Assembly (NCBI RefSeq): GCF_020171785.1
Contig: NZ_JAIVAE010000001.1
Span: forward strand, 1 to 64,000
Direction of reading: 5' to 3'
Source of the DNA: Guptibacillus hwajinpoensis
Lineage (GTDB): Bacteria > Bacillota > Bacilli > Bacillales > Guptibacillaceae
Length of the DNA: 64,000 nt
Position 1 is the first letter of the stretch, and the number at the start of each line of letters is the position of its first letter. Under the pieces are notes generated by a model. That model was not told the DNA's origin and did not search any database. It saw only the letters and a list, made by a program, of their open reading frames with translations. This document shows positions 1-64,000 of the stretch, piece by piece. Position numbers and translations under genes: made by a program.

Positions 1-141
1 AAAGCGGATTCTGCAAAGTCTGATCTTGAAATGATGTGGGAAAAGTATGAAGAAGTGATTAGGAAAGAAGACGTCCTCTGGCACGTGCCTGACCCCCTCT
101 CTTTTTTAATTGCAGTTATTTTCTTGATTCTTTATGTCTGA
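1..141 (+). CDS. 3' end of a CDS cut by the window edge (hypothetical)
   Basis: Frame 1 is open from base 1 to a TGA at 139-141. The first ~25 residues (…SDLEMMWEKYEEVIRKED) read like the amphipathic C-terminal helix of a real protein. The last ~20 codons run through a partial copy of the palindromic repeat (80-97) and become hydrophobic, so the present C-terminus may have been created by the repeat. The end overlaps the convergent CDF gene by about 36 bases. No family is recognisable from this fragment. An alternative is that the true stop lies in another frame and this is chance read-through. Confidence 0.4.
   Translation, partial: KADSAKSDLEMMWEKYEEVIRKEDVLWHVPDPLSFLIAVIFLILYV
80..97. repeat. 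Degenerate copy of the GGGGTCAGG palindrome
   Basis: GGCACGTGCCTGACCCCC matches the central part and right arm of the palindrome found intact at 1122, 2652, 3284, 7512 and 14920. The left arm (expected GGGGTCA) has decayed to TCCTCT. It lies at the converging 3' ends of two genes. Confidence 0.6.
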
Positions 142-1017
142 TGTATCGCATTCCATTTGAATGGTGGTGTGACTAAGCTCAAACTGATCATGTAGTTGTT
201 GATTGGCGAGTTGGAGAAGTTGATCACGGTCACAACCTTTATTGACGACTAAATGACATGTGAAAGCAGGAAAGTCAGAAGTGATGTTCCAAATATGCAC
301 GTCGTGGATCGAATGAACACCATCTAAACCAGTTAACATTTTCTTCACTTCTTCTAGATCAATATTTGAAGGTGTTCCTTCCATTAAGACGTGGAAGGAA
401 TCTTTTGTAACTCGAAGCCCGCTGATTAAAACTAGGACAGCTACGATGGAGCTTGCGATTGGGTCTGCGTAGTTCCACCCAGCGAACATGATGAGCAAGG
501 CTGCGATAATCGCACCAATTGATCCTAGTAAATCTCCTAGTACGTGTAGAAAAGCACTACGTAAATTTAGGTTCTCTGATGTATCACCTTTCATTAAGAT
601 CCATGCCACTAGTACGTTTACGATAAAACCGATTGTTGCAATGATCAACATTCCAGTACTTGCTACATCAGGTGGATCGATAAATCGATTAATAGATTCC
701 CATAGAATATAGAAAGAAATTGCGATTAGTGCAAGACCGTTTAAAAAAGCTGCTAAAATTTCAAATCGTTTGTATCCATAGGTTTTGTCCTGATTCGATG
801 CCTTTTCTCCAAGTTTAAATGCAAGTAGACTCATGCCAAGTGCAACTGCATCGCTAAGCATGTGTCCAGCATCTGATAAGAGGGCGAGACTATTTGTTAC
901 AAATCCTCCAATTACCTCAAGAATCATAAAAGACGAAATGAGTAGGAAACTAATAAAGAGCGCTTTTTTGTTAGCGGAATGTGTATGTCCATGGTCATGA
1001 GAATGGTTTTGTCCCAA
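106..1017 (-). CDS. CDF family cation efflux protein (CzcD/ZitB-like)
   Basis: Cation diffusion facilitator, expected to export Zn2+ or related divalent metals in exchange for protons at the cytoplasmic membrane. The frame is open upstream to 1275. I place the start at TTG 1017 because GGAGG lies 7 bases ahead and translation then begins with the typical His-rich leader (LGQNHSHDHGHTHS), giving 303 residues, the family's usual length. Six membrane segments are visible. TM2 carries SDAGHMLSD and TM5 carries HVLGD, the two HxxxD-type metal sites. A cytoplasmic C-terminal domain with HDVHIW and a final His/Glu-rich stretch (HTTIQMECD) follows. Metal specificity cannot be read from sequence. It is transcribed away from the CBO0543 gene and ends convergently with the partial CDS. 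Confidence 0.93.
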   Translation of the reverse strand: MGQNHSHDHGHTHSANKKALFISFLLISSFMILEVIGGFVTNSLALLSDAGHMLSDAVALGMSLLAFKLGEKASNQDKTYGYKRFEILAAFLNGLALIAISFYILWESINRFIDPPDVASTGMLIIATIGFIVNVLVAWILMKGDTSENLNLRSAFLHVLGDLLGSIGAIIAALLIMFAGWNYADPIASSIVAVLVLISGLRVTKDSFHVLMEGTPSNIDLEEVKKMLTGLDGVHSIHDVHIWNITSDFPAFTCHLVVNKGCDRDQLLQLANQQLHDQFELSHTTIQMECDTSDIKNQENNCN

Positions 1018-1121
1018 CGTGATGCCTCCAGTCTGTATGGCGTGTAAGTTATATATGATTATGTGTTCATGTATTGATTGTACCACTTTTTGTGGAGAAT
1101 TAAACGGGAGAGGGTGGAGAT

Positions 1122-1147
1122 GGGGGTCAGGTTCGTACCTGACCCCC
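1122..1147. repeat. REP-like palindrome, copy A
   Basis: Arms GGGGGTCAGG and CCTGACCCCC flank the centre TTCGTA (26 nt). It lies in the divergent intergenic region between the CDF gene and the CBO0543 gene. Confidence 0.85.
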
Positions 1148-1170
1148 TCAAAAGACAATTGTCTTTTGAG
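1147..1170. repeat. 24-bp perfect palindrome abutting REP copy A
   Basis: The half-sequence CTCAAAAGACAA is followed directly by its exact reverse complement, so the palindrome has no loop. It shares its first base with the end of REP copy A. It lies about 130 bases upstream of the CDF start and about 100 bases upstream of the CBO0543 start, so it could be a regulator site for either gene or part of the repeat insertion. Confidence 0.6.
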
Positions 1171-1265
1171 AGCGCACACTAAGTAGGAAGGTCGTGAATA
1201 TAATTGAATTTTCATGTATGGAAGCCTTATTTTCGGAAACAGTATTAGGATAGAGGAGGTTATGG

Positions 1266-1757
1266 ATGGTGTCAAAAGATCGTGGACTACTCTACGTCAT
1301 TTGGATTGTCACTGGTGTGTTATTATATCGCTTTGTTCCAAAAACTAAAATTAGACATGTGATTGTCGTTATGTTTTTCAAGCAATTTATTACCTGGTTT
1401 TTAGGGTTATGGGTTGTCGAGAAAGGTTTGATTAAGTATCCGGTACGTTTTATGAAGAAATCAAATAAAAGTAGCTTTACATTTGAATACTTCATTTATC
1501 CCTCGTTCTGTGCGATTTTTAATTTAAATTATCCTGAGAAACGAAATAAGGTTATTCAATTTCTTTACTATCTTTTTCATGTTGGTTTGATAACTGGTGG
1601 CGAAGTGTTGGCGGAGCGCTATACGAATCTCATTAAGTATGTCAAGTGGAAGTGGTACTATAGTTTTGTGTCACTTGGAATAACGAATTACATATCGAGA
1701 CGTTTTTATAGATGGTTTTATAAAAATGAATTTGAAGAAAGTGATACAGGTGGATGA
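1266..1757 (+). CDS. CBO0543 family membrane protein
   Basis: A 163-residue polytopic membrane protein with four or five hydrophobic stretches. The central LIKYPVRFMKKSNKSSFTFE and FNLNYPE segments are what I recognise as the CBO0543 family of uncharacterised Firmicute membrane proteins. GAGGAGGT at 1253-1260 supports ATG 1266; the ATG at 1262 is in another frame. The C-terminus is basic and aromatic (ISRRFYRWFYKNEFEES), probably cytoplasmic. It appears monocistronic. Function is unknown. Confidence 0.8.
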   Translation: MVSKDRGLLYVIWIVTGVLLYRFVPKTKIRHVIVVMFFKQFITWFLGLWVVEKGLIKYPVRFMKKSNKSSFTFEYFIYPSFCAIFNLNYPEKRNKVIQFLYYLFHVGLITGGEVLAERYTNLIKYVKWKWYYSFVSLGITNYISRRFYRWFYKNEFEESDTGG

Positions 1758-1867
1758 ATCACCAGATCAGTTGTACACACTTTCCTACTAAATAACAGAC
1801 TGCACTTTACACCTTTCCTTGTGGTATCTTTTTTATGATTCTAGAGAAATCAGTGAAGGGTGTTTAA

Positions 1868-2518
1868 ATGAGTAAAAACGTAAAAGTAACGCTTCCTAAA
1901 ATGCCGGCAGTTTTGGAAGAAGGAAGCTTTCGGGATATCTATAGTGATGACGATTTTACATTAATGAATTGTGAGATTACGGGAGAAACAATCGAAGACA
2001 TTGAACTGGATCAGGCCATTGTTTCAAAAGTTGTATTTCGAAATGTGACGTTAACAAATGCTATGTTACCTCGCGTAGATTTAACGGATGTGATCTTTGA
2101 TAACTGCAATCTTTCAAATGTGAACTTCAATGAAGGCATCATTCATCGTGTGAAATTTCTTGATTGCAAACTCATGGGAACAGATTTTACTGAAGCAAAT
2201 CTCGGAAACGTTCTATTTGAAAATAGCCGTGCGCATTTCAGTAGTTTCGTGGATACGCGCTTAAAACAGGTGGAGTTTAAATCCACTTCTCTACAGAATG
2301 CAAACTACCACGGCTGCCAGTTTACGAAAACGGCATTCGATCAGTGCGATCTTAATGAGGTGAACTTTGTGCAATCGCGGTTAAATGGTGTCGATATTAG
2401 TACATGCTATTTCGAGAGGCTTCACGTGGATTTTGAAACGCTTGAAGGTTGTATCGTTTCACAGGAACAGGCGATTGGATTTGCGAAGTTATTAGGTTTA
2501 ATAGTAGCGGATAAATAG
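1868..2518 (+). CDS. Pentapeptide repeat protein
   Basis: A 216-residue protein built almost wholly of pentapeptide repeats with the usual central Leu/Phe every fifth residue (for example LTDVIFDNCNLSNVNFNE and CQFTKTAFDQCDLNEVNF), expected to fold as a right-handed quadrilateral beta-helix. The length is close to Qnr-type DNA-mimic proteins (~215-218 residues). However, the N-terminus (LPKMPAVLEEGSFRDIY) and C-terminus (GCIVSQEQAIGFAKLLGLIV) match the chromosomal Bacillus pentapeptide proteins I know rather than plasmid Qnr. Quinolone protection is therefore possible but unproven. Monocistronic, with its own terminator. Confidence 0.88.
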   Translation: MSKNVKVTLPKMPAVLEEGSFRDIYSDDDFTLMNCEITGETIEDIELDQAIVSKVVFRNVTLTNAMLPRVDLTDVIFDNCNLSNVNFNEGIIHRVKFLDCKLMGTDFTEANLGNVLFENSRAHFSSFVDTRLKQVEFKSTSLQNANYHGCQFTKTAFDQCDLNEVNFVQSRLNGVDISTCYFERLHVDFETLEGCIVSQEQAIGFAKLLGLIVADK

Positions 2519-2560
2519 AAGATGGCGAGGCAGGTGCATTTCTGTCTCGCCATCTTTTCT
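2519..2560 (+). terminator. Intrinsic terminator of the pentapeptide gene
   Basis: Stem GATGGCGAGGCAG / CTGTCTCGCCATC with one G-U pair, followed by TTTTCTTTT. Confidence 0.85.
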
Positions 2561-2651
2561 TTTAAGAACGGTTGCGAAGTTGTTCAAAGATTTCAATTCT
2601 AGCAGCCTTGATTCATTGCAGAACCACCACCAGCATACAAATGTGTTTAAT

Positions 2652-2677
2652 GGGGGTCAGGTACGTACCTGACCCCC
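2652..2677. repeat. REP-like palindrome, copy B
   Basis: Perfect 26-nt palindrome: GGGGGTCAGG, then TACGTA, then CCTGACCCCC. It sits in a gene-free stretch between the pentapeptide and GNAT genes (2561-2804) that otherwise shows nothing I can assign. Confidence 0.88.
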
Positions 2678-2804
2678 GATACGTTAAAAGAGTAAAGAAG
2701 TGATTGAGGATTAGGTGATAATTTGAAATAATTGAGAGTAGAGCGGGATACATAGACGAAGAAGCGTAAGGAAGACGTAATAACTCAGAAGATTGGAGGG
2801 TTTT

Positions 2805-3275
2805 ATGAACATTCGACATGTAAAGCAGTCAGACTACTATGTCATTGCGCCACAAATCAATGAATGGTGGGATGGTAGACAGATGGCAGACAAACTACCT
2901 AAATTGTTTTTTGATCACTTTACGAATACGAGTTTTGTGGCCGAACAGGACGGAGAAATTATAGGTTTTCTGATAGGTTTTCTTTCTCAATCGCATCTAC
3001 AGGAAGGGTATATTCATTTTGTTGGTGTCCACCCTACGTATCGTGGCAGTCACATTGGACGCCAACTCTATGAGTCTTTCTTTCAAACGATGAAAATGTA
3101 TGGCCGTAATTTGGTGCGGTGCGTTACCTCTCCAGTAAATAAGAATTCAATTGCTTACCACATTCGAATGGGGTTTGAAATTGGAGGTGGTAACCGTGTC
3201 GTAAATGGAATTGCGGTGCACTCAAATTACGACGGGCCTGGAGAAGAGCGCGTTGTGTTTGTGAAGCGCATATAA
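2805..3275 (+). CDS. GNAT family N-acetyltransferase
   Basis: A 156-residue GCN5-related acyltransferase. Motif A for acetyl-CoA is visible as VGVHPTYRGSHIGRQLYESF (R/Q-x-x-G-x-G/A type), followed by the motif B region (NKNSIAYHIRMGFEIGGG). Start ATG 2805 has GGAGGG 4 bases upstream; the in-frame TTG at 2793 would place the ribosome site inside the gene. The acceptor substrate is unknown. It is a single gene between two REP copies. Confidence 0.9.
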   Translation: MNIRHVKQSDYYVIAPQINEWWDGRQMADKLPKLFFDHFTNTSFVAEQDGEIIGFLIGFLSQSHLQEGYIHFVGVHPTYRGSHIGRQLYESFFQTMKMYGRNLVRCVTSPVNKNSIAYHIRMGFEIGGGNRVVNGIAVHSNYDGPGEERVVFVKRI

Positions 3276-3283
3276 ATGTCCAC

Positions 3284-3315
3284 AGGAGGGGTCAGGCTCG
3301 AGCCTGACCCCTCCT
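3284..3315. repeat. REP-like palindrome, copy C
   Basis: Perfect 32-nt palindrome with half-site AGGAGGGGTCAGGCTC. It begins 8 bases after the GNAT stop. It could act as a 3' mRNA hairpin but lacks a T-run. Confidence 0.88.
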
Positions 3316-3393
3316 TGCCTCAGCAGGAATCTCCACTTCCCTGACGAAATCTATTTCTTAAGAAAATACACACAATCAAAGGAGCGGTGACCA

Positions 3394-4158
3394 ATGTCAT
3401 TTATGAAGAAAATGATGGCGCGTGTAGGTGTTGGAAGTTCAGAAGTTGATACGATTTTGAATCGGAATGTGCTCGTTCCAGGTGAAACAGTCGATGGTGT
3501 GATTAAAATAAGAGCAGGCAGCGTTGAACAAACGATTGAAAAGATCGATCTGTCCCTTCACACAACTTACGTGCAAAAGAAAGATGACAGCACGGTAACA
3601 AAATCGGCTCAGATTGCGCGGCACGCAGTGGCGAATCAGTTTACGATTCAACCAAATGATGAGAGAGAATTCTCTTTTTCGTTTACGTTGCCGCTTGATG
3701 CTCCGATCAGTAAAGGGAAGAGCAAAGTTTGGCTCCAAACTGGACTTGATATTAAGAGTGCTGTGGATCCGCAAGATAAGGATATGATTCAGGTTGCTCC
3801 TCATCCGTATATCAATGCTTTCCTTCAAGCGGTCGATGGACTTGGTTTTAAGCTTCGAGAGGTTGAAAATGAAGAAGCTCACGGTTTTGGCCGACTGCCG
3901 TTTATTCAGGAATTTGAGTTCCACGCCACACACGGTGCGTTTCGCAGTCGCCTTGATGAGCTAGAAGCCGTGTTCCAGCCGGTTTCAAAAGACAACATTC
4001 GCGTGATCCTTGAGATCGATCGAAAAGCACGAGGCTTTTCGGGGTTCTTATCTGAAATGCTTGAAACGGATGAATCCAAAGTGCAGTTTATGTTAACAAC
4101 AGACGATGTTAACCAGATTCAGCATCAGCTTACTGGTGTACTAAACAAGTACGCATAA
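3394..4158 (+). CDS. spo0M: Sporulation-control protein Spo0M
   Basis: A 254-residue Spo0M/arrestin-fold protein. The N-terminal half (FMKKMMARVGVGSSEVDTIL, then PGETVDGVIKIRAG) is the typical Spo0M signature. The C-terminal half holds the usual HPYINAFLQAVDGLGF…E segment and ends at the family's normal length. In B. subtilis, Spo0M affects sporulation stage 0 and cytokinesis-related functions; its biochemical role is unsettled. The ribosome site AAAGGAG precedes ATG 3394. Monocistronic, closed by a strong terminator. Confidence 0.95.
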   Translation: MSFMKKMMARVGVGSSEVDTILNRNVLVPGETVDGVIKIRAGSVEQTIEKIDLSLHTTYVQKKDDSTVTKSAQIARHAVANQFTIQPNDEREFSFSFTLPLDAPISKGKSKVWLQTGLDIKSAVDPQDKDMIQVAPHPYINAFLQAVDGLGFKLREVENEEAHGFGRLPFIQEFEFHATHGAFRSRLDELEAVFQPVSKDNIRVILEIDRKARGFSGFLSEMLETDESKVQFMLTTDDVNQIQHQLTGVLNKYA

Positions 4159-4169
4159 ATCATTCCATC

Positions 4170-4212
4170 AAAATAAAGCCGCACTTACTCAAGTAAGTGC
4201 GGCTTTATTTTG
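4170..4212 (+). terminator. Strong intrinsic terminator after spo0M
   Basis: Perfect 19-bp stem (4170-4188 with 4193-4211) around a 4-nt loop, ending in TTTATTTT. Confidence 0.93.
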
Positions 4213-4313
4213 AAACGTATCGCCTTTTGATTCGTATATTTTATTAGAATCAGAACTTTTGCTTTTCCAGGTTACTCAACTCATGCGAATAAAGATGAAC
4301 TGAGGTGAACGAT

Positions 4314-4385
4314 TTGGAAGAAGGATTGTTTTTACTGTTGATCGTTTTAACGACAGTCATTATCCTACGTAAAAAGAAAAAGTAA
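4314..4385 (+). CDS. Small single-TM peptide (23 aa)
   Basis: TTG 4314 follows GAGGTGA (4302-4308) at good spacing. The 23 codons give an acidic dipeptide start (MEEG), about 14 hydrophobic residues (LFLLLIVLTTVIIL) and a C-terminal RKKKK clamp, then TAA. This is the pattern of a genuine small membrane protein with the tail inside. It resembles in layout the 29-codon frame at 59469. Function is unknown, and a chance frame cannot be excluded at this length. Confidence 0.5.
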   Translation: MEEGLFLLLIVLTTVIILRKKKK

Positions 4386-4514
4386 TGCTTTCAGCACGAG
4401 AATTTTCTTTTCCCATATTCCCTAACGCTCCGACAGGAATTTATTCCCTTTTATCGAAGAGTATGGTTAGTGAATTTATCCATGAAATGGGAGAAGAGGA
4501 GGAGCTGAAAACGG

Positions 4515-4973
4515 ATGAAAAATTGGCTGAAAATCTTGCCGCTGCTTCTCATTATTTTAGCGGGGTGTCATGCCAAAGAAGAGGCAGGGGCTCAACAAGT
4601 TGTTCAAAAGGAAAGTGAATTAGAAGTTAGTGATACGTTTACATCTGGATCGTATACGTTGATCGGAGAAGAAGGAAGACTGGGCTTTATTTATGGTGAA
4701 GCGGCAACATTTAAAGCAGGTCAGCCAAACAAGTATATGTGGCATTTTTGGGGAACTGATGATGAACTAGATGGTGGATTTAAAGTGATCGGTACGAATC
4801 AGGATACAAATGAAGAAGTGGTCGTTTTTGAAACAAATGAATTGGCAGGTGCTCATAATGGTGCAGATGCTCATACCCCGTCTTCCATGCAGCTTCCTTC
4901 AAGCGGAACGTGGGAACTCGATGCGTATGTCGGCGGTGATTTATTTGGAACGGTCGTTGTGGAGGTAAAGTAA
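4515..4973 (+). CDS. Lipoprotein, DUF4871-like
   Basis: A 152-residue secreted lipoprotein. Signal peptide MKNWLKILPLLLIILAGC has lipobox LAGC with the lipidated Cys at 18. The mature part contains GEEGRLGFIYGEA, NKYMWHFWG, NGADAHTPSSMQLPSSGTWELDAYVG and a C-terminal beta strand FGTVVVEV. This matches what I remember of DUF4871 proteins of Bacillus; the assignment is by memory of pattern only. GAGGAGGAG upstream fixes ATG 4515. A weak hairpin at 5030-5050 (CCACTCC/GGGGTGG) follows. Confidence 0.8.
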   Translation: MKNWLKILPLLLIILAGCHAKEEAGAQQVVQKESELEVSDTFTSGSYTLIGEEGRLGFIYGEAATFKAGQPNKYMWHFWGTDDELDGGFKVIGTNQDTNEEVVVFETNELAGAHNGADAHTPSSMQLPSSGTWELDAYVGGDLFGTVVVEVK

Positions 4974-5093
4974 GTGTATGGAGATTAACAATCATATAAA
5001 GAGTTGCTAAAGAACAAAGACAGTGATGCCACTCCTCTTAAGGGGTGGTTGTACATAAGTTTTGCGAGGGTTAAAAAGTAAGTGAGGTTAGGA

Positions 5094-5303
5094 ATGAAAG
5101 CCAAAACGTTTTTACACATACTCGGATGGGTCATTCTTGGATCGTGGCTTATCCATTTTCTAGCGTTCTATTTTATTGATTCAGAAAGAAAGGTCTACAG
5201 TATCGAAAAAATAATAGAGTGCGTTGTGTTTATCGTTCTCGTAGTGCCTATCTATTTTAGCGGTGTTACGCTGTATTACAAATTTTTTGATGGCGAAGGA
5301 TAG
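5094..5303 (+). CDS. Small two-TM protein, hypothetical
   Basis: A 69-residue protein with two hydrophobic helices (ILGWVILGSWLIHFLAFYF and IIECVVFIVLVVPIYFSGVTLYY) separated by a short charged loop. ATG 5094 is preferred, with GAGGTTAGG just upstream; an in-frame GTG at 5082 is possible. No family recognised. Confidence 0.65.
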   Translation: MKAKTFLHILGWVILGSWLIHFLAFYFIDSERKVYSIEKIIECVVFIVLVVPIYFSGVTLYYKFFDGEG

Positions 5304-5342
5304 GAAGTAAGGGTGGAGTGATGAGATGAATTATTTTAAGAT

Positions 5343-5515
5343 GGGCGCTTTTTGTTAAGCGTCCAAATTTTCCCTATTGATGGGGGCTGTCACTCATGGT
5401 GGAGGGGATAAAGTCCTTCATCAATAGGTGAAGGTACCATAGTCAAATTGGTGACCTTATTAGAAATCCCGGAAAGTGATCTTCGCGGGGATCTTTTTAT
5501 ATACAAAAAGATCCC
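5343..5515 (+). ncRNA. Candidate structured leader RNA upstream of the kinase gene
   Basis: Four consecutive hairpins fill the gap between the small membrane gene and the kinase. H1: GGGCGCTT (5343-5350) with AAGCGTCC (5357-5364), one G-U. H2: CCTATTGATG (5373-5382) with CATCAATAGG (5419-5428), perfect 10 bp around a purine-rich 36-nt internal part. H3: AAGGTACCA with TGGTGACCTT (5431-5456), one bulge. H4: GGGATCTTTTT (5488-5498) with AAAAAGATCCC (5505-5515), perfect 11 bp. The GGGGAT of H4 can instead pair with an upstream ATCCC (~5466-5470), giving alternative folds. It matches no riboswitch class I know. H1 followed by AAATTTT could simply terminate the preceding gene. Confidence 0.4.
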
Positions 5516-5520
5516 GGTGA

Positions 5521-6147
5521 TTGACACGAAAATTAAATGAAAAGCTATTAGTGAAAGGAGTGGAAAGCATCGCACCCTTACGATGGAAGATGTCGAATTT
5601 GGATTTTACAAAAATATTGCCTGTAGATTCGTTGAAAATACCCTTTGTGCTGGGGATTGACGGGCTAAGTCGTTCAGGTAAAACGACCTTTGTCTCCAAA
5701 CTGGAGCATTATTTCAAGTCGCTAGGATATCGTACGGTTACGTTTCATATCGATGATTACATAGAACCGCGCAATAGACGCTATGATACGGGGCATGAGG
5801 AATGGTTTGAATACTATTTTTTGCAGTGGGATATTAAGAAACTAAAAGAAGAGCTTTTTGATAGAGTGAAAACCGGAGTAAAGCTTGATCAAGGTGTTGT
5901 TAACAATGATAGCCTTGTGGCAGACATCGTGATCATTGAAGGTGTTTTCCTCCAACGAAAGGAATGGCGCGGAGCTTTTGACCGAATGCTTTATTTAGAT
6001 TGTGCGAAAGCGGTGCGATTTCAACGTGAAACCGCTGGAACACAGAAAAAGATCAAGAAATTTGAAGACCGTTACTGGAAGGCAGAGGAGTATTACTTGG
6101 AAAGTGTTCGACCAGGAGAAAAGGCTGATATTGTGATTGAATCTTGA
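5521..6147 (+). CDS. Uridine kinase-like P-loop kinase
   Basis: A P-loop NTPase of the uridine/phosphoribulokinase type. Walker A is GIDGLSRSGKTT, followed by FHIDDYIEPRNRRYDTGHEEWFEYY (lid and acceptor region) and VADIVIIEGVFLQR (Walker B-like). RxxRETAGTQKKIKKFEDRYW then fits the lid arginines. It is expected to phosphorylate a nucleoside or related alcohol; the substrate is uncertain. The start is unclear: TTG 5521 has almost no spacing from GGTGA, GTG 5554 and GTG 5563 are alternatives, and Met at 5590 lacks a good ribosome site. The conserved part begins about residue 40, so the enzyme is intact in any case. A structured leader precedes it. Confidence 0.85.
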   Translation: MTRKLNEKLLVKGVESIAPLRWKMSNLDFTKILPVDSLKIPFVLGIDGLSRSGKTTFVSKLEHYFKSLGYRTVTFHIDDYIEPRNRRYDTGHEEWFEYYFLQWDIKKLKEELFDRVKTGVKLDQGVVNNDSLVADIVIIEGVFLQRKEWRGAFDRMLYLDCAKAVRFQRETAGTQKKIKKFEDRYWKAEEYYLESVRPGEKADIVIES

Positions 6148-6201
6148 GTTACTTTTGTTGAGGTAGGTTAAGTAGCGTAGGTTATTGGGGGGTAGAATTG
6201 T

Positions 6202-6696
6202 ATGGCGATCGCATATGTTCAATGGGGTGCACAGAAAGTGAAGTTAAGCTGGAACGGCAAAACCGCTCCAGATGGAATTGTGACAAGCGCTCATGGATTC
6301 TGTTTCAATCGAAATCAACTTCTTCTCGTAAATTTGAAGCAAAGAGGTTGGGACTTTCCGGGAGGGCATATTGAAGCAGGGGAATTACCTGAAGCTTGTT
6401 TTGCGCGTGAAGCGATGGAAGAGGGATATGTGAAAGGCGTAAGTCAATTCATCGGTTCTTTAACGGTCGATCATAGCGGAAATCCGAACTGGAACGAACA
6501 GAGCGCTTATCCTAAAGTGGGGTATCAACTTTTTTATCGAATGGAAATTAGAGAGGTGCTACCGTTTGAGGCTGAACACGAATCAATGGATCGCATGTTT
6601 GTCGATCCCTATCAAGTAGGAGCCTACTACAAGGGATGGAATGAGGTGTACCAGGCCATTTTAGAAGCTACACTAAAATTGGAGGAGAAGAAGTGA
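6202..6696 (+). CDS. Nudix hydrolase
   Basis: A 164-residue Nudix hydrolase. The Nudix box is GGHIEAGELPEACFAREAMEEGYV. The catalytic RE and EE pairs are present, but the last conserved glycine of REUXEEXGU is replaced by Tyr (EEGYV). It is expected to cleave a nucleoside diphosphate linked to another moiety; the substrate is unknown. ATG 6202 follows GGGGGG. The stop overlaps the GTG start of the next lipoprotein gene by 4 bases (GTGA), so the two are translationally coupled. Confidence 0.9.
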   Translation: MAIAYVQWGAQKVKLSWNGKTAPDGIVTSAHGFCFNRNQLLLVNLKQRGWDFPGGHIEAGELPEACFAREAMEEGYVKGVSQFIGSLTVDHSGNPNWNEQSAYPKVGYQLFYRMEIREVLPFEAEHESMDRMFVDPYQVGAYYKGWNEVYQAILEATLKLEEKK

Positions 6697-7310
6697 AGAA
6701 AAGATGGTGGCTCTCATTCATTTTGGCAACCGTTCTTCTTTCGAGTTGCTCTACTAATGAAAACAAGGTGGCCGAAATAGAACCAGCGCCTGAGTCAGAA
6801 TATGTGAAGACATTTGATGAGTTAGCGCTTGGTATCCTATTTGATTTTAAGCTTGAGGTACAAAATGCGGATGAAAGATGGGTGAAGCTTTGGGTTGAGC
6901 GCTATCAAGATGGGAAGAAAGATGATGATTCTGTTGTGGATCTTATTTATGGTGAAAGTTTAGATGAGACAGATGAAGGTCATGTAGGATTCGGAATCAT
7001 CCATTCAGAAAAAGATGAACCATTGTACTTTTTATATGCACCTGATATAAAATTAAATCCCCAAAAAAGCGATAAGAAAGCTAATTTAGATAGTTCGATG
7101 TCGACTTGGGAATATGCGTTTAAAGATAAAAAAGTACCGCTAACCTTAGATGAAGAAAAAGTATTAGCGGCGTATCGGAGCACAACGTCAAACGAGATGA
7201 GGACGGTTGATTTAAGTGACCCGAATGATGTGAAACAAATGATTCAGGAAGACACCGAAGTGTTACTACTCAAAATCCTTATTACTGAAAATAAGGATGC
7301 TCTTTATTAA
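6693..7310 (+). CDS. Lipoprotein, hypothetical
   Basis: A 205-residue lipoprotein. Signal peptide MKKRWWLSFILATVLLSSC has the lipidated Cys at 19 (LSSC). The mature part is acidic and charged with no recognised domain. GTG start at 6693 overlaps the Nudix stop, with GGAGGAG ahead. An array of 20-bp-spaced boxes and a bidirectional terminator follow. Confidence 0.8.
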   Translation: MKKRWWLSFILATVLLSSCSTNENKVAEIEPAPESEYVKTFDELALGILFDFKLEVQNADERWVKLWVERYQDGKKDDDSVVDLIYGESLDETDEGHVGFGIIHSEKDEPLYFLYAPDIKLNPQKSDKKANLDSSMSTWEYAFKDKKVPLTLDEEKVLAAYRSTTSNEMRTVDLSDPNDVKQMIQEDTEVLLLKILITENKDALY

Positions 7311-7326
7311 GAGGCGAAGAGTGGTT

Positions 7327-7416
7327 TATTGGCCGAATTCTCAAGATATTGGCCAAAACCGAAATATATTGGCTAAAATTTGAATATATTGGCCAAATCT
7401 CACCTTTATTGGCTAA
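7327..7416. repeat. Five TATTGGCYAA boxes with exact 20-bp period
   Basis: TATTGGCCGA (7327), TATTGGCCAA (7347), TATTGGCTAA (7367), TATTGGCCAA (7387) and TATTGGCTAA (7407) start exactly 20 bases apart. The 10-base spacers differ from one another. The core TTGGCCAA is itself palindromic. The array lies between the lipoprotein stop and a bidirectional terminator, and the frame reading through it is not a credible gene. Confidence 0.88.
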
Positions 7417-7420
7417 CATG

Positions 7421-7450
7421 AAAAGCTGCCGGAAATCCGGTGGCTTTTTA
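7421..7450. terminator. Bidirectional intrinsic terminator
   Basis: AAAAGCTGCCGGA / TCCGGTGGCTTTT pairs over 13 positions with two G-U pairs, with an A-run before and a T-run after. It serves the lipoprotein gene on the plus strand and mprF on the minus strand. Confidence 0.88.
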
Positions 7451-7511
7451 AAGTTCCATCTCAAGTTTAAGCGAAATAAATCCGCTGTCCGTGGTAGAGA
7501 GGCAGTTGTTT

Positions 7512-7547
7512 GTAAGGGGGGTCAGGCACGTACCTGACCCCCCTTAC
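7512..7547. repeat. REP-like palindrome, copy D, overlapping the mprF stop
   Basis: The longest copy, 36 nt: 15-base arms (GTAAGGGGGGTCAGG and its complement) around CACGTA. The mprF stop codon (TCA at 7522-7524) lies in its left arm, so the last residues of MprF are encoded by the repeat. Confidence 0.9.
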
Positions 7548-10080
7548 TACCACCTTTACTCCCCTTCTTACTTATCAACCTTGAGACCTGCGCCATCGTA
7601 AAAGGGAGGGAGGATTTTTTGCGATAGGCGAGGTATTTGCGTTCCCAGGTGTGAGCGTATTTTCCTTTGAACTTCCGTAGGCCCTGGAAGTGATAGAAGA
7701 TATGGCCGTGGAGGAAGATTTGGGCTGCGATTCGTTCACTTAGGAAAGAAAATTTGGATTGACCCACATTTGCAAGTGGAGCCATGCCAAGGTTAAAAGA
7801 CTGATAGCCTTCTGCTTTGGCCCATTCAAATAAGGAAAGAAACATAACGTCCATTGTGCCAGACGGGGCACCGTGGATGAAGCGCATTAAATCGACAGAA
7901 ATGGTTTTGTTTCCATCGTAGACTGGCATAAGACTCGTAAAGGCGATAATCGTATCATTTTCTTTCATGATGGCGATCTCCGACTTATTCAAATAATCAA
8001 CGTCAAAGAATCCTAACGAAAACCCCTTTTCATTCCTTCCTTGTAGCCATTCATCCGATACGTTTTTTAGTTTATTCAATAGGGCTTCACTATGAGGAGG
8101 TGTTGCGATTTCAAACAGATAATGTTCACGTTCAAATTTGTTTTTAACTGCGCGCAGCGCCTTCATTCTCTTACCGGATAAGGTGAATTGCTCTAAGTCA
8201 ACGAATGCTTCTTCACCAAGTTTAAAAAAGCCAAACCCTTTTTCGTGTAAAAGTGGAAGCAAGTCATTGCTCACTTCATAGAAGACTGGCGTAAAGCCTT
8301 GAATATCTGCAAGCTGTTGAAACTCATCAATTGCAGTTGAAAAGTCGTTTTCCTCACCAACCGGATCACCAAGGACGACAAGTTTATCAGACGACTGTTG
8401 AAAGCTTAGGAATACCGTACGCTTGGCATTCCAGAACAGCGATTTATCATGTAAGAATACTAAATGCGTTAACGTATTGCCGCGATAGGTTGATAAGTGC
8501 TCGAGAATGTGAGGATCATGCTTAGGTTCGGAATTCTGGATTGGATTTTTAGGTTTAATCACCGCGTTTCCAATAAGGAAGACGAGTAGCGCAATCAATA
8601 ATCCGATTAATGCACTGTAAAACAACGTGTGGTAATCCGTAATCAGATAGGGCAACACTTGAGACGGAATCGCGTTCGTTGATGACGGCAAGCTCATGTA
8701 CCCAATTAGGACATACATCGACGTAATGAAAAGAATAACGAGTGCATCAATAATCGTTTTGCTCCAAGTTAACACATAGCTTTCACGATAAAAGCGTGTT
8801 CTTGATAGATAGAGAATGAAGGCAACAATTAATAAGAATATGGCTTCCTCATAATCAATCCCTTTCGAAAATGTAAATGCAGCCGCGCAGAAAAGGACAA
8901 CAATTGTCAGGTAATAGGCTCGTTTCACTTTGTATTCAATCCCTCTCGATAATCCGAGTAAAGCAAAACCGGCTCCGACAGAAAGCTGGTGAGAGAGGTT
9001 AACGAGAAATGGAATCGAGTGCATTTCCTCGAGAATTTTTAGGCGGGCGATGATTCCGGGTAAAGCAGCAGATAAGAGTAGGATTAACCCCGATACAAAG
9101 ACTAACAAAGTGATGAGTACATGGCTCAGTCTTTGTACGAGGGCGATCGGAAGGTTATCCCAGTTCGCATTCCACTTTTCCCAATAGTCTCTGACGAACA
9201 GAATCATCGCTAGTAAAAATGGGAAGAAAAAGTAACCAACGCGAAATAAAATGAGCAGGAAAAGCACCTTTTCATTTTGTAAGCCAATCAGCTGACTGCC
9301 CCAGATGAAAGTGAGATCGAATGAACCGAGACCTCCAGGAATCATACTCACAATGCCAACACATGCAGCGATCACAAAGAGTGGGAAAAGGTCATGAAAT
9401 GAAATGCTTAAGCCAAGCATTGTTGCTAATAACCAGATTGCAATAAAGGCAAAAGTCCACTCAAGGAATGATACGGCAATGAGCTGAAGTCTCGTTTTCG
9501 TGCCAAAAGAGCGCGTCCTGTAGTTGTTCCACAAGAAAGAAAAGATGAGAACGGGTAAATAAAGTCCAATGATGATCACAACCAAATAGAGCCAGGGAAT
9601 TTCTTTTAGTAAGGGGTTTTCTCTGTAAGTGATCATCGTGATTAGCGCAAGAAGAGATAGACCAGTTAAATAAAAGTAAGTCATATTTCCAATGCTCTTT
9701 GATAGTTCACTGTGATCGTCCTGCTCCGTTTGATAAAAATAGTTTCGAAGCATGCTGCTAACGATACCACCAGACCCAATCAAATTTGAAACGGCGTTCA
9801 CGATAAACGATTGCTTAAGAAGTTGTTTCATTGGAAATGTTTTTCGCAATGATTTCAAAATCAAAGAATCATATAAAAACATTGGGCTAACTGCCCCCAT
9901 TGTAATGAGTAACACGAGAAAGAGTTTTCCTATATTAAACTGACTTACTTCATTTAATAGAAGACTTATATGAACGTCTGATAGAAATGCCGTGATTTGA
10001 ATGGCAGCGAGTACAAAAAGAAAAGCTGGTAAGATCAATTTTAAATAGTGAAATAAAATGGTGTGTAAAATAGGTTTCAT
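7522..10080 (-). CDS. mprF: Phosphatidylglycerol lysyltransferase MprF
   Basis: An 852-residue bifunctional membrane enzyme. It transfers lysine (or alanine) from aminoacyl-tRNA to phosphatidylglycerol and flips the product, lowering surface negative charge and giving resistance to cationic peptides and daptomycin-like agents. The N-terminal ~520 residues hold about 14 membrane segments, including the flippase motif region SMIPGGLGSFDLTFIWG. The soluble C-terminal transferase domain (from about 535) has HDKSLFWNAKRTVFLSFQQ, VVLGDPVG and SVDLMRFIHGAPSGTMDVMF and FNLGMAPLANVG, all typical. Length is usual. The C-terminus (GSKGGSKGGQVRA) runs into REP copy D, so the tail is probably replaced by repeat-encoded residues. 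AGGAGTG precedes ATG 10080. The amino acid used cannot be read from sequence. Confidence 0.96.
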   Translation of the reverse strand: MKPILHTILFHYLKLILPAFLFVLAAIQITAFLSDVHISLLLNEVSQFNIGKLFLVLLITMGAVSPMFLYDSLILKSLRKTFPMKQLLKQSFIVNAVSNLIGSGGIVSSMLRNYFYQTEQDDHSELSKSIGNMTYFYLTGLSLLALITMITYRENPLLKEIPWLYLVVIIIGLYLPVLIFSFLWNNYRTRSFGTKTRLQLIAVSFLEWTFAFIAIWLLATMLGLSISFHDLFPLFVIAACVGIVSMIPGGLGSFDLTFIWGSQLIGLQNEKVLFLLILFRVGYFFFPFLLAMILFVRDYWEKWNANWDNLPIALVQRLSHVLITLLVFVSGLILLLSAALPGIIARLKILEEMHSIPFLVNLSHQLSVGAGFALLGLSRGIEYKVKRAYYLTIVVLFCAAAFTFSKGIDYEEAIFLLIVAFILYLSRTRFYRESYVLTWSKTIIDALVILFITSMYVLIGYMSLPSSTNAIPSQVLPYLITDYHTLFYSALIGLLIALLVFLIGNAVIKPKNPIQNSEPKHDPHILEHLSTYRGNTLTHLVFLHDKSLFWNAKRTVFLSFQQSSDKLVVLGDPVGEENDFSTAIDEFQQLADIQGFTPVFYEVSNDLLPLLHEKGFGFFKLGEEAFVDLEQFTLSGKRMKALRAVKNKFEREHYLFEIATPPHSEALLNKLKNVSDEWLQGRNEKGFSLGFFDVDYLNKSEIAIMKENDTIIAFTSLMPVYDGNKTISVDLMRFIHGAPSGTMDVMFLSLFEWAKAEGYQSFNLGMAPLANVGQSKFSFLSERIAAQIFLHGHIFYHFQGLRKFKGKYAHTWERKYLAYRKKSSLPFTMAQVSRLISKKGSKGGSKGGQVRA

Positions 10081-10172
10081 AGTTCACTCCTTTCATATGA
10101 TTTTACAGTATTTTTATGAAGATCATGCAAAAAAATGAAAAAAGGTGATCGGTAGCTCTTTTTCTTTCATAC

Positions 10173-10212
10173 AAAAAAACCGCTCAGAGGAGTTCCTCTG
10201 AGCGGTTTTTTT
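10173..10212. terminator. Terminator downstream of the RND gene
   Basis: AAAAAAACCGCTCAGAGG / CCTCTGAGCGGTTTTTTT form a perfect stem around AGTT. It ends the minus-strand pump gene one base after its stop and can act both ways. 10081-10172, upstream of mprF, holds its promoter region; no clear consensus was assigned. Confidence 0.92.
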
Positions 10213-13200
10213 TTACATCTCTTCTTGAGCTGGTTTCTTTCTTCTAAATCGATAGAAAACAAGGTAAAGCATCGGCACCATAATCAGTGTTAAGACAGCT
10301 GAGAAGAGGATACCTGATATAATCGTAACCGCAAGTGGTGTAAAGAGGGCATCGCCACTTACAGCAACTGGGATTAAGGCCACGATTGATGTGATGGCTG
10401 TAAGAATAATTGGGCGCAGACGTACACGTCCAGATTCAATAACAGCTTCTTTCACATCCATGCCTTTCTTAATGGCTTGTTCAATAAACTCAATAAGCAC
10501 AACCGAGTTCCTTACCACAATACCGGTGAGTGAGACCATTCCCATCACACCAAGGAAACTAATTGGCGTTTGCGTTACGAATAGACCAAGGATGGCACCT
10601 GCAATCGCAAGGTATACGGCAACGAGTACAAGAAACGGTAGCGATAGTGAATTAAATTGGAGTGCGATTAACAGATACACTAAGAACAGTACAATAATGA
10701 AGAGAACGGTAATTTCCGCGAAGAAATCATTTTGTGCTTCATTTTCACCGCCAAGTGTGATGCTATAATCCGCATCATCAAGCTGATCACGTTGATCTTC
10801 CACAATCTCCGTTACATTTTCTTTATAATTCTCCTCGTCTTTAGGGAAGGCACGAAGCGTAATCGAGCGTTCGCCATCAATGTGAGGAATCTTTTGAATT
10901 TGTTCACTTTCTTCTGTTGTGACAAGCTCGTCTAACGAAATCAGTTCAGGAGGTCCGCCTGCAGATGCGGCCGGTAGCTCAAGGCTTGAGAGATCAACTT
11001 CATCTTCGCTTCCTTCAAGCACGATGTTCATGTCACGTTTCACAACGCCGTTATCAAATGCTTTTAGTGGAATGCCCGCTGTTGCGAGACGAATTTGCTG
11101 ACTAACCTGATTCACTGTAATGCCGTTTTCTTCAAGGGCATCACGATCTGGAACGTATTCAACTGAAGGTTCAAAGTCACCTACGTCATCAACGACAAGA
11201 TCTGTTTCAAGTCCTTCAATTTCATTTTTTAAGTTATCTCGAAGTTCAATTAGTTTATCAATTTCTGGTCCAGAGACGGTGACGGTCACAGGTGCACCTG
11301 CTGGAGGACCCTGCTGGATCGTTTCCATAAAGATCTCTGCATCTGGATATTCATTTCTTAATTTATCTGTCCAATCGTCTATGAGACCTTGCGTCGTTTG
11401 GTTCTCACGATCAACGCGAGCGACGATTTGGCCAGTATTTTCACCGGTGCTCGTTAGGGAACTATTAAAGAGTCCCGGCGTACCTGTCCCAGTAAAGACG
11501 CTTGTTTCATAAACGCCGTCATCTGTTTTTAATCTGTCTTCAATTTCTTGAAGCGTATCGTGCGTTTCCTCAATTGGGGTTCCAATTGGTAGGGTAATAT
11601 CTACCGTTACTTCTTCCTTATCTGCTGTCGGGAAGAATTCAAACGGTGTTAACACAACTAATCCAAAAATGGCGGTTGTAAGAACTAGGCCAAGAATAGA
11701 AACAAGGATCGGTTTTTTAGAAAAATTCTTTAGAAGCTTATCGGCATAAACATCAGCTAGTTTATTTAGCGGTTTTCCTAATAACCCTGGTGCATCTGAC
11801 ATTGGCTTCTTCGATCGTTTGCTTAAGAAGTAGCGTAAAATCGGTACAAAGATTAGTGCGACAAGCGTTGATGCAATGATCGTTGTAATCAATACCGTAG
11901 GCAAGGCACGAATAAAGGCTCCGTTTCCACCTGATAAGAAGATAAGAGGAAGGAACGTAAAGACAATCGCAAGAGAAGAGGTGACGATCGAAACCCAAAT
12001 CTCTTTAACGCCATTCACAGCTCCCATCATACCTTTGTCACCAAGTTTGTATCTTCGCTGGATGTTATCGTTGATTACGATCGAGTCATCGACGATAATC
12101 CCGAGTGCGATGATTAACCCGATTACGGAAATCTGGTTAAGGTCCACATCAGCGAACGGCAGAGGGATAAAGCCCATAAGGACAGAGATTGGCACTGCTA
12201 GTGCAACAACAATTGCACCAGATCCAGAAAGTCCAAGGGACGTTGCTACAATAACGGCTAGAACAGAAATCGCTAGTGATAAGAACAAGCCATCAAAAAT
12301 ATCCGTTACGATCGAGGCTTGTGAGTAATAAGGCTCAAGTTCAACGTTAGAAGGGAGACCTTCTGATAATTCATCCACCTTATCACTTACACGCTCATCA
12401 ACAGTAGGAATGTCCTCACCTGATTTAACATAAGCCGTGAAGGATACGGAAGGCTTTCCTTCAAATGTAATGATATCTTCAAGTTCTTTTGGACTCACTT
12501 CGACTGTCGCGATATCTTTTAAGTAAACCGCGTCGCCATCAGGGTTTTTCCCAACAAACAGCTCTTCCATCTCGTCAAGAGAGTCATAATTTTCGACAGA
12601 AAGCTGAACGACTTTATCATTCATTTCCTGTTTTCCTAAAGGCGTTGGGTAGTACTCATTGTTAATCGCACTTTGAACGTCGGTTACATTCAGTCCAGAA
12701 TCCTTTAGATCATCTTGCTTTAATTCAATTAAAATTTGTTCTTCAGGCAGGCCTTTGATTGTTACGCCAGAAACGCCTGATAATTCTTCTACTTCCTCTT
12801 TCCAGCGGTTTAACTCTTCCTGTAGGGAGAAGAGGTTGTCGCGGTTATCGCTTGTTAAATGATAGGAAACGATCGGCATTTTCGCCGTTGATTCGTTCAC
12901 ATCTGGTTCGAAAGCTTCTTCTGGGAAAGAAGTAGAGGCATCGGAAACGGCCTGGCGAACGTCACCAAATACTTCTTTTTTACTTTCGCCTTCTGCGACT
13001 TCAACCACAATATTTGAAAAGCCAGCTGCAGAAGATGATGTGACTTCTGCAATCCCATCGATCGAACTAAGTGATGACTCGATTGGGTTCGTGATTGATC
13101 GTTCAACCGTATCCACCGTGGCACCAGGATAAACCGTGCTAATCGTTCCGATATTCACCGTTGTTTCTGGAATTTCGCGTTGTGGAAGTTGAATAAATGT

Positions 13201-13275
13201 AAACACTCCAACAATGACGAATAATAGGATAAAGATAATGAAAAGCTTGGAGCGTTGTAAAATCCATTTCAGCAT
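10213..13275 (-). CDS. swrC: RND family efflux transporter (SwrC/AcrB-like)
   Basis: A resistance-nodulation-division pump of about 1020 residues, proton-driven. In B. subtilis the homologue SwrC (YerP) exports surfactin and is needed for swarming. Two repeats are visible, each with one leading TM, a large extracytoplasmic loop and a five-helix bundle. The first bundle has the proton-relay Asp pair in IGLIIALGIIVDDSIVINDN. The C-terminal bundle has GMVSLTGIVVRNSVVLIEFIEQ and RLRPIILTAI. I place the start at ATG 13275 (MLKWILQRSK) because GAGGAGG lies 7 bases upstream; the frame is open to 13314. It is divergent from a TetR gene that probably represses it. No membrane-fusion or outer-membrane partner is present, as expected for a monoderm. 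Confidence 0.93.
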   Translation of the reverse strand: MLKWILQRSKLFIIFILLFVIVGVFTFIQLPQREIPETTVNIGTISTVYPGATVDTVERSITNPIESSLSSIDGIAEVTSSSAAGFSNIVVEVAEGESKKEVFGDVRQAVSDASTSFPEEAFEPDVNESTAKMPIVSYHLTSDNRDNLFSLQEELNRWKEEVEELSGVSGVTIKGLPEEQILIELKQDDLKDSGLNVTDVQSAINNEYYPTPLGKQEMNDKVVQLSVENYDSLDEMEELFVGKNPDGDAVYLKDIATVEVSPKELEDIITFEGKPSVSFTAYVKSGEDIPTVDERVSDKVDELSEGLPSNVELEPYYSQASIVTDIFDGLFLSLAISVLAVIVATSLGLSGSGAIVVALAVPISVLMGFIPLPFADVDLNQISVIGLIIALGIIVDDSIVINDNIQRRYKLGDKGMMGAVNGVKEIWVSIVTSSLAIVFTFLPLIFLSGGNGAFIRALPTVLITTIIASTLVALIFVPILRYFLSKRSKKPMSDAPGLLGKPLNKLADVYADKLLKNFSKKPILVSILGLVLTTAIFGLVVLTPFEFFPTADKEEVTVDITLPIGTPIEETHDTLQEIEDRLKTDDGVYETSVFTGTGTPGLFNSSLTSTGENTGQIVARVDRENQTTQGLIDDWTDKLRNEYPDAEIFMETIQQGPPAGAPVTVTVSGPEIDKLIELRDNLKNEIEGLETDLVVDDVGDFEPSVEYVPDRDALEENGITVNQVSQQIRLATAGIPLKAFDNGVVKRDMNIVLEGSEDEVDLSSLELPAASAGGPPELISLDELVTTEESEQIQKIPHIDGERSITLRAFPKDEENYKENVTEIVEDQRDQLDDADYSITLGGENEAQNDFFAEITVLFIIVLFLVYLLIALQFNSLSLPFLVLVAVYLAIAGAILGLFVTQTPISFLGVMGMVSLTGIVVRNSVVLIEFIEQAIKKGMDVKEAVIESGRVRLRPIILTAITSIVALIPVAVSGDALFTPLAVTIISGILFSAVLTLIMVPMLYLVFYRFRRKKPAQEEM

Positions 13276-13300
13276 AGAAGAGCCTCCTCTGTTCGTTTTC

Positions 13301-13314
13301 GACTGGTCGGTCAA
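13301..13314. promoter_or_regulatory. Candidate TetR operator ahead of the RND gene
   Basis: GACTGGTCGGTCAA is an imperfect palindrome (GACYGnnCnGTC type) lying 25-40 bases upstream of the pump's start codon. It resembles operators used by TetR regulators of Bacillus RND pumps. The rest of 13315-13579 holds the divergent promoters, with nothing else clear. Confidence 0.45.
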
Positions 13315-13579
13315 TCTGATGTCATTTATACCCCATATTTGTTGAAATATAAAGTTTTAATGTGTTTGACTCAATAGTCATTTTTACGGATGTAAATGAA
13401 GAAGTCAAGAAATGAGTGTGCTTGAAAATGGATTTTAAACAGAAATGGTGTCTGACGTATGATCCAGCAAGATTCTGTTAATAAATACCAAGATCACTCT
13501 TGTTACAGGACACACTGTGACTATCATTTCACTCATGAAGTAGTGTATTCTGTTGAAAGAAGACATCGAGGTGAACGAT

Positions 13580-14461
13580 ATGGATAAACGAAAGGCAATA
13601 TTAGAGGCGGCTGTTGAGTTGATCGCAGAGAAAGGCTATACGCACACGTCAATGCAACAAATTGCGGATAGCGTCGGTGTGTCTAAGGGATCGCTTTATA
13701 CATTTTTTCCGTCAAAAGAAGATTTAATCATTTCGATTTATGAACATTACCAACAGCTTGTATTTGAACGGGCTTTTGTCGTGGGGTTAGATGGGAATCT
13801 ACCCCCATATGAACGGTTCGCAAAACAGTTTCAAGTTCAATTTGAAGGTATATTAGAATACAAAGCGTACATGAAAATGCACATGCGAGGAGAGTCGGCC
13901 CAAAGTAGTGAGAAGCTAGAAGGAATGGGGCATCGCATGAGAGGTCGCTTGTTTAGCTGGTTAGAGAGAAATTTAATCGAGTTATATGGAGAAGAGATTG
14001 CACCGTATAAATGGGATTTAATGTGGATGACGCAATCCATCTACACGTCATATACCGGCTTAATGATTTCTTCTGAAAATGAACTAGTACCTGAGCAACT
14101 TGGGAAACACATTGTTAGGCAGATTGATATTCTAGCAAAAGATTTTCTCGCTGGAAAAAGTAATCCCCTTCTCGATGATCAGATGATGCGCCCGTTCTCT
14201 GTTGGAATGGATCGCGAAGGAGCGTTTACTTCATTTGAAAAAAGAGAAAACGCATGGAAAAGTCTTTATGAAAGCATTCATCAGCTCGATCAGTCGCACT
14301 ACTATCTTGAAGTGACCGATCGTATTTCTGAAGAATCCAGGAAATCAAATCCTGATGAAATTGTGATGAGAGGCCTGTTTCAGTTGTTGAAAGCGGATGA
14401 CGAACTAAATGAGAAAGCACAACTATTAGAAATGCAGCTCTTGCCTGGATCGGAACATTAG
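13580..14461 (+). CDS. TetR family regulator, probable repressor of the RND pump
   Basis: A 293-residue TetR/AcrR regulator. The N-terminal helix-turn-helix is ILEAAVELIAEKGYTHTSMQQIADSVGVSKGSLYTFFPSKEDL (about residues 7-50). The C-terminal ligand domain is longer than the family average (~190-210). ATG 13580 follows GAGGTGA at 13567-13573; the upstream frame to 13553 lacks a ribosome site. The divergent arrangement with the RND gene mirrors yerO-swrC of B. subtilis, so it is probably autoregulated and represses the pump. The inducer is unknown. Confidence 0.9.
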   Translation: MDKRKAILEAAVELIAEKGYTHTSMQQIADSVGVSKGSLYTFFPSKEDLIISIYEHYQQLVFERAFVVGLDGNLPPYERFAKQFQVQFEGILEYKAYMKMHMRGESAQSSEKLEGMGHRMRGRLFSWLERNLIELYGEEIAPYKWDLMWMTQSIYTSYTGLMISSENELVPEQLGKHIVRQIDILAKDFLAGKSNPLLDDQMMRPFSVGMDREGAFTSFEKRENAWKSLYESIHQLDQSHYYLEVTDRISEESRKSNPDEIVMRGLFQLLKADDELNEKAQLLEMQLLPGSEH

Positions 14462-14533
14462 AAAGATTATCTCCAATTGGTTTCGGGTAACAAGTTAATA
14501 GAGACACGCGTTACACCAAAGGAGAGAAACAGG

Positions 14534-14824
14534 ATGACGAAAACACCTACATCAATTAATGGAAGTAGCACATTTATTTCAATTGTATCGATAGCGGCAG
14601 GCTTTCTTGCGGCAATTATAGCTGGAAGCTTCCTATCTGGAGCCATTGAACTTACTACGATCGAAATCTTTCCGATCTTTTTCCCTATACTTATCTGCGC
14701 GGTCGGCATTGTTCTTGGAGTGATCGCCTATCGCTTATCGAAAAGAAAACTAGCTGTAGCCGGAATTGTTGTAAATGCGGTTGTTCTGTTATTACCATTA
14801 ACAATTATTGTCGTGGAATGGTGA
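14534..14824 (+). CDS. Small membrane protein, hypothetical
   Basis: A 96-residue protein. A short polar N-terminus (MTKTPTSINGSST) is followed by three hydrophobic helices (ISIVSIAAGFLAAIIAG; FPIFFPILICAVGIVLGVIAY; LAVAGIVVNAVVLLLPLTIIV) and the tail EW. GGAGAG lies 7 bases before ATG 14534. The Gly/Ala-rich helix pattern resembles DUF4190-type small proteins, but I would not assign it. Confidence 0.65.
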   Translation: MTKTPTSINGSSTFISIVSIAAGFLAAIIAGSFLSGAIELTTIEIFPIFFPILICAVGIVLGVIAYRLSKRKLAVAGIVVNAVVLLLPLTIIVVEW

Positions 14825-14882
14825 TTGGAGAGAGAGGGATTTCTATCCTCTATCTACAAACTTGAAATACTTATGAGAAAAC

Positions 14883-14909
14883 CCACCAAAGCGTCAATTG
14901 GTGGATTTT
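14883..14909 (+). terminator. Probable terminator
   Basis: CCACCAA and TTGGTGG pair around an 8-nt loop, followed by ATTTTTGG. It follows the small membrane gene by about 60 bases. Confidence 0.6.
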
Positions 14910-14919
14910 TGGTTGTAGA

Positions 14920-14943
14920 GGGGTCAGGCTCGTGCCTGACCCC
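14920..14943. repeat. REP-like palindrome, copy E
   Basis: GGGGTCAGGC, then TCGT, then GCCTGACCCC (24 nt, one central mismatch region). It is the last copy in the window; I find none downstream of 15 kb. Confidence 0.85.
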
Positions 14944-15012
14944 TTTGTAACTTTTATTAGAATGATCTCGTCTAGTAACGAAAGGTCGTATCAATGGAAG
15001 GAGAAAGACTCC

Positions 15013-15378
15013 ATGAAACTTGTGAAAACCTTGTTCATTCTATTGGTTGCCGCTTTACTAACTGGCTGTGGAAATATGGTAGAGAAGGGCGCTAACTCAT
15101 TAAGTCAAAATTCGGAGCAAACGAGTCGAGAAACAGAAGCCGAGAGTGATTTTTCTCCCCAGATTAAGATAATCGCAAACGATGAGAAAATCATAGAAAT
15201 GCTGAAGGAGTCAGGCGAGATCCCGAAGAATGCTAGTGCTGCAGAAATCCAAGAGGTGTTAGAAGAATATTTGAAGAAAAAAGCCAAATCTGCAGAGATC
15301 GATGATAAATCAAGTGAAAAATATATCGAGGATTTGAAAAAGGAAATTCAGAAAGATCTTCATGGAGAAACCAATTAA
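15013..15378 (+). CDS. Lipoprotein carrying an InhA-propeptide-like domain
   Basis: A 121-residue lipoprotein. Signal peptide MKLVKTLFILLVAALLTGC has lipobox LTGC with the lipidated Cys at 19. A Ser/Glu-rich linker follows, then residues ~53-94 closely match residues ~53-94 of the protease encoded next. Shared stretches are IAN-EK-IEMLKESG, KNASA and LKKK. By hand alignment 25 of 42 positions are identical. A charged helical tail ends the protein. ATG 15013 has GGAAGGAG 9 bases upstream. It has its own terminator before the protease gene, so it is a neighbour and not necessarily in one operon. I infer a membrane-tethered propeptide mimic acting on the InhA-type protease as inhibitor, immunity factor or folding helper; function is unproven. 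Confidence 0.82.
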   Translation: MKLVKTLFILLVAALLTGCGNMVEKGANSLSQNSEQTSRETEAESDFSPQIKIIANDEKIIEMLKESGEIPKNASAAEIQEVLEEYLKKKAKSAEIDDKSSEKYIEDLKKEIQKDLHGETN

Positions 15379-15396
15379 TATTCCCCCATAATAAAC

Positions 15397-15439
15397 AAAA
15401 AAACAAGGCGCAGCGATTTTCGTTGAGCCTTGTTTTTTT
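15397..15439 (+). terminator. Intrinsic terminator between the lipoprotein and protease genes
   Basis: AACAAGGCGCAGCG and CGTTGAGCCTTGTT pair with two non-Watson-Crick positions, flanked by an A-run and a T7 run. Confidence 0.88.
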
Positions 15440-15486
15440 GAGTTTAATGTGTCGAAGCGTTATCGCAAAAAAAATAATATTAGTGA

Positions 15487-15511
15487 CATAGTTCGATACT
15501 TTAGAACTATG
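15487..15511. promoter_or_regulatory. Inverted repeat in the protease promoter region
   Basis: CATAGTTC and GAACTATG are exact 8-base arms around 9 bases (15487-15494 and 15504-15511), about 165 bases upstream of the inhA start in an AT-rich gap. It is a candidate operator for a growth-phase regulator. 15440-15672 contains no gene. Confidence 0.4.
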
Positions 15512-15672
15512 ACTTTTGGTTGGTGATTGTCATTTTTCTAGTAAAATACGTTTATTTTAGCAGTAATTGCCGAAGATTGTGACTTTTGAATCATTCAAAT
15601 TTTTCAGATAAAGGGATATAGTGAGATCATTGTAAAGTTATTGTAAAAAACATTTTTAGGGGGAATGAGAAA

Positions 15673-18066
15673 TTGAAGGGGAAAAACGTATTGTCAATGG
15701 CAATGATCGCCGCGTTAACGCTAAGTGCATTTTCAACACCTAGCGCAAGCGCAGCGGTCCAAGCTGACACAACTCCAGTCAAACAAGAGGTGAAGAAAGA
15801 ATCAGTACATAAGGAAGGACCATTTGATCTCGCGATTGCAAATGAAGAGAAATTGATTGAGATGCTGAAAGAATCCGGTAAAATCTCAAAGAATGCCTCA
15901 GCAGAGGATGCCGAACAAGCATTACAAAGTTTTCTAAAAAAGAAATCAGAATCGCTTCAAGAAAAAGATTCTAGCGGTGAGTTAGAAGATGAAAAGCTTG
16001 AAGTTGAAGCTGATATTAAAGAAAAATTAAAGAATGGCAACAAAGATAAAGCGAAAGGGAACTATAGTAACGGCGGTAAAAACCTTGCCCCGGTCGTTGA
16101 GGAAGAATATGACGGAGACGTTCGATCGGATAACGTCCTTGTTCTTCTCGTTGAATTTCCAGACTTTCCTCATAACAGTATCCAGCCGGAAGAATCTGAT
16201 ATGTACTACGAGGATTATGTGAAAGAACATTACCAAGATATGATCTTCGGTGAAGACGGATATGAAGGGCCTAATGGCGAAAATCTCGTTTCCATGAAGC
16301 AATTCTATGAAGAGCAAACCGATGGTGCTTATACCGTGAATGGTGAAGTTGCTGGTTGGTACATGGCATCTAAAAACGCTGCTGAATACGGTGGGAACTA
16401 CCCTACTGTTGAAGATAGTGATAAGAACGCACGTGGACTTGTGAAGGAAGCTCTTACGGCAGCTGCTCAAGATCCAAATGTGAATCTTGAAGACTATGAT
16501 CAGGAAGATCGTTATGACCTCGATGGCGACGGAGATTTCCGTGAGCCGGACGGTTTGGTGGACCACTTAATGGTTGTTCACTCGGCTGTTGGGGAAGAAG
16601 CAGGCGGAGGTCAACTTGGACCTGACGCAATCTGGTCTCACCGTTGGAATCTTGGAGGAATATTCCCAATCGAAGGATCTCCAGAACCGGAAGTCGATTA
16701 CTGGGGTGAAGGTTCCATGTATGCGTACGACTACACAATCGAGCCTGCTGATGGCGCTGCTGGAGTATTTGCGCATGAGTATGGTCACGATCTAGGATTA
16801 CCTGATGAGTACGATACACAGTATTCAGGTGAAGGAGAAGCCGTCTCTTACTGGTCGATTATGGCTAGCGGTAGCTGGGCAGGTAAGATCCCAGGAACGG
16901 AACCAACTGGTTTTAGTGCATGGTCGAAGGAGTTTCTACAAGCTTCTCAAGATGGAAACTGGTTGAAGTATGACGAAGTAGATTTAGAGGACATTGATAA
17001 AAAAGGTTTAGAAGTTTACCTTGATCAGGCAAATACGAAAGGGACCAACCTTGATGCGCTTCGTATTAACCTGCCAGATAAAGAAACGGTCATTAACGAA
17101 CCATTCAGTGGAGATTATGAGTATTTCAGTGGAAGTGACAATGATCTCGACAACTCAGCTGTGATGAATGTCGATCTCTCAAATGCTGCTTCTGCAGAGC
17201 TAACGTTCAAAACATGGTATGACATTGAAGAAGACTGGGATTATGGTTCGATTCAAGTGAGTGAAGATGGAGAGAATTGGAGTACAATCCCTGGTAACAT
17301 TACAACACAAACGAACCCGCACGATAGTAATCCAGGTGATGGCATTACGGGTAAATCAGATGGATGGATTGATGCGTCATTTGGCTTAAGTGCTTATGCT
17401 GGTAAAGATATTCAGGTGAAAATCAATTACTGGACGGATGCTGCGGCAATTAACCCTGGTTTCTATGTGGATGATGTTCGCGTAACGGCGGATGGCGAAG
17501 AAATTTTCTTTGATGATGCAGAAGGCGAACCGAAAGTGGAGCTTGATGGCTTTACAAAGAATACAGGGGTAAAAGTTTCCGAGCATTATTACCTGCTTGA
17601 GTGGAGAAACCATCAGGGTGTTGATGAAGGACTGGGTCACATTAGTCGTGGTGACAGTCTCATGTCTTACGATCCAGGTCTAGTGGTGTGGTATGCTGAT
17701 AATAAGTATTCCGATAACTGGACTGGTTTCCATCCTGGGGAAGGTTTCCTTGGCGTAGTCGATGCCGATCAGCATGAACTTTACTGGAGTGATGGAACTG
17801 TAGCGCAAACGCGTTATCAAATCCATGATGCAGCGTTCAGTCTCCGTAAAGATGAAAAAATGTTCATTGACTACAGTAATATTAATGGACGCACGATGAC
17901 AGATAAGAAAAATCAATTCGTTAAGTTCTTTAACGATCATGAAAGCTATTTGAATGAAGCGGTACCGGATGCAGGAAGAAATGTTCCTGAATATGGCCTT
18001 CAATTTAAAGTAACTGGTGAAGCAACAGATCGTTCTGTTGGGCGCGTATCGATTACAAAAAAATAA
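15673..18066 (+). CDS. inhA: Immune inhibitor A-type M6 metalloprotease
   Basis: A 797-residue secreted zinc protease that degrades proteins outside the cell; in the B. cereus group InhA cleaves antibacterial peptides and host proteins. Start TTG 15673 follows AGGGGG. A signal peptide ends near ASAA (~28). The propeptide covers ~45-140 and includes IANEEKLIEMLKESG, repeated in the upstream lipoprotein. The peptidase domain has the zinc motif HEYGHDLGLPDEY, with H368, E369 and H372 as ligands/catalytic base, and the conserved SIMASGSW beyond. The C-terminal ~350 residues hold a carbohydrate-binding-like/MAM-like beta domain (SAELTFKTWYDIEEDWDYG…) and a final region with YDPGLVVWY, both usual for InhA. 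Length matches the family (~790-800). Confidence 0.95.
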   Translation: MKGKNVLSMAMIAALTLSAFSTPSASAAVQADTTPVKQEVKKESVHKEGPFDLAIANEEKLIEMLKESGKISKNASAEDAEQALQSFLKKKSESLQEKDSSGELEDEKLEVEADIKEKLKNGNKDKAKGNYSNGGKNLAPVVEEEYDGDVRSDNVLVLLVEFPDFPHNSIQPEESDMYYEDYVKEHYQDMIFGEDGYEGPNGENLVSMKQFYEEQTDGAYTVNGEVAGWYMASKNAAEYGGNYPTVEDSDKNARGLVKEALTAAAQDPNVNLEDYDQEDRYDLDGDGDFREPDGLVDHLMVVHSAVGEEAGGGQLGPDAIWSHRWNLGGIFPIEGSPEPEVDYWGEGSMYAYDYTIEPADGAAGVFAHEYGHDLGLPDEYDTQYSGEGEAVSYWSIMASGSWAGKIPGTEPTGFSAWSKEFLQASQDGNWLKYDEVDLEDIDKKGLEVYLDQANTKGTNLDALRINLPDKETVINEPFSGDYEYFSGSDNDLDNSAVMNVDLSNAASAELTFKTWYDIEEDWDYGSIQVSEDGENWSTIPGNITTQTNPHDSNPGDGITGKSDGWIDASFGLSAYAGKDIQVKINYWTDAAAINPGFYVDDVRVTADGEEIFFDDAEGEPKVELDGFTKNTGVKVSEHYYLLEWRNHQGVDEGLGHISRGDSLMSYDPGLVVWYADNKYSDNWTGFHPGEGFLGVVDADQHELYWSDGTVAQTRYQIHDAAFSLRKDEKMFIDYSNINGRTMTDKKNQFVKFFNDHESYLNEAVPDAGRNVPEYGLQFKVTGEATDRSVGRVSITKK

Positions 18067-18073
18067 GATAAGC

Positions 18074-18109
18074 AAAAAGGGGACGCTAATTAGGAGCGTT
18101 CCCTTTTTT
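18074..18109 (+). terminator. Terminator of the protease gene
   Basis: AAAAAGGGGACGCT and GGAGCGTTCCCTTTTTT form a strong stem ending in a T-run. Confidence 0.9.
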
Positions 18110-18202
18110 GTTTGATACGACTGACTTTTTTTGAAGAAAGTAGTAACGTAAGGTTGACCGGGTGGTGCACCCAATCGTTTAACATGAAGGTAGGAGGTAA
18201 TG

Positions 18203-18544
18203 ATGTACAAAATCGGTGAGTTTGCTGCGTTAACGGGTTTGAGCAAGGAAACGCTTCGCTATTATGCAGAAGTAAATTTGTTAGAGCCAGCCTATATGGA
18301 TCCGATTAATAAGTATCGCTATTATGATGATGGTAGTTATTTTCTAGCGCTTTTATTAGGGAAGCTTCGGCGCTTTGGATTCACCATACAAGAAATGAAA
18401 GCTGTGATGGAAGATGAGTCATTTGCTCATTTAGAAGATCTTTTGCGTGATAAAAAAGCGAACATCGAAAATAAGATCAATGAACTACACCTTCAAGTAA
18501 CAGAGATTGATGAGTTTCTTAGGTCAGGGAGGGATAACGAATGA
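18203..18544 (+). CDS. MerR family regulator
   Basis: A 113-residue MerR-type regulator. The winged helix is YKIGEFAALTGLSKETLRYYAEVNLLEPAYMDPINKYRYYDD, followed by the dimerisation coil (LRDKKANIENKINELHLQVTEIDEFL). No Cys pair suggests a metal ligand, so it is more like the TipA/BltR drug- or stress-type. AGGAGGT at 18192-18198 spaces better with ATG 18203 than with the adjacent ATG 18200. Its stop overlaps the SRPBCC start (ATGA), so the pair is coupled. Upstream, TTGACCGGGTGGTGCACCC (18154-18172) contains a short inverted repeat that may be its own operator. Confidence 0.9.
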   Translation: MYKIGEFAALTGLSKETLRYYAEVNLLEPAYMDPINKYRYYDDGSYFLALLLGKLRRFGFTIQEMKAVMEDESFAHLEDLLRDKKANIENKINELHLQVTEIDEFLRSGRDNE

Positions 18545-18996
18545 TACAGTGGCAGGAAGAAAAGGTAATCGAAGCACCGATCGAAACGGTTTGGGAATTA
18601 TTTAAAGACGAGCATATTAAAGTGATTATGCCTAAGGTTGAAGAGCATGTGTTAATTGAAAAAGAAGAGCATGAAGTAGGGGCTAGGCATCGCCAAACGT
18701 ATCGTGAAGGAAAAAGATTAGAAACGTATACGGTTGAAACGCTTGCTTATGAAGATAACGAAACGCTTAAAGTGAAACGGATATGCTTTGTTTTAGGAAA
18801 GGCGTTTGAAATCACACTTGGCTTTACACTCCAAAAATTGGGTGAAAACCAAACGAAATTCATTTATGAGGGACAAAATAAAGGCGTGAATTTTGTAGGG
18901 AGAGCCATGCTGAAGTTAAGTCGACCGAAGGATCAAATGAACGTTGTTCAGGAGTTTATGGACCGAGTGGAAACTGAAGCAAAGAAAAGGGCTTAG
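18541..18996 (+). CDS. SRPBCC (START-like) family protein
   Basis: A 151-residue SRPBCC-fold protein. The start WQEEKVIEAPIETVWELFKDEHI is the typical first strand and helix of the hydrophobic ligand-binding cup, and the C-terminal helix (RPKDQMNVVQEFMDRVETEAKKR) closes it. It probably binds a small hydrophobic ligand. Coupling to the MerR gene suggests it handles or presents the inducer. A paralogous start is seen in the larger protein at 35478. Confidence 0.85.
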   Translation: MIQWQEEKVIEAPIETVWELFKDEHIKVIMPKVEEHVLIEKEEHEVGARHRQTYREGKRLETYTVETLAYEDNETLKVKRICFVLGKAFEITLGFTLQKLGENQTKFIYEGQNKGVNFVGRAMLKLSRPKDQMNVVQEFMDRVETEAKKRA

Positions 18997-19016
18997 ACAT
19001 TTCTGAGCCCTTTTTC
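18985..19016. terminator. Bidirectional terminator
   Basis: AAAAGGGCT and AGCCCTTTTT pair across a 12-nt loop. It overlaps the SRPBCC 3' end and serves the convergent TetR gene too. Confidence 0.85.
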
Positions 19017-19020
19017 TATT

Positions 19021-19884
19021 TTACTTAAAATAGTTGCTAATTAACTCATCAAGTTGATTAACAGTTGTTTGGTCAAGTTTCGGATCATCTCTGAGCGAAC
19101 AAAGAACGCTCTCGATAAGAAACTTACGAGATTTCTTGGAATGGAGAAGCTCGTCCTTTACAAAATCTAATCGTTCAATTGCTTCATTATTTGATTCTGA
19201 TAGATTAGCTTTTAATAAACGAATGGTACTAACGAGGTTAGAGTGAAACAATTGGTTACCCTCGGGAAACCAGTCGTCCATCTGCTCTGGCTTGTTTAGT
19301 TGTTGATTTGCGATTGAAGCATCTTCCACGATCGTAACCATCCGATCCACGCTGTATTCCACGACTGGATAAATATCTGCACTTGCTCCATTTGCGATCG
19401 AATAATACTTGACATTATGGTGAAGGATCCCCAAAAACATGATCGCCCCATCTAATAAGTACGGTTGTTTTTCTTCGCCAAATAGCTCAAGAAACCGGTT
19501 GTAAACCCATCGAAGCATTCGTTTCTGACCTTCTCGTAGGAAATGTTTTAAGTCTTCATCGTTTGAAACAAACACTTCCTCAAACAGGGTAATGAGTTTG
19601 TTTTTTTTATTTGTATTCATTTGGAATTCAATTTGTTTCTTAAAAATGGTAAGGTCTGATGGGTCCTGACCGATAAGCAGTTCATCCCGCTTTCGCTCCA
19701 TCGATTCATAAAGTGCTTTAAACAGCGCGATTAACAGTTCGTTTTTGGACGAAAAGTAGTTGTAAAACGTTCCTTTTGAAATACCGCTAAACTCTAAAAT
19801 GTCCTGGATGGAAGTAGACTGAAAGCCTCTTTCAATGAAAAGCTGATGCGCCATCTTAATAACGTGCTGTTTGCGATCGTTCAT
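19021..19884 (-). CDS. TetR family regulator, probable repressor of the MFS pump
   Basis: A 287-residue TetR/AcrR regulator. The helix-turn-helix is VIKMAHQLFIERGFQSTSIQDILEFSGISKGTFYNYFSSKNELLIALF (residues ~8-55). The ligand domain is long and ends in a helical tail. It is divergent from a DHA2 drug transporter. The shared promoter region carries a perfect 19-bp palindrome near this gene and three related imperfect sites near the pump. I infer self-repression and repression of the transporter, relieved by a drug-like ligand. Confidence 0.9.
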   Translation of the reverse strand: MNDRKQHVIKMAHQLFIERGFQSTSIQDILEFSGISKGTFYNYFSSKNELLIALFKALYESMERKRDELLIGQDPSDLTIFKKQIEFQMNTNKKNKLITLFEEVFVSNDEDLKHFLREGQKRMLRWVYNRFLELFGEEKQPYLLDGAIMFLGILHHNVKYYSIANGASADIYPVVEYSVDRMVTIVEDASIANQQLNKPEQMDDWFPEGNQLFHSNLVSTIRLLKANLSESNNEAIERLDFVKDELLHSKKSRKFLIESVLCSLRDDPKLDQTTVNQLDELISNYFK

Positions 19885-19930
19885 CGTATCACCTTTTGCT
19901 TCGTTATAGTATTAAGTCATTATCATTACC

Positions 19931-20087
19931 TTTATACTGCCGGTATAAACCTGATCATACCTTACTTTTATTATTGAAACAAATCCTTTTAAATTGGGAA
20001 GAAATAATGATTGCAAAAGTTGAACTCATGGTATATGATATGAGAGATTTGAACCGATGGTATAAATAATTGAACTAAAGGTATATG
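19931..20087. promoter_or_regulatory. Four operator-like sites between tetR and the MFS gene
   Basis: Site 1 at 19931-19949 is TTTATACTGCCGGTATAAA, with exact 7-base arms. Sites 2-4 at 20019-20037, 20048-20066 and 20069-20087 are GTTGAACTCATGGTATATG, TTTGAACCGATGGTATAAA and ATTGAACTAAAGGTATATG. They share the right half (GGTATA) with site 1 and have a common altered left half (TTGAAC). Site 4 covers the ribosome-site region of the pump gene. Confidence 0.65.
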
Positions 20088-20098
20088 GGGGTATAAAG

Positions 20099-21610
20099 AT
20101 GAGTCAATCAGGTAAAGAGACGCCTCGTCCAAAGTACGGTATTCTTGCGATTTTAATTATAGGCGCGTTTATCGCATTTCTGAATAATACGCTGCTTAAT
20201 ATTGCACTACCGTCGATTATGGCGGATTTACAAATTGAAACCGCGACGGTGCAGTGGCTTACGACAGGCTTTATGCTTGTGAACGGAATCATGATTCCAG
20301 CTACGGCCTTTTTAATTGAAAAATATTCAGTGCGCCGCCTCTTTCTTGTGGCGATCGGACTATTTACGCTTGGTACAGTGATTGCCGGAATGGCGGAGAT
20401 TTTCCCTGTCCTACTTGGAGGGAGAATGTTACAGGCTTCAGGATCGGCCATTATGATGCCGCTCTTAATGAACGTGATGCTTGTTAGCTTTCCGATTGAA
20501 AAAAGGGGAGCGGCGATGGGTGTTTTCGGACTCATTCTAATGGCTGCGCCAGCGATTGGTCCAACGCTATCTGGGTGGATTATCGAACAATATGATTGGA
20601 GAATGTTGTTCCACTTTGTTACGCCAATTGCGATTTCAATCTTCTTGCTTGGGTTCTTCTTATTAAAAGATAAGAAAGAAAAGGTAAACATTCGACTCGA
20701 TTTGTTTTCACTTCTTTTATCAAGCGCGGGGTTTGGTGGTATTCTATACGGCTTTAGTTCTGCAGGGAATAAAGGATGGGATAGTCCACAAGTGTATTTA
20801 ACTATCGGGATCGGGGTTATCTCACTGACAACTTTCATTATTCGTCAGTCGAAACAAGAGCGACCGATGCTAAACTTTACGATCTTTAAATATCCCATGT
20901 TTGCTCTTTCTTCTTCCATTACGATGGTTGTGAACATGGCAATGTTTTCAGGAATGCTTTTGCTTCCGATTTACGTACAAACAATTCGAGGCATTTCACC
21001 GCTTGATGCCGGTTTAATGATGCTGCCAGGAGCACTCGTGATGGCCTTTATGTCACCGATTACGGGTCGTTTATTTGATAAAATTGGCGGGCGTATTCTT
21101 GCAACAACTGGTCTTGCAATTACAGTTGTGACGACGTACCTGTTTAGTACACTGTCGATGGAAACCACGTATAACTACATTATGATTCTTCATGCCATAC
21201 GCATGTTCGGGATGTCGATGGTGATGATGCCAGTATCAACGAACGGGTTAAATCAACTGCCAGCTCGGTTTTATCCGCACGGTACCGCAATGAACAATAC
21301 GTTAAACCAGGTAGCTGGTGCGATTGGAACAGCGCTTCTCGTAACCATTATGTCCAACCGAACGGAGTCTGCTGCAACCGATCTTGCGAAGGAAGCGGTA
21401 GCGGGTGGGGTTGATCCAGCTACGCTTCAACAGCAAATTATGATGCAGGCGATGCTTGAAGGTATTAACTTTGCGTTCTTTATCGCTACCTTTATCGCAG
21501 GTTTAGCGTTTGTACTTGCTTTCTTCATTAAGCGAGCGGGACGTGAAGAAGAAGTGAAGAAGCCGATTGTACCGGAGTCGAAGCCTGTTGATCTTGTCAC
21601 AAATGCATAG
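20099..21610 (+). CDS. DHA2 family MFS drug transporter (EmrB/QacA type)
   Basis: A 503-residue 14-TM major facilitator of the drug:H+ antiporter-2 family. Motifs include IAFLNNTLLNIALPSIMADL (TM1), WLTTGFMLVNGIMIP and GGRMLQASGSAIMMPLLMNV (motif A/B region). The antiporter motif C is GVFGLILMAAPAIGPTLSGWI. The second half has FDKIGGRILATTGL. ATG 20099 follows GGGGGT. Expected to export lipophilic drugs or cationic dyes. Regulated by the divergent TetR protein; closed by its own terminator. Confidence 0.93.
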   Translation: MSQSGKETPRPKYGILAILIIGAFIAFLNNTLLNIALPSIMADLQIETATVQWLTTGFMLVNGIMIPATAFLIEKYSVRRLFLVAIGLFTLGTVIAGMAEIFPVLLGGRMLQASGSAIMMPLLMNVMLVSFPIEKRGAAMGVFGLILMAAPAIGPTLSGWIIEQYDWRMLFHFVTPIAISIFLLGFFLLKDKKEKVNIRLDLFSLLLSSAGFGGILYGFSSAGNKGWDSPQVYLTIGIGVISLTTFIIRQSKQERPMLNFTIFKYPMFALSSSITMVVNMAMFSGMLLLPIYVQTIRGISPLDAGLMMLPGALVMAFMSPITGRLFDKIGGRILATTGLAITVVTTYLFSTLSMETTYNYIMILHAIRMFGMSMVMMPVSTNGLNQLPARFYPHGTAMNNTLNQVAGAIGTALLVTIMSNRTESAATDLAKEAVAGGVDPATLQQQIMMQAMLEGINFAFFIATFIAGLAFVLAFFIKRAGREEEVKKPIVPESKPVDLVTNA

Positions 21611-21612
21611 CG

Positions 21613-21650
21613 AAAAAAGGATGAAGCCAGTGATGGCCTCATCCTTTTTT
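21613..21650. terminator. Bidirectional terminator
   Basis: AAAAAAGGATGAAGCC and GGCCTCATCCTTTTTT pair (one mismatch) between the convergent MFS and CGNR genes. Confidence 0.9.
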
Positions 21651-22224
21651 ATGTGTTTTTAGACGTTTTCGTTTTCGTATAATAGTGCTTCTTGGCCTTC
21701 TTTCGATTTCCGCAAACTTCCATTGAACACCATTTGCGTTTTCCTTTTTGATCGATAAAAAAAGCAAGACAATCATCATTTTCGCATGCTTTTACTTTGT
21801 TCAATAAACCAGCACCTTCAAATTGGAGCACTTGAAATGCCATAATGGCTAGTAATCCCTGTGTCCCACCTTTACTTGGAAGTGGAGTTAGGTTCTTTTT
21901 CTCAAGTAGAAAAGAAAGGGGCGCTGCTTTGGTCGCGTTCGTAAGTAGATGGATGAAACTATCGTGAGATTTATTTGAAGCGAAATGGTCTCGACATTCA
22001 TCGCGGAATTGGCGGAGATCGTCTAATTGAATCGGCGCCTGTTTGATTTGTTCTATTTGACTTGCCGTTAATAAGCCGTTTTCTTCCATTAGGGTTAACC
22101 ACTGAGTAGCATTCTCTTTTTCTGTTAAAAGATCGATCGGGTTGTGATTCTGCATTTTTAAAGTGTTCATTAAATTAATGAAAAGGTAATCAGAAAAATG
22201 AGAGAAGCTTGTTTTTTGGATCAT
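21649..22224 (-). CDS. CGNR zinc-finger (ABATE domain) protein
   Basis: A 191-residue protein of the ABATE-CGNR class, thought to be stress-responsive transcriptional regulators. The N-terminal part is the ABATE-like helical domain (DYLFINLMNTLKMQNHNPIDLL…). The C-terminal treble-clef is CENDDCLAFFIDQKGKRKWCSMEVCGNRKKAKKHY, with the four Cys and the CGNR signature intact. It is divergent from a thioredoxin gene; the 9-bp inverted repeat at 22283-22308 is a possible binding site. Target genes are unknown. Confidence 0.92.
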   Translation of the reverse strand: MIQKTSFSHFSDYLFINLMNTLKMQNHNPIDLLTEKENATQWLTLMEENGLLTASQIEQIKQAPIQLDDLRQFRDECRDHFASNKSHDSFIHLLTNATKAAPLSFLLEKKNLTPLPSKGGTQGLLAIMAFQVLQFEGAGLLNKVKACENDDCLAFFIDQKGKRKWCSMEVCGNRKKAKKHYYTKTKTSKNT

Positions 22225-22250
22225 CTAGAAACACACCTTTTACTATATCG

Positions 22251-22308
22251 TTGACATAAATTATAACATAATGTAGTATTCTAACCACTAAATTAGTTTT
22301 TAGTGGTT
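22251..22308 (+). promoter_or_regulatory. Sigma-A promoter and 9-bp inverted repeat upstream of the thioredoxin gene
   Basis: TTGACA (22251-22256), 17 bases, TAGTAT (22274-22279). Directly after, AACCACTAA (22283-22291) and its exact complement TTAGTGGTT (22300-22308) flank 8 bases at the expected transcription start. It could be an operator or a leader hairpin. Confidence 0.65.
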
Positions 22309-22336
22309 ATAAAAATAAGTATAGAGGAGAGATAAC

Positions 22337-22651
22337 ATGGCCGTACAAAATGTAACGGATCAAACATTTGAACAAGAAACGAAAGAAGGTCTTGTGTTAG
22401 CTGATTTAGGAGCACCGTGGTGTGGCCCTTGTAAGATGATTGCACCCGTTCTTGATGAATTGGATGAGGAAACGGGAAATGATCTGAAAATTGTTCAGCT
22501 TGACGTGGATTCTAATCCGGAAACCGCAAGAAAATATGATGTAATGAGTATTCCAACGTTGCTTTTCTTTAAAGACGGTGAGCTTGTTGAGAATGCAGTT
22601 GGTTTTCGAACAAAAGAAGAATTAGCAGGTATTGCGAAAAAACACGGTTAA
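22337..22651 (+). CDS. trxA: Thioredoxin
   Basis: A 104-residue cytoplasmic thioredoxin that reduces disulphides through the redox pair in WCGPC (Cys 31 and 34 approx.). The cis-Pro loop is intact (VMSIPTLLFF), as is the C-terminal VGFRTKEEL. One oddity: the normally conserved Trp before the motif (DFWAxWCGPC) is replaced, giving LADLGAPWCGPC, so this may be a secondary paralogue and not the main essential TrxA. Ribosome site AGAGGAGAG precedes ATG 22337. Its own terminator follows. Confidence 0.93.
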   Translation: MAVQNVTDQTFEQETKEGLVLADLGAPWCGPCKMIAPVLDELDEETGNDLKIVQLDVDSNPETARKYDVMSIPTLLFFKDGELVENAVGFRTKEELAGIAKKHG

Positions 22652-22658
22652 TCGATGT

Positions 22659-22691
22659 AAGGAAGCGTTGCTTAAGCAACGCTTCCTTTTT
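22659..22691 (+). terminator. Terminator after the thioredoxin gene
   Basis: AAGGAAGCGTTGCTT is followed directly by its complement AAGCAACGCTTCCTT and T-run. It lies just before the convergent gerC-type gene and probably serves both strands. Confidence 0.9.
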
Positions 22692-22693
22692 AG

Positions 22694-23836
22694 CTAATTG
22701 ATATCCTGTGTCCCATAGCCTGTTAAAGTGAAATCGACATCAATCGTTACTGGCAATTGAGAAAAAATACGTTCCCAATCTTTATGATGCTTTTGCCAAT
22801 AGGCGGGCTGTTTAATGCTTGTCCACGTACCAAACTCAAGGTAATCGAGCTTTTGCTCCTGGGCGATGGAGATGACATGTTCCATCTCTTCTTTAACGAC
22901 TTGTTCGCCTTGTTTTTTTAGCTCTTTTTCCCATCCTTCTTGAAAAACATCTCGCTTGATTTCCCAGTCTTCTGCAAGTCTCAGAGAGCTTTTCACTTTT
23001 AACTGAATGGTCAGCTGTCCCTCTTTTAACACGGGTTCGATGGACGTACTTGCTTTCATAATCTCAAGCACAGCTTGATCCGCCTCAGAATTTTCCTTTT
23101 TAATCGCTACTAAACCGCCGCTTACTTCATTCGTGATCCATTTTAATCCGGCAATTTCTTCAGGAGTGAGCCAACCAACGATCTGCTCCGATTTATCCGA
23201 AATGATCCCAGCACCAAGGAGTCGAATACGTCCTTTGTTGATTCCAACTTCCGGGATAACAAAGCTTGCGCCTTCAGTAATTTTTTTCGACACTTCTCCA
23301 AATTTAAGCGTATCTTGCACATATAAACTTCGATCATGGTTTTGCGTGAGCTCCTTTAACTGAACGGCTGGGAACATTTCTTTTGTCGGTTCAACCGCAA
23401 GGATGTCGGCAGAAGATTCTTTTGTAATAAAAACGGCCACTGTTCTCCTAAATTCATGATCTCGTAGGAAGAAGCTAATTAACTGCTTTAAAGGCTCTTC
23501 TTTTAATAGCCTTTCCGTAAGCACCATGGATTTTAAGTGCGTATAGTTTGGCGGACGATCGGTTTCAAGGGAGTTTTCACGGATGATTTGGAAGAAGTTG
23601 CTGCCAGTTAATGTGATGTTTTGATAAGGATCCCCTCCTGAACTTCCAAACTGTGTCCCTTCAATGTTGTTTGGAACAACGTACTGGTTAGTCATGGAAA
23701 AGACGTCTTCCTCTGATTCGTTGTAATCGAGTCCAATTCCCATGATCATCCCTAAATCCTCGATTTCATTGCTATCCCAACACGCAGTAAGGAAGAGAAG
23801 TTGTAGAGAAAAGAAAATAAGCACGCCTTTCTTCAC
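22694..23836 (-). CDS. Ger(x)C family spore germination lipoprotein
   Basis: A 380-residue C subunit of a nutrient germinant receptor, anchored to the outer face of the spore inner membrane. Signal peptide with lipobox LTAC (Cys 19) is followed by WDSNEIEDLGMIMGIGLDYN, the family hallmark. Later conserved parts include LKSMVLTERLLKE and the C-terminal KHHKDWERIFSQLPVTIDVDFTLTGYG. Its start overlaps the end of the permease gene (ATGA). It is the last gene of an A-B-C operon, which should be transcribed in the forespore. Confidence 0.95.
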   Translation of the reverse strand: MKKGVLIFFSLQLLFLTACWDSNEIEDLGMIMGIGLDYNESEEDVFSMTNQYVVPNNIEGTQFGSSGGDPYQNITLTGSNFFQIIRENSLETDRPPNYTHLKSMVLTERLLKEEPLKQLISFFLRDHEFRRTVAVFITKESSADILAVEPTKEMFPAVQLKELTQNHDRSLYVQDTLKFGEVSKKITEGASFVIPEVGINKGRIRLLGAGIISDKSEQIVGWLTPEEIAGLKWITNEVSGGLVAIKKENSEADQAVLEIMKASTSIEPVLKEGQLTIQLKVKSSLRLAEDWEIKRDVFQEGWEKELKKQGEQVVKEEMEHVISIAQEQKLDYLEFGTWTSIKQPAYWQKHHKDWERIFSQLPVTIDVDFTLTGYGTQDIN

Positions 23837-24921
23837 TTCATCGCCCCCTTTCTGAATGAAAAGAGAAATAGCAATAGAGGAATGGCGATTAAAGAAGCAT
23901 ATGATAAATAGTTTAAATAGGTGCCATATGAAAACAGCTCTGTAATGCCTGATGGTACCAGCGAGAGCGTGAGGATGAGCAACCCGATGATGGCATTCAT
24001 CAGTAGCGATTTTTTACAGTTAACGGTTTTACAAACGCCAAGCATCGCAGAATAATAATAGGCGGTTAGGGTGGTGAAGATCGTAATAATCCATCCAAAT
24101 AAAAAGAGAAGCTCAAATCTTTCAAAGAAAAACCCCTGGAATTCGATGGCTTTCGCCATTTCGATCGTTGGGAATGTGATCACCTTTAACTCTTCAATAC
24201 TGAGAACACCAATGTTTAGTATGAAGAACAGCACGTAAATAAAGCATACACTGCCGATGCTGATGCCTAGAATAAAGACAACTGGTTTCCAGCGTGTAAG
24301 GCGATATTGTCCTGATAGCACCATCAGAAGCTCATATCCTACGAACGAGAAAAAGGTGGAATTGACTCCTCTTAGCAGGTCAATTCCATCCATATATAGG
24401 ATCGGTCGTAAGTGAGTCGGTTCAATATTTTTAATGCTAAGTAAGGTTAAGAGGAGGAACGTTAACAAAATAAGTGGAAAGTACAGTTGTAAAAAGAGCA
24501 GGATGTTTGAAAGCCCTGTTGACACGAGATACATACAAGAGAGTACAAGAACAAGCAAAACAACGAATTTGGGTGTTTTATCAAGTAAGTAGTAATTCAC
24601 AATTTCAGCCATTGTTCGAATGATGTAGGCGGAAATCGCAATCGTGTAGCAAACGAAAATCAGATTGAGCAGCTTTCCAATCCATTTTCCTACTAATTCT
24701 GGCGCGATATCAAAAACGGTTTTCAACGGATATTTCTTCATTAACATAAAGAGAAATAGCGCGTTAATGAAGGCGACGATCCCTCCAAGAATCACACTAA
24801 TCCACATATTGGGCTGTCCAACAATCGTAGCTGTTTCACGCGGTAACGTGACGATTCCAACACCAATGATCGTTGAAATAAAAAAGATAATGATGGGAAG
24901 AGAGTGCTGGTTGGTTTGCAA
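23833..24921 (-). CDS. GerAB/GerB family germination permease
   Basis: A 362-residue B subunit, an APC-superfamily transporter-like membrane protein with about 10 helices (first IIIFFISTIIGVGIVTLPRE, then ISVILGGIVAFINALFLFML). In GerA-type receptors this subunit binds the germinant. Germinant identity cannot be read here. The start is immediately adjacent to the stop of the A subunit gene, and the end overlaps the C subunit gene, so translation is coupled. Confidence 0.95.
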   Translation of the reverse strand: MQTNQHSLPIIIFFISTIIGVGIVTLPRETATIVGQPNMWISVILGGIVAFINALFLFMLMKKYPLKTVFDIAPELVGKWIGKLLNLIFVCYTIAISAYIIRTMAEIVNYYLLDKTPKFVVLLVLVLSCMYLVSTGLSNILLFLQLYFPLILLTFLLLTLLSIKNIEPTHLRPILYMDGIDLLRGVNSTFFSFVGYELLMVLSGQYRLTRWKPVVFILGISIGSVCFIYVLFFILNIGVLSIEELKVITFPTIEMAKAIEFQGFFFERFELLFLFGWIITIFTTLTAYYYSAMLGVCKTVNCKKSLLMNAIIGLLILTLSLVPSGITELFSYGTYLNYLSYASLIAIPLLLFLFSFRKGAMK

Positions 24922-26352
24922 TTATATCCCCGTCCTTTTTCCCACACGGTAATAGAGCCGTATAAAGGAGTCTTTCCATCGTTTGAAATGAATGGGTGCA
25001 AATGGTTCCATATAAGGGTTCGAGAAGCTTCTCAGTTTAATAAGATGTGTCGTGACAATAAAGATGGCGATTAGCATGCCATAGACGCCAAGAATGGATG
25101 CAGAAAATAAGAAGAAAAAGCGAATCGTTCTGAGCGCAAGACTTAGCTGGTAATTTGGTATAGCAAAAGAACAGATTGCTGTAAATGAAATCACCATGAC
25201 CATCATAGGACTAACAATTCCTGAGCTTACGGCAGTTTCGCCGATAACAATGGCCCCGACGATGCTTACTGTTGAACCAATCGGTTTAGGGAGTCGTACC
25301 CCAGCCTCACGTAGAATTTCAATGGTAAGTTCCATAATAAAGGCCTCAATCACGGAAGGGAACGGAACGCCCTCCCTCGTCTTTGAGAGAGAAACCGCAA
25401 GACTTGTTGGAATAAGTCCATGGTGAAACGAAATGAGTGAAATATAAGCCGCAGGCAAGAGAACTGAGATCAGGGCGGTGAAATAGCTCAATAACCGAAT
25501 GAGAGAGGCTGGAATCCATTTAAAATAATAGTCGTCAGGTGTTTGCAGAAGCATGTTCAGTGTTGTGGGTGCAATTAATACCGTGGGAGAGCCATCTGTC
25601 ATTAGAGCTACGCGTCCTTCAAGTAGCGCATTGGCCACTTTCGTTGGATGCTGAGTCGAGGCTAACTCAGGAAAAACAGAGAGAGGATTGCGTTCAATTA
25701 GCTGCTCAAGCACTCCTGCATCTGTAATATAATCTACCTCAATTTGAGTGATTCGCTCTCTCACTTCGTTAATTAATGTCTCGCTCGCTTTTCCTTGTAA
25801 GTATGTGATTGAAATCGACGTTACTACATCTTTCCCAACAAAATGCTGTTCAAACAAAAGATCGCTCGTTTTCAAATGAGCTCGCAATAATGCTTTATTA
25901 TCCTGAATGCATTCGATAAACCCATCTCGTGGCCCACTAATCGTCGGTTCATTCACCGGTTCATCCGGTGATCTCTTGACGGAATATGTCGTTTTTACAG
26001 AGTAAACGTGATCCTCAGTAGTATCCCGTGCAATAAGGACTGTGCATCCATCCATCAGGTGTCTTGAAATCGTACTGTGATCGCTAATATTATTCACCGC
26101 TGCCATTGGAATAAGGTCGGGAATATCGGTTGGGATAATCTTCGTGTCTTCACTTGAAATCGTTAGTAGCGGACTAAGGATGGTTTTTTGAATAACCATG
26201 CGATCAGAAATGTCATCGAGATACAAGAGTGTAAGCGTAAGACCGTTGAGTTGAATCGTCTTCTGTTTTAAGTCTTCACTGTTATGAAACTCAAGCTTAA
26301 TTTGTTCCTCTAGTAACGTAGGAGAAGAACGTCCGAATCGTCTTCTTTTCAT
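24922..26352 (-). CDS. GerA family germination protein
   Basis: A subunit of the receptor, an oligomeric ion channel in the spore membrane. The N-terminal soluble domain includes MDGCTVLIARDT and SVKRSPDEPVNEPTISGPRDGFIE, and further on INEVRERI. The membrane domain begins about residue 290, with PASLIRLLSYFTALISVLLPAAYISLISFHHGLIPTSL and GVPFPSVIEAFIMELTIEILREAGVRLPKPIGSTVSIVGAIVIGE, all diagnostic. I prefer ATG 26352 (MKRRRFGRSS, 476 residues), with GGAG about 10 bases upstream; the frame also has ATG 26388, which has no visible ribosome site. Confidence 0.95.
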   Translation of the reverse strand: MKRRRFGRSSPTLLEEQIKLEFHNSEDLKQKTIQLNGLTLTLLYLDDISDRMVIQKTILSPLLTISSEDTKIIPTDIPDLIPMAAVNNISDHSTISRHLMDGCTVLIARDTTEDHVYSVKTTYSVKRSPDEPVNEPTISGPRDGFIECIQDNKALLRAHLKTSDLLFEQHFVGKDVVTSISITYLQGKASETLINEVRERITQIEVDYITDAGVLEQLIERNPLSVFPELASTQHPTKVANALLEGRVALMTDGSPTVLIAPTTLNMLLQTPDDYYFKWIPASLIRLLSYFTALISVLLPAAYISLISFHHGLIPTSLAVSLSKTREGVPFPSVIEAFIMELTIEILREAGVRLPKPIGSTVSIVGAIVIGETAVSSGIVSPMMVMVISFTAICSFAIPNYQLSLALRTIRFFFLFSASILGVYGMLIAIFIVTTHLIKLRSFSNPYMEPFAPIHFKRWKDSFIRLYYRVGKRTGI

Positions 26353-26444
26353 ATCAACATCACTCCGAAAATGATCTCTCTTTATCATTTGCTGAAATCA
26401 TAAAACTATCCAAATGGTGTCCTTTCTTTCAAAACCCTGTTAGG

Positions 26445-26476
26445 ATATATGACCAATTTGTTATTTTCAATTTTCA
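26445..26476 (-). promoter_or_regulatory. Candidate forespore (sigma-G type) promoter of the ger operon
   Basis: On the minus strand TGAAAAT, 18 bases, CATATAT approximates the sigma-F/G pattern (TGmATA / CATAnTA), ending about 95 bases before the preferred gerA start. The match is moderate. Confidence 0.4.
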
Positions 26477-26525
26477 AACATGGTACGATTTTGCATATTA
26501 TATCGTCCAGAAAGAAGGGGATTCT

Positions 26526-27776
26526 GTGAAACGCCTTGTCGTAATCGGAAATGGACTTGCTGGCATTCAGTTTCTTGAACGCTTGCTTTCGATGAAGTCT
26601 TCTCGATTTGAAATAACGATTATTGGAAAGGAGCCTGCATATAAGCGATATTTACTTTCGCGGATTCTACAACAAGATGTTGCTGTTGAAAAAGCAGAAT
26701 TAGAAGATGAAGATTGGTACAAACAACGAGGGATTCGACTCATAGAAAATGAAACAGCGGTAATGATAGATCCACTCAGTCGACATGTGAAAACAGATAG
26801 GGGACGGAAGATCGCCTATGACACGCTTGTCCTTGCAACAGGTGCTAATCCGCACGTTCTTCCAGTGAAAGGAGCTGGAAAGAACGGCGTTATGACATTC
26901 CGTTCTATGAAGGATTGTAAAACCTTAATGGATGCTTCTAAATGTTACCGAAAAGCAGCTGTACTTGGTGCGGGTGTTCTAGGCTTGGAAACAGCGATGG
27001 GTCTTGTTCAACAAGGGATTGATACGACAGTTGTTCATCATCAACCGAATGTGATGAATCGACAGCTTGACCGACTTGCCTCTGAAATGCTACAAGAAGA
27101 TTTAGAAAAATTAGGTGTAAAATTTGCTTTATGTAAACGAACAAAAGAAATTAACGGTGACTCTTGTGCACAATCGCTCACTTTTTCTGATGGGACTTTT
27201 CTTGAAGCCGATCTTGTTGTAATGGCTGTTGGTGTAAAGTCAAATGTAGAGTTAGCAAAAAAGAGTGGATTGGAAGTTCATCGTGGCATCCTTGTAGATG
27301 ACTATATGCAAACAAGTGATCCTTCTATTTATGCGATAGGTGAATGTGCAGAGCATCGTGACGTTACGTACGGTGTGATTGATCCAATTCTTGATCAAGC
27401 GGAACATTTAGCAGGTACGATTGCAGGGTGTCCGAAACCATACCGTGGTTCCATCCCTTCAACTACTTTAAATATTTCAGGTATCAGCTTGTTTTCTGCA
27501 GGTCAAGTGCTTGAAACGGAGGATACGAGAACGTACCAATGGATTGATCCCATTCGTCACGTCTACAAAAAAATTGTGACCTTACATGGTCATGTGATCG
27601 GGGCGATTCTTTACGGAGATACTTCAGAAGCTGTCACTATAGCAAAACTCGTTAGTCGTTTAGCGCCGGTTTCTGACATTCCATCTAATCAACTTTTTCC
27701 TGAAGAAAGGAAACGAAAAACCAATTTAACGCTTGTTCCGAGAAGTGATCAAGTCAGTCGAACAGCGCAAAGCTAG
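26526..27776 (+). CDS. NirB-like NAD(P)/FAD-dependent oxidoreductase (no sirohaem domain)
   Basis: A 416-residue pyridine nucleotide-disulphide oxidoreductase fold. FAD site VVIGNGLAGIQFLERL (residues ~4-19), ATGANP, NAD site AAVLGAGVLGLETAMGL and second FAD site SIYAIGECAEH are clear. The sequence pattern is that of the N-terminal FAD domain of assimilatory nitrite reductase NirB/NasD or of NasB. It ends before any bacterioferritin-associated 2Fe-2S or sirohaem domain. GTG 26526 follows AAAGGGG. The following gene resembles NirD and the third HemD, so it probably passes electrons from NAD(P)H to a partner; the acceptor is unknown. Confidence 0.88.
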   Translation: MKRLVVIGNGLAGIQFLERLLSMKSSRFEITIIGKEPAYKRYLLSRILQQDVAVEKAELEDEDWYKQRGIRLIENETAVMIDPLSRHVKTDRGRKIAYDTLVLATGANPHVLPVKGAGKNGVMTFRSMKDCKTLMDASKCYRKAAVLGAGVLGLETAMGLVQQGIDTTVVHHQPNVMNRQLDRLASEMLQEDLEKLGVKFALCKRTKEINGDSCAQSLTFSDGTFLEADLVVMAVGVKSNVELAKKSGLEVHRGILVDDYMQTSDPSIYAIGECAEHRDVTYGVIDPILDQAEHLAGTIAGCPKPYRGSIPSTTLNISGISLFSAGQVLETEDTRTYQWIDPIRHVYKKIVTLHGHVIGAILYGDTSEAVTIAKLVSRLAPVSDIPSNQLFPEERKRKTNLTLVPRSDQVSRTAQS

Positions 27777-27813
27777 TGAAAAGACAATAATAGGTTTTAG
27801 GAGGATCAATACG

Positions 27814-28131
27814 ATGCCGGTTCAAGCTGTCAAAATCAATGTCGGAAGGACGCGTGATCACATTCCTGGTTTTGGACGTTCAGTTGATTTACTCCAGCTA
27901 TCCATTGCGATTTTTTGTCTGCCGGATGGCACGTTTCGAGCACTTCATAACCGTTGTCCGAAGGGCGGGGCCATTGTGAATGGAGAAATGTCGGGGCGAT
28001 TTATTACGTGCCTTGACCATCAGTGTTGCATAGACCTCTTTACGGGGAGTCTTCAATCCGCTCTTAACAGCAAGGTCGAAACATTTCCAGTTGAAGTAGA
28101 GGATGGGTTTATTTATGTCACATTAGAATAG
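27814..28131 (+). CDS. NirD-like Rieske-fold protein with an incomplete cluster motif
   Basis: A 105-residue protein of the NirD/NasE small-subunit type. In Rieske proteins the cluster is held by C-x-H and C-x-x-H. Here the second motif is present (TCLDHQC), but the first reads NRCPKGG where NirD-like relatives have CPHKGG, so the first His ligand appears deleted. ATG 27814 has GGAGG 9 bases upstream; the frame upstream overlaps the oxidoreductase gene and is not credible. It may bind an altered cluster or none, as for E. coli NirD. It lies 38 bases after the FAD oxidoreductase and is probably co-transcribed. Confidence 0.82.
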   Translation: MPVQAVKINVGRTRDHIPGFGRSVDLLQLSIAIFCLPDGTFRALHNRCPKGGAIVNGEMSGRFITCLDHQCCIDLFTGSLQSALNSKVETFPVEVEDGFIYVTLE

Positions 28132-28202
28132 CGTTTAGTTGAACAAATGGATATGGTGCTGTACCCTCTATTTAAGATGAGGCTTAAGGAGATGGTAGAG
28201 GG

Positions 28203-28994
28203 ATGGGACTTAAGAATAAAAGGATTGCCGTAACGGGTGGGCGAAAGGGAGAAGAAATCCGCACCCTTATCGAAAAACAGGGGGGAAGAGCGTTCATTCG
28301 CCCCGCGCAGGGAACCGTTTTTACGAATGAAGCGCATGTTGTTGAATCGATACAAGCTATTATTGAAAGTCCTCCGCAATTATTGATTTTCACTACAGGA
28401 ATGGGCGAAAAGAGAATGGCTGAGCTTGCGGAAGCAAACGGTCTAGGGAAGCCTTATGAGCAGCTACTTCGAACAGTTCCAATTGCCGTTCGAGGTACGA
28501 AAACCTTCCAGCATTTTAAGCAAAAAGGCATTACACCAGGAACAGTAGCGGATCGTGGGACGATGAATCAACTCGAGCATTCGCTTACGATTGAAAATCA
28601 ATCCATTGCGCTACAAATGCATGGTGAGAATGTGCCAACGTTTATTAAAACGCTTGAACAAGCAAATAATGAGGTTCGAACCATATATCCGTACGAACAC
28701 ACCCCTCCTGAAGAAGCGGTGGTCGAACAATTGGTTGAGGAGATCGAAAGTGGGCTACTTGATGCGGTGGCGTTTACAAGCGCCATCCAGGTACGGTATT
28801 TTTTTGACTATGTTGAAAATAAGAACAAGAAAAACGTGATCCTGTCTCTTTTCAATGATCAGATACTTCCTGTAGCGGTGGGTGAAGTGACGGAAGACCA
28901 GTTGAAAGAGCGCGGAGTTAAGCACGTCTTAACACCAACCACACCACGTATGGGCGCGATGGTGATGGCCATGGCCAAGTATTATCAGGAATAA
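28203..28994 (+). CDS. Uroporphyrinogen-III synthase (HemD) family protein
   Basis: A 263-residue two-lobed HemD-fold protein (LKNKRIAVTGGRKGEEIRTLIEKQGG at the start; DAVAFTSAIQVRYFF and AVGEVTEDQLKERGVK later). HemD cyclises hydroxymethylbilane to uroporphyrinogen III, the precursor of haem and sirohaem. It is away from a haem biosynthesis cluster and next to nitrite-reductase-like genes, so it may be a second copy serving sirohaem supply, or a HemD-like protein with another role. AAGGAGATGG precedes ATG 28203. A bidirectional terminator follows. Confidence 0.88.
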   Translation: MGLKNKRIAVTGGRKGEEIRTLIEKQGGRAFIRPAQGTVFTNEAHVVESIQAIIESPPQLLIFTTGMGEKRMAELAEANGLGKPYEQLLRTVPIAVRGTKTFQHFKQKGITPGTVADRGTMNQLEHSLTIENQSIALQMHGENVPTFIKTLEQANNEVRTIYPYEHTPPEEAVVEQLVEEIESGLLDAVAFTSAIQVRYFFDYVENKNKKNVILSLFNDQILPVAVGEVTEDQLKERGVKHVLTPTTPRMGAMVMAMAKYYQE

Positions 28995-29004
28995 AAAAAT
29001 AAAC

Positions 29005-29043
29005 AAAAAAGCCGTCTTCCCAATTTAAGGAGGACGGCTTTTT
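29005..29043. terminator. Bidirectional terminator
   Basis: AAAAAAGCCGTCTTCC and GGAGGACGGCTTTTT pair (one mismatch), between the convergent hemD-like and DUF3243 genes. Confidence 0.9.
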
Positions 29044-29051
29044 GTATGGAG

Positions 29052-29363
29052 TTAGTTTGTTTGATCGGCGAGCTTCACGAGTACGTGAGACATATGCTGA
29101 CGTTCTTCCTCGTTTGCTACGTTCCATAGTTCATTTAATACTTTTTCTTCACGGTTACGTGGTTCTTCATGCTTCGCTAGATAGTCTGCAACGCGCTTAG
29201 CGCCTTTTGACAATCCTTCTTCGCCAAGACCGAGTTTTTCGCCTTTGTGTACCTGATCCCCGAGGTAATCTTTAAATGATTTGAAGTTGTTCATGATGTC
29301 ATCTTTCTTATCCTCACTCATATGTGCTGCTGCTTGTTTTGGATCTTTCTCTGCCATTTTCAT
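29052..29363 (-). CDS. DUF3243 family protein
   Basis: A 103-residue soluble helical protein. NFKSFKDYLGDQVHKGEKLGLGEEGLSKGAKRVADYLAKHEEPRNREEKVLNELW is the DUF3243 pattern of Bacillaceae. The ribosome site AAGGAG precedes ATG 29363; the Met two codons on (29357) would have spacing like that of the yjzC-type gene upstream. Function is unknown. Confidence 0.9.
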   Translation of the reverse strand: MKMAEKDPKQAAAHMSEDKKDDIMNNFKSFKDYLGDQVHKGEKLGLGEEGLSKGAKRVADYLAKHEEPRNREEKVLNELWNVANEEERQHMSHVLVKLADQTN

Positions 29364-29404
29364 TCATCTCCTTTAGTTAGGTTTATTTACTTGCTTTTAC
29401 GAAA

Positions 29405-29587
29405 TTAAGCTTTTTTCCAATAAGCCGATTCTTTGCTGGATCGAAGGGGAGGAAAGGTTTCTCCGCTTTGAAGGCTAATGTGCTTTTCATCTTCTGTTGG
29501 ATTGCTATTGTTTCCATTTGTTAAACCATCAAACTCATACTTGCCGTTTTCTGGAGCCTTTTCACCTGTTTTGTAACGATCTGCCAT
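29405..29587 (-). CDS. YjzC-like small protein
   Basis: A 60-residue protein beginning MADRYKTGEKAPENGKYEF and later ISLQSGETFPPL…AYWKKA, the pattern of Bacillus YjzC. ATG 29587 is preferred: AAAGGAG lies 9 bases upstream, while ATG 29596 directly abuts it. Probably in one transcript with the DUF3243 gene, which shares an almost identical ribosome-site sequence. Function is unknown. Confidence 0.8.
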   Translation of the reverse strand: MADRYKTGEKAPENGKYEFDGLTNGNNSNPTEDEKHISLQSGETFPPLRSSKESAYWKKA

Positions 29588-29727
29588 TTCACTCATCTCC
29601 TTTGTTTGTTAAGTACATAGGGTATGTAACCGGAAATGAGAGGCATTAAACCCAATAAATGGTTTGTTAGCACATTGGATGTGCTGTTAGGGTTTGGGGT
29701 GTTTAAGGAGTTGGAATTTCAATATTA

Positions 29728-29759
29728 AAGGAGGAGAGTGCTAAAGCGCTCTCCTCCTT
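29728..29759 (-). terminator. Hairpin, probable minus-strand terminator
   Basis: AAGGAGGAGAG (29728-29738) and CTCTCCTCCTT (29749-29759) are exact 11-base arms. On the minus strand it is followed by TTTAATATT, so it could terminate the DUF2975-like gene. 29597-29881 otherwise holds nothing assignable. Confidence 0.6.
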
Positions 29760-29881
29760 CGCAAGCAATAGGCTGACAATAGGTCTAAATAGGAGATTTA
29801 ATGTCTTAAAATGAATTGCTTTTCATTTTTCGTTTTCACATCCAATTTAATTCGAATCATCGTCCATCGCCTTCTTTGTTG

Positions 29882-30454
29882 TTAGATTGTTTGTTCATTT
29901 TCCTCAACCGCGTTGACAGCGTACTTTAAGGCAGAGGCGATAAGGATCAATATCATTCCGCCTATTAAGGTATCGATATAATTTAATGTTGAGTAATCAA
30001 TCGTAGCGTTCGAGATTTTTAGCAAGTCTAGTGTTCTAGATGTGATTTGTTCATCGATGTATGTTGATGCAGTACCTAGGATGATTGTTACGATGCCGAG
30101 CCTCCAAATGATCGATACGTTTTGATATAGAAAAAGGCTTTTCAAGTAAATGTTTTTTAATAACTTCCTCATCAACCAAAAAAACAGCATCAAAAAGAGT
30201 AGGTTAGTAATCATTGAAATAAACGATAAGGTTAAAAAAGATTTCTCATCATAGAGATCAGGATGATTTTGGAACGTCAGTTGAATATAGCTGAAGATTG
30301 GTTCATAAGGACGGAAAGATTTTGCAAGTGCACTATCAGAAAACCAAATTAGTGAGACGTGTTCTAGTGTCGTAATAACAAATAATAAAGCCATGATATA
30401 AAACAGGATCAAGCAAACTTTCGATAAAAGATTAAACCCAAATTTCCATTTCAT
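29882..30454 (-). CDS. DUF2975-like four-TM membrane protein
   Basis: A 190-residue membrane protein with four helices (LLSKVCLILFYIMALLFVITTL; LTLSFISMITNLLFLMLFFWLM; LGIVTIILGTASTYI; TLIGGMILILIASALKYA). It has the tail AVNAVEENEQTI. The last helix and following acidic tail resemble DUF2975 proteins, which are often followed by a small Cro/CI-type gene; none is present here. ATG 30454 follows AAAGGGG; the upstream TTG at 30472 overlaps the ribosome site. Function is unknown. Confidence 0.75.
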   Translation of the reverse strand: MKWKFGFNLLSKVCLILFYIMALLFVITTLEHVSLIWFSDSALAKSFRPYEPIFSYIQLTFQNHPDLYDEKSFLTLSFISMITNLLFLMLFFWLMRKLLKNIYLKSLFLYQNVSIIWRLGIVTIILGTASTYIDEQITSRTLDLLKISNATIDYSTLNYIDTLIGGMILILIASALKYAVNAVEENEQTI

Positions 30455-30629
30455 TCGTAAACCCCTTTCCAATCGTGTTGTATGATTAACATTATTTTAC
30501 TACATAATGCCGATATTTCGATACTTTTTTATTGAAAAACAATAATTTTATATTGTATAAAGCAATTTTTCCTGATATCTTAATTATTAGGAAATATTGG
30601 GATTTGTGATGAAAGTAGGAGGTTACAGT

Positions 30630-31814
30630 ATGGTGGGCGGGGATAGAAACGGTTTGGTAGATGCACTACGAGGCTGGAGTTTATTTGGGATTTTAATTGC
30701 AAATCTTTTAATCTTTCAGTATGGTATTTTCGGGAAAGATGAGATTTCTTTTTTTGGGTTATCATCTTTGGATTATAGTGGATATGTAGCGATTAAAATT
30801 TTTATCGAAAACTCATTTATGCCTATATTTACGTTTTTATTTGGGTATTCATTGATTTTGATGAGAAATCGTTTGAAAGAAAAAAAGCGTCGTGTAAAAT
30901 GGCATTTTTTTCGAAGATTCCTCATCTTGATCTTATTTGGTGTTCTGCATTCGATCTACCTTTGGGAGGGAGACATTTTACTTCTTTATGGCGTAATGGG
31001 CATGCTCCTTCTGTTCTTTGTTAATCGAAAGCGAAAAACAATCCTCGTTTGGTGTGTGGTCTTGTTTTTATTTGTGACCCTTATTAGTTTCTTAGGTGGA
31101 GAAGAAAAGGAGCTCATAAGTGAAGAAAAAATCGATGTTTATCTGAAAGATACGATGAAGATTTACGGATCAGGCTCTTATGAAATGATCAAACATCACC
31201 GTAATAATGTGGATCCGATGGAAATGAGTGAGGGCGAAGCGTTTTTCGTTGTCTTATTTATGCCTTTTCTTATCCTTCCAATGATGCTTCTTGGAATGTA
31301 CGCTGCGCATGTTGGCTGGCTTTATCCAAACAAGGTTAAGTTTTTTCAATACATATCGATCATTTGCCTCCCGCTTGGTCTCTTCTTGAAAGCAACCCTG
31401 TATCTATCAAAAGAAATCCATTGGTTGCCAGATATGGGTTTAATAGGTGGGAGTGTACTAGCAATCGGCTATATCGGAATGTTTAGCTATTTTTACAGCA
31501 AATTGAATGGCCACCTCTTTCAGGGATTTGAAAATTTAGGGAAGCTCTCGTTAACAAACTATATGCTTCAAACGGTCGTATGTACTTCCGTTTTCTATGG
31601 CTATGGATTCGGTTTGTTTAGAAAGATGGGCGTTATTCTTTCCATTCTATTTGGAATTGGACTTTTCACTCTTCAAGTTGTAGGCAGTACGTTTTTCTTG
31701 AAACGGTTTAGACAGGGACCGCTTGAAAAAGTGATGCGGACGTTTGTTTACTTAGAAAATCCTTTTCAAAGCAGGAAAAAACGTCAATTAAAAGATGAAA
31801 TGAAAGTTAGTTAG
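30630..31814 (+). CDS. DUF418 family membrane protein (YeiB-like)
   Basis: A 394-residue polytopic protein. RNGLVDALRGWSLFGILIANLL is the typical first helix, followed by FMPIFTFLFGYSLILM and RRFLILILFGVLHSIYLWEGDILLLYGVMG. The C-terminal DUF418 domain (FENLGKLSLTNYMLQTVVC…) completes it. Fold and helices are like acyltransferase-3-type proteins; the substrate is unknown. TAGGAGGT 5 bases before ATG 30630 decides the start; the frame is open from 30597. The next gene begins 12 bases later, so it may be co-transcribed with ydbST. Confidence 0.9.
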   Translation: MVGGDRNGLVDALRGWSLFGILIANLLIFQYGIFGKDEISFFGLSSLDYSGYVAIKIFIENSFMPIFTFLFGYSLILMRNRLKEKKRRVKWHFFRRFLILILFGVLHSIYLWEGDILLLYGVMGMLLLFFVNRKRKTILVWCVVLFLFVTLISFLGGEEKELISEEKIDVYLKDTMKIYGSGSYEMIKHHRNNVDPMEMSEGEAFFVVLFMPFLILPMMLLGMYAAHVGWLYPNKVKFFQYISIICLPLGLFLKATLYLSKEIHWLPDMGLIGGSVLAIGYIGMFSYFYSKLNGHLFQGFENLGKLSLTNYMLQTVVCTSVFYGYGFGLFRKMGVILSILFGIGLFTLQVVGSTFFLKRFRQGPLEKVMRTFVYLENPFQSRKKRQLKDEMKVS

Positions 31815-31826
31815 AGGAGTGGCAGT

Positions 31827-32324
31827 ATGGCAACAGAAATTAGTAATCCAAATCTGACATTGTCAAAGGATGTTGTGAAAGTATGGACGATTAATGAACT
31901 CATTGGAAACGCTATCGGCTTTCTTGTACTAGGTACTCTTTTTTACCTGGACCATCGTTTTTTATGGTGGGAATGGGTCGGATGGCTTCTACTTGTCGTA
32001 ACGGTGGTTTCCATCATAACGGCCATTTGGGATATTTTCTTTCATCCAAAACTGAAATACAAGCACTGGCGATATGAAATAGACGAGGAGTATTTGAAAC
32101 TGCGACATGGAGCCATCAATGAACAACATCAGCTTGTGCCGATGAGCAAAATTCAATCCGTTGCGACAAAACAGGGTCCGATTCTAAGACGCTATCAGCT
32201 CTATGCAATAAGCATTGAAACGATGGGCTCCTCCCATCTCATTCCTGCCTTAGTGAAAGAAGAAGCGTTTCAATTACGTGATACTATTGCACGTTACGCT
32301 AAGGTAAAAGAGGAGGGGGAATGA
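31827..32324 (+). CDS. ydbS: PH domain protein YdbS
   Basis: A 165-residue membrane protein with two helices followed by a bacterial PH (bPH2/DUF304) domain: YEIDEEYLKLRHGAINEQHQLVPMSKIQSVATKQGPILRRYQLYAISIET. In B. subtilis the ydbST pair belongs to the sigma-W cell-envelope stress regulon and contributes to resistance to some bacteriocins. Its stop overlaps the ydbT start (ATGA). Confidence 0.9.
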   Translation: MATEISNPNLTLSKDVVKVWTINELIGNAIGFLVLGTLFYLDHRFLWWEWVGWLLLVVTVVSIITAIWDIFFHPKLKYKHWRYEIDEEYLKLRHGAINEQHQLVPMSKIQSVATKQGPILRRYQLYAISIETMGSSHLIPALVKEEAFQLRDTIARYAKVKEEGE

Positions 32325-33802
32325 TGGGGTATAGCAGATATTCTCTCTGGATCATTGGATTTGATAGTTGGAAGCTCGGAAAGAGTGCGATCTTCTTTCT
32401 CGTATACTTTTTCCTTATTAAGAGAGGGTCAGAATCCTTTTTCTTTGTATATGGCCGTCCAGCTCTGCTTCTTCTACTTGGAATTTCGGTCATACGCATT
32501 GTTTTAAAATGGTTCACCAATACGTACAGTCTCGATAATGAAGCCTTTCATCTAAAGAGAGGGATCTTTACCAAATCCAAACGAACCGTTCCATTTAACA
32601 AAATTGAAAATACAAATGAACATACGTCTTTCTTTCATCGCTTAACTGGGACAACCTCCATTGTTTTTGAAACAGGAATGAAGGGGGATGAAGCAGCGGT
32701 CGAATTTGACATTGTTTCTCGCACTCAGGCAAATGAACTTAAGGAACGTGTAGCTACAAATAAGGATACGGAAGAAGCGGATGAAACAGTAGAAGTAACG
32801 GAGCACAAGGAACAGGAACGGCAGGTTCATTTTAGAGCTAAAAAAAAGGATCTCTTAAAAGCTTCGTTCACTTCTTTAAGCTTTCTCTTTCTGATTCCTT
32901 TGCTTGCTAGTTTTTATTTTAAATTAGATGACATTTTTGGAGTGGAAGAAGATGCGGAGGGATTGGTTGCCTTCCTATTACAGTCGGGCTGGATTATGGT
33001 GACGATCATCTTTCTTGTGATCCTCGTTTCAATTGGGTTTGGGATTAGTCGAACGTTCCTAAAATACGGAGGTTTTGAGATTGCATCAGATTCTGATCGG
33101 ATCTACATACAAAAAGGAGTGCTGGATGCTACGAAGTTTTCGATTTCTAAGCATCGCGTTCAGGCGATTGAAATTCATCAAACGATGCTGAAGCGCATAT
33201 TAGGTCTTGCCGAGGTCAAGCTAATGAGCGTTGGGGAAGCGCGGTCTGATGAAGAAAAGCTTGAAAGTAATTCCCTGTACCCCTTTTTACCTGTTCATCA
33301 AGCATATGAGATGATAGAAGCGATTTTACCATCCTATCACGTAACAAAGGAGATGGATCGGCTGCCACGTGCTTCCTTGTTCATTCGACTAATGAAACCA
33401 AGCTTTATATGGATCATTGGAACTGGGGTGCTCTGGTATTTTAAGCCCGATGTTTTCGCTATTCCATGGTGGACTCTTTCAGTAATAATCCTTCTGATTG
33501 TAAGTGTGATCCGGTATTTGGATTACAAGCATACAAAATACACATTGAATGCGTCTTTTGTTCAATTTAAAACTGGAGGGTTATCCACCTCCTTGTTTGT
33601 AACAAAACGAAGCAAAGTAATAGAAATCAGCATAAAACGCGGCTTTGTCCAAAAGTGGTTCGGAGTGGCTTCCGTTGGTATCGTGAACCGTTCAAAACCT
33701 GTTCATCATTCAGGAATAGAAGATGTTCCACGCGAACTCGCGGGATCCTTTTATCAATGGTATCAAGGTAGAGGGAAGGAAGTTGAACGAATAGGAAGAT
33801 AG
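32321..33802 (+). CDS. ydbT: PH domain protein YdbT
   Basis: A 493-residue membrane protein with repeated bPH2 (DUF304) domains. The first has SLDNEAFHLKRGIFTKSKRTVPFNKIENTNEHTSFFHRLTG. The second has IYIQKGVLDATKFSISKHRVQAIEIHQTMLKRILGLAEVKL. A third begins at TKYTLNASFVQFKTGG. Hydrophobic pairs separate them. Partner of YdbS. GAGGAGGGGG precedes ATG 32321; ATG 32324 is an equally good alternative. Confidence 0.9.
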   Translation: MMGYSRYSLWIIGFDSWKLGKSAIFFLVYFFLIKRGSESFFFVYGRPALLLLLGISVIRIVLKWFTNTYSLDNEAFHLKRGIFTKSKRTVPFNKIENTNEHTSFFHRLTGTTSIVFETGMKGDEAAVEFDIVSRTQANELKERVATNKDTEEADETVEVTEHKEQERQVHFRAKKKDLLKASFTSLSFLFLIPLLASFYFKLDDIFGVEEDAEGLVAFLLQSGWIMVTIIFLVILVSIGFGISRTFLKYGGFEIASDSDRIYIQKGVLDATKFSISKHRVQAIEIHQTMLKRILGLAEVKLMSVGEARSDEEKLESNSLYPFLPVHQAYEMIEAILPSYHVTKEMDRLPRASLFIRLMKPSFIWIIGTGVLWYFKPDVFAIPWWTLSVIILLIVSVIRYLDYKHTKYTLNASFVQFKTGGLSTSLFVTKRSKVIEISIKRGFVQKWFGVASVGIVNRSKPVHHSGIEDVPRELAGSFYQWYQGRGKEVERIGR

Positions 33803-33846
33803 AAAGTACTTTTATGCAAAGATAACGAAAAGAAAAGGAGTTTCGT

Positions 33847-34539
33847 ATGTTAGCCATTGGTTTAAGAGAGTTCCAAAATCTATTTAAAAGCATTCGGTCG
33901 ATTATTATTATTCTATTTATTTTTAGCGTAACGTTAGGAATCGCAAAGTTAATTAACAACTATAAAGAAGTTCTCAGCGAGGTTGGTGGTTTAGAAGGGG
34001 ATATTTATATGGGTGGTTTACTATTACTTATCATAGGTGCAGGACCTTTGTTTGTTACTAGTCTTTCTCACAACGCCATTAACCAGGAAGTGCATTCGAG
34101 AACGATTCGCTTTCTTGCTACTAAGGTTTCTAGAGAGAAGATCGTTCTTGGTAAATTCCTTGGCATAGCTATGTATTGGATGGTGTGTATTTTAGTTGCT
34201 TCGCTATTAATCCTTCCTTTCACAAAAGGGTTTTATTTCCATCAGTTTATGGAAGCACTTATTTTTATCCTTTATTTTGTAGGACTTGCTATCTTTCTTT
34301 CAACCTTGATTACGAAGCCTGGGATGACCATGTTCCTCGGAAGCGTTCTCGCTATCCTTTTGCCTATCATTGGCTTATGGAGTCTTTGGTCAGAAAACCT
34401 CATCATTGATTTAGTAAGCTATTTAACGCCGTATTATTATTATAGTGTAGGTGAACATATCTACACGTACGTTGTGTTGATCTTCCCAATACTGTTCGTA
34501 CTAGGAAGTCTATTACTGATTAGAAAGAAGGATTTTTAA
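33847..34539 (+). CDS. ABC-2 type transporter permease
   Basis: A 230-residue permease with six helices. The conserved loop QEVHSRTIRFLATKVSREKIVLGKFLG after helix 2 is the ABC-2 hallmark. Its stop TAA shares a base with the ATG of the ATPase gene, and the two make one transporter. The substrate is unknown; a peptide or lipid-active compound is usual for this class. AAAGGAG precedes ATG 33847. Confidence 0.9.
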   Translation: MLAIGLREFQNLFKSIRSIIIILFIFSVTLGIAKLINNYKEVLSEVGGLEGDIYMGGLLLLIIGAGPLFVTSLSHNAINQEVHSRTIRFLATKVSREKIVLGKFLGIAMYWMVCILVASLLILPFTKGFYFHQFMEALIFILYFVGLAIFLSTLITKPGMTMFLGSVLAILLPIIGLWSLWSENLIIDLVSYLTPYYYYSVGEHIYTYVVLIFPILFVLGSLLLIRKKDF

Positions 34540-35456
34540 TGTATGCCATTGAAACAGAAGGCTTAACAAAAATATATGCCAACAAGAAAGTAGTCAATGA
34601 GATTAATCTAAAAGTAGCACAAGGTAGCGTATTTGGGTTTCTAGGGAAAAACGGAGCGGGTAAATCGACGTTTATTAATATGCTAGCGGGGTTAATTCAG
34701 CCGAGTTCAGGATCGTTTAAGATTTTAGGAGAGCAAACTCATCAGAGACAAAAAATGGGCGTTCTACCAGACTACTCAACGTTCTATGATGATTTAACAG
34801 CTTTCCAACACCTCAAGTACTTTAGTAGACTTTTGAATGTAAAACTACCAAAATCGGAAATTCTTAACCTTTTACAACGAGTAGAATTAGAAGAAGCAGC
34901 GCACGTAAAGGCAAAGAAATTTTCGTTTGGTATGAAAAAGAAGCTGGGAATTGCACAAGCTTTAATCAATGAACCAGATATCCTCTTTCTTGATGAACCT
35001 ACATCAGGAGTGGATGCGAACGCAGTATTAACCATTCATCGCTTAATTCAAGACATTTCTAAGGAAGGAACAACCATCTTCTTAACCTCTCATAATTTAG
35101 ATGAAGTTGAGAAGATGTGCGATGATATTGCGATCATGAACCAGGGTGTTATTACAGCTAAGGGAAGTATGCAGCAATTGAGAGCTAAGTATCAAAATAA
35201 ATTGATCGTGTTTATCAAGCATTCGCGTTTGAACGAAAAACAAATGAGTTCACTAAGACCACAATTAGAAGAACTAGCTAATAAGGTGGAATGGAATCAG
35301 GAATTAACGACTGTCACGGTAGATGGTGAATGGCTCATTCCAGAAATTAATCGAAGCTTTTTGCATGCGAATGTGGATGTGTTTCGAATAGAGGTGGATG
35401 AACCATCACTCGAAGAAATCTTTATAAAAATAGGTGAAAACCAACGTTCAGCCTGA
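34539..35456 (+). CDS. ABC transporter ATP-binding protein (BcrA/CcmA type)
   Basis: A 305-residue ATPase. Walker A is GKNGAGKSTFI, the signature is KKFSFGMKKKLGIA (a changed LSGGQ, FSFGM), and Walker B is DILFLDEPTSGVDA. The H-loop is FLTSHNLDEVEKM. The C-terminal ~85 residues form the accessory domain usual in bacitracin-type exporters. It forms a transporter with the permease upstream. Confidence 0.93.
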   Translation: MYAIETEGLTKIYANKKVVNEINLKVAQGSVFGFLGKNGAGKSTFINMLAGLIQPSSGSFKILGEQTHQRQKMGVLPDYSTFYDDLTAFQHLKYFSRLLNVKLPKSEILNLLQRVELEEAAHVKAKKFSFGMKKKLGIAQALINEPDILFLDEPTSGVDANAVLTIHRLIQDISKEGTTIFLTSHNLDEVEKMCDDIAIMNQGVITAKGSMQQLRAKYQNKLIVFIKHSRLNEKQMSSLRPQLEELANKVEWNQELTTVTVDGEWLIPEINRSFLHANVDVFRIEVDEPSLEEIFIKIGENQRSA

Positions 35457-35477
35457 CTGGATAGGGAGAAGACGAAG

Positions 35478-36203
35478 ATGAAAGAATTAATTGCCTATCG
35501 TTTTACAGAGTTTATTGATGCACCAATTGCCCTCGTTTACGAATGCTTACATAAAGACGAGCATGTTCTAATTTGGAATACAATGATTGTCGAGCATATT
35601 TATGAAGGGCGAGAGGATGAAATGGGAGCAGGTTCTCGCTTTAAATCAAAGCAAAGAATTGGTAAGAAAGCGTACACGTTTGAGACGGAAGTGCTTGTTC
35701 ACGAGCCTCCGCATAGGATCGCTATGAAAACGACAACGAAAGAGGGAATAAATTTCACACGGTATGAGCTGATTGAACGTGATGGAGGAACACAATTGTC
35801 GATCGAAGCAAGCTTGATACCTAAAAACGTTGTGTATTTTCTAGCAGGGAAGCTGACGTTTTGGATGAGTAAATTTGTCTTTGATGAGCAATACTTAGCG
35901 TTTATTGAATACGTCTACAATCAGCAATCCAATAAGCATCAAGGACTTGAAGTCATCTACCATGAAAAACAGACAGATCAAGCGTTTCTCGCTATTGCTT
36001 ATCTAAATGGAGATCATTTATGGGATGTTTACTTTAGCGTAGAGGACAAAGAGTTGTGCGAGAGATTATTTGCAAAGGGCTATGACGGAGGTGGTGATTC
36101 AGACATTTATCTTTTTGAAGCGATTCACTATGTTGATGCGGAAGAAAAATTCACTAAATGGATTGAGGACGTTTACTTGCCGTTAACTAGTAAAAAAAGT
36201 TGA
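35478..36203 (+). CDS. SRPBCC protein with an extra C-terminal domain
   Basis: A 241-residue protein. Residues 1-~145 form an SRPBCC cup (YRFTEFIDAPIALVYECLHKDEHVLIWNTMI…; closing helix FDEQYLAFIEYVYNQ). The last ~95 residues (LEVIYHEKQTDQAFLAIAYLNGDHLWDVYFSVEDKELCERLF…) are a separate unrecognised alpha/beta region. Located 21 bases after the ABC ATPase, so probably the third gene of that operon. It may bind the transported hydrophobic compound; this is inference. Confidence 0.78.
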   Translation: MKELIAYRFTEFIDAPIALVYECLHKDEHVLIWNTMIVEHIYEGREDEMGAGSRFKSKQRIGKKAYTFETEVLVHEPPHRIAMKTTTKEGINFTRYELIERDGGTQLSIEASLIPKNVVYFLAGKLTFWMSKFVFDEQYLAFIEYVYNQQSNKHQGLEVIYHEKQTDQAFLAIAYLNGDHLWDVYFSVEDKELCERLFAKGYDGGGDSDIYLFEAIHYVDAEEKFTKWIEDVYLPLTSKKS

Positions 36204-36310
36204 GAAGATCGATTTTTTCTCTTCGATCATCATGAAAGAAAAGCTAAGAACATGATCATACTTACGTAAAAAGGTTTCGTGAGCTCGTCCTATACCTTTT
36301 TACAGCATTA

Positions 36311-36348
36311 AAAGCGGCAGCGTCCCCACATAAGGACACTGCCGCTTA
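36311..36348. terminator. Bidirectional terminator
   Basis: AAGCGGCAGCGTCC and GGACACTGCCGCTT pair with one mismatch, between the SRPBCC and convergent DUF192 genes. Confidence 0.88.
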
Positions 36349-36357
36349 TTTGTTTTC

Positions 36358-36699
36358 TTAAATATTCAGATAGTCTCCTACTTTCATCTCATACCGTTCA
36401 ATCGCTCCTGCAGGCAATTCGAGAGTTGCATTAGCACCTTTGACAGGAAGGACAATTCTCCAGGGCTTAAGGTTAGGAACAACTTTAACGACCTCGTTTC
36501 GTTCATTTAGAAAAACAACATCGATCGAAAAGAACATAAAACACATATGGATGGCGTTACAAGGTGTGATCAGAAGGGCTTCATCATGAAGAGGTCGTGT
36601 TCGGAACATTAGCCCTTTTAGTCGTTTTCCAAACGTATTTGCTTTGCTGATCGTAAGCGGAAGTGTTCGATATAGTGCGCTTTTGTTAGTTGGTATCAT
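36358..36699 (-). CDS. DUF192 family protein
   Basis: A 113-residue protein of the DUF192 family: TFGKRLKGLMFRTRP, NAIHMCFMFFSIDVVFLNERNEVVKVVPNLKPW and LELPAGAIERYEMKVGD are the typical blocks. No signal peptide is visible, unlike many members. It is divergent from the Tad pilus locus; DUF192 genes frequently neighbour Tad genes, but the function is unknown. Confidence 0.9.
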   Translation of the reverse strand: MIPTNKSALYRTLPLTISKANTFGKRLKGLMFRTRPLHDEALLITPCNAIHMCFMFFSIDVVFLNERNEVVKVVPNLKPWRIVLPVKGANATLELPAGAIERYEMKVGDYLNI

Positions 36700-36807
36700 G
36701 ACAATTCTCCTAATGAATGACGTTTATTATACTATATATCAAGCGGTTTTTAACCTCAATAGTGAATATAGACCTAAATAATTTGTAAAAAAAAGAGAAA
36801 AAAGGAC

Positions 36808-36836
36808 TAGACAAATTCGCTATAACGAATTATTAT
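36808..36836 (+). promoter_or_regulatory. Promoter of the Tad locus with a palindrome in the spacer
   Basis: TAGACA (36808-36813), 17 bases, TATTAT (36831-36836) fits sigma-A. The spacer is almost filled by AATTCG, CTATAA, CGAATT, an exact inverted repeat at 36814-36831. That is where a repressor would block the polymerase. Confidence 0.6.
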
Positions 36837-36846
36837 GAAGTTAAGG

Positions 36847-36917
36847 TTGTTCTATAAAAAGAACAAAATGATTTTAATCGAACACTATACTGAACAACAT
36901 GTGAGAATCATAGTGTT
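36847..36917 (+). other. Two hairpins in the long leader of the Flp pilin mRNA
   Basis: TTGTTCT / AGAACAA (36847-36853 with 36860-36866) forms a tight hairpin. AACACTAT / ATAGTGTT (36881-36888 with 36910-36917) forms a wider one. The distance from the -10 box to the pilin start is about 190 bases, unusually long. 36918-37013 shows nothing else clear. Confidence 0.45.
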
Positions 36918-37026
36918 TGAAAGGAGATGAAGCAAAGATCTCAGGTCCATTTAAGAACAGTTGATAACTTGGTAGTTATGATTTCATTCATACATTTAAA
37001 AAACAAAATCCTAAGGGGGAAAAATG

Positions 37027-37197
37027 ATGTTGAAAAAAATGGAGCAGTTTGTAAGAGAAGAAGAAGGACAAGGTATGGCGGAGTATGGATTGATTTTGGC
37101 GGGGGTAGCAGTTGTGGCTATTGTTGGGATTAAAGCATTAGGCGTACAAATTGACTCACTTGTTGATAGTGTAACTAGCGCATTTAAAGGTGAATAA
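37027..37197 (+). CDS. flp: Flp/Fap-type pilin (type IVb prepilin)
   Basis: A 56-residue Flp prepilin. The basic/acidic leader MLKKMEQFVREEEG is followed by the cleavage site EEG|QGMAEYGLILAGVAVVAIVG. Glu is at +5 and Tyr at +6 of the mature protein, as in Flp pilins, leading one hydrophobic helix and a short polar tail. AAGGGGG at 37014-37019 suits ATG 37027 (or 37024). It is the first gene of the Tad locus and is processed by the peptidase encoded next. Confidence 0.93.
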   Translation: MLKKMEQFVREEEGQGMAEYGLILAGVAVVAIVGIKALGVQIDSLVDSVTSAFKGE

Positions 37198-37203
37198 AAC
37201 CCT

Positions 37204-37227
37204 GGCCCCACTTACCCAAGTGGGGCC
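37204..37227 (+). other. Hairpin between the pilin and the rest of the Tad operon
   Basis: GGCCCCACTT and AAGTGGGGCC are exact 10-base arms around ACCC, without a T-run. It probably protects the pilin mRNA 3' end or weakens read-through, so pilin is made in excess over assembly proteins. Confidence 0.6.
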
Positions 37228-37253
37228 AAATTTAAAAACAAAGAGGGACTGCG

Positions 37254-37754
37254 ATGGTATACAGTATCCTGGGGATCGTCTTATTGATTTCATTTATAAC
37301 AGACGTACGCAATCGACGCATATTAAATGTTGTGACGTTTCCTGCGATGGGAATTGGCTTAGTTTATTATACGATCACGCTCGGTTTGAAAGGCTTTCTA
37401 TTTAGCGGGGCTGGGCTGCTTGTTGGTTTCGCACTTCTTCTCATTCCGTATTTGTTAGGGGGAATGGGGGCTGGTGATGTGAAGTTGCTTGCAGCGGTTG
37501 GGGCGTTAACGGGCACTTCTTTCGTTCTTCATTCCTTTTTTTATACGGCTCTTATAGGTGGCGTTATCGGCCTTTTTCTTATTTTAAAAAGAATGTCTTT
37601 ATGGAAGTATGTAACGTCACCGACATATGCGGTGTCTACCCTAATGACGATGAAGGGATTTACGATTAACAAAGAAAGCAAGCTCACCTTTCCATATGGT
37701 GTTGCGATTACGTTTGGAACGCTCTGCGCGGCTTTTTTAGGAGGGGTGGTATGA
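37254..37754 (+). CDS. Prepilin peptidase (TadV/CpaA, A24 family)
   Basis: A 166-residue integral membrane aspartyl peptidase that cleaves Flp prepilin and pseudopilins. The two catalytic Asp are in SFITDVRNRRI and GGMGAGDVKLLAA (GxGD). Six helices. It lacks the N-methylation domain of the larger PilD, as expected for TadV. Overlaps the TadE gene by 4 bases. Confidence 0.93.
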   Translation: MVYSILGIVLLISFITDVRNRRILNVVTFPAMGIGLVYYTITLGLKGFLFSGAGLLVGFALLLIPYLLGGMGAGDVKLLAAVGALTGTSFVLHSFFYTALIGGVIGLFLILKRMSLWKYVTSPTYAVSTLMTMKGFTINKESKLTFPYGVAITFGTLCAAFLGGVV

Positions 37755-38125
37755 GGTCAGAAAAAGGGCAATCGATGGTTGAATTTGCGCTTGTCCTCCC
37801 GATTTTAGTCATGCTGTTGTTCGGCATTATTGATTTTGGACGTATTTTCCACACTTACCTGGCGATTGACCATGCGAGCCGTGAAGCTGCGAGAACAGCG
37901 AGCATTGGAGAAAATGATGCCGCGATTGTTTCGACGGCAGTTGCTAGTGCATCAAGCATTCATCTGACTGCGGGTCAGGTTGCGATCTCACCAGGTGGAA
38001 CCAAATCTTCTGGAAGCGACGTGACCGTAACGATTACGTACCCAATCAGCTTCCTCACGCCTGTCGTTTCAAATTTAACTGGACCGATCACACTGTCTAG
38101 TTCAACTGTAATGAGGATGGAATGA
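37751..38125 (+). CDS. tadE: TadE family pseudopilin
   Basis: A 124-residue TadE-like protein. The prepilin-like start EKGQSMVEFALVLPILVMLLFGIIDFGRIF has Gly before the cleavage point and Glu at +5. A periplasm-side (here cell-wall side) tail follows. It is a minor pilin of the Tad system. ATGA overlap with the next gene. Confidence 0.92.
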   Translation: MRSEKGQSMVEFALVLPILVMLLFGIIDFGRIFHTYLAIDHASREAARTASIGENDAAIVSTAVASASSIHLTAGQVAISPGGTKSSGSDVTVTITYPISFLTPVVSNLTGPITLSSSTVMRME

Positions 38126-39021
38126 TGAAGAAATTACGGGCTTTATTAATGAACGAAAAAGGCAACGTAGCCGTGATGCTCGCGCTTAGTTTAACTGTAC
38201 TACTTGGTGTGACAGCAATGGTTGTCGATGTTGGAAGACTTTATCACGAAAAACGAATGTTACAAAATGCGATGGATGCAGCAGCGCTTTCCGGGGCTCA
38301 AGGGTTAGTATCGAGTGAGGTAAGTGCTGCTTCAATTGCAAAAGACCTTGCGAGCAAAAACGCGTTTCCCGTTTCAAGTGGTGATCTTACCATCACTAAT
38401 AAGTCGATCAAAGTATCACGAGAATCGACAGTACCAATGACCTTTGCCCGTGTTTTTGGAATTCAGGAAGCGTCGGTCCAGGCAGTCGCAAAGGCTGAAA
38501 TAGGATTGCTTAAATCAGCTAAGCGCGTTACACCGATTGCGATTGAGTATACGGCGATCCCAAACGAAACTGAGTTAAAGTGTGAGAATACCGGCAAGCA
38601 TCATGGGAACTGCGGCTACCTTGATATCGAGAGTAACGGCGCGAGCGGGCTAGCTGACAATATTATCAATGGGACAGAAATTGAGGTAGGGACGTCTGTT
38701 CAAACAGACCCCGGACAAAAGTGGGGACCTGTTATGGGTGCAATCGAAACGTTAATCAATCAGGATGCAGGAAAGTCGAAATGTCAGCAGGCATCAACTG
38801 CCGATTACTCGTGTGCCCGTGTCATCATTATCCCGCTTATTGACTCCTGGGATGACGCAAATGGGAAATCATCCGTCAAAGTCGTTGGTTTAGCTGCTTA
38901 CTGGATTAATCGGTTAGATGAACCAAAACGAATTGTTGGAGAATTTAAAGATATCGTAACGAGTGGCGAGATTGGCAGTACAGGTCCTGGGAACTTATAC
39001 GGTGTCAAACTGGTGGAATAG
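38122..39021 (+). CDS. TadG-like pilus assembly protein
   Basis: A 299-residue protein with the Tad-domain start NEKGNVAVMLALSLTVLLGVTAMVVDVGRLYHEKRMLQNAMDAAALSGAQ, i.e. one N-terminal membrane anchor followed by a surface-exposed part. Cys pairs (KCENTGKHHGNCGY; KCQQASTADYSC) may form disulphides. It belongs to the TadG/TadE-like group that helps pilus anchoring. Confidence 0.9.
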   Translation: MMKKLRALLMNEKGNVAVMLALSLTVLLGVTAMVVDVGRLYHEKRMLQNAMDAAALSGAQGLVSSEVSAASIAKDLASKNAFPVSSGDLTITNKSIKVSRESTVPMTFARVFGIQEASVQAVAKAEIGLLKSAKRVTPIAIEYTAIPNETELKCENTGKHHGNCGYLDIESNGASGLADNIINGTEIEVGTSVQTDPGQKWGPVMGAIETLINQDAGKSKCQQASTADYSCARVIIIPLIDSWDDANGKSSVKVVGLAAYWINRLDEPKRIVGEFKDIVTSGEIGSTGPGNLYGVKLVE

Positions 39022-39042
39022 ACGAGAAGTGAGGGACGAGGA

Positions 39043-39606
39043 ATGAAAACGAAGCGAATTTGGCTGTGGTCCGTTATTTTTGGCGCATTCTCGACAGTGA
39101 TTGTGTATGTAGCGCTATTTACGAACTTAACAACGGATGCAGAAACAGAAGTTAAGAAAGTGGAAGAGCCGGAGGTAGCGGCAGAGACAACGATTCCAAA
39201 ACGAGAGATACCCAACCCAATCGTTGACGTGAGCGAAGGAAAACGCGCGATTTCGATCGATGTTGAATTAGCACCTGGCGTTTCAGGATATATTGAACCG
39301 AACTCATTTGTCGATGTAATCGCTTATGAAACGATGATTGATGAAGAAAAGAAAGAATTCAAGTCAGCCGTCATGATGCTACAAAAGGTGAAAGTGCTAA
39401 GTTCAGGGAAATCACCTGACACGACGGACGAAGCGCTTCATTATGTGACGGTTACGCTTGAAGTAACACCAGAGGAAGGTGTGAGCGTAAGTCTTGCGGC
39501 TAAGGATAAAGATAAGTTTTACCTCATGCTACGAAATAGTGAAGACGATGGAACGGTGAAAGAGGGATTGAAAGAAACACGTCAGGTTTACAAGGAGACG
39601 GAATGA
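39043..39606 (+). CDS. cpaB: CpaB/RcpC family pilus protein (SAF domain)
   Basis: A 187-residue protein. One N-terminal helix (IWLWSVIFGAFSTVIVYVALF) is followed by a SAF/CpaB-type beta domain (GKRAISIDVELAPGVSGYIEPNSFVDVIAY). It is shorter than diderm CpaB, consistent with the absence of a secretin. Overlaps the TadZ gene. Confidence 0.9.
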   Translation: MKTKRIWLWSVIFGAFSTVIVYVALFTNLTTDAETEVKKVEEPEVAAETTIPKREIPNPIVDVSEGKRAISIDVELAPGVSGYIEPNSFVDVIAYETMIDEEKKEFKSAVMMLQKVKVLSSGKSPDTTDEALHYVTVTLEVTPEEGVSVSLAAKDKDKFYLMLRNSEDDGTVKEGLKETRQVYKETE

Positions 39607-40781
39607 TGACGGACTTAAACTGGTATTTTTATTCAGATACGAATGCCAAAGCTGGTGAATTGGAAGAGCTTCTGTTGAAGAAAAATCATAAGCTAAAGAG
39701 TTTTCAACTTCTAGAAGATCTCTTTCACAAGCTTGAGCGTACACCTCATTCGATACTTTTTCTAAAGGCCTACACAACTTACAACGTGTATGATCTTTGT
39801 CAGGAAATCTCGATGAAATTCCCTTCCGTTTACCTCATTATCCTCGTTCCTGAAAATATGGAAAATACGAAGAAAGCGATGCGTGTAGGTGCGTCGAATT
39901 TGCTTACGTATTCTGATGCTACAGATGAAATCAATGATGTCATCCTTCAGGCCCAAGACTATATGAAACAAAGAGCTAGCAAGGGGGAGGGCGTAACGCA
40001 TTTGCCAAAACAAAACAGCCGCATTATGGCAGTGTGTGGTTCAAAAGGAGGGGTAGGGAAAACATCGCTTGCGGTCAATCTCGCCAATGCCTTTATTAAA
40101 AGTGGGAAAAGTGTTGTGATTCTCGATGCGAACTTCCAGTTTGGCGATGTCGCGATGTATCTCGACTTAAAGCCAAATCGCACGATTTATGAGTGGGTGA
40201 AAGAAGCGGTTGAGCGAGGCCGATATGGGATTGATAACTATGTCTCTCATCACTCGAGTGGAATCGCCCTTCTTCCACCGCCTCCTCGACCGGAGTTCTT
40301 TGAAATTATGACGGAAGAACATGTTGCACTTGCGGTAGCTGAACTGCGTAAACGGTATGACGTGATTCTCATTGATACACCAACGTCTCTTTCAGAAATT
40401 CATCTTAAAAGTCTCGATCTTGCGGATGACCTTCTTTTAGTGACAACAAGTGATTTGCCCGTATTACGAAACACGAAGCTTTACGTTGATATGCTTGACT
40501 CGCTTCATTTCTCTGAAAAGGTTCATGTTGTTTTAAATAAGGATTCCAAGCATCGTGCCATTGAAGCGAAGCGGTTGGAAGGGATTCTCCAAAATCCTGT
40601 ATTTGCTTCGATTCCGGACGTGGGTAAGCAAATGACAACAGCCATCAATGAAGGACTTCCACTTGTATTAAGAAATGGGCGTCATTCTTTTTCGAAACGT
40701 ATGCTTCAGATCTCCCATCTAATTTTGCCACCGCCAGAAGAAGAAGAGAAAAAAACAAAACGATTTGCATTGAGTCGATGA
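39603..40781 (+). CDS. cpaE: TadZ/CpaE-type ATPase
   Basis: A 392-residue protein. The N-terminal ~130 residues form a receiver-like domain (ILVPENMENTKKAMRVGASNLLTY). A MinD/ParA-type ATPase follows, with deviant Walker A VCGSKGGVGKTSLAVNLANAF and DVILIDTPTSLSE. It localises Tad assembly in the cell. Catalytic Lys is present. Confidence 0.92.
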   Translation: MMTDLNWYFYSDTNAKAGELEELLLKKNHKLKSFQLLEDLFHKLERTPHSILFLKAYTTYNVYDLCQEISMKFPSVYLIILVPENMENTKKAMRVGASNLLTYSDATDEINDVILQAQDYMKQRASKGEGVTHLPKQNSRIMAVCGSKGGVGKTSLAVNLANAFIKSGKSVVILDANFQFGDVAMYLDLKPNRTIYEWVKEAVERGRYGIDNYVSHHSSGIALLPPPPRPEFFEIMTEEHVALAVAELRKRYDVILIDTPTSLSEIHLKSLDLADDLLLVTTSDLPVLRNTKLYVDMLDSLHFSEKVHVVLNKDSKHRAIEAKRLEGILQNPVFASIPDVGKQMTTAINEGLPLVLRNGRHSFSKRMLQISHLILPPPEEEEKKTKRFALSR

Positions 40782-40794
40782 AGGAGGAGTTCCA

Positions 40795-42126
40795 TTGTCG
40801 CTTTTTAAACGGTATGTCGAAGAAGAGGCAGCGCAAGTGGAAGAACAGAGGGAAGCACCAATTGTTAAGTCGGTGGAGTACAAGCAGTTAGAAACAAAAC
40901 TACAAACATTTTTATTAGAAGAACTTAAAAAGTACCAGCTTCAAAAAGAAGAAGAGCTGATGAAAATTCGAGAGTGGGGTAAAGATTTTCTGGATAAGGA
41001 AGCAGAGCGGCTAACGTTTGAAGAAAAAAAACAGATGCTTGAATCGGTTGAGTATGAGCTGCTTGGATACGGTCCGATTACGCCTCTTCTTGAAGATGAT
41101 ACGGTTTCTGAAGTAATGGTAAACGGTGCGCAAGCTATCTATTACGAGCAGTACGGGAAATTGAAACGAAGTCCCCTTTCTTTTCAAGATGATGATCATT
41201 TAAGTCGCGTGATTGAACGCATTGTCGCACCACTTGGAAGAAGAATCGATGAAAGTTCCCCAATGGTGGACGCGCGTCTTCCGGATGGTTCGCGTGTGAA
41301 TGCGGTCATCCCTCCACTGTCATTGAAGGGGCCGTCGCTAACGATACGGAAATTCTCAAGCATACCTCTTCAAATGAATGACCTTGTTCACTACGGGACA
41401 GTAAGTGAAGACATGGCCGAGTTTCTAGAAATCTGTGTAAAAGCAAGATTAAATATTTTTATTAGTGGAGGGACGGGGTCGGGAAAAACGTCATCACTTA
41501 ATGTTCTTTCTTCGTTTATTCCTAATGATGAACGGATTGTTACGATTGAAGATGCGGCTGAATTAAATTTATCTCAGGAGCATATTGTATCGCTGGAATC
41601 ACGCCCACCTAATATCGAAGGAAAGGGTGAAATTACGATACGTGAACTCGTTCGTAACGCGCTTCGAATGCGCCCGGATCGTATTGTTGTGGGAGAGGTA
41701 CGTGGAGCTGAAGCGCTCGATATGCTTCAAGCCATGAATACCGGTCATGATGGAAGCCTTAGTACAGGACACGCGAATTCACCGAGAGACATGCTTTCTC
41801 GTCTGGAAACCATGGTCCTCATGGCGGGGTTTGACTTACCACTCCGAGCGATTCGAGAGCAAATCGCGAATGCGCTTGATTTGATTGTACAGCAGGCGAG
41901 AATGAAGGATGGATCAAGGAAAATCACGAGAATTACGGAAGTGCTTGGGATGGAAGAGAATATTATCGTCCTGCAAGACCTGTTTGTGTATAAAGAAACT
42001 GGGCGTGACGCTGAAGGAAGAGTAGTGGGGCATTTTGAAACAACGGGAGTACGGCCACACGTGTCAGAGCTCCTTGAACAAAATGGCTATACCATTCCAT
42101 CATCCTGGTTTAAAGAGGTGTGGTAA
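40795..42126 (+). CDS. cpaF: Tad secretion ATPase TadA/CpaF
   Basis: A 443-residue hexameric secretion ATPase that powers pilus assembly. Walker A is [16 protein letters not shown], Asp box [11 protein letters not shown], Walker [20 protein letters not shown] and His box [16 protein letters not shown]. Start is TTG 40795 after AAGGAGGAG. One base separates it from tadB. Confidence 0.95.
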
Positions 42127-42127
42127 C

Positions 42128-43087
42128 ATGAACGATCCACTCATGATCTTCTTGCTTTTTGTTAGCTTTACAGTATTTTTCTATTTCTCGTCCAAAAGAT
42201 TGATGCGAAAAAAACATACGAACAAACGAATTAAGGAGTTTATCCCGCATGCCCTCACCGTTTCGGAAGTAGAGGAAAAGCAGAAGAAGCAAACGTTCAA
42301 GCAAATGATTGGTTCGTTTGCGAAGGCTTTTGCTGGGATGCGGTTTAGTCAAAAAACGCAGGCTTATCTCGTTCAATCGGGAAGTTCATTCAAACCGGAG
42401 GAGTTTTTTGTGATTCGTCTCCTCAGTGCACTAACGTGTACGGGGGTGTTATATGGAATGGGCTTGCCCTGGTATGGTCTTTTACCGACGCTTCTAATCG
42501 GATTTATCATGCCGGTCATCTATATAAAAACGAAAGCTAAAAAGCGGATTAACCTTCTGTCTTATCAACTGGTGGAAGCGCTTGGAACGATGTCCAATTC
42601 GATGAGAGCCGGATTTAGTTTTGTGCAAACGATGCAGCTTATTGGCAAAGAAATGCCAGATCCGCTCGGCCCCGAATTTGATCGTGCAGTTCGCGAAATT
42701 GGGATGGGGGTTCCGATGGAAGATGTGTTTTCGAGTTTGCTAGAACGATTGCCGAATAAAGAGCTTGAAGTTGTCGTTCAGGCTATTCTCGCGCAGCGAA
42801 AGAGTGGGGGCAATCTCGCGCAGCTGATGGATACGATGGAAGATACGATCCGGGGAAGGATCCGGATTCTTGAAGAGCTTAAAACGCTAACCGCTCAAGG
42901 GAAGCTTTCTTCATGGATTATTACGGCTCTTCCAGTCGTAATGGGAATCTATCTTTATTTGGTCAGCCCAGACTATCTTGAGCCCATGCTGACAAACCCG
43001 CTAGGATTGTTCTTATTGGGCGCTAGCGTGATTTCACTTTTCATTGGTTGGTTTTTTATTCAACGAATTGTACGGATTGAGGTGTAG
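42128..43087 (+). CDS. tadB: TadB type II secretion F-domain protein
   Basis: A 319-residue inner-platform protein. N-terminal helix DPLMIFLLFVSFTVFFYF, T2SSF domain (VEALGTMSNSMRAGFSFVQTMQLIGKEMPDPLGPEF…) and two C-terminal helices. ATG 42128 follows AAAGAGGTG inside the end of cpaF; the frame is open upstream to 42035 but lies inside cpaF. Confidence 0.93.
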   Translation: MNDPLMIFLLFVSFTVFFYFSSKRLMRKKHTNKRIKEFIPHALTVSEVEEKQKKQTFKQMIGSFAKAFAGMRFSQKTQAYLVQSGSSFKPEEFFVIRLLSALTCTGVLYGMGLPWYGLLPTLLIGFIMPVIYIKTKAKKRINLLSYQLVEALGTMSNSMRAGFSFVQTMQLIGKEMPDPLGPEFDRAVREIGMGVPMEDVFSSLLERLPNKELEVVVQAILAQRKSGGNLAQLMDTMEDTIRGRIRILEELKTLTAQGKLSSWIITALPVVMGIYLYLVSPDYLEPMLTNPLGLFLLGASVISLFIGWFFIQRIVRIEV

Positions 43088-43090
43088 CAG

Positions 43091-44017
43091 ATGATTTCAG
43101 TCTTATTTATGATTTGTGCCTTCGTCTTTTTTATCTTCCTAAGCGCAGCGGTTCTTAAAACGGTTTTTCGAAAAGAACTTGCTCTTGAAATGAGGGTGGA
43201 ACATTATTTCGGACAGAATGAAAAGCTCGAGCGTAAAACAAAAAAAAGAGAAAGCGGGGGATCACACCCGCTGGTTCGCAAATATTGGGGGATAGGGATT
43301 GAGCAGGTGAACAAAACATTTGCAAGAAAGAATCAAAAGAGGTTGACGATTCTTCTCCATGAAGCTGGGTTTGGAACACGATCCGCAGTTGAATTCCGTT
43401 TGATTCAACTTCTTCTCAGCATTGGTGGAGGGTTTGTTACTTTCTTGCTGATTACACCTGTTACGGATGGCCAAGCATCGACAAGTTTTGTTTTAGCTCT
43501 CGGGATCGCTTTCTTATTTTATCGCTATCCTTTGTTTTATTTAGCTAAGAAAAAAACGCAGCGAGTGAAAGTTATCAATAAAGACATGTCGGATTTTTTT
43601 GATATGGTGAGTCTGCTTCTTGAAGCGGGTGTCGGTCTTGAAGGAGCGATCGCAAACGTATGTGCACGGAAACCTGGACCGCTTGCAGACGAGTTCAATC
43701 AAGCGTTGGATGAAATGAAGCGCGGAAAAGCGAGACGAGAAGCCTTTTACAGTTTGAAAAAACGAGTTCCGTCTGATCACTTTCAAAGTGTGATGATGTC
43801 GATTATTCAAGCTGATCATCTTGGAATTGGGATGTCAAAAGTGATTAAAAACATTACGACGCGCATCCGCGAGCAAAGACGTGAGCTCGCTCGTGAGCAA
43901 GCCATGAAAGCCCCTGTTAAAATGCTGATTCCGATGGTGGTCTTTGTTTTTCCTCCACTATTTGTCGTGATTATTGGACCGATGATGGTGAAGATCATTG
44001 TAGATGGACTAGGATAA
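43091..44017 (+). CDS. tadC: TadC type II secretion F-domain protein
   Basis: A 308-residue second platform protein. T2SSF domain MSDFFDMVSLLLEAGVGLEGAIANVCARKPGPLADEFNQALDEMKRGK and the conserved RREAFYSLKKRV. It pairs with TadB to anchor the TadA ATPase. Last gene of the Tad operon. Confidence 0.93.
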   Translation: MISVLFMICAFVFFIFLSAAVLKTVFRKELALEMRVEHYFGQNEKLERKTKKRESGGSHPLVRKYWGIGIEQVNKTFARKNQKRLTILLHEAGFGTRSAVEFRLIQLLLSIGGGFVTFLLITPVTDGQASTSFVLALGIAFLFYRYPLFYLAKKKTQRVKVINKDMSDFFDMVSLLLEAGVGLEGAIANVCARKPGPLADEFNQALDEMKRGKARREAFYSLKKRVPSDHFQSVMMSIIQADHLGIGMSKVIKNITTRIREQRRELAREQAMKAPVKMLIPMVVFVFPPLFVVIIGPMMVKIIVDGLG

Positions 44018-44049
44018 TAGCTTACGACAAGCTTCCTTTCATGATTAGG

Positions 44050-44080
44050 AAAGACACTTCTTCTGTAGGAGTGTCTTTTT
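44050..44080 (+). terminator. Terminator of the Tad operon
   Basis: AAAGACACT and AGTGTCTTTTT pair across an 11-nt loop. Confidence 0.85.
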
Positions 44081-44155
44081 GAATGGAAGAATAATGCTTC
44101 GAGTTTGGTTATGGAATGGTAAAATGGTGAAAAGACGTTTTAGGAGGGTACATTT

Positions 44156-45010
44156 ATGCAACAGATCAAACAAATTGGCGCTCGTCTTTACTACCAAACA
44201 CCAGTATCCGAAACAGACCGACCGATTCTAGGGATGATCGTTGGGGATGAAAAGTCGTTAATGATTGACGCAGGAAATTCAGAAAACCATGCACGTTATT
44301 TTCTAGAGGAACTTTCAGATCGGGGGCTTAAAAGACCTGATATAGTAGCACTTACCCACTGGCATTGGGATCATATATTTGGTTTATCCGCGCTCAGAGA
44401 TACGGTTTCGATTTCTTCTTTTCAAACTAAAGAAGAAATGGCTAAGCTTCTTCCCTTATCATGGTCTGATGCAGATCTTGCTCAGCGTGTAGAAGAAGGA
44501 ACGGAAATTGAATTTTGTGCAACCGCTATTAAGAAGGAATTTGCGAAGCAACGTGATATAACGATTACACTTCCGGATGTAACCTTTGAAGGAAAGCTAG
44601 AAATTGATTTAGGTGGCGTGACGTGTGTCCTTCAACATGTTGGCGGAAACCATGCGGCTGACTCGGTTGTCGTCTACATAAAAGAAGAGAAAATTCTATT
44701 TTTAGGCGATTGCTTTTATCCTGATATTTTTTCTAGCAAAACGAATTATACAGTAAAAACGACTACCCAGTTGCTTGATGTACTGGAAGGATTTGAGGCG
44801 GACTGGATGATTTTGTCGCATGGTGAAGCCATTTCGTGCGAAGCATTTGCGAGAGAAGTAAGGCTTCTACGCACGGTTTCCTCCCTTACTGGACCCTCAA
44901 ACGGAGATGAAGAACAGATGCAAATCGCTTACGAGAAAATCGTGGAAAGAGAGCCTAATGAAGAGGAACTTGAAGTGATTCAAGCGTTCGCAAACGGGTA
45001 TAATCACTAA
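44156..45010 (+). CDS. Metallo-beta-lactamase fold hydrolase
   Basis: A 284-residue MBL-fold enzyme. Zinc motif HWHWDH in VALTHWHWDHIFGL, later His in HVGGNHAADSVVVY (the GGNH block), Asp in LFLGDCFYPD and final His in MILSHGE. All metal ligands are present. Substrate unknown; not a true beta-lactamase from this sequence (no signal peptide). GGAGGGT precedes ATG 44156. Confidence 0.88.
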   Translation: MQQIKQIGARLYYQTPVSETDRPILGMIVGDEKSLMIDAGNSENHARYFLEELSDRGLKRPDIVALTHWHWDHIFGLSALRDTVSISSFQTKEEMAKLLPLSWSDADLAQRVEEGTEIEFCATAIKKEFAKQRDITITLPDVTFEGKLEIDLGGVTCVLQHVGGNHAADSVVVYIKEEKILFLGDCFYPDIFSSKTNYTVKTTTQLLDVLEGFEADWMILSHGEAISCEAFAREVRLLRTVSSLTGPSNGDEEQMQIAYEKIVEREPNEEELEVIQAFANGYNH

Positions 45011-45049
45011 AGATTTAAAAGATATATTGTAGAGAATGGAGGGAGAGCT

Positions 45050-45862
45050 ATGGCGATCGTTCATGTTGAGAACGCCTATTATCAGCGGCAGAACCAAATG
45101 ATTTTATCTGATATTTCTTTTACCATTGAACAAGGACAGCACCAGGCGATCATCGGATTAAATGGCTCAGGAAAAACGACGCTGCTTCAGTTAATTTACG
45201 GAGGAGTTTGGCCATTGCTTCGCTATTCCCCAGTGATCGAAGTGTTTGGTCAGCGGCTTGGACAAACCGATTTAAATGAACTAAGAAGAGCAATTGGATG
45301 GGTAAGTAGCGCTTTTACAGAACGAATTTCACCCATGCAAGAGGTCACAGAAGTTGTGATTAGTGGGAAATTTGCTTCCGCAGGTCTTTATGAGCATGTG
45401 ACAGAAGAGGATAAAGTGCAGGCAGAGGAGCTTATGAAGGAGTGGGGATTGCAACATTTGCATCATAAGCCTTTTCAAATCTGCTCGCAAGGAGAAAAGC
45501 AAAAAATCCTGATTGCGCGAGCCTTAATGGCTTCCCCAAAGCTTCTCATTCTCGACGAACCATGTACGGGTCTTGATTTGTATTCACGTGAAAAGCTCTT
45601 AGCTCAGGTGGAGCGACTGGCAAAACAAGTAAATAGTCCAACCATGATCTACATCACGCATCATATTGAAGAAATTGCTCCTTCCTTCACTCATGCGATG
45701 TTAATGGAAAATGGAAGAATTGCGGTGAAAGGAAAGAAAGAGGACGTCATCACCTCTGAAAATCTAAGTAAAAGCATGGATTTGCCGCTTAGCGTGACGT
45801 GGAACAAAGGCCGGGCCTGGATTCAAGTTGTATCAAATGAGAAGGAGTCAACAGTTAGATAA
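45050..45862 (+). CDS. ABC-type ATPase (YlmA/ModF-like), no permease
   Basis: A 270-residue ATPase. Walker A IGLNGSGKTTLLQL, signature ICSQGEKQKILIARAL (altered LSGGQ), Walker B PKLLILDEPCTGLDL and H-loop YITHHIEE. The overall pattern resembles B. subtilis YlmA. No permease gene lies next to it; the two small membrane proteins that follow are too short for a normal one. Probable soluble or regulatory ABC protein. Confidence 0.88.
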   Translation: MAIVHVENAYYQRQNQMILSDISFTIEQGQHQAIIGLNGSGKTTLLQLIYGGVWPLLRYSPVIEVFGQRLGQTDLNELRRAIGWVSSAFTERISPMQEVTEVVISGKFASAGLYEHVTEEDKVQAEELMKEWGLQHLHHKPFQICSQGEKQKILIARALMASPKLLILDEPCTGLDLYSREKLLAQVERLAKQVNSPTMIYITHHIEEIAPSFTHAMLMENGRIAVKGKKEDVITSENLSKSMDLPLSVTWNKGRAWIQVVSNEKESTVR

Positions 45863-45884
45863 ACGTTATCAATAAGGAGGTCAG

Positions 45885-46142
45885 ATGAAACAATTCAATA
45901 AACTAATGTACGGCTGGTTTTATATTATCAGTCCTCTTATATGTGTGATCGGAAGTCTTCTGTGGAAGCACTATTTGTCTAACCTATCCTTTGGCGAAAG
46001 TGTAACGGATACCCTTTCTATTCTTGGAATCTATTATTTTTTCATGAGCCTTCTCTGGTTTTTCAACATGAATAAGGTGGAACGTGTTTCTCGGGAGATG
46101 GCACATACGCCTAACCAGCAACATAAGGATGGAATGAAATGA
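45885..46142 (+). CDS. Small two-TM protein, hypothetical
   Basis: An 85-residue protein with two helices (WFYIISPLICVIGSLLW and LGIYYFFMSLLWFF) and a polar, basic/amide-rich C-terminus. AAGGAGGT supports ATG 45885. Overlaps the next gene (ATGA), so the pair is coupled. No family recognised. Confidence 0.7.
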   Translation: MKQFNKLMYGWFYIISPLICVIGSLLWKHYLSNLSFGESVTDTLSILGIYYFFMSLLWFFNMNKVERVSREMAHTPNQQHKDGMK

Positions 46143-46504
46143 AAGATTTCAACTCACTTACCTATAAAGAACTAACGATCCGATATGCGGTGCTGACGAT
46201 TTTGCTGTCGCTTACAATCTTTGTAGTACCGTACTATTTACCGATATGGACTTATCTTGTTTGTATGGTTATTGCCATCTCTAGCGTTGGGAGAACCCTT
46301 GTGAAATGGCTGCGTGGTGAGGTGAGAAAAACGTCTCTTAAGGGAGATGTCATACGAAGCTGTACAGTTTCTTTTATGGCTATTCTCTTATTAGTAACCC
46401 CGCTTCCTTACTCGATTGTAGTAAAACTGGGGATTACTCTCTTTCTATTGATTGTGAATATGTTTGAAATTATGAATCTAAAAAATAAGCATCTACGTTC
46501 ATGA
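46139..46504 (+). CDS. Membrane protein, hypothetical
   Basis: A 121-residue protein with four hydrophobic helices (YAVLTILLSLTIFVVPYYL; WTYLVCMVIAISSV; VSFMAILLLVTPLPY; LGITLFLLIVNMFEIM) and a basic loop between the second and third. Likely partner of the preceding small protein. No family recognised. Confidence 0.68.
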   Translation: MKDFNSLTYKELTIRYAVLTILLSLTIFVVPYYLPIWTYLVCMVIAISSVGRTLVKWLRGEVRKTSLKGDVIRSCTVSFMAILLLVTPLPYSIVVKLGITLFLLIVNMFEIMNLKNKHLRS

Positions 46505-46598
46505 AAATCGACCTAAATCATTTGACTCATTTTTTCAACTATCGCTTGCTCTCATCATGTTTCATTTAATTGAATGGTGATAATTTTCTAATAATACA

Positions 46599-46627
46599 TT
46601 GACATTTTGTTAAACAAAAGATATTAT
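46599..46627 (+). promoter_or_regulatory. Promoter of the SAM-riboswitch transcript
   Basis: TTGACA (46599-46604), 17 bases, TATTAT (46622-46627): near-consensus sigma-A. The spacer holds TTTTGTTAAACAAAA, an odd-length inverted repeat that may bind a second regulator. 46505-46598 holds nothing else. Confidence 0.75.
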
Positions 46628-46667
46628 TTGAAACAATCATTGTTATCAAAACTTTATAGCAACATTT

Positions 46668-46835
46668 CTTATCAAGAGAGGTGGAGGGACTGGCCCTTTG
46701 AAGCCTCGGCAACCGATGAGTTGAATGATCAACTCATACTGTGCCAAATCCAGCAGGTACATCCTGAAAGATAAGAAGATTGGCATCGTTCTCACAAACC
46801 TTTCTTCTTATGCTTAAAGAAGAGAGGTTTTTTTA
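46668..46835 (+). promoter_or_regulatory. SAM-I (S-box) riboswitch with terminator
   Basis: CTTATC (46668) and GATAAG (to 46775) close P1. Between them lie AGAGAGGTGGAGGGACTGGC, GAAGCCTCGGCAACC and the P4-type GTGCCAAATCCAGCAGG, the conserved S-box core. Downstream AACCTTTCTTCTT and AAGAAGAGAGGTT form the terminator before a T-run at ~46829. High S-adenosylmethionine should stop transcription of cysJI. Confidence 0.96.
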
Positions 46836-46936
46836 TGTGTATCTTAGAAGAGAGGAGCATACTTCGTATTCATACGGTTTTAAATCCGGGTAAACAACTT
46901 GTATTACATTGAATTAACTATGCGAGGTGGATTGTA

Positions 46937-48751
46937 TTGCATTTACAGGTTATGAATAGTCCTTTTGATCAAGAACAAACGGAACTTTTAAATCGTTTAT
47001 TACCAACGTTAAATGAAACGCAGAAAATTTGGCTAAGTGGATATCTTTCTGTTCCGGGAGTGGCAGAAACAGCGGCAACTACTGAAGCTTCCTCAGCAGA
47101 AGAAGCGTTCTCAAAGAATGAACCAAAAACGCGTGAGATTACGATTCTTTATGGCTCTCATACGGGAAATGGTCAGTCGCTAGCAGAATCTTTTTTTGAG
47201 CGGCTTGATCACGAAAAGTATAACGTTACACTCTCATCCCTCGATGATTTTAAACCAAAGTCACTTAAGAAAGTAGAAGACTTGTTGTTGATTACAAGCA
47301 CGCATGGAGATGGCGATCCTCCTGATAATGCGCTAAGCTTCTACGATTTTATCCAAAGTAAGCGCGCTCCTAAATTAGAAGAAATTAGGTTTTCTGTTCT
47401 TTCACTTGGAGATAGCTCGTATGAATTTTTCTGTCAAACGGGGAAAGATTTTGACAGACGTCTGGAAGAGTTAGGAGCTACTAGAATTTATCCTCGTGTC
47501 GATTGTGATTTGGATTTTGAAGAACCTGCGGAAGAATGGTTTGAAGGTGTCATGAGTGTGCTGTCTGATGCCCCGTCCAAGAGTAGTGAAGCCTCGCCTT
47601 CTAAGGAAGCGAGTGATACGAATCTTTCGTACTCAAGAACGAATCCGTTTAAAGCAGAGATCTTAGAGAATATCAATTTAAACGGACGTGGATCGAATAA
47701 AGAAACGCGTCATCTTGAGCTTGATCTTGAAGGATCCAATCTTGTATACGAACCAGGCGACAGTTTAGGGATTTATCCTGAAAATGATACCGCACTTGTG
47801 CTTCAACTAATGGAAGAAATGAATTGGAACCGAGACAGCCAGTTGGTGATAAACAAGCAGGGAGACGTGCAGTCTCTTCAGGAAGCTTTGACGAAAACAT
47901 ATGAGATTACAAGTCTAACAAAGCCATTACTTAAGAAGATTGCGGATCTTACGGAAAGCGCAGAGCTACTTCGCATGGTGGATGCTGAGGGAGAAGAGCT
48001 AAAGACGTACATTTATGGAAGAGATCTCATTGATCTTGTGAAAGACTACGGGCCTTGGGAAATTGCTGCAGAGGAATTTGTGAAGGTACTTCGTAAAATA
48101 CCCGTTCGTCTTTACTCCATTGCAAGCAGTCCGAAAGCAAGTGATGGGGAAGTTCATCTTACCATTGGTGCGCTGCGATATGACGCACACGGTCGAGCTC
48201 GCACTGGGGTTTGTTCCGGCCAGTGCGCTGAACGGTCACAGCCAGGTGATCAACTTCCGGTCTTTGTACAGCGAAACGAGAATTTTAGACTGCCAAACAA
48301 TCCCGATACACCTGTCATCATGATCGGAGCAGGTACGGGAGTGGCGCCGTATCGTGCTTTTTTACAAGAGAGAGAAGAAATTGGCGCAGGTGGCGATACA
48401 TGGTTGTTCTTTGGTGAGCAGCACTTTGTTACCGATTTTCTATACCAGGTCGAGTGGCAAAAATGGTTAAAAGAGGGTGTGCTGACTCGCATGGATGTCG
48501 CTTTTTCACGCGATACAGAAGAGAAAGTGTATGTTCAGCACCGCATGCGTGAGCGAAGTAAAGAACTATACGAGTGGCTTCAGAAGGGAGCACACATTTA
48601 TGTATGTGGCGATGAGAAATATATGGCAAAAGATGTTCACATTGCACTCGTCAACATTCTTGAGGAGCAGGGCGGTTTGAGTGAGTCAGAAGCAGAGGCT
48701 TATTTATCGGACTTACGGAACGCGAAGCGCTATCAGCGTGATGTGTACTAA
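46937..48751 (+). CDS. cysJ: Assimilatory sulfite reductase flavoprotein, alpha subunit
   Basis: A 604-residue NADPH-dependent flavoprotein that passes electrons to CysI. Flavodoxin domain with FMN site LYGSHTGNGQSLAESF and STHGDGDPPDNA, FAD domain RLYSIASSP and TIGALRYDAHGRARTGVCSG, and NADPH part MIGAGTGVAPYRAFLQER and C-terminal YVCGDEKYMAKDV. The end DLRNAKRYQRDVY is canonical. Start is TTG 46937 after GAGGTGG. Regulated by the S-box upstream. Confidence 0.96.
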   Translation: MHLQVMNSPFDQEQTELLNRLLPTLNETQKIWLSGYLSVPGVAETAATTEASSAEEAFSKNEPKTREITILYGSHTGNGQSLAESFFERLDHEKYNVTLSSLDDFKPKSLKKVEDLLLITSTHGDGDPPDNALSFYDFIQSKRAPKLEEIRFSVLSLGDSSYEFFCQTGKDFDRRLEELGATRIYPRVDCDLDFEEPAEEWFEGVMSVLSDAPSKSSEASPSKEASDTNLSYSRTNPFKAEILENINLNGRGSNKETRHLELDLEGSNLVYEPGDSLGIYPENDTALVLQLMEEMNWNRDSQLVINKQGDVQSLQEALTKTYEITSLTKPLLKKIADLTESAELLRMVDAEGEELKTYIYGRDLIDLVKDYGPWEIAAEEFVKVLRKIPVRLYSIASSPKASDGEVHLTIGALRYDAHGRARTGVCSGQCAERSQPGDQLPVFVQRNENFRLPNNPDTPVIMIGAGTGVAPYRAFLQEREEIGAGGDTWLFFGEQHFVTDFLYQVEWQKWLKEGVLTRMDVAFSRDTEEKVYVQHRMRERSKELYEWLQKGAHIYVCGDEKYMAKDVHIALVNILEEQGGLSESEAEAYLSDLRNAKRYQRDVY

Positions 48752-48772
48752 GCGGAATGGAAGGAGTTTGAC

Positions 48773-50482
48773 ATGAATAAAAAGACGGCAACCCAAGATG
48801 GAAAACCGAGTGAAATGGAGAAAATTAAAGACGAAAGCCACTATTTACGTGGATCTCTTGTCGAAAGCTTTGCGGATCCGATTACCGCATCAATTCCGGA
48901 TGCAGATACAAAGCTATTAAAGTTCCATGGTAGCTATATGCAGGACGATCGCGATATCCGCCAGGAGCGAAAGCAGCAGAAGCTTGAACCAGCTTATCAG
49001 TTTATGGTTCGCGTCCGATTGCCAGGTGGCGTAGCGACTCCAGAGCAGTGGCTTGTGATGGATGATCTTGCGAATGAATATGGAAACGGAACGCTCAAAT
49101 TAACGACGCGTCAAACATTTCAAATGCACGGCATTTTAAAATGGAATATGAAGAAGAGCATTCAGGCAATGGATTCTGTTCTGATGGATTCTCTTGCGGC
49201 CTGTGGGGACGTGAATCGGAACGTGATGTGTAACGCCAATCCGTATCAATCTGATATCCATGCAGAAGTGCACGGATGGGCACGAAAACTAAGTGACGAT
49301 CTGTTGCCGAGAACAAGAGCGTATCATGAAATTTGGTTAGATGAAGAGAAGGTGCTTGATCGAAAAGAAGAAGAGATTGAGCCGATGTATGGTCCTCATT
49401 ACTTACCGAGAAAATTTAAGATTGGCGTTGCGGTTCCGCCATCAAACGACGTGGACATTTTCTCCCAGGATCTCGGCTTTATTGCGATTCTTGAAGATGG
49501 CAAGCTTCAAGGGTTCAATGTTGCGGTAGGAGGTGGAATGGGCATGACGCATGGCGATACAAGTACGTATCCGCAGCTGTCGCGCATCATTGGCTTTTGT
49601 GCACCTGAAAACATTGTTGATGTAGCAGAGAAGATTATTACGATTCAGCGTGATTATGGCAATCGATCAGAACGAAAAAATGCGCGTTTTAAATATACCA
49701 TTGATCGAAGAGGACTTGATTGGGTTCGGAACGAATTGCATAGTAGACTCGGGTTTGAACTAGAAGAAGCTCGATCTTATCATTTTGATCATAATGGTGA
49801 CCGCTATGGCTGGGTCAAAGGCGATGGCAAATGGCACTTAACGCTCTTTATCCAAAATGGCCGCATTGTTGATCTAGAAGATTATCAAATTATGACCGGA
49901 CTACGAGAAATAGCGAAAATTCACGAAGGTGATTTCAGGCTAACACCGAACCAAAATCTCATCATTGCGAACGTAGCAGAAGAAAAGAAAACGGAAATCG
50001 ATGAGCTTGTCGCCGCATACGGTCTGACAGACGGGAAACAAAATTCTGCACTGCGCCGTAATTCCATGGCCTGCGTTGCCTTCCCAACATGCGGTTTAGC
50101 GATGGCTGAAGCTGAGCGGTATTTGCCTTCTCTTATTGATAAAATCGAGGAGATTGTGGATGAAGCGGGTCTAAGAGAAGAAGAGATTGTGATTCGTATG
50201 TCAGGCTGTCCGAATAGCTGTTCACGTCCAACCTTAGGCGAGATTGCTTTTATTGGAAAGGCACCTGGCAAGTACAACATGTACATGGGAGCCGGATTTG
50301 TTGGCGACCGATTAAGCAAGCTCTATAAAGAAAACATCGGTGAGGAAGAGATCCTTGCTTCTCTTAAACCGATCCTCTTTAATTATGCAAAAGAAAAAGA
50401 AGAGAATGAGCATTTCGGTGATTATGTGATCCGAGCGGGATATGTTGAAGAAGTGCGATCAGGACTTGATTTTCATAGTTAA
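48773..50482 (+). CDS. cysI: Assimilatory sulfite reductase haemoprotein, beta subunit
   Basis: A 569-residue sirohaem/4Fe-4S enzyme reducing sulfite to sulfide. Cluster cysteines are in [18 protein letters not shown] and [13 protein letters not shown]. Sirohaem-binding basic residues lie in [14 protein letters not shown] and in the [10 protein letters not shown] repeat. AAGGAG precedes ATG 48773, 22 bases after cysJ. Co-transcribed with cysJ and closed by a terminator. Confidence 0.96.
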
Positions 50483-50496
50483 TGCTTTGACAGGAA

Positions 50497-50543
50497 GAAA
50501 CCCAAAGATCACGCGTGTGAACTTTGGGTTTCACTGTTTTTTA
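50497..50543 (+). terminator. Terminator of cysJI
   Basis: GAAACCCAAAG (50497-50507) and CTTTGGGTTTC (50522-50532) are exact arms, followed by ACTGTTTTTT. Confidence 0.9.
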
Positions 50544-50563
50544 TAAAAAACGGAGGTGTAAGG

Positions 50564-51778
50564 ATGACTTATAGCATGGTTTCCCATTTAACCTGCCCGA
50601 AGTGCAGTGAAACATATGATGTCGATACGGTTGAACAGCTCTGTGTGTGTGGATCACCACTTCTCGTTGACTACAAGCTTGATGAAGTGAAGAAGCATGT
50701 GACAAAGGAAATGATCGCAGGGAGGGAGCAGTCACTGTGGCGATACCATGAGTTGCTTCCTGTAAAAAATGTTGAAAATAAAGTGAGTTTTGAAGAAGGC
50801 ATGACGCCGATCCTGTCACTCCCTACTCTTGGTAAGGAGATAGGGATACCGCATTTGTACATAAAAGATGAAGGCCTCGTACCAACTGGTTCGTTTAAAG
50901 CAAGAGGTGCGGCGGTTGGGGTTTCAAAGGCAAAAGAGCTTGGTGTACGGAACTTAGCGATGCCGACGAATGGCAATGCAGGAGCCGCCTGGTCGCTTTA
51001 CGCGGCTAAGGCAGGAGTAGAAGCGCATATTGTGATGCCAGTTGACGCTCCTGAAATTACGAGAAAAGAAGTCAGCATTTCTGGGGCTCATCTTTATCTT
51101 GTAAATGGACTAATAAGTGACGCAGGAAAAATTGTAGGTGATCTTGTGAAAAAGAATGGATTCTATGATGCGTCTACGCTAAAAGAGCCCTATCGCATTG
51201 AAGGTAAAAAGACGATGGGGTATGAAATAGCAGAACAGTTGAATTGGAAACTTCCTGATGTGATTCTTTATCCAACAGGGGGAGGCGTCGGCCTGATCGG
51301 TATTTATAAAGCGCTTCTTGAGCTTCAGGAGCTTGGTTGGATCAAAGAAACGAAGCTTCCAAGATTAGTTGCTGTTCAATCCGATGGGTGTGCTCCGATT
51401 GTGAAAGCATTTGAGGAAGGGAAAATGGAATCGGAGTTCTGGGAGAATTCAACGACACATGCGTTTGGAATTAATGTCCCAAAAGCCATCGGTGATTTTC
51501 TTGTACTGGATGCAATTTATCAAACGGATGGTTGTGCGCTAGCCGTTTCAGAAGAAGAGATCCGGGCATCGCAAAGGGAGGTCGCTAGTCTAGAAGGACA
51601 ATTTATTTGTCCGGAAGGAGCCGCTACGTTTGCAGCAGCCAAAACACTCAAAGAACGCGGTTGGATCAAAGAAGAAGAACGGGTCGTTTGTTTGAATACG
51701 GGGCTTGGGATAAAATATCCAGATGCATTTGAAGTAGACGTGCCAACGATGGAGCCTTTTGAACGTATTGAATATTAA
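50564..51778 (+). CDS. thrC: Threonine synthase with N-terminal zinc ribbon
   Basis: A 404-residue fold-type II PLP enzyme converting O-phosphohomoserine to threonine. The N-terminus has a Cys ribbon (CPKC…LCVCG). PLP lysine is in GLVPTGSFKARGAAVGVSKA, and the phosphate loop PTGGGVGLIG is intact. This longer archaeal-type form is common in Bacillus as a second threonine synthase; a related PLP lyase activity cannot be excluded. It lies just after the cysJI terminator with its own ribosome site (GGAGGTG). Confidence 0.88.
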   Translation: MTYSMVSHLTCPKCSETYDVDTVEQLCVCGSPLLVDYKLDEVKKHVTKEMIAGREQSLWRYHELLPVKNVENKVSFEEGMTPILSLPTLGKEIGIPHLYIKDEGLVPTGSFKARGAAVGVSKAKELGVRNLAMPTNGNAGAAWSLYAAKAGVEAHIVMPVDAPEITRKEVSISGAHLYLVNGLISDAGKIVGDLVKKNGFYDASTLKEPYRIEGKKTMGYEIAEQLNWKLPDVILYPTGGGVGLIGIYKALLELQELGWIKETKLPRLVAVQSDGCAPIVKAFEEGKMESEFWENSTTHAFGINVPKAIGDFLVLDAIYQTDGCALAVSEEEIRASQREVASLEGQFICPEGAATFAAAKTLKERGWIKEEERVVCLNTGLGIKYPDAFEVDVPTMEPFERIEY

Positions 51779-51784
51779 CTAAGT

Positions 51785-51826
51785 GAGCCCCGTCCTTATC
51801 GTCATAAGGACGGGGCTCATTTTTTT
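51785..51826. terminator. Bidirectional terminator
   Basis: GAGCCCCGTCCTTAT and ATAAGGACGGGGCTC are exact 15-base arms around CGTC, followed by a T7 run, between convergent thrC and the MEDS gene. Confidence 0.93.
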
Positions 51827-52382
51827 AGCCGAAGTATTGTTTGGACAAGGTGAATTCATCATTCATTAATATATAAGGATGTGTTTCCATTAAGATGGTG
51901 ATGAGATAATCAGGCATCCTTTCCCCATCATAAGCACAGATGAGTGGAAAAGACAGGTCGTTAACAGCACGATCAACGATTTTTTCAAAGTCTTCGATCA
52001 GATGAAGGGGTTCTTCCATTGAAGCCCATTCAACGTGTGCCCACGAACGAAAGGACAGGCTGTTTTCGACATACGGAGCCACGGTCTCTTTAAAATACTC
52101 GTGAATCGCAGGAGGATGATAACTTCCACTTGAAAAGTAAAAATCAAAGCTATTCACACGGTGAACAAAGTGTAATTGATCTTTCGTTAGTTTTCGTTGT
52201 AATTCTTTTAGTATCATTGGATAAAGGCGATCATTTTCAATAAGAATCGTATATTCCCCGTGCAATGCTCCTTGTTCAATGAAATCGCAAACCTGTTCGA
52301 TATAGCTCTTAACCTCTTGATACGCATAAAGCACATGAACACATTTTTTCTCTATGAACAATTGGTTCATTTCACTTTTCAA
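51825..52382 (-). CDS. MEDS domain protein
   Basis: A 185-residue soluble protein with the MEDS/DcmR sensory domain pattern: HVLYAYQEVKSYIEQVCDFIEQGALHGEYTILIENDRLYPMI…RKLTKDQLHFVHRVNSFDFYFSSGSYHPPAI, and later LICAYDGERMPDYLITILMETHPYIL. These RecA-like domains sense small signals in methylotroph and archaeal regulators; here it stands alone with no output domain. Function is unknown. AGGGAGTG precedes the start. Confidence 0.82.
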   Translation of the reverse strand: MKSEMNQLFIEKKCVHVLYAYQEVKSYIEQVCDFIEQGALHGEYTILIENDRLYPMILKELQRKLTKDQLHFVHRVNSFDFYFSSGSYHPPAIHEYFKETVAPYVENSLSFRSWAHVEWASMEEPLHLIEDFEKIVDRAVNDLSFPLICAYDGERMPDYLITILMETHPYILMNDEFTLSKQYFG

Positions 52383-52434
52383 CTAATCACTCCCTAAGAT
52401 TGATTTACATCTATTTTACTATAGTTTGCATAAA

Positions 52435-52462
52435 GGAAAAACCCGCTTCAGAAGCAGGTTTC
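52435..52462 (-). terminator. Minus-strand terminator after the broken gene
   Basis: On the minus strand AAACCTGCTT and AAGCGGGTTT pair (one G-U) around CTG, followed by TTCC. It starts 5 bases after the stop of the pseudogene, supporting that a real gene was there. Confidence 0.75.
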
Positions 52463-52466
52463 ATAT

Positions 52467-52705
52467 TTAATCGATGGGGTCAACTGATTTTCCATACCGA
52501 AGAACGTCAACGACAGCCATCCCGTCATTCGGTCTCTCCTCATCATTGCGAAAAGGCATAAGAAAGAAGAAAATGAAGCAGATGGAGAAATATGTGAATT
52601 GATAGAAAAAGAGCGTCACAGGATTCGTATTTGACGTAATTAAATAGTTTATGATTAAAATAACGATTACACTAGAAACATTGGGATATCATTTAATGTA
52701 AACAT
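52467..52705 (-). pseudogene. Small membrane protein gene broken by a frameshift
   Basis: From ATG 52705 (AAGGTAAGACA upstream) the frame reads MFTLNDIPMFLV and stops. In another frame directly afterwards a coherent membrane protein continues: VIVILIINYLITSNTNP, TLFFYQFTYFSICFIFFFLMPF and a polar tail RNDEERPNDGMAVVDVLRYG…PID, ending at 52467. This second frame has no ATG/GTG/TTG at its beginning. A one-base change near 52670 would join them into ~80 residues with two helices. A terminator follows. Alternatively a sequencing error. Confidence 0.6.
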
Positions 52706-52852
52706 TGTCTTACCTTCAAAAGGTGATGGGAATTCTATAAGCAAGACCGTTCCAGAATGAGAGGATTCCTAACGTTTTTTCAGTAACTAACATGAAACGA
52801 TAATAAACGAAATCATCTCGATACATTTTTGGTTTAATCAAGGGGAATTTAC

Positions 52853-52909
52853 ATGATGAAAAAGGAAATTATGATGGAAGAGCGTAACAGGAAAGAGAGA
52901 CTTTACTAA
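52853..52909 (+). CDS. Possible 18-residue leader peptide
   Basis: AAGGGGA lies 7 bases ahead of ATG 52853. The frame gives MMKKEIMMEERNRKERLY and stops 13 bases before the DUF1801 start. It is short and highly charged, so chance is quite possible. 52710-52850 shows no other feature. Confidence 0.25.
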   Translation: MMKKEIMMEERNRKERLY

Positions 52910-52922
52910 GGAGGCTTCCTGC

Positions 52923-53348
52923 ATGTACGAATTAAAAACGAAAGAAACGGATAACAGTGTCATTGAATTTATTGAAAGTGTCGACCATCCGAAAAAGCGA
53001 GAAGATGGGTACCGGTTGTTAGATCTATTTACTGAAACAACGGGGTATGAAGCGAAAATGTGGGGACCAAGCATTATTGGTTTCGGTTCGTATCATTATA
53101 AATACGCGACGGGACATGAAGGTGATGCGCCACTCGTAGGATTTTCACCAAGGAAAGCAAAAATTAGCTTATATCTCGCTCAAGGTGAACCAGAACGCGA
53201 GAACGCACTTGAACGATTGGGTAAGCATAAGACAGGTAAGGCGTGCGTTTACGTGAACAAGTTAGACGATATTGATCTTGATGTGTTGAAAGAGATGATT
53301 CGACAGTCAGTTGATTACTTGAAAGAGTTATATCCTGAACGTTCTTAA
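52923..53348 (+). CDS. DUF1801 family protein
   Basis: A 141-residue cytoplasmic protein. VIEFIESVDHPKKREDGYRLLDLFTETTGYEAKMWGPSIIGFGSYHYKY and VGFSPRKAKISLYLAQGE are the conserved DUF1801/YdhG-type blocks. Function is unknown. AAGGAGG precedes ATG 52923. Confidence 0.9.
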   Translation: MYELKTKETDNSVIEFIESVDHPKKREDGYRLLDLFTETTGYEAKMWGPSIIGFGSYHYKYATGHEGDAPLVGFSPRKAKISLYLAQGEPERENALERLGKHKTGKACVYVNKLDDIDLDVLKEMIRQSVDYLKELYPERS

Positions 53349-53395
53349 AGAACATTAAATCGTTTGTGCACATCAACATAACCCTCTAAAGGAAG

Positions 53396-53428
53396 AAAGC
53401 GGTCAGGCATTGATCGCCTGACTGCTTT
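53396..53428. terminator. Bidirectional terminator
   Basis: AAAGCGGTCAGGC and GCCTGACTGCTTT pair (one mismatch) between the convergent DUF1801 and lipoprotein genes. Its GTCAGGC/GCCTGAC arms resemble the REP core, but the flanks differ. Confidence 0.82.
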
Positions 53429-53442
53429 AAAGAGATCGAAAA

Positions 53443-54690
53443 TCATTGAACGGTCATCGTTTGAAGCGCGACCGCTTTAATGGCGCCTTCTTTCGAATCA
53501 GATACAAAGGAAAGTTTATTCTCACCAGCATAATAAACATGAAGGTATTCCGAGTCCAATTCATTAAACACCACTTCGTCAGGTTCTCCGAATTGACAAA
53601 CAACTTCAGCATAAGGGACAGCTGGTCCCTCCGAAAGCGCATTGTATCTTAGATGACTGACTTTCTCATCGGCTGTTAAGTAAGAGTAGCTGTCATCATA
53701 AAAACCTGGCGTTCCTTCATAAAGTGCTTCATCAAACGTCATGGAAGGCTTCAGTTTTTTCAAGGCTTCTTCCGACATACCAAGAAAAATGGATGCATCT
53801 TTTAAGTGGCCCTGTTCGGCAAACTGCAAAAGTTCAGAATGAAAAGGGGCCTTGTCACAAGAAGCGGTTTCGTTCGTGGCAGTAGGCTTTTCGTCTGAAA
53901 GAGCATATTCCCCGTTAAAACCAACTGCTGCATCATGGTAGTTTAAGCAAGAGTCTTCATTAAATGAAATCACATCATCTGATAGAACAAATGTCCCTGA
54001 ACAAGCTGGATCTTCTTGGTCTTTGAAGGTTGCTTCATTTCCATTTATGGTTGCAGTCCCTGTCATTTTCCCAACTTGATCATCGCTACTAATTTGAAAG
54101 GTGAATTCAAAGGATTCCTTCGTTACATTTGATAAGGTAAGCTCGCCCTGCTCAAAAGTTGGATTGATATAAAGTGCTTCTTGCCAGTTCGCTTCTTCTG
54201 TCGCTTCTTCTTCAGTTGGGGACGAGGAGTTCCCGACTTCAATCTTTGTATAAACACCCGTAAACGAAATCGGGTTTTCATTTAAGTTCTCACAGGCTTC
54301 GCTCGTATCGATCGTTAATCGATCTTCTTTCCACCCGAAAGAAACTTTGCATGCTGCGTTTTCAGTGTGTGTGAAAGAGGCCATTTCTCCGTTAACCTGA
54401 GCGACCCCGGACAATTCACCAACATTTTGACCATCGTAGGCTTGGAGCATAAACGTGAAGGAATCCGCCTTAGGGTCGGTTATATCAAGTCCACCAAGAA
54501 TTTCACCATCTTTTTCCCATTTGTAGGTGCCTTCTTGAAAAAGAACTTCTGTTGCAGTCTCCGTCGAAGACTTGTCCACCGATTCTTTTTCTGCTTCTAC
54601 TTTTTCTGAGGAGTCTGAGGTGGTAAGGAAATTACAAGCCGACACAGTAAGTAACAAAGCGAATAAAAACACCATCCTGAGCGTTTTCAT
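53443..54690 (-). CDS. Lipoprotein with duplicated beta domain and DUF4309-like C-terminus
   Basis: A 415-residue lipoprotein, signal MKTLRMVFLFALLLTVSAC with lipidated Cys at 19. After a Ser/Glu-rich linker come two related ~90-residue domains. The first (~50-148) contains GELSGVAQVNGEMASFTHTENAACKVSF. The second (~170-265) contains GKMTGTATINGNEATFKDQEDPACSGTF. Each is followed by a second Cys (SEACENL / EDSCLNY), so each may hold one disulphide. The C-terminal ~130 residues (FAEQGHLKDASIFLGMSEEALKKLKPS…) resemble DUF4309/YjgB. Role is unknown. Confidence 0.8.
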   Translation of the reverse strand: MKTLRMVFLFALLLTVSACNFLTTSDSSEKVEAEKESVDKSSTETATEVLFQEGTYKWEKDGEILGGLDITDPKADSFTFMLQAYDGQNVGELSGVAQVNGEMASFTHTENAACKVSFGWKEDRLTIDTSEACENLNENPISFTGVYTKIEVGNSSSPTEEEATEEANWQEALYINPTFEQGELTLSNVTKESFEFTFQISSDDQVGKMTGTATINGNEATFKDQEDPACSGTFVLSDDVISFNEDSCLNYHDAAVGFNGEYALSDEKPTATNETASCDKAPFHSELLQFAEQGHLKDASIFLGMSEEALKKLKPSMTFDEALYEGTPGFYDDSYSYLTADEKVSHLRYNALSEGPAVPYAEVVCQFGEPDEVVFNELDSEYLHVYYAGENKLSFVSDSKEGAIKAVALQTMTVQ

Positions 54691-54898
54691 ACGATTCCTC
54701 CCTATTAAAGTAAGTTGATGTCATTATTATACATAAGCTTTTCTGAAAGAAAGGGATATTGGTGTCGAGACATAAAAAAATCTCTTGTCTACTTTAAGCG
54801 AATACTTGTGTAAACTAGTTGGCCATTTCCGGGGAAATGAGTGGAAGAAGTCGAACCGTTTCTTAACTCTGAGTAGAAGGAAGGGATTGTGGTGAAAA

Positions 54899-57145
54899 AT
54901 GGTCAAAAGCGTTTGGTTCAAAATTCACGGTTGCCAATCTAGTAAAGCGGCGATTATGATAAATGACATAACGTTCGACATGACATTCAAATGGTGGGAT
55001 GAAATGAAATCCTTTACAAAAATAAAACGAATCCTTTGGCATCCAATCCGCAAAAGTATATTAAAAAAATCTGTGCTCATTTTTATTTTACTTCTGGTTC
55101 TTCCAACGCTACTTATTTATCAAGTGATTATTAATTATGCAGAAGACATGATTGAAGATGATATCATTAGTGAAAATGTAGCCAATACGGAAAGTATTGT
55201 AAAAAGAGTGGATAACGAAATTTCGAGTGTGGTACTTCAGCTTCATTTAATTGCAGGCAATCGAGAAGAACGTAACGTTGACGTGGAGCGCATGTATAAT
55301 CGATCAAGACAGGCGATTGCTCAGAGCTCGATTATTCGATCGGTTTATTATTTAAACAATGAAAGCAAGGTGATGTTTGAATCGCCTTTTGCACCTGAGC
55401 TTGAGGGAACATCTTATCTTTATCCGAAATTAAATGAAATGCAGTGGACGCATAACTATGCCGTGTCGAATATGATTCGAAATTATAATGGAGAAGAAGT
55501 TGTTTCAGTCGGGATTCCGGTATTTAACGAAAGTAACTCTTTCCAGGGTGCACTCATTGCTGAATTTAGTCAGGATTATTTATCTGAGATGATTGAAAGT
55601 GTTAGCACAGGCGAAGGGCACTTTGGGATGCTGATTGATCCAGATGGTCTTGTGATTGCATCCACAAATACCGAAGCGTTAGGAGAAGTTATTTCAAAAG
55701 ATCTTCCATCGAGCCAAATTTTCAAAGAGGTTTCAGGGGTATCGCGTTCTGTCTATGAAGGAGATCAAAGCATTATTGCCTATCAAACCCTTCGAGATGG
55801 TTGGGGGCTTGTCTATGGCGTGTCAGAAGAAATTGCCTTTGCTCCGGTTAGAAAACTCTCGTATGTTCTCACGCTATCTTTCATTGGTATTTTGATTCTT
55901 TCGTTCTTGTTCATCGTAGCTGGCATTCGGGACATCGTGTATCCGATTATTCGTTTAACAAACTATGCGAAAGCTTATCGAAGAAAAACATTTTATCAGG
56001 AAGAATCCACCTCAGAAAACTTACGAAAAGACGAAGTAGGGGAATTAACTAGAACCATCATCTCGGTTGGTAACAGCAATTATGAGAAACAGCACCAATT
56101 AGAAGAAAGTGAACGATATTTAAATGATATGATCGAAGGAATCCCGTATGGCATGATTACGATTAATGAGCATGCCGTTGTTACACATGTGAACAGACGG
56201 TTTGAAGATTTGGTGGGGTATAGTCGGATTGAACTTGTCGGTCGCCCTCTTTCGCAGCTCCCTATTAAACATACAGATGAAGATTTTATGTTATTGAAAG
56301 CATTGATCTCAGAAGAACCAAGTATCGAGTGTGAGAGTTACATTATTGATGCTAAAGGTCAACGTCATCTTGTCAATATTGGCACCTCTCGCTTCTATAA
56401 TGGAAAAAATGAAATTATCGGAAGTATCGCTGTATTGCAAGACATTTCACAAATGAAAATGCTAGAGTCACGCGTGAAGCAAAACGACAAACTTGCTTTA
56501 ATTGGTCAAATTACAACAGGAATTGCGCATGAAATAAAAAATCCACTTGCCATCTTAACAGGATCTTCTGAGATGTTACGAGAAGAAGTGGAAGAAGCCA
56601 ATAGCTCTGAAGACATTAAAGAATTAGCGCGTGATATTGATCAAGTAGTAAGAAGAATGAAAACGATCGTTGGTAATTTCTTGAATTTTGCGAAAGTGAA
56701 TAAAGCTGATGCTCGACATCTTCAGTTAAAGACCGTTATTGAAGAAGTGATTCATCTCGTTCGCTTTAAAATGAAGGAGCAAAACGTAACAGTCGTTAAG
56801 CACTATGAAACAAATGGTGAGTATATCGGGTTTTATGATGAATTAATTCAGGCTTTTCTAAACATTATCCTAAATGCAGCGGATGCGATGAAAGGGGAGG
56901 GAACTTTAACAGTTACCTTAAGTGAATACGAAAACCAACTTCATGTAGCATTTCAAGATACAGGAACAGGGATTATGGCAAGTAATCTTGAGTGGCTTTT
57001 TGACCCATTTTTTTCAACAAAAGAAGATGGGAATGGTCTCGGTTTAACGATCGCAAGAGATATTATTCGTGAAAATAACGGCGAGCTTACAGTTGAAAGT
57101 GTTGAAGGGAAAGGGACAACCATTCATTGTTGGTTTCATCGATAG
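54899..57145 (+). CDS. Sensor histidine kinase (Cache-PAS-HisKA-HATPase)
   Basis: A 748-residue membrane kinase (713 if started at ATG 55004, which has GGTGGG 5 bases upstream). TM1 (~59-80) and TM2 (~321-343) bracket an extracytoplasmic double-Cache-like sensor. A HAMP-like linker, a PAS domain (~405-515, YSRIELVGRPLSQLP) and the kinase core follow. Phospho-acceptor His is H544 in TTGIAHEIKNPLA, with N-box FLNIILNAADAM, G1 DTGTGI and G2 GNGLGLTI. It is the partner of the sigma-54 activator 16 bases downstream. The signal is inferred to come from the co-encoded solute-binding lipoprotein. Confidence 0.94.
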   Translation: MVKSVWFKIHGCQSSKAAIMINDITFDMTFKWWDEMKSFTKIKRILWHPIRKSILKKSVLIFILLLVLPTLLIYQVIINYAEDMIEDDIISENVANTESIVKRVDNEISSVVLQLHLIAGNREERNVDVERMYNRSRQAIAQSSIIRSVYYLNNESKVMFESPFAPELEGTSYLYPKLNEMQWTHNYAVSNMIRNYNGEEVVSVGIPVFNESNSFQGALIAEFSQDYLSEMIESVSTGEGHFGMLIDPDGLVIASTNTEALGEVISKDLPSSQIFKEVSGVSRSVYEGDQSIIAYQTLRDGWGLVYGVSEEIAFAPVRKLSYVLTLSFIGILILSFLFIVAGIRDIVYPIIRLTNYAKAYRRKTFYQEESTSENLRKDEVGELTRTIISVGNSNYEKQHQLEESERYLNDMIEGIPYGMITINEHAVVTHVNRRFEDLVGYSRIELVGRPLSQLPIKHTDEDFMLLKALISEEPSIECESYIIDAKGQRHLVNIGTSRFYNGKNEIIGSIAVLQDISQMKMLESRVKQNDKLALIGQITTGIAHEIKNPLAILTGSSEMLREEVEEANSSEDIKELARDIDQVVRRMKTIVGNFLNFAKVNKADARHLQLKTVIEEVIHLVRFKMKEQNVTVVKHYETNGEYIGFYDELIQAFLNIILNAADAMKGEGTLTVTLSEYENQLHVAFQDTGTGIMASNLEWLFDPFFSTKEDGNGLGLTIARDIIRENNGELTVESVEGKGTTIHCWFHR

Positions 57146-57161
57146 AAAAGGAGCTGGCATT

Positions 57162-58490
57162 ATGGAACAAACGGTTTTAATCGTTGATGATGAAGTCCAA
57201 TTAGCGAAATTAATTGGACGTAAATTAAAAAAAGCGGGCTTAGATTCGATCATGGCTCATTTAGGAAGCAGTGCACTTGATTTTTTTAAGCGAACGGATG
57301 TTAATATCGTGATTCTCGATTATATGCTCCCAGATATGACTGGACTCCAAGTATTGAAGGAAATAAAGCAGATAAACCCTGATGTACCAGTTATCATGAT
57401 GACGGCATACGGAAATGTAGAAAGCGCCGTTCAAGCGATGAAGCTTGGTGCTGTCGACTATTTGAATAAACCGATGGAGCTTGAAGAAGTAAAAGCTCTC
57501 GTATTAAAACAACTGAATACAAGGGAAGATCAGGAGCAGCCGGAAGACACCTTTCATTTTGAAAGTCCAAGTATGAAACGAGTTATGTCACTGCTCCAGC
57601 AAGTGAAAGAGACGGATGCAAGTATCCTTATTCTTGGGGAGAGTGGCGTTGGGAAAACGGCGCTTGCCCATTGGATTCATGAGAACAGTCACCGAAGCAA
57701 AGGGCCGATGCTGTCGATCAACTGTGCCGCTATTCCAGAGCACCTTCTTGAGAGTGAGCTGTTTGGCTATCAAAAAGGTGCATTTACAGGTGCTGTCTCA
57801 TCAAAACTAGGGAAATTTGCGGCGGCTGACGGCGGCACCATTTTCCTTGATGAGATTGGCGAAATATCTCCTGCGATGCAGGCGAAGCTCCTTCATGTGA
57901 TTGAAGATAAAAAGGTGATGCAGCTTGGTAGCAATGACTATCGCACCGTGGACGTTCGAATCATAACGGCTACCAATCAAAATCTTAAACAAGCGGTTGC
58001 TTCTGGTACGTTTCGAGAGGATCTTTACTATCGATTAAATTTAATTGAAATTGAGATTCCCCCCTTACGTGATCGGGTGGAAGATATCCCGCTGTTGATT
58101 AAGGATCAGATGAGAAAATTAAATGCTAAATACAATAAGACAATCACCATCTCGGAAGAAAGCGTTGCGCTTCTTCTTCGTCATTCCTGGCCGGGCAATA
58201 TTCGGGAACTATTAAATATCTTAGAGCGGATTCATATTATGAAGCGGAGTGGCATGATCATGCCAGAAGACCTCGCTCATGCTTCCTTAATGTCACTTCC
58301 AAAAAGTGAACGAGCTGACGTGCAGGACTTTAGCGGAAGTCTTTCGGAAGTATTAGAAGATATAGAGGAGAAAATGATCCGACAGGCACTTTCCGACACG
58401 AATGGAAATCAAACGAAAGCGGCGGAGAGACTTGGAATTGCGAGGCATACGTTAATTTATAAAATGAAAAAGATTGGCATCAGTATATGA
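57162..58490 (+). CDS. NtrC-type sigma-54-dependent response regulator
   Basis: A 442-residue enhancer-binding protein. Receiver domain 1-~115 has DD at 9-10, phospho-acceptor D53 (VILDYMLPD), T81 and K103. The AAA+ domain has Walker A GESGVGKT (159-166), the sigma-54-contacting GAFTGA (206-211), Walker B GGTIFLDEIG and arginine fingers near FREDLYYRLN. A Fis-type helix-turn-helix ends it (NQTKAAERLGIARHTLIYKMKKIG). AAAAGGAG precedes ATG 57162. Its predicted target is the promoter at 59697, with enhancer palindromes at 59607 and 59630. Confidence 0.96.
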   Translation: MEQTVLIVDDEVQLAKLIGRKLKKAGLDSIMAHLGSSALDFFKRTDVNIVILDYMLPDMTGLQVLKEIKQINPDVPVIMMTAYGNVESAVQAMKLGAVDYLNKPMELEEVKALVLKQLNTREDQEQPEDTFHFESPSMKRVMSLLQQVKETDASILILGESGVGKTALAHWIHENSHRSKGPMLSINCAAIPEHLLESELFGYQKGAFTGAVSSKLGKFAAADGGTIFLDEIGEISPAMQAKLLHVIEDKKVMQLGSNDYRTVDVRIITATNQNLKQAVASGTFREDLYYRLNLIEIEIPPLRDRVEDIPLLIKDQMRKLNAKYNKTITISEESVALLLRHSWPGNIRELLNILERIHIMKRSGMIMPEDLAHASLMSLPKSERADVQDFSGSLSEVLEDIEEKMIRQALSDTNGNQTKAAERLGIARHTLIYKMKKIGISI

Positions 58491-59416
58491 GAAAAATGGT
58501 TTGTTTCATCGGCTGTCTCTTGCTTATCGTGGCCTGTCAGGGTGAGGAGAAACAGACGAAAGAAATGGCATCGTCTGAGGAAGGTCCTACCATTACACTT
58601 GGATCAAAAGCATTCACAGAACAATACTTGTTAATGAAAATGACGGCGCTATTATTAATGGAGGAAGGATATGAGGTAGAAGAAGTTCGCTTTCTTGATA
58701 GCCCGTCGATTCGAGAGGCTTTTCTTAACAACATCGTTGATCTTTATTGGGAATATACGAATACAGCGAAAATTATTTATCATAAGGACGGACCAGGATA
58801 TGATGCGAATGAAGCTTATCAGTTTGTGAAAAAAGTGGACGAAAAGAAAGAGATTATTTGGCTCGATAAGAGTGAGTTTAATAGCTCCTGGGGCTTAATT
58901 ATGAAAAAGTCATTCGCAAGTGAAAAGGGCATTACCTCTGTTAGTGATCTGGTGTCTTATATGAATAAGGACGACAATCCCTCTTTAAAAATGGCCACAA
59001 ATGAAGAATATTTAATGAGAGAAGATGGCCTTGATCATTTAGAAGATGTTTACAATTTTAAAGTGAATCAAAATCAGCTTCTCGCGGTAGATTCAGAATT
59101 ACTTAGCCTGGCCGTAAAAGAAGAGAGGGTTCAAGTGGCAGTTGGTATGGTCACAGATAGCCGTATTGAAGACTATGACCTTGTGATTTTACAAGATAAT
59201 CGCATGGCTTTCCCACCTTATGATGCTGCTCCAGTTGTACAGAAAACGATTTTGGAGGATGATCCAGGAATACGAGAACCTCTCGAAGCACTAGCTAGAA
59301 CGATTACAAACGAAGAAATGGTTCATTTAAATTACCGCGTAGATGTCTTGCATCAAGATGTCGGAAAGGTGGCAAAGGACTTTCTACAAAAATCGGGTTT
59401 ATTACCTGATGAATAA
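58487..59416 (+). CDS. QAT-type (OpuC/OsmF-like) solute-binding lipoprotein, no permease
   Basis: A 309-residue lipoprotein with Cys 17 in the lipobox IVAC. TITLGSKAFTEQYLLMKMTALLLMEEGYEVE and WEYTNTAKIIYHKDGPGY are the signature of substrate-binding proteins for quaternary-ammonium compounds (choline, betaine, carnitine). No ATPase or permease accompanies it. The start overlaps the stop of the response regulator (ATGA), so it is translated with it. I infer that it presents its ligand to the sensor kinase and does not feed transport. Confidence 0.9.
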   Translation: MRKMVCFIGCLLLIVACQGEEKQTKEMASSEEGPTITLGSKAFTEQYLLMKMTALLLMEEGYEVEEVRFLDSPSIREAFLNNIVDLYWEYTNTAKIIYHKDGPGYDANEAYQFVKKVDEKKEIIWLDKSEFNSSWGLIMKKSFASEKGITSVSDLVSYMNKDDNPSLKMATNEEYLMREDGLDHLEDVYNFKVNQNQLLAVDSELLSLAVKEERVQVAVGMVTDSRIEDYDLVILQDNRMAFPPYDAAPVVQKTILEDDPGIREPLEALARTITNEEMVHLNYRVDVLHQDVGKVAKDFLQKSGLLPDE

Positions 59417-59468
59417 AAGCGGTTGTGATAAGATTTAACTAGAATGCTAGAAAGGTAGTTGAGTTGTT

Positions 59469-59558
59469 CTGGATTTTATTTCAAATAATGTCGTTTTGCT
59501 TGGAGTCGCTTGTATCATCATTGCGCTCTTATTAGCAAAATTCACCAAAAAAAAGTGA
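59469..59558 (+). CDS. Possible small single-TM protein with CTG start
   Basis: From CTG 59469 there are 29 codons: a short polar start (DFISNN), a hydrophobic helix (VVLLGVACIIIALLLA) and a basic tail KFTKKK, then TGA. No ATG/GTG/TTG is in frame before an upstream stop, so a rare CTG start or a lost start would be required. AAAGGT lies upstream. Layout resembles the 23-codon peptide at 4314. It sits between the solute-binding gene and a terminator. Confidence 0.3.
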   Translation: MDFISNNVVLLGVACIIIALLLAKFTKKK

Positions 59559-59559
59559 G

Positions 59560-59590
59560 GTGCTGTTCATAAGAGCAGCATCTTTTTCTG
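59560..59590 (+). terminator. Terminator of the sensor operon
   Basis: TGCTG and CAGCA with inner T/A pairs form a stem (GTGCTGTTCATAAGAGCAGC), followed by ATCTTTTTCT. Confidence 0.75.
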
Positions 59591-59606
59591 TGCAAAATTT
59601 CGACAC

Positions 59607-59646
59607 TGTAGAAAAATTCTACAAAGAAGTGTAGAGAAATTCTACA
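59607..59646 (+). promoter_or_regulatory. Two enhancer-like palindromes for the sigma-54 activator
   Basis: TGTAGAAAAATTCTACA (59607-59623) and TGTAGAGAAATTCTACA (59630-59646) differ at one base. Their centres are 23 bases apart, about two helical turns. They lie about 55-95 bases upstream of the -24 element, the normal place for activator sites of NtrC-type proteins. Confidence 0.82.
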
Positions 59647-59696
59647 ATTTGCTTCAGGAATGGAGCAGAATTGCCCCAAATACAAGTAATAAAAAG

Positions 59697-59714
59697 TTGG
59701 CACGTTACTTGCAA
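59697..59714 (+). promoter_or_regulatory. Sigma-54 (SigL) promoter
   Basis: TTGGCACGTTACTTGCAA matches the consensus TTGGCACG-N4-TTGCA, with GG at -24 and GC at -12. No sigma-A boxes as good lie in this 470-base gap. It should drive the lyase-ALDH-ADH operon. Confidence 0.92.
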
Positions 59715-59850
59715 TATAAGTATGTGAAAAGGCGGTTTTAAAAAGCTTAATCTCATATCGGCTTGATTACCTGATTGCTGCTTTTAATGATTTATTAAAA
59801 TTGTAAATTCTGATTGTAAAGTGGGTAGGTCTTCTCTTGTGTAAAACGAA

Positions 59851-59865
59851 ATGGAAGCGCTTTAA
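59851..59865 (+). promoter_or_regulatory. Candidate cre (CcpA) site
   Basis: ATGGAAGCGCTTTAA matches WTGNAANCGNWNNCW except for the C near the end. It lies between the sigma-54 promoter and the first gene, where it could act as a roadblock under good carbon supply. Confidence 0.55.
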
Positions 59866-59892
59866 AGAGGCGACCAGAAAGAAGAGGTGAAC

Positions 59893-61221
59893 ATGATTAG
59901 GCGCGAAACTGACTCTTTCGGTTCGGTAGACGTACCTAAAGAGGCACTCTATGGCATTCAAACCGTTCGGTGCATGGAAAACCTTAGTTTTTCAAGGAAA
60001 AAACTTTCTGATTATCCCGCTTATATTCAAGCGTTAAGTATGGTGAAAAAGGCGGCTGCGCTCACAAATGGCCGGGTGGGTGAAATTCCTATTCCTATTC
60101 AAGAAGCGATCGTAACAGCCTGTAATGAATTGATTCGAGGAGCACACCTGCAACACTTTCCAATTGATCCCTACCATGGAGGTGGTGGGATCGGGACGAA
60201 TATGAATGTGAATGAGGTAATAGCCAATTTAGCAAACACCTATTTTGGATATGAAAGAGGGACATACGAACCCGTTAGCCCAAATCATGTCAATGCTTCT
60301 CAATCCACATCAGATGTATGTCACACGGCAATTCGTCTTACGATCGCCCAACAGCTTGAGGCATTCGTACAACTACTGAGAACCTTACAGGGCACGATGA
60401 AAGAAAAAGCGGAGCGGTGGTTGCAAATTTCAACGATTTCACGGACTTGTTTACAGGATGGAATGAGGGTTCAGCTCGGAGATTCTTTGTATGGTGTTGT
60501 TGCCATGCTCGATCGACGAATCACTTCGCTAAATCATTCAATCAAGCAAATGCACGTCATTAATTTAGGTGGCACAGTCATTGGCTCTGGAGTAGGGGCT
60601 TCCATCGACTATCGAGAAAACATTCTCGTTCAGTTGAAAAAGGTGACAGGGAAGCCTGTAACCCATCGTTCTAATTTATATGATGCTGCGCAACATGTGG
60701 ATGATCTTGGCGATGTTTCAAATGAGCTAAAACAGCTCGCGAATGGATTCATTAAAGTTGCTAAAGATTTAAGACTACGATCATCTGGGCCAGAAGCAGG
60801 ATTTGGAGAACTCAATCTACCTGCTGTTCAGGCGGGATCCTCTTTTTTTCCAGGAAAAGTGAACCCCGTACTGCCAGAAACGTTACTGCACTGTTGCTTC
60901 AAAGTACTAGGCCATGATCGTACTGTTCAGGCGGTATTGGAACATGGAGAGCTCGATTTGAACGTATTTGAAGGGGCGGCAGGAATGGCAATTCTAGATG
61001 CTATCTCTTTAATGGAAAAGATGTTGCCGGTTTTTCAAGAGAGCTGTTTGAAGGGGATGACCGCTAATGAAAAACACTGCAAGGCTCTTTCTGAAACAAC
61101 TGTACCCCTTGTGGTCGATCTAAAAGAGAAATTTGGCTATCAGATTGTCTCGGACGCGTTAAAAACGAATGGAACAGAAGGCTTACGACAACTTCAAACA
61201 AATGGGGGAGATTTTCGATGA
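59893..61221 (+). CDS. Aspartase/fumarase superfamily lyase with altered active site
   Basis: A 442-residue enzyme of the superfamily that eliminates fumarate from a substituted succinate. The family signature is GSSFFPGKVNPVLPE (normally GSSIMPGKVNP), with the catalytic loop Ser, Lys and Asn kept. Other blocks differ from aspartase and class II fumarase: HVNASQSTSDV has Ser for the Asn of STND. ISRTCLQDG has Cys for the active-site His of GRTHLQDA. GGGGIGTNMNVNEV departs from GAGTSTNMN. These changes suggest that the leaving group is not plain ammonia or water. ATG 59893 follows GAGGTG; an in-frame GTG at 59887 is inside the ribosome site. First gene of the sigma-54 operon, overlapping the next (ATGA). 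Confidence 0.88.
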   Translation: MIRRETDSFGSVDVPKEALYGIQTVRCMENLSFSRKKLSDYPAYIQALSMVKKAAALTNGRVGEIPIPIQEAIVTACNELIRGAHLQHFPIDPYHGGGGIGTNMNVNEVIANLANTYFGYERGTYEPVSPNHVNASQSTSDVCHTAIRLTIAQQLEAFVQLLRTLQGTMKEKAERWLQISTISRTCLQDGMRVQLGDSLYGVVAMLDRRITSLNHSIKQMHVINLGGTVIGSGVGASIDYRENILVQLKKVTGKPVTHRSNLYDAAQHVDDLGDVSNELKQLANGFIKVAKDLRLRSSGPEAGFGELNLPAVQAGSSFFPGKVNPVLPETLLHCCFKVLGHDRTVQAVLEHGELDLNVFEGAAGMAILDAISLMEKMLPVFQESCLKGMTANEKHCKALSETTVPLVVDLKEKFGYQIVSDALKTNGTEGLRQLQTNGGDFR

Positions 61222-62738
61222 AACAGGTACAAACAAAATTTGAAGGCATTAAGCAACCAAAACTTGACTGGGCGAAAGAATGGCTTCGAGAACCGAAAAA
61301 GCTTTACATCAATGGTCAGTGGGTGAAAAGCACTAGCGGAGAAACGATTGATTCGATAAATCCAGCGACAGGAGAGAGCACAGGTTCAATCTTTAGTGCG
61401 AAAAAAGCAGATGTTGACTCGGCTGTTGCTGCAGCGAGAGAAGCGTTTGATCATGGGCCATGGAAAGAAACGACGCGAAAAGAACGAGCTAGAATTCTTC
61501 GTGAGATTAGTCAATTGATTCTTGATCATCAAGATGAACTAGCGACACTTGAATCCCTTGATAATGGGAAGCTCTACACAGAAGCGTATAACGATGATGT
61601 GCAAGAAGCCTCTGATCTTTTTCAATATTACGCAGGGTGGACAGATAAATACTATGGTGAAAACAATCCGGTTGAAGGAAATTTCTTAAGCTACACAACG
61701 CGTGATCCAATCGGGGTCTGTGGTCAGATCGTTCCGTTTAATTTTCCGATTGGAATGGCGGTTTGGAAGCTTTCACCAGCGCTTGCGATGGGGAATACGG
61801 TCGTGTTAAAGCCATCTAGTACAACGTCTTACTCGGCAATTCGTCTCGTTGAAATCATTCATGAAGCGAAGCTTTTGCCCCCAGGCGTTTTGAATTTAAT
61901 TCTTGGGAAAGGTTCCATTGGCTCCTACATTAGTACCCATATGGACGTAGATAAAATCTCGTTTACAGGAAGTACTGAGGTTGGAAAGAAGCTTGTCCAT
62001 GATTCTGCTGATTCAAATCTTAAGCCCGTTACATTAGAGCTTGGGGGCAAATCCCCGAATATTATTTTTGCTGATGCACCGAACCTTGAAGGAGCAATTG
62101 AACGTTCATTCTATGGTTTGTTTACGCACAAAGGGGAGAAGTGCTCCGCCCCAACGCGACTCTTTGTTGAACGCCCTGTTTATGATGAAGTTGTTGAAAA
62201 AATTGGTGAATTTGCAAACGCATACAAGTGTGGTGATCCTTTTGATCCAGAAAGCGATCAGGGTCCTCAGGTTTCAGAAGCCCACATGAACAGCATTTTG
62301 CATTACATTGAAAGTGGTAAAAAAGAAGGGGCACGACTTGTGGCTGGTGGCGAACGTGATGTTGATGGTGATAAAGCAAAAGGTTTTTATGTAAAGCCAA
62401 CGATCTTTGCGGATGTCACAAATCGCATGACCATTGCACAGGAAGAAATCTTTGGACCAGTTCTTTGTATCCTCCCATTTGATTCTGAAGAAGAAGTGGT
62501 GCGGATGGCGAATGATACAATCTATGGTCTTGCTGCAGGTCTTTGGACAAAGGATGTTTCTCGCGCCCATCGCGTTGCAAACAAACTTGAAGCTGGTATG
62601 GTGTTTGTGAATAAATATGGTTGTTATGATTTCGCCAGTCCATTCGGAGGCTGGAAACAAAGTGGCTGGGGCAAAGAGTATGCTGTGCACTCACTTCAAT
62701 CTTATACAAAAACAAAAGCAATCTGGGTTGCTTACTAA
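61218..62738 (+). CDS. NAD(P)-dependent aldehyde dehydrogenase
   Basis: A 506-residue ALDH. Cofactor site ISFTGSTEVGKKL, general base in VTLELGGKSPNI and catalytic Cys in HKGEKCSAPTRL are present. The C-terminal EEIFGPVLCILPF and FGGWKQSGWGKEYA are typical of the betaine-aldehyde/ALDH1 group. It oxidises an aldehyde to the acid. It overlaps the lyase gene by 4 bases and is followed 18 bases later by an alcohol dehydrogenase. The substrate is unknown. Confidence 0.94.
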   Translation: MKQVQTKFEGIKQPKLDWAKEWLREPKKLYINGQWVKSTSGETIDSINPATGESTGSIFSAKKADVDSAVAAAREAFDHGPWKETTRKERARILREISQLILDHQDELATLESLDNGKLYTEAYNDDVQEASDLFQYYAGWTDKYYGENNPVEGNFLSYTTRDPIGVCGQIVPFNFPIGMAVWKLSPALAMGNTVVLKPSSTTSYSAIRLVEIIHEAKLLPPGVLNLILGKGSIGSYISTHMDVDKISFTGSTEVGKKLVHDSADSNLKPVTLELGGKSPNIIFADAPNLEGAIERSFYGLFTHKGEKCSAPTRLFVERPVYDEVVEKIGEFANAYKCGDPFDPESDQGPQVSEAHMNSILHYIESGKKEGARLVAGGERDVDGDKAKGFYVKPTIFADVTNRMTIAQEEIFGPVLCILPFDSEEEVVRMANDTIYGLAAGLWTKDVSRAHRVANKLEAGMVFVNKYGCYDFASPFGGWKQSGWGKEYAVHSLQSYTKTKAIWVAY

Positions 62739-62756
62739 AAGGACGGAGGAAAGAGT

Positions 62757-63911
62757 ATGAAAATGAAAGCGGCTGTCATGACGGGTCTAGGAGCACCGCT
62801 TGAGATTCAACAAGTGGAGCTTGCTCCACCAAAAGCAAATGAAGTGCTTGTGAAGATTGCTGCCACGGGTGTTTGTCATAGTGACTTAAATGCGGTACAG
62901 GATCCTTCAACCCCTTTTCCAACGATTCTCGGTCATGAAGGGGCTGGAACAGTTGTTGAAGTTGGCCCAAACGTCAGAACAGTTAAACCGGGAGACAAGG
63001 TAGCACTAAGTTGGGTACCGTATTGTGGAACGTGTGAATTCTGTGTCACGGGTGCCATTCATCTTTGTGAATCTGCCTTTGGTCCAATGTTTAACGGTAC
63101 GCTTCTTGATGGTACCTCTCGCCTTAGCAAAGATGGACTTCCGCTTTTTCATAACTCGCTTCTATCAACATTTGCAGAATATGCTGTTGTCCCAGACATG
63201 TCTTGCGTAAAATTACCCGATGCAATGCCACTTGCGCAAGCTTCTCTCATTGGCTGTGGGGTTGCGACGGGTTACGGGGCAGCGGTTAATGCAGCAAAAG
63301 TGACGCCAGGATCGACGGTCGCTGTTTTTGGAATTGGTGGTGTAGGCGTAAATGCGATTCAAGGGGCACGAATTGCCGGGGCTTCTAAAATCATTGCTTG
63401 TGATATGAAACCAGCCAATCTTGAAATTGCGAAACAATTCGGTGCCACCCATACGGTAAATGTTAGTGAAGGAGATGCACCTGAACTGATTCGAGCGATA
63501 ACGAACGGGTTTGGCGTGCACTATGCGATTGACTGCTCAGGTCACACAGCAGCTACCACGAATGCGTGGAATGCGACGCGAAAAGGGGGAACGATCGTCG
63601 TTGTAGGGGCGTTCCATCCTGAAATGTTGCTTAGTCTTCCAGCTGGTGGTTTCCACCGAGTGGGCAAAGTGATCAAAGGAAGCTTTTACGGAGATACACA
63701 GCCGTATCGTGATTTTCCTAAAATCGCAGAGCTCTACATGGATGGGAAATTTATGCTCGATGAACTTGTCATTAGTCGCGTTTCGTTAGAAGAAATTAAC
63801 CAGGCGTTTGACTCATTTCACGACTGTAACTGCGCCAACGTCGGTCGATCTGTCATTGATTTTCAGAAAGAACCTGTTCAAAACCGCGAATATCACCCAG
63901 AATTTATCTGA
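62757..63911 (+). CDS. Zinc-dependent alcohol dehydrogenase (MDR family)
   Basis: A 384-residue medium-chain dehydrogenase of the class III/benzyl-alcohol type. Catalytic zinc ligands are in GVCHSDLNA, GHEGAGTVVEVG and LIGCGVATGYGA. The four structural zinc Cys are in CGTCEFCVTGAIHLC. NAD site VAVFGIGGVGVNAIQGA. It would oxidise an alcohol to the aldehyde used by the ALDH upstream, or the reverse. GGAGGA precedes ATG 62757. Confidence 0.94.
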   Translation: MKMKAAVMTGLGAPLEIQQVELAPPKANEVLVKIAATGVCHSDLNAVQDPSTPFPTILGHEGAGTVVEVGPNVRTVKPGDKVALSWVPYCGTCEFCVTGAIHLCESAFGPMFNGTLLDGTSRLSKDGLPLFHNSLLSTFAEYAVVPDMSCVKLPDAMPLAQASLIGCGVATGYGAAVNAAKVTPGSTVAVFGIGGVGVNAIQGARIAGASKIIACDMKPANLEIAKQFGATHTVNVSEGDAPELIRAITNGFGVHYAIDCSGHTAATTNAWNATRKGGTIVVVGAFHPEMLLSLPAGGFHRVGKVIKGSFYGDTQPYRDFPKIAELYMDGKFMLDELVISRVSLEEINQAFDSFHDCNCANVGRSVIDFQKEPVQNREYHPEFI

Positions 63912-63918
63912 TGTAAAC

Positions 63919-63938
63919 AGGCCGCTCACAGGAGCGGC
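63919..63938 (+). other. Hairpin after the ADH gene without a T-run
   Basis: GGCCGCTC and GAGCGGCC pair around ACAG, followed by GCCCATAAAA. It is not a proper terminator, so transcription probably continues into the next gene. Confidence 0.6.
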
Positions 63939-63983
63939 CGCCCATAAAAAAGAAGAGATAACAAATTGAGAGGGGTTACGACT

Positions 63984-64000
63984 ATGAAGGGTTTTAAACA
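63984..64000 (+). CDS. Start of a further gene (cut by the window end)
   Basis: GAGAGGGG lies upstream of ATG 63984, and five codons (MKGFK) are visible. It is close enough to the ADH gene to be part of the same sigma-54-driven operon. No function can be given. Confidence 0.5.

What the first reader, a model, noticed from the sequence alone, without database searches (positions are those of the whole stretch)
15013..18066. Free-standing propeptide-like lipoprotein next to an InhA protease
Seen: residues ~53-94 of the 121-residue lipoprotein align without gaps with residues ~53-94 of the adjacent protease; by hand 25 of 42 are identical (IAN-EK-IEMLKESG, KNASA, LKKK). Known: InhA-type M6 enzymes are secreted as precursors, and stand-alone propeptide domains act as inhibitors or chaperones in other protease families. 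Inference: the lipoprotein is a membrane-tethered inhibitor, immunity protein or folding helper for its own protease, arisen by partial gene duplication. I know of no described case for InhA.
Basis: partly seen in the sequence, partly recalled or inferred. Interest (0 to 1): 0.78.

Follow-up and report, generated by a model that had tools for sequence, protein, structure and literature searches.

The report
Lipoprotein copy of protease propeptide domain
A small protein predicted to be anchored to the bacterial membrane carries a copy of the removable leader segment of a secreted protease whose gene lies beside it, and probably docks onto that protease to control it at the cell surface; the pairing recurs in several genera, but its effect has not been tested here.

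Summary
The 121-aa lipoprotein (15013-15378) and the InhA propeptide share a domain (33/63 identical; 25/42 ungapped with a one-residue offset, 14.5 sd above shuffles). It is not a recent local duplicate but a lipoprotein family listed in 38 of 397 genomes of the order, in five genera. All 38 also carry an InhA-type protease; no copy was found in the 228 genomes without one. In 25 of 38 it lies directly beside InhA: upstream in the window's genus and one other, downstream in a third. In 13 of 38 it is not beside the main InhA. In the window's genus 12 genomes have both genes, 2 neither. The domain is under purifying selection; the linker much less so. All 39 lipoprotein rows lack the P-F-D-like segment that precedes the propeptide helices in 45 of 48 InhA proteins. 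Most likely it is a membrane-tethered propeptide mimic that docks on InhA in trans as an immunity or latency factor. A folding helper or a surface tether is not excluded. Function is untested. New variant of a known kind.

The parts
15013..15378 (+). propeptide-domain lipoprotein gene (121 aa, ATG start)
   Evidence: found in 11 of the 13 other genomes of the genus searched
15013..15069 (+). lipoprotein signal peptide with lipobox LTG-C (Cys19)
   Evidence: sequence; a Cys lies 25-63 residues before the domain in all 38 intact homologues
15070..15168 (+). weakly conserved linker
   Evidence: pLDDT under 50 at residues 25-32 and 34-44; linker dN/dS above domain dN/dS in 11 of 11 pairs
15169..15363 (+). 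propeptide-like domain: predicted helices at residues 58-67, 76-90 and 102-117
15398..15438 (+). hairpin with T run between the two genes (terminator-like)
   Evidence: MFE -22.3 kcal/mol, z -6.0; scan
15673..18066 (+). InhA-type M6 metalloprotease gene (797 aa, TTG start)
15817..15831 (+). GPFDL segment of the InhA propeptide; no counterpart in the lipoprotein
15832..16047 (+). helical part of the InhA propeptide (homologous region; helices 58-68, 77-101, 103-125 in a low-confidence model)
16105..16965 (+). M6 catalytic domain of InhA, with HEYGHD (zinc-site motif, so named from recall)
   Evidence: PF05547 match

Best explanation
The lipoprotein is a membrane-tethered, stand-alone copy of the helical docking part of the InhA propeptide. 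It works in trans: after export, Cys19 is lipidated and the flexible linker holds the helical domain at the outer face of the membrane, where it binds the InhA catalytic domain at the place the cis propeptide uses. Because the cis propeptide is lost on maturation, a permanent copy at the membrane would keep newly matured or returning InhA non-productive next to the cell's own surface proteins: an immunity or latency factor. Shown: homology, conservation, co-occurrence, repeated adjacency, lipobox, selection. Inferred: that it is lipidated, that it binds InhA, that it binds at the propeptide site, and that the effect is inhibitory.
For: Homology far above chance, extending to the solved N-terminal domain 5abk (listed as a metalloprotease; PrtV by recall; profile E 2.6e-8) and weakly to the InhA chain 4yu5 (E 0.005). 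All 38 listed carriers among 397 genomes have the InhA VEG domain; among the 228 without it only G197 and G369 had any match, and these were unrelated on inspection; by genus 5 of 51 against 0 of 84, p 0.007. In the window's genus 12 genomes have both genes and 2 neither. Direct neighbours on one strand in 25 of 38, upstream in two genera and downstream in a third. The InhA of G130 and G388 (another family, with lipoprotein) group with those of the window's genus (98/93), not with their congeners G065 and G102, in which no lipoprotein was found: the pair appears to have been inherited or moved together (the gap is small, 79-80% against 76-77% identity in the rows printed). Domain dN/dS 0.03-0.18 in 10 of 11 pairs. 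Precedent: SUB1-ProM, a stand-alone propeptide-like protein beside protease genes, is a potent inhibitor (PMC6993865, passages read).
Against: All 39 lipoprotein rows (38 intact, one broken) lack the P-F-D-like segment found in 45 of 48 InhA propeptides, perhaps the cleft-facing part, so it may dock without blocking. In 13 of 38 genomes the gene is not beside the main InhA. 131 of 169 InhA genomes had no listed intact copy. In genus g28 it occurs with two distinct InhA types, and genomes with either type can lack it. Terminator-like hairpins separate the genes in the window and in L049, so co-expression is not assured. One domain pair had dN/dS 0.42. Foldseek found no significant fold match. 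No interaction was tested.
Confidence: 0.42

Rival explanations
1. Trans-acting folding helper: the tethered propeptide domain helps newly exported InhA fold at the membrane-wall interface, as propeptides act as intramolecular chaperones in other proteases.
For: Propeptide homology; predicted position at the outer membrane face; the missing segment may not be needed for such a role.
Against: Each of the 25 InhA proteins next to a lipoprotein keeps its own cis propeptide domain, so a second copy looks redundant; 131 of 169 InhA genomes had no listed intact copy.
Confidence: 0.22
2. Tether: the lipoprotein binds InhA through the docking helices without blocking the cleft, and keeps active protease on the cell surface.
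For: Helices kept, P-F-D-like segment absent in all 39 rows; lipobox cysteine with a 25-63 residue spacer in all 38 intact copies.
Against: No direct evidence either way; whether the mature catalytic domain would hold a free propeptide domain is unknown.
Confidence: 0.17
3. The domain is a helical module now used for something unrelated to InhA, and co-occurrence reflects shared ancestry only.
For: 13 of 38 copies are not beside the main InhA, including a syntenic site elsewhere in genus g28.
Against: No copy found in 228 InhA-less genomes; joint presence or absence within the window's genus; adjacency in two different arrangements.
Confidence: 0.12

Closest known systems
N-terminal propeptide domain of M6 proteases (5abk, PrtV by recall; InhA 4yu5/4yu6)
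   Same: Sequence-homologous domain; same helix order in predictions for the window's pair
   Different: Here it is a separate lipoprotein without protease domain and without the P-F-D-like segment
Stand-alone propeptide-like inhibitors of subtilases (MEROPS I9; SUB1-ProM, TgMIC5; PMC6993865, passages read)
   Same: Small separate protein resembling a protease's propeptide; for SUB1-ProM the gene lies beside protease genes
   Different: Different protease family and fold; the examples in the passages are eukaryotic; inhibition shown there, not here
SpeB-Spi and staphopain-staphostatin pairs; staphostatin-like inhibitors of Bacteroides C10 proteases (PMC3462683, passages read)
   Same: Bacterial protease gene with a small neighbouring inhibitor gene; BtiA and either BtiB or BtiZ (the paper's sections differ) predicted lipoproteins
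   Different: Cysteine proteases; the passages describe the Bacteroides proteins as staphostatin-like, not propeptide-like; Spi's likeness to the SpeB propeptide is recalled
PepSY/FTP propeptide domains of M4 proteases, also found in lipoproteins (recalled; only a search listing seen)
   Same: A propeptide-derived domain reused outside the protease
   Different: Different fold and protease family (recalled)

Membership tests
M6 / InhA peptidases | M6 catalytic domain | tested here: not met
   No Peptidase_M6 match in the lipoprotein
M6 propeptide domain family | significant sequence homology to M6 propeptide domains | tested here: met
M6 propeptide domain family | P-F-D-like segment before helix 1 | tested here: not met
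   pattern [GSATEV][PSTA][FIVL]D, chosen after seeing sequences: 0 of 39 lipoprotein rows; 44 of 48 InhA, 45 counting L027 by eye
Stand-alone propeptide-like protease regulators | separate small gene product without protease domain | tested here: met
Stand-alone propeptide-like protease regulators | genetic association with the cognate protease | tested here: met
   25 of 38 adjacent; 38 of 38 co-occurring
Stand-alone propeptide-like protease regulators | inhibits the cognate protease | not testable with these tools
   no assay, no complex prediction available
Bacterial lipoproteins | N-terminal hydrophobic stretch and lipobox cysteine | tested here: met
   deviating boxes such as GYGC and MMGC occur; lipidation itself untested
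Any Pfam or NCBIfam family | match over curated cut-off | tested here: not met

The most novel reading that the evidence does not exclude
An undescribed family of lipoproteins made of the M6 propeptide's docking helices without the segment that precedes them, which captures a secreted InhA protease at the membrane and travels with it as a cassette: the first trans-acting propeptide partner for M6 proteases.
Probability: 0.4. Interest if true: 0.68.

Novelty: new variant of a known kind. Interest (0 to 1): 0.52.

Why it matters
How bacteria that secrete broad-specificity InhA proteases spare their own surface is, as far as I know, open. A lipid-anchored propeptide mimic would give a testable answer, extend propeptide-derived regulators to the M6 family, and offer a natural binding partner for these proteases.

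Tried and rejected
Chance or composition: rejected. Recent local duplication: not supported (only 45 columns, supports weak, one long-branch InhA falls among the lipoproteins). Stand-alone copies in InhA-less genomes: of 157 genomes with a match only G197 and G369 lack the VEG domain; the G197 frame reads by eye as a LytTR-like regulator, and the G369 place showed no propeptide-like protein. Hits of about 380-400 aa in the phylum search: three of these (L111-L113) are DnaJ-like by eye and were dropped, as was L107 (same gene as L027); the others were not looked at. G1086, a 213-aa frame in the class search, is the N-terminal part of an InhA whose catalytic part lies in another frame, with no lipobox, so not counted. 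Plasmids and phages: no match. Foldseek against PDB: nothing at E 0.001 or better. Structure of InhA: mean pLDDT 58.8, used only for helix positions. One search's third locus (L037, a Bacteroidales record) matched only residues 1-45, outside the domain, and was not counted.

Limits: at most 15 candidates per genome were scored and rows were listed only down to E 1.3e-10, so 38 is a lower bound; but no genome other than G197, G239 and G369 had more matches than its InhA copies plus its listed lipoprotein. Of 21 non-carriers with two or more matches, two (G040, G082) were looked at in full and G239 holds the broken copy.

Literature: no paper describing a stand-alone InhA propeptide lipoprotein was seen in the listings of searches of the open-access library (listings are capped; subscription papers are mostly not held).

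Full report
What is there. The window holds a 121-aa lipoprotein gene (15013-15378) and, after a gap of 294 bp on the same strand, a 797-aa InhA-type M6 protease (TTG 15673 to 18066) with M6, MAM and VEG domains. The lipoprotein has a lipobox (LTG-C19), a linker and a helical domain (helices 58-67, 76-90, 102-117). Mean pLDDT is 67; by blocks of ten it is 83-90 over residues 51-90, 56 over 91-100, 82 and 73 over 101-120, and 43-61 before residue 51. A terminator-like hairpin separates the genes (15398-15438, z -6.0), so they are probably separate transcripts. Two named records with relatives of the lipoprotein are Bacillus sp. RAR_GA_16 and Pseudalkalibacillus hwajinpoensis, whose contig lengths equal those of G004 and G006 of the window's genus; the taxonomy now calls the second Guptibacillus hwajinpoensis.

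Check of the similarity. BLASTP gives 33/63 identities and E 3e-15 for the pair. The ungapped count of 25/42 is right with an offset of one residue; against 1000 shuffles of the mature lipoprotein the score is 14.5 sd above the mean. A profile of 12 lipoprotein domains finds 5abk (a metalloprotease N-terminal domain, PrtV by recall) at E 2.6e-8 and the InhA chain 4yu5 at E 0.005. Foldseek with the model found nothing significant, so the shared fold rests on sequence. In a low-confidence InhA model the propeptide helices fall at 58-68, 77-101 and 103-125, in the same order.

Distribution. Of 397 genomes drawn from the order, 38 have a listed intact short-frame copy: 12 in the window's genus, 11 in genus g47, 2 in g50, 12 in g28, 1 in g8 (G181, whose match stops at position 51 of 69, so the third helix is not covered). 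A 39th, in G239 (g28), is broken. All 38 are among the 169 genomes with the InhA VEG domain; of the other 228, only G197 and G369 had any match, both unrelated on inspection. At genus level this is 5 of 51 against 0 of 84 (p 0.007), a fairer figure than the genome-level one because relatives are not independent. Among 398 genomes drawn from the phylum (E up to 0.01) the window's was the only stand-alone copy seen; among 398 from the class (E up to 1e-5) the window's and that of G059, apart from the two-frame InhA of G1086. Within the window's genus 12 of 14 genomes have both genes; G003 and G011 have no lipoprotein and no VEG-bearing InhA, only a distant M6, and there the neighbouring regulator is followed by other genes.

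Gene order. The lipoprotein is directly upstream of InhA in the window's genus (12 of 12) and in the two g50 carriers, and directly downstream in g47 (11 of 11), on the same strand (21 of 26 loci re-measured, one of them the broken copy in G239). In g28 (12) and G181 (1) it lies elsewhere than the main InhA; in G281, one of these, a second, divergent InhA lies close by, with one predicted ORF between.

History. On a tree of 45 domain columns (87 rows) the 39 lipoprotein rows and 48 InhA propeptides separate but for one long-branch InhA from outside the class; one origin of the lipoproteins is not rejected (AU p 0.39), but supports are weak (71/99 on the dividing branch; 28% of bootstrap trees with a clean split). 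On the InhA tree of 43 rows (propeptide left out) the InhA of G130 and G388 (g50, with lipoprotein) join the 12 of the window's genus (98/93), while their congeners G065 and G102, without it even at E 1, stand outside; identities are 79-80% against 76-77% in the rows printed. The pair thus seems to be inherited or transferred together. Against a tight coupling, in g28 the lipoprotein occurs with two distinct InhA types, and G216 (one type) and G040 and G082 (the other) lack it.

Selection and motif. Across 11 non-independent pairs the domain's dN/dS is 0.03-0.18 in 10 and 0.42 in one (some dS values are saturated); the third-helix stretch is 0.06-0.32 in 9, 0.93 in one and not computable in one; the linker's is higher than the domain's in all 11 (0.20-0.86); whole InhA is 0.04-0.08. 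A P-F-D-like segment just before helix 1 (pattern [GSATEV][PSTA][FIVL]D, set after looking at the sequences) is found in 44 of 48 InhA propeptides and in 0 of 39 lipoprotein rows; a 45th InhA, L027, has PFD after a residue my pattern left out, and the other three misses come from outside the class. From recall of the InhA zymogen structure paper (not held), the N-terminal segment of the propeptide occupies the active-site cleft; if so, the lipoprotein keeps the docking helices and drops the plug.

Mechanism. I favour a tethered propeptide mimic that holds InhA non-productive near the membrane after its own propeptide is gone. A folding helper and a tether are live rivals; the lost segment favours docking over plugging. 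No binding or activity was tested.

Comparison. Stand-alone propeptide-like protease inhibitors are known for subtilases, one of them beside protease genes (PMC6993865, passages), and protease-inhibitor gene pairs, some with predicted lipoprotein inhibitors, for bacterial cysteine proteases (PMC3462683, passages). PrtV, an M6 protease, is found in forms that start at residue 106 (PMC2613228, passages), which fits removal of such a domain. I saw no description of a stand-alone M6 propeptide protein in the listings of searches. Hence a new variant of a known kind.

Noticed in passing
window 14922-14941, also 1125, 2655, 3290, 7520: A REP-like palindrome GGTCAGGC-N4-GCCTGACC occurs 5 times in the window with up to 2 mismatches (0 expected) and exactly at 20 places in the genome; one copy lies about 70 bp upstream of the lipoprotein gene.
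   Followed up: partly
L092 5172-5640 (G239): A broken lipoprotein-like remnant without signal peptide lies directly upstream of InhA in a genome of g28, a genus whose listed intact copies are not beside the main InhA.
   Followed up: partly
L125-L130, L133-L136 (genus g28): Two distinct InhA types occupy the same chromosomal site between the same neighbours in different species of one genus, which suggests allele replacement.
   Followed up: partly
L145 385-2840 (G1086): InhA reads in two overlapping frames, the N-terminal part apart from the catalytic part; sequencing error or a disrupted gene.
   Followed up: no
L094, L095, L124: The zinc-site motif reads HEYAHD instead of HEYGHD in the InhA of three of the four g50 loci fetched.
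   Followed up: no
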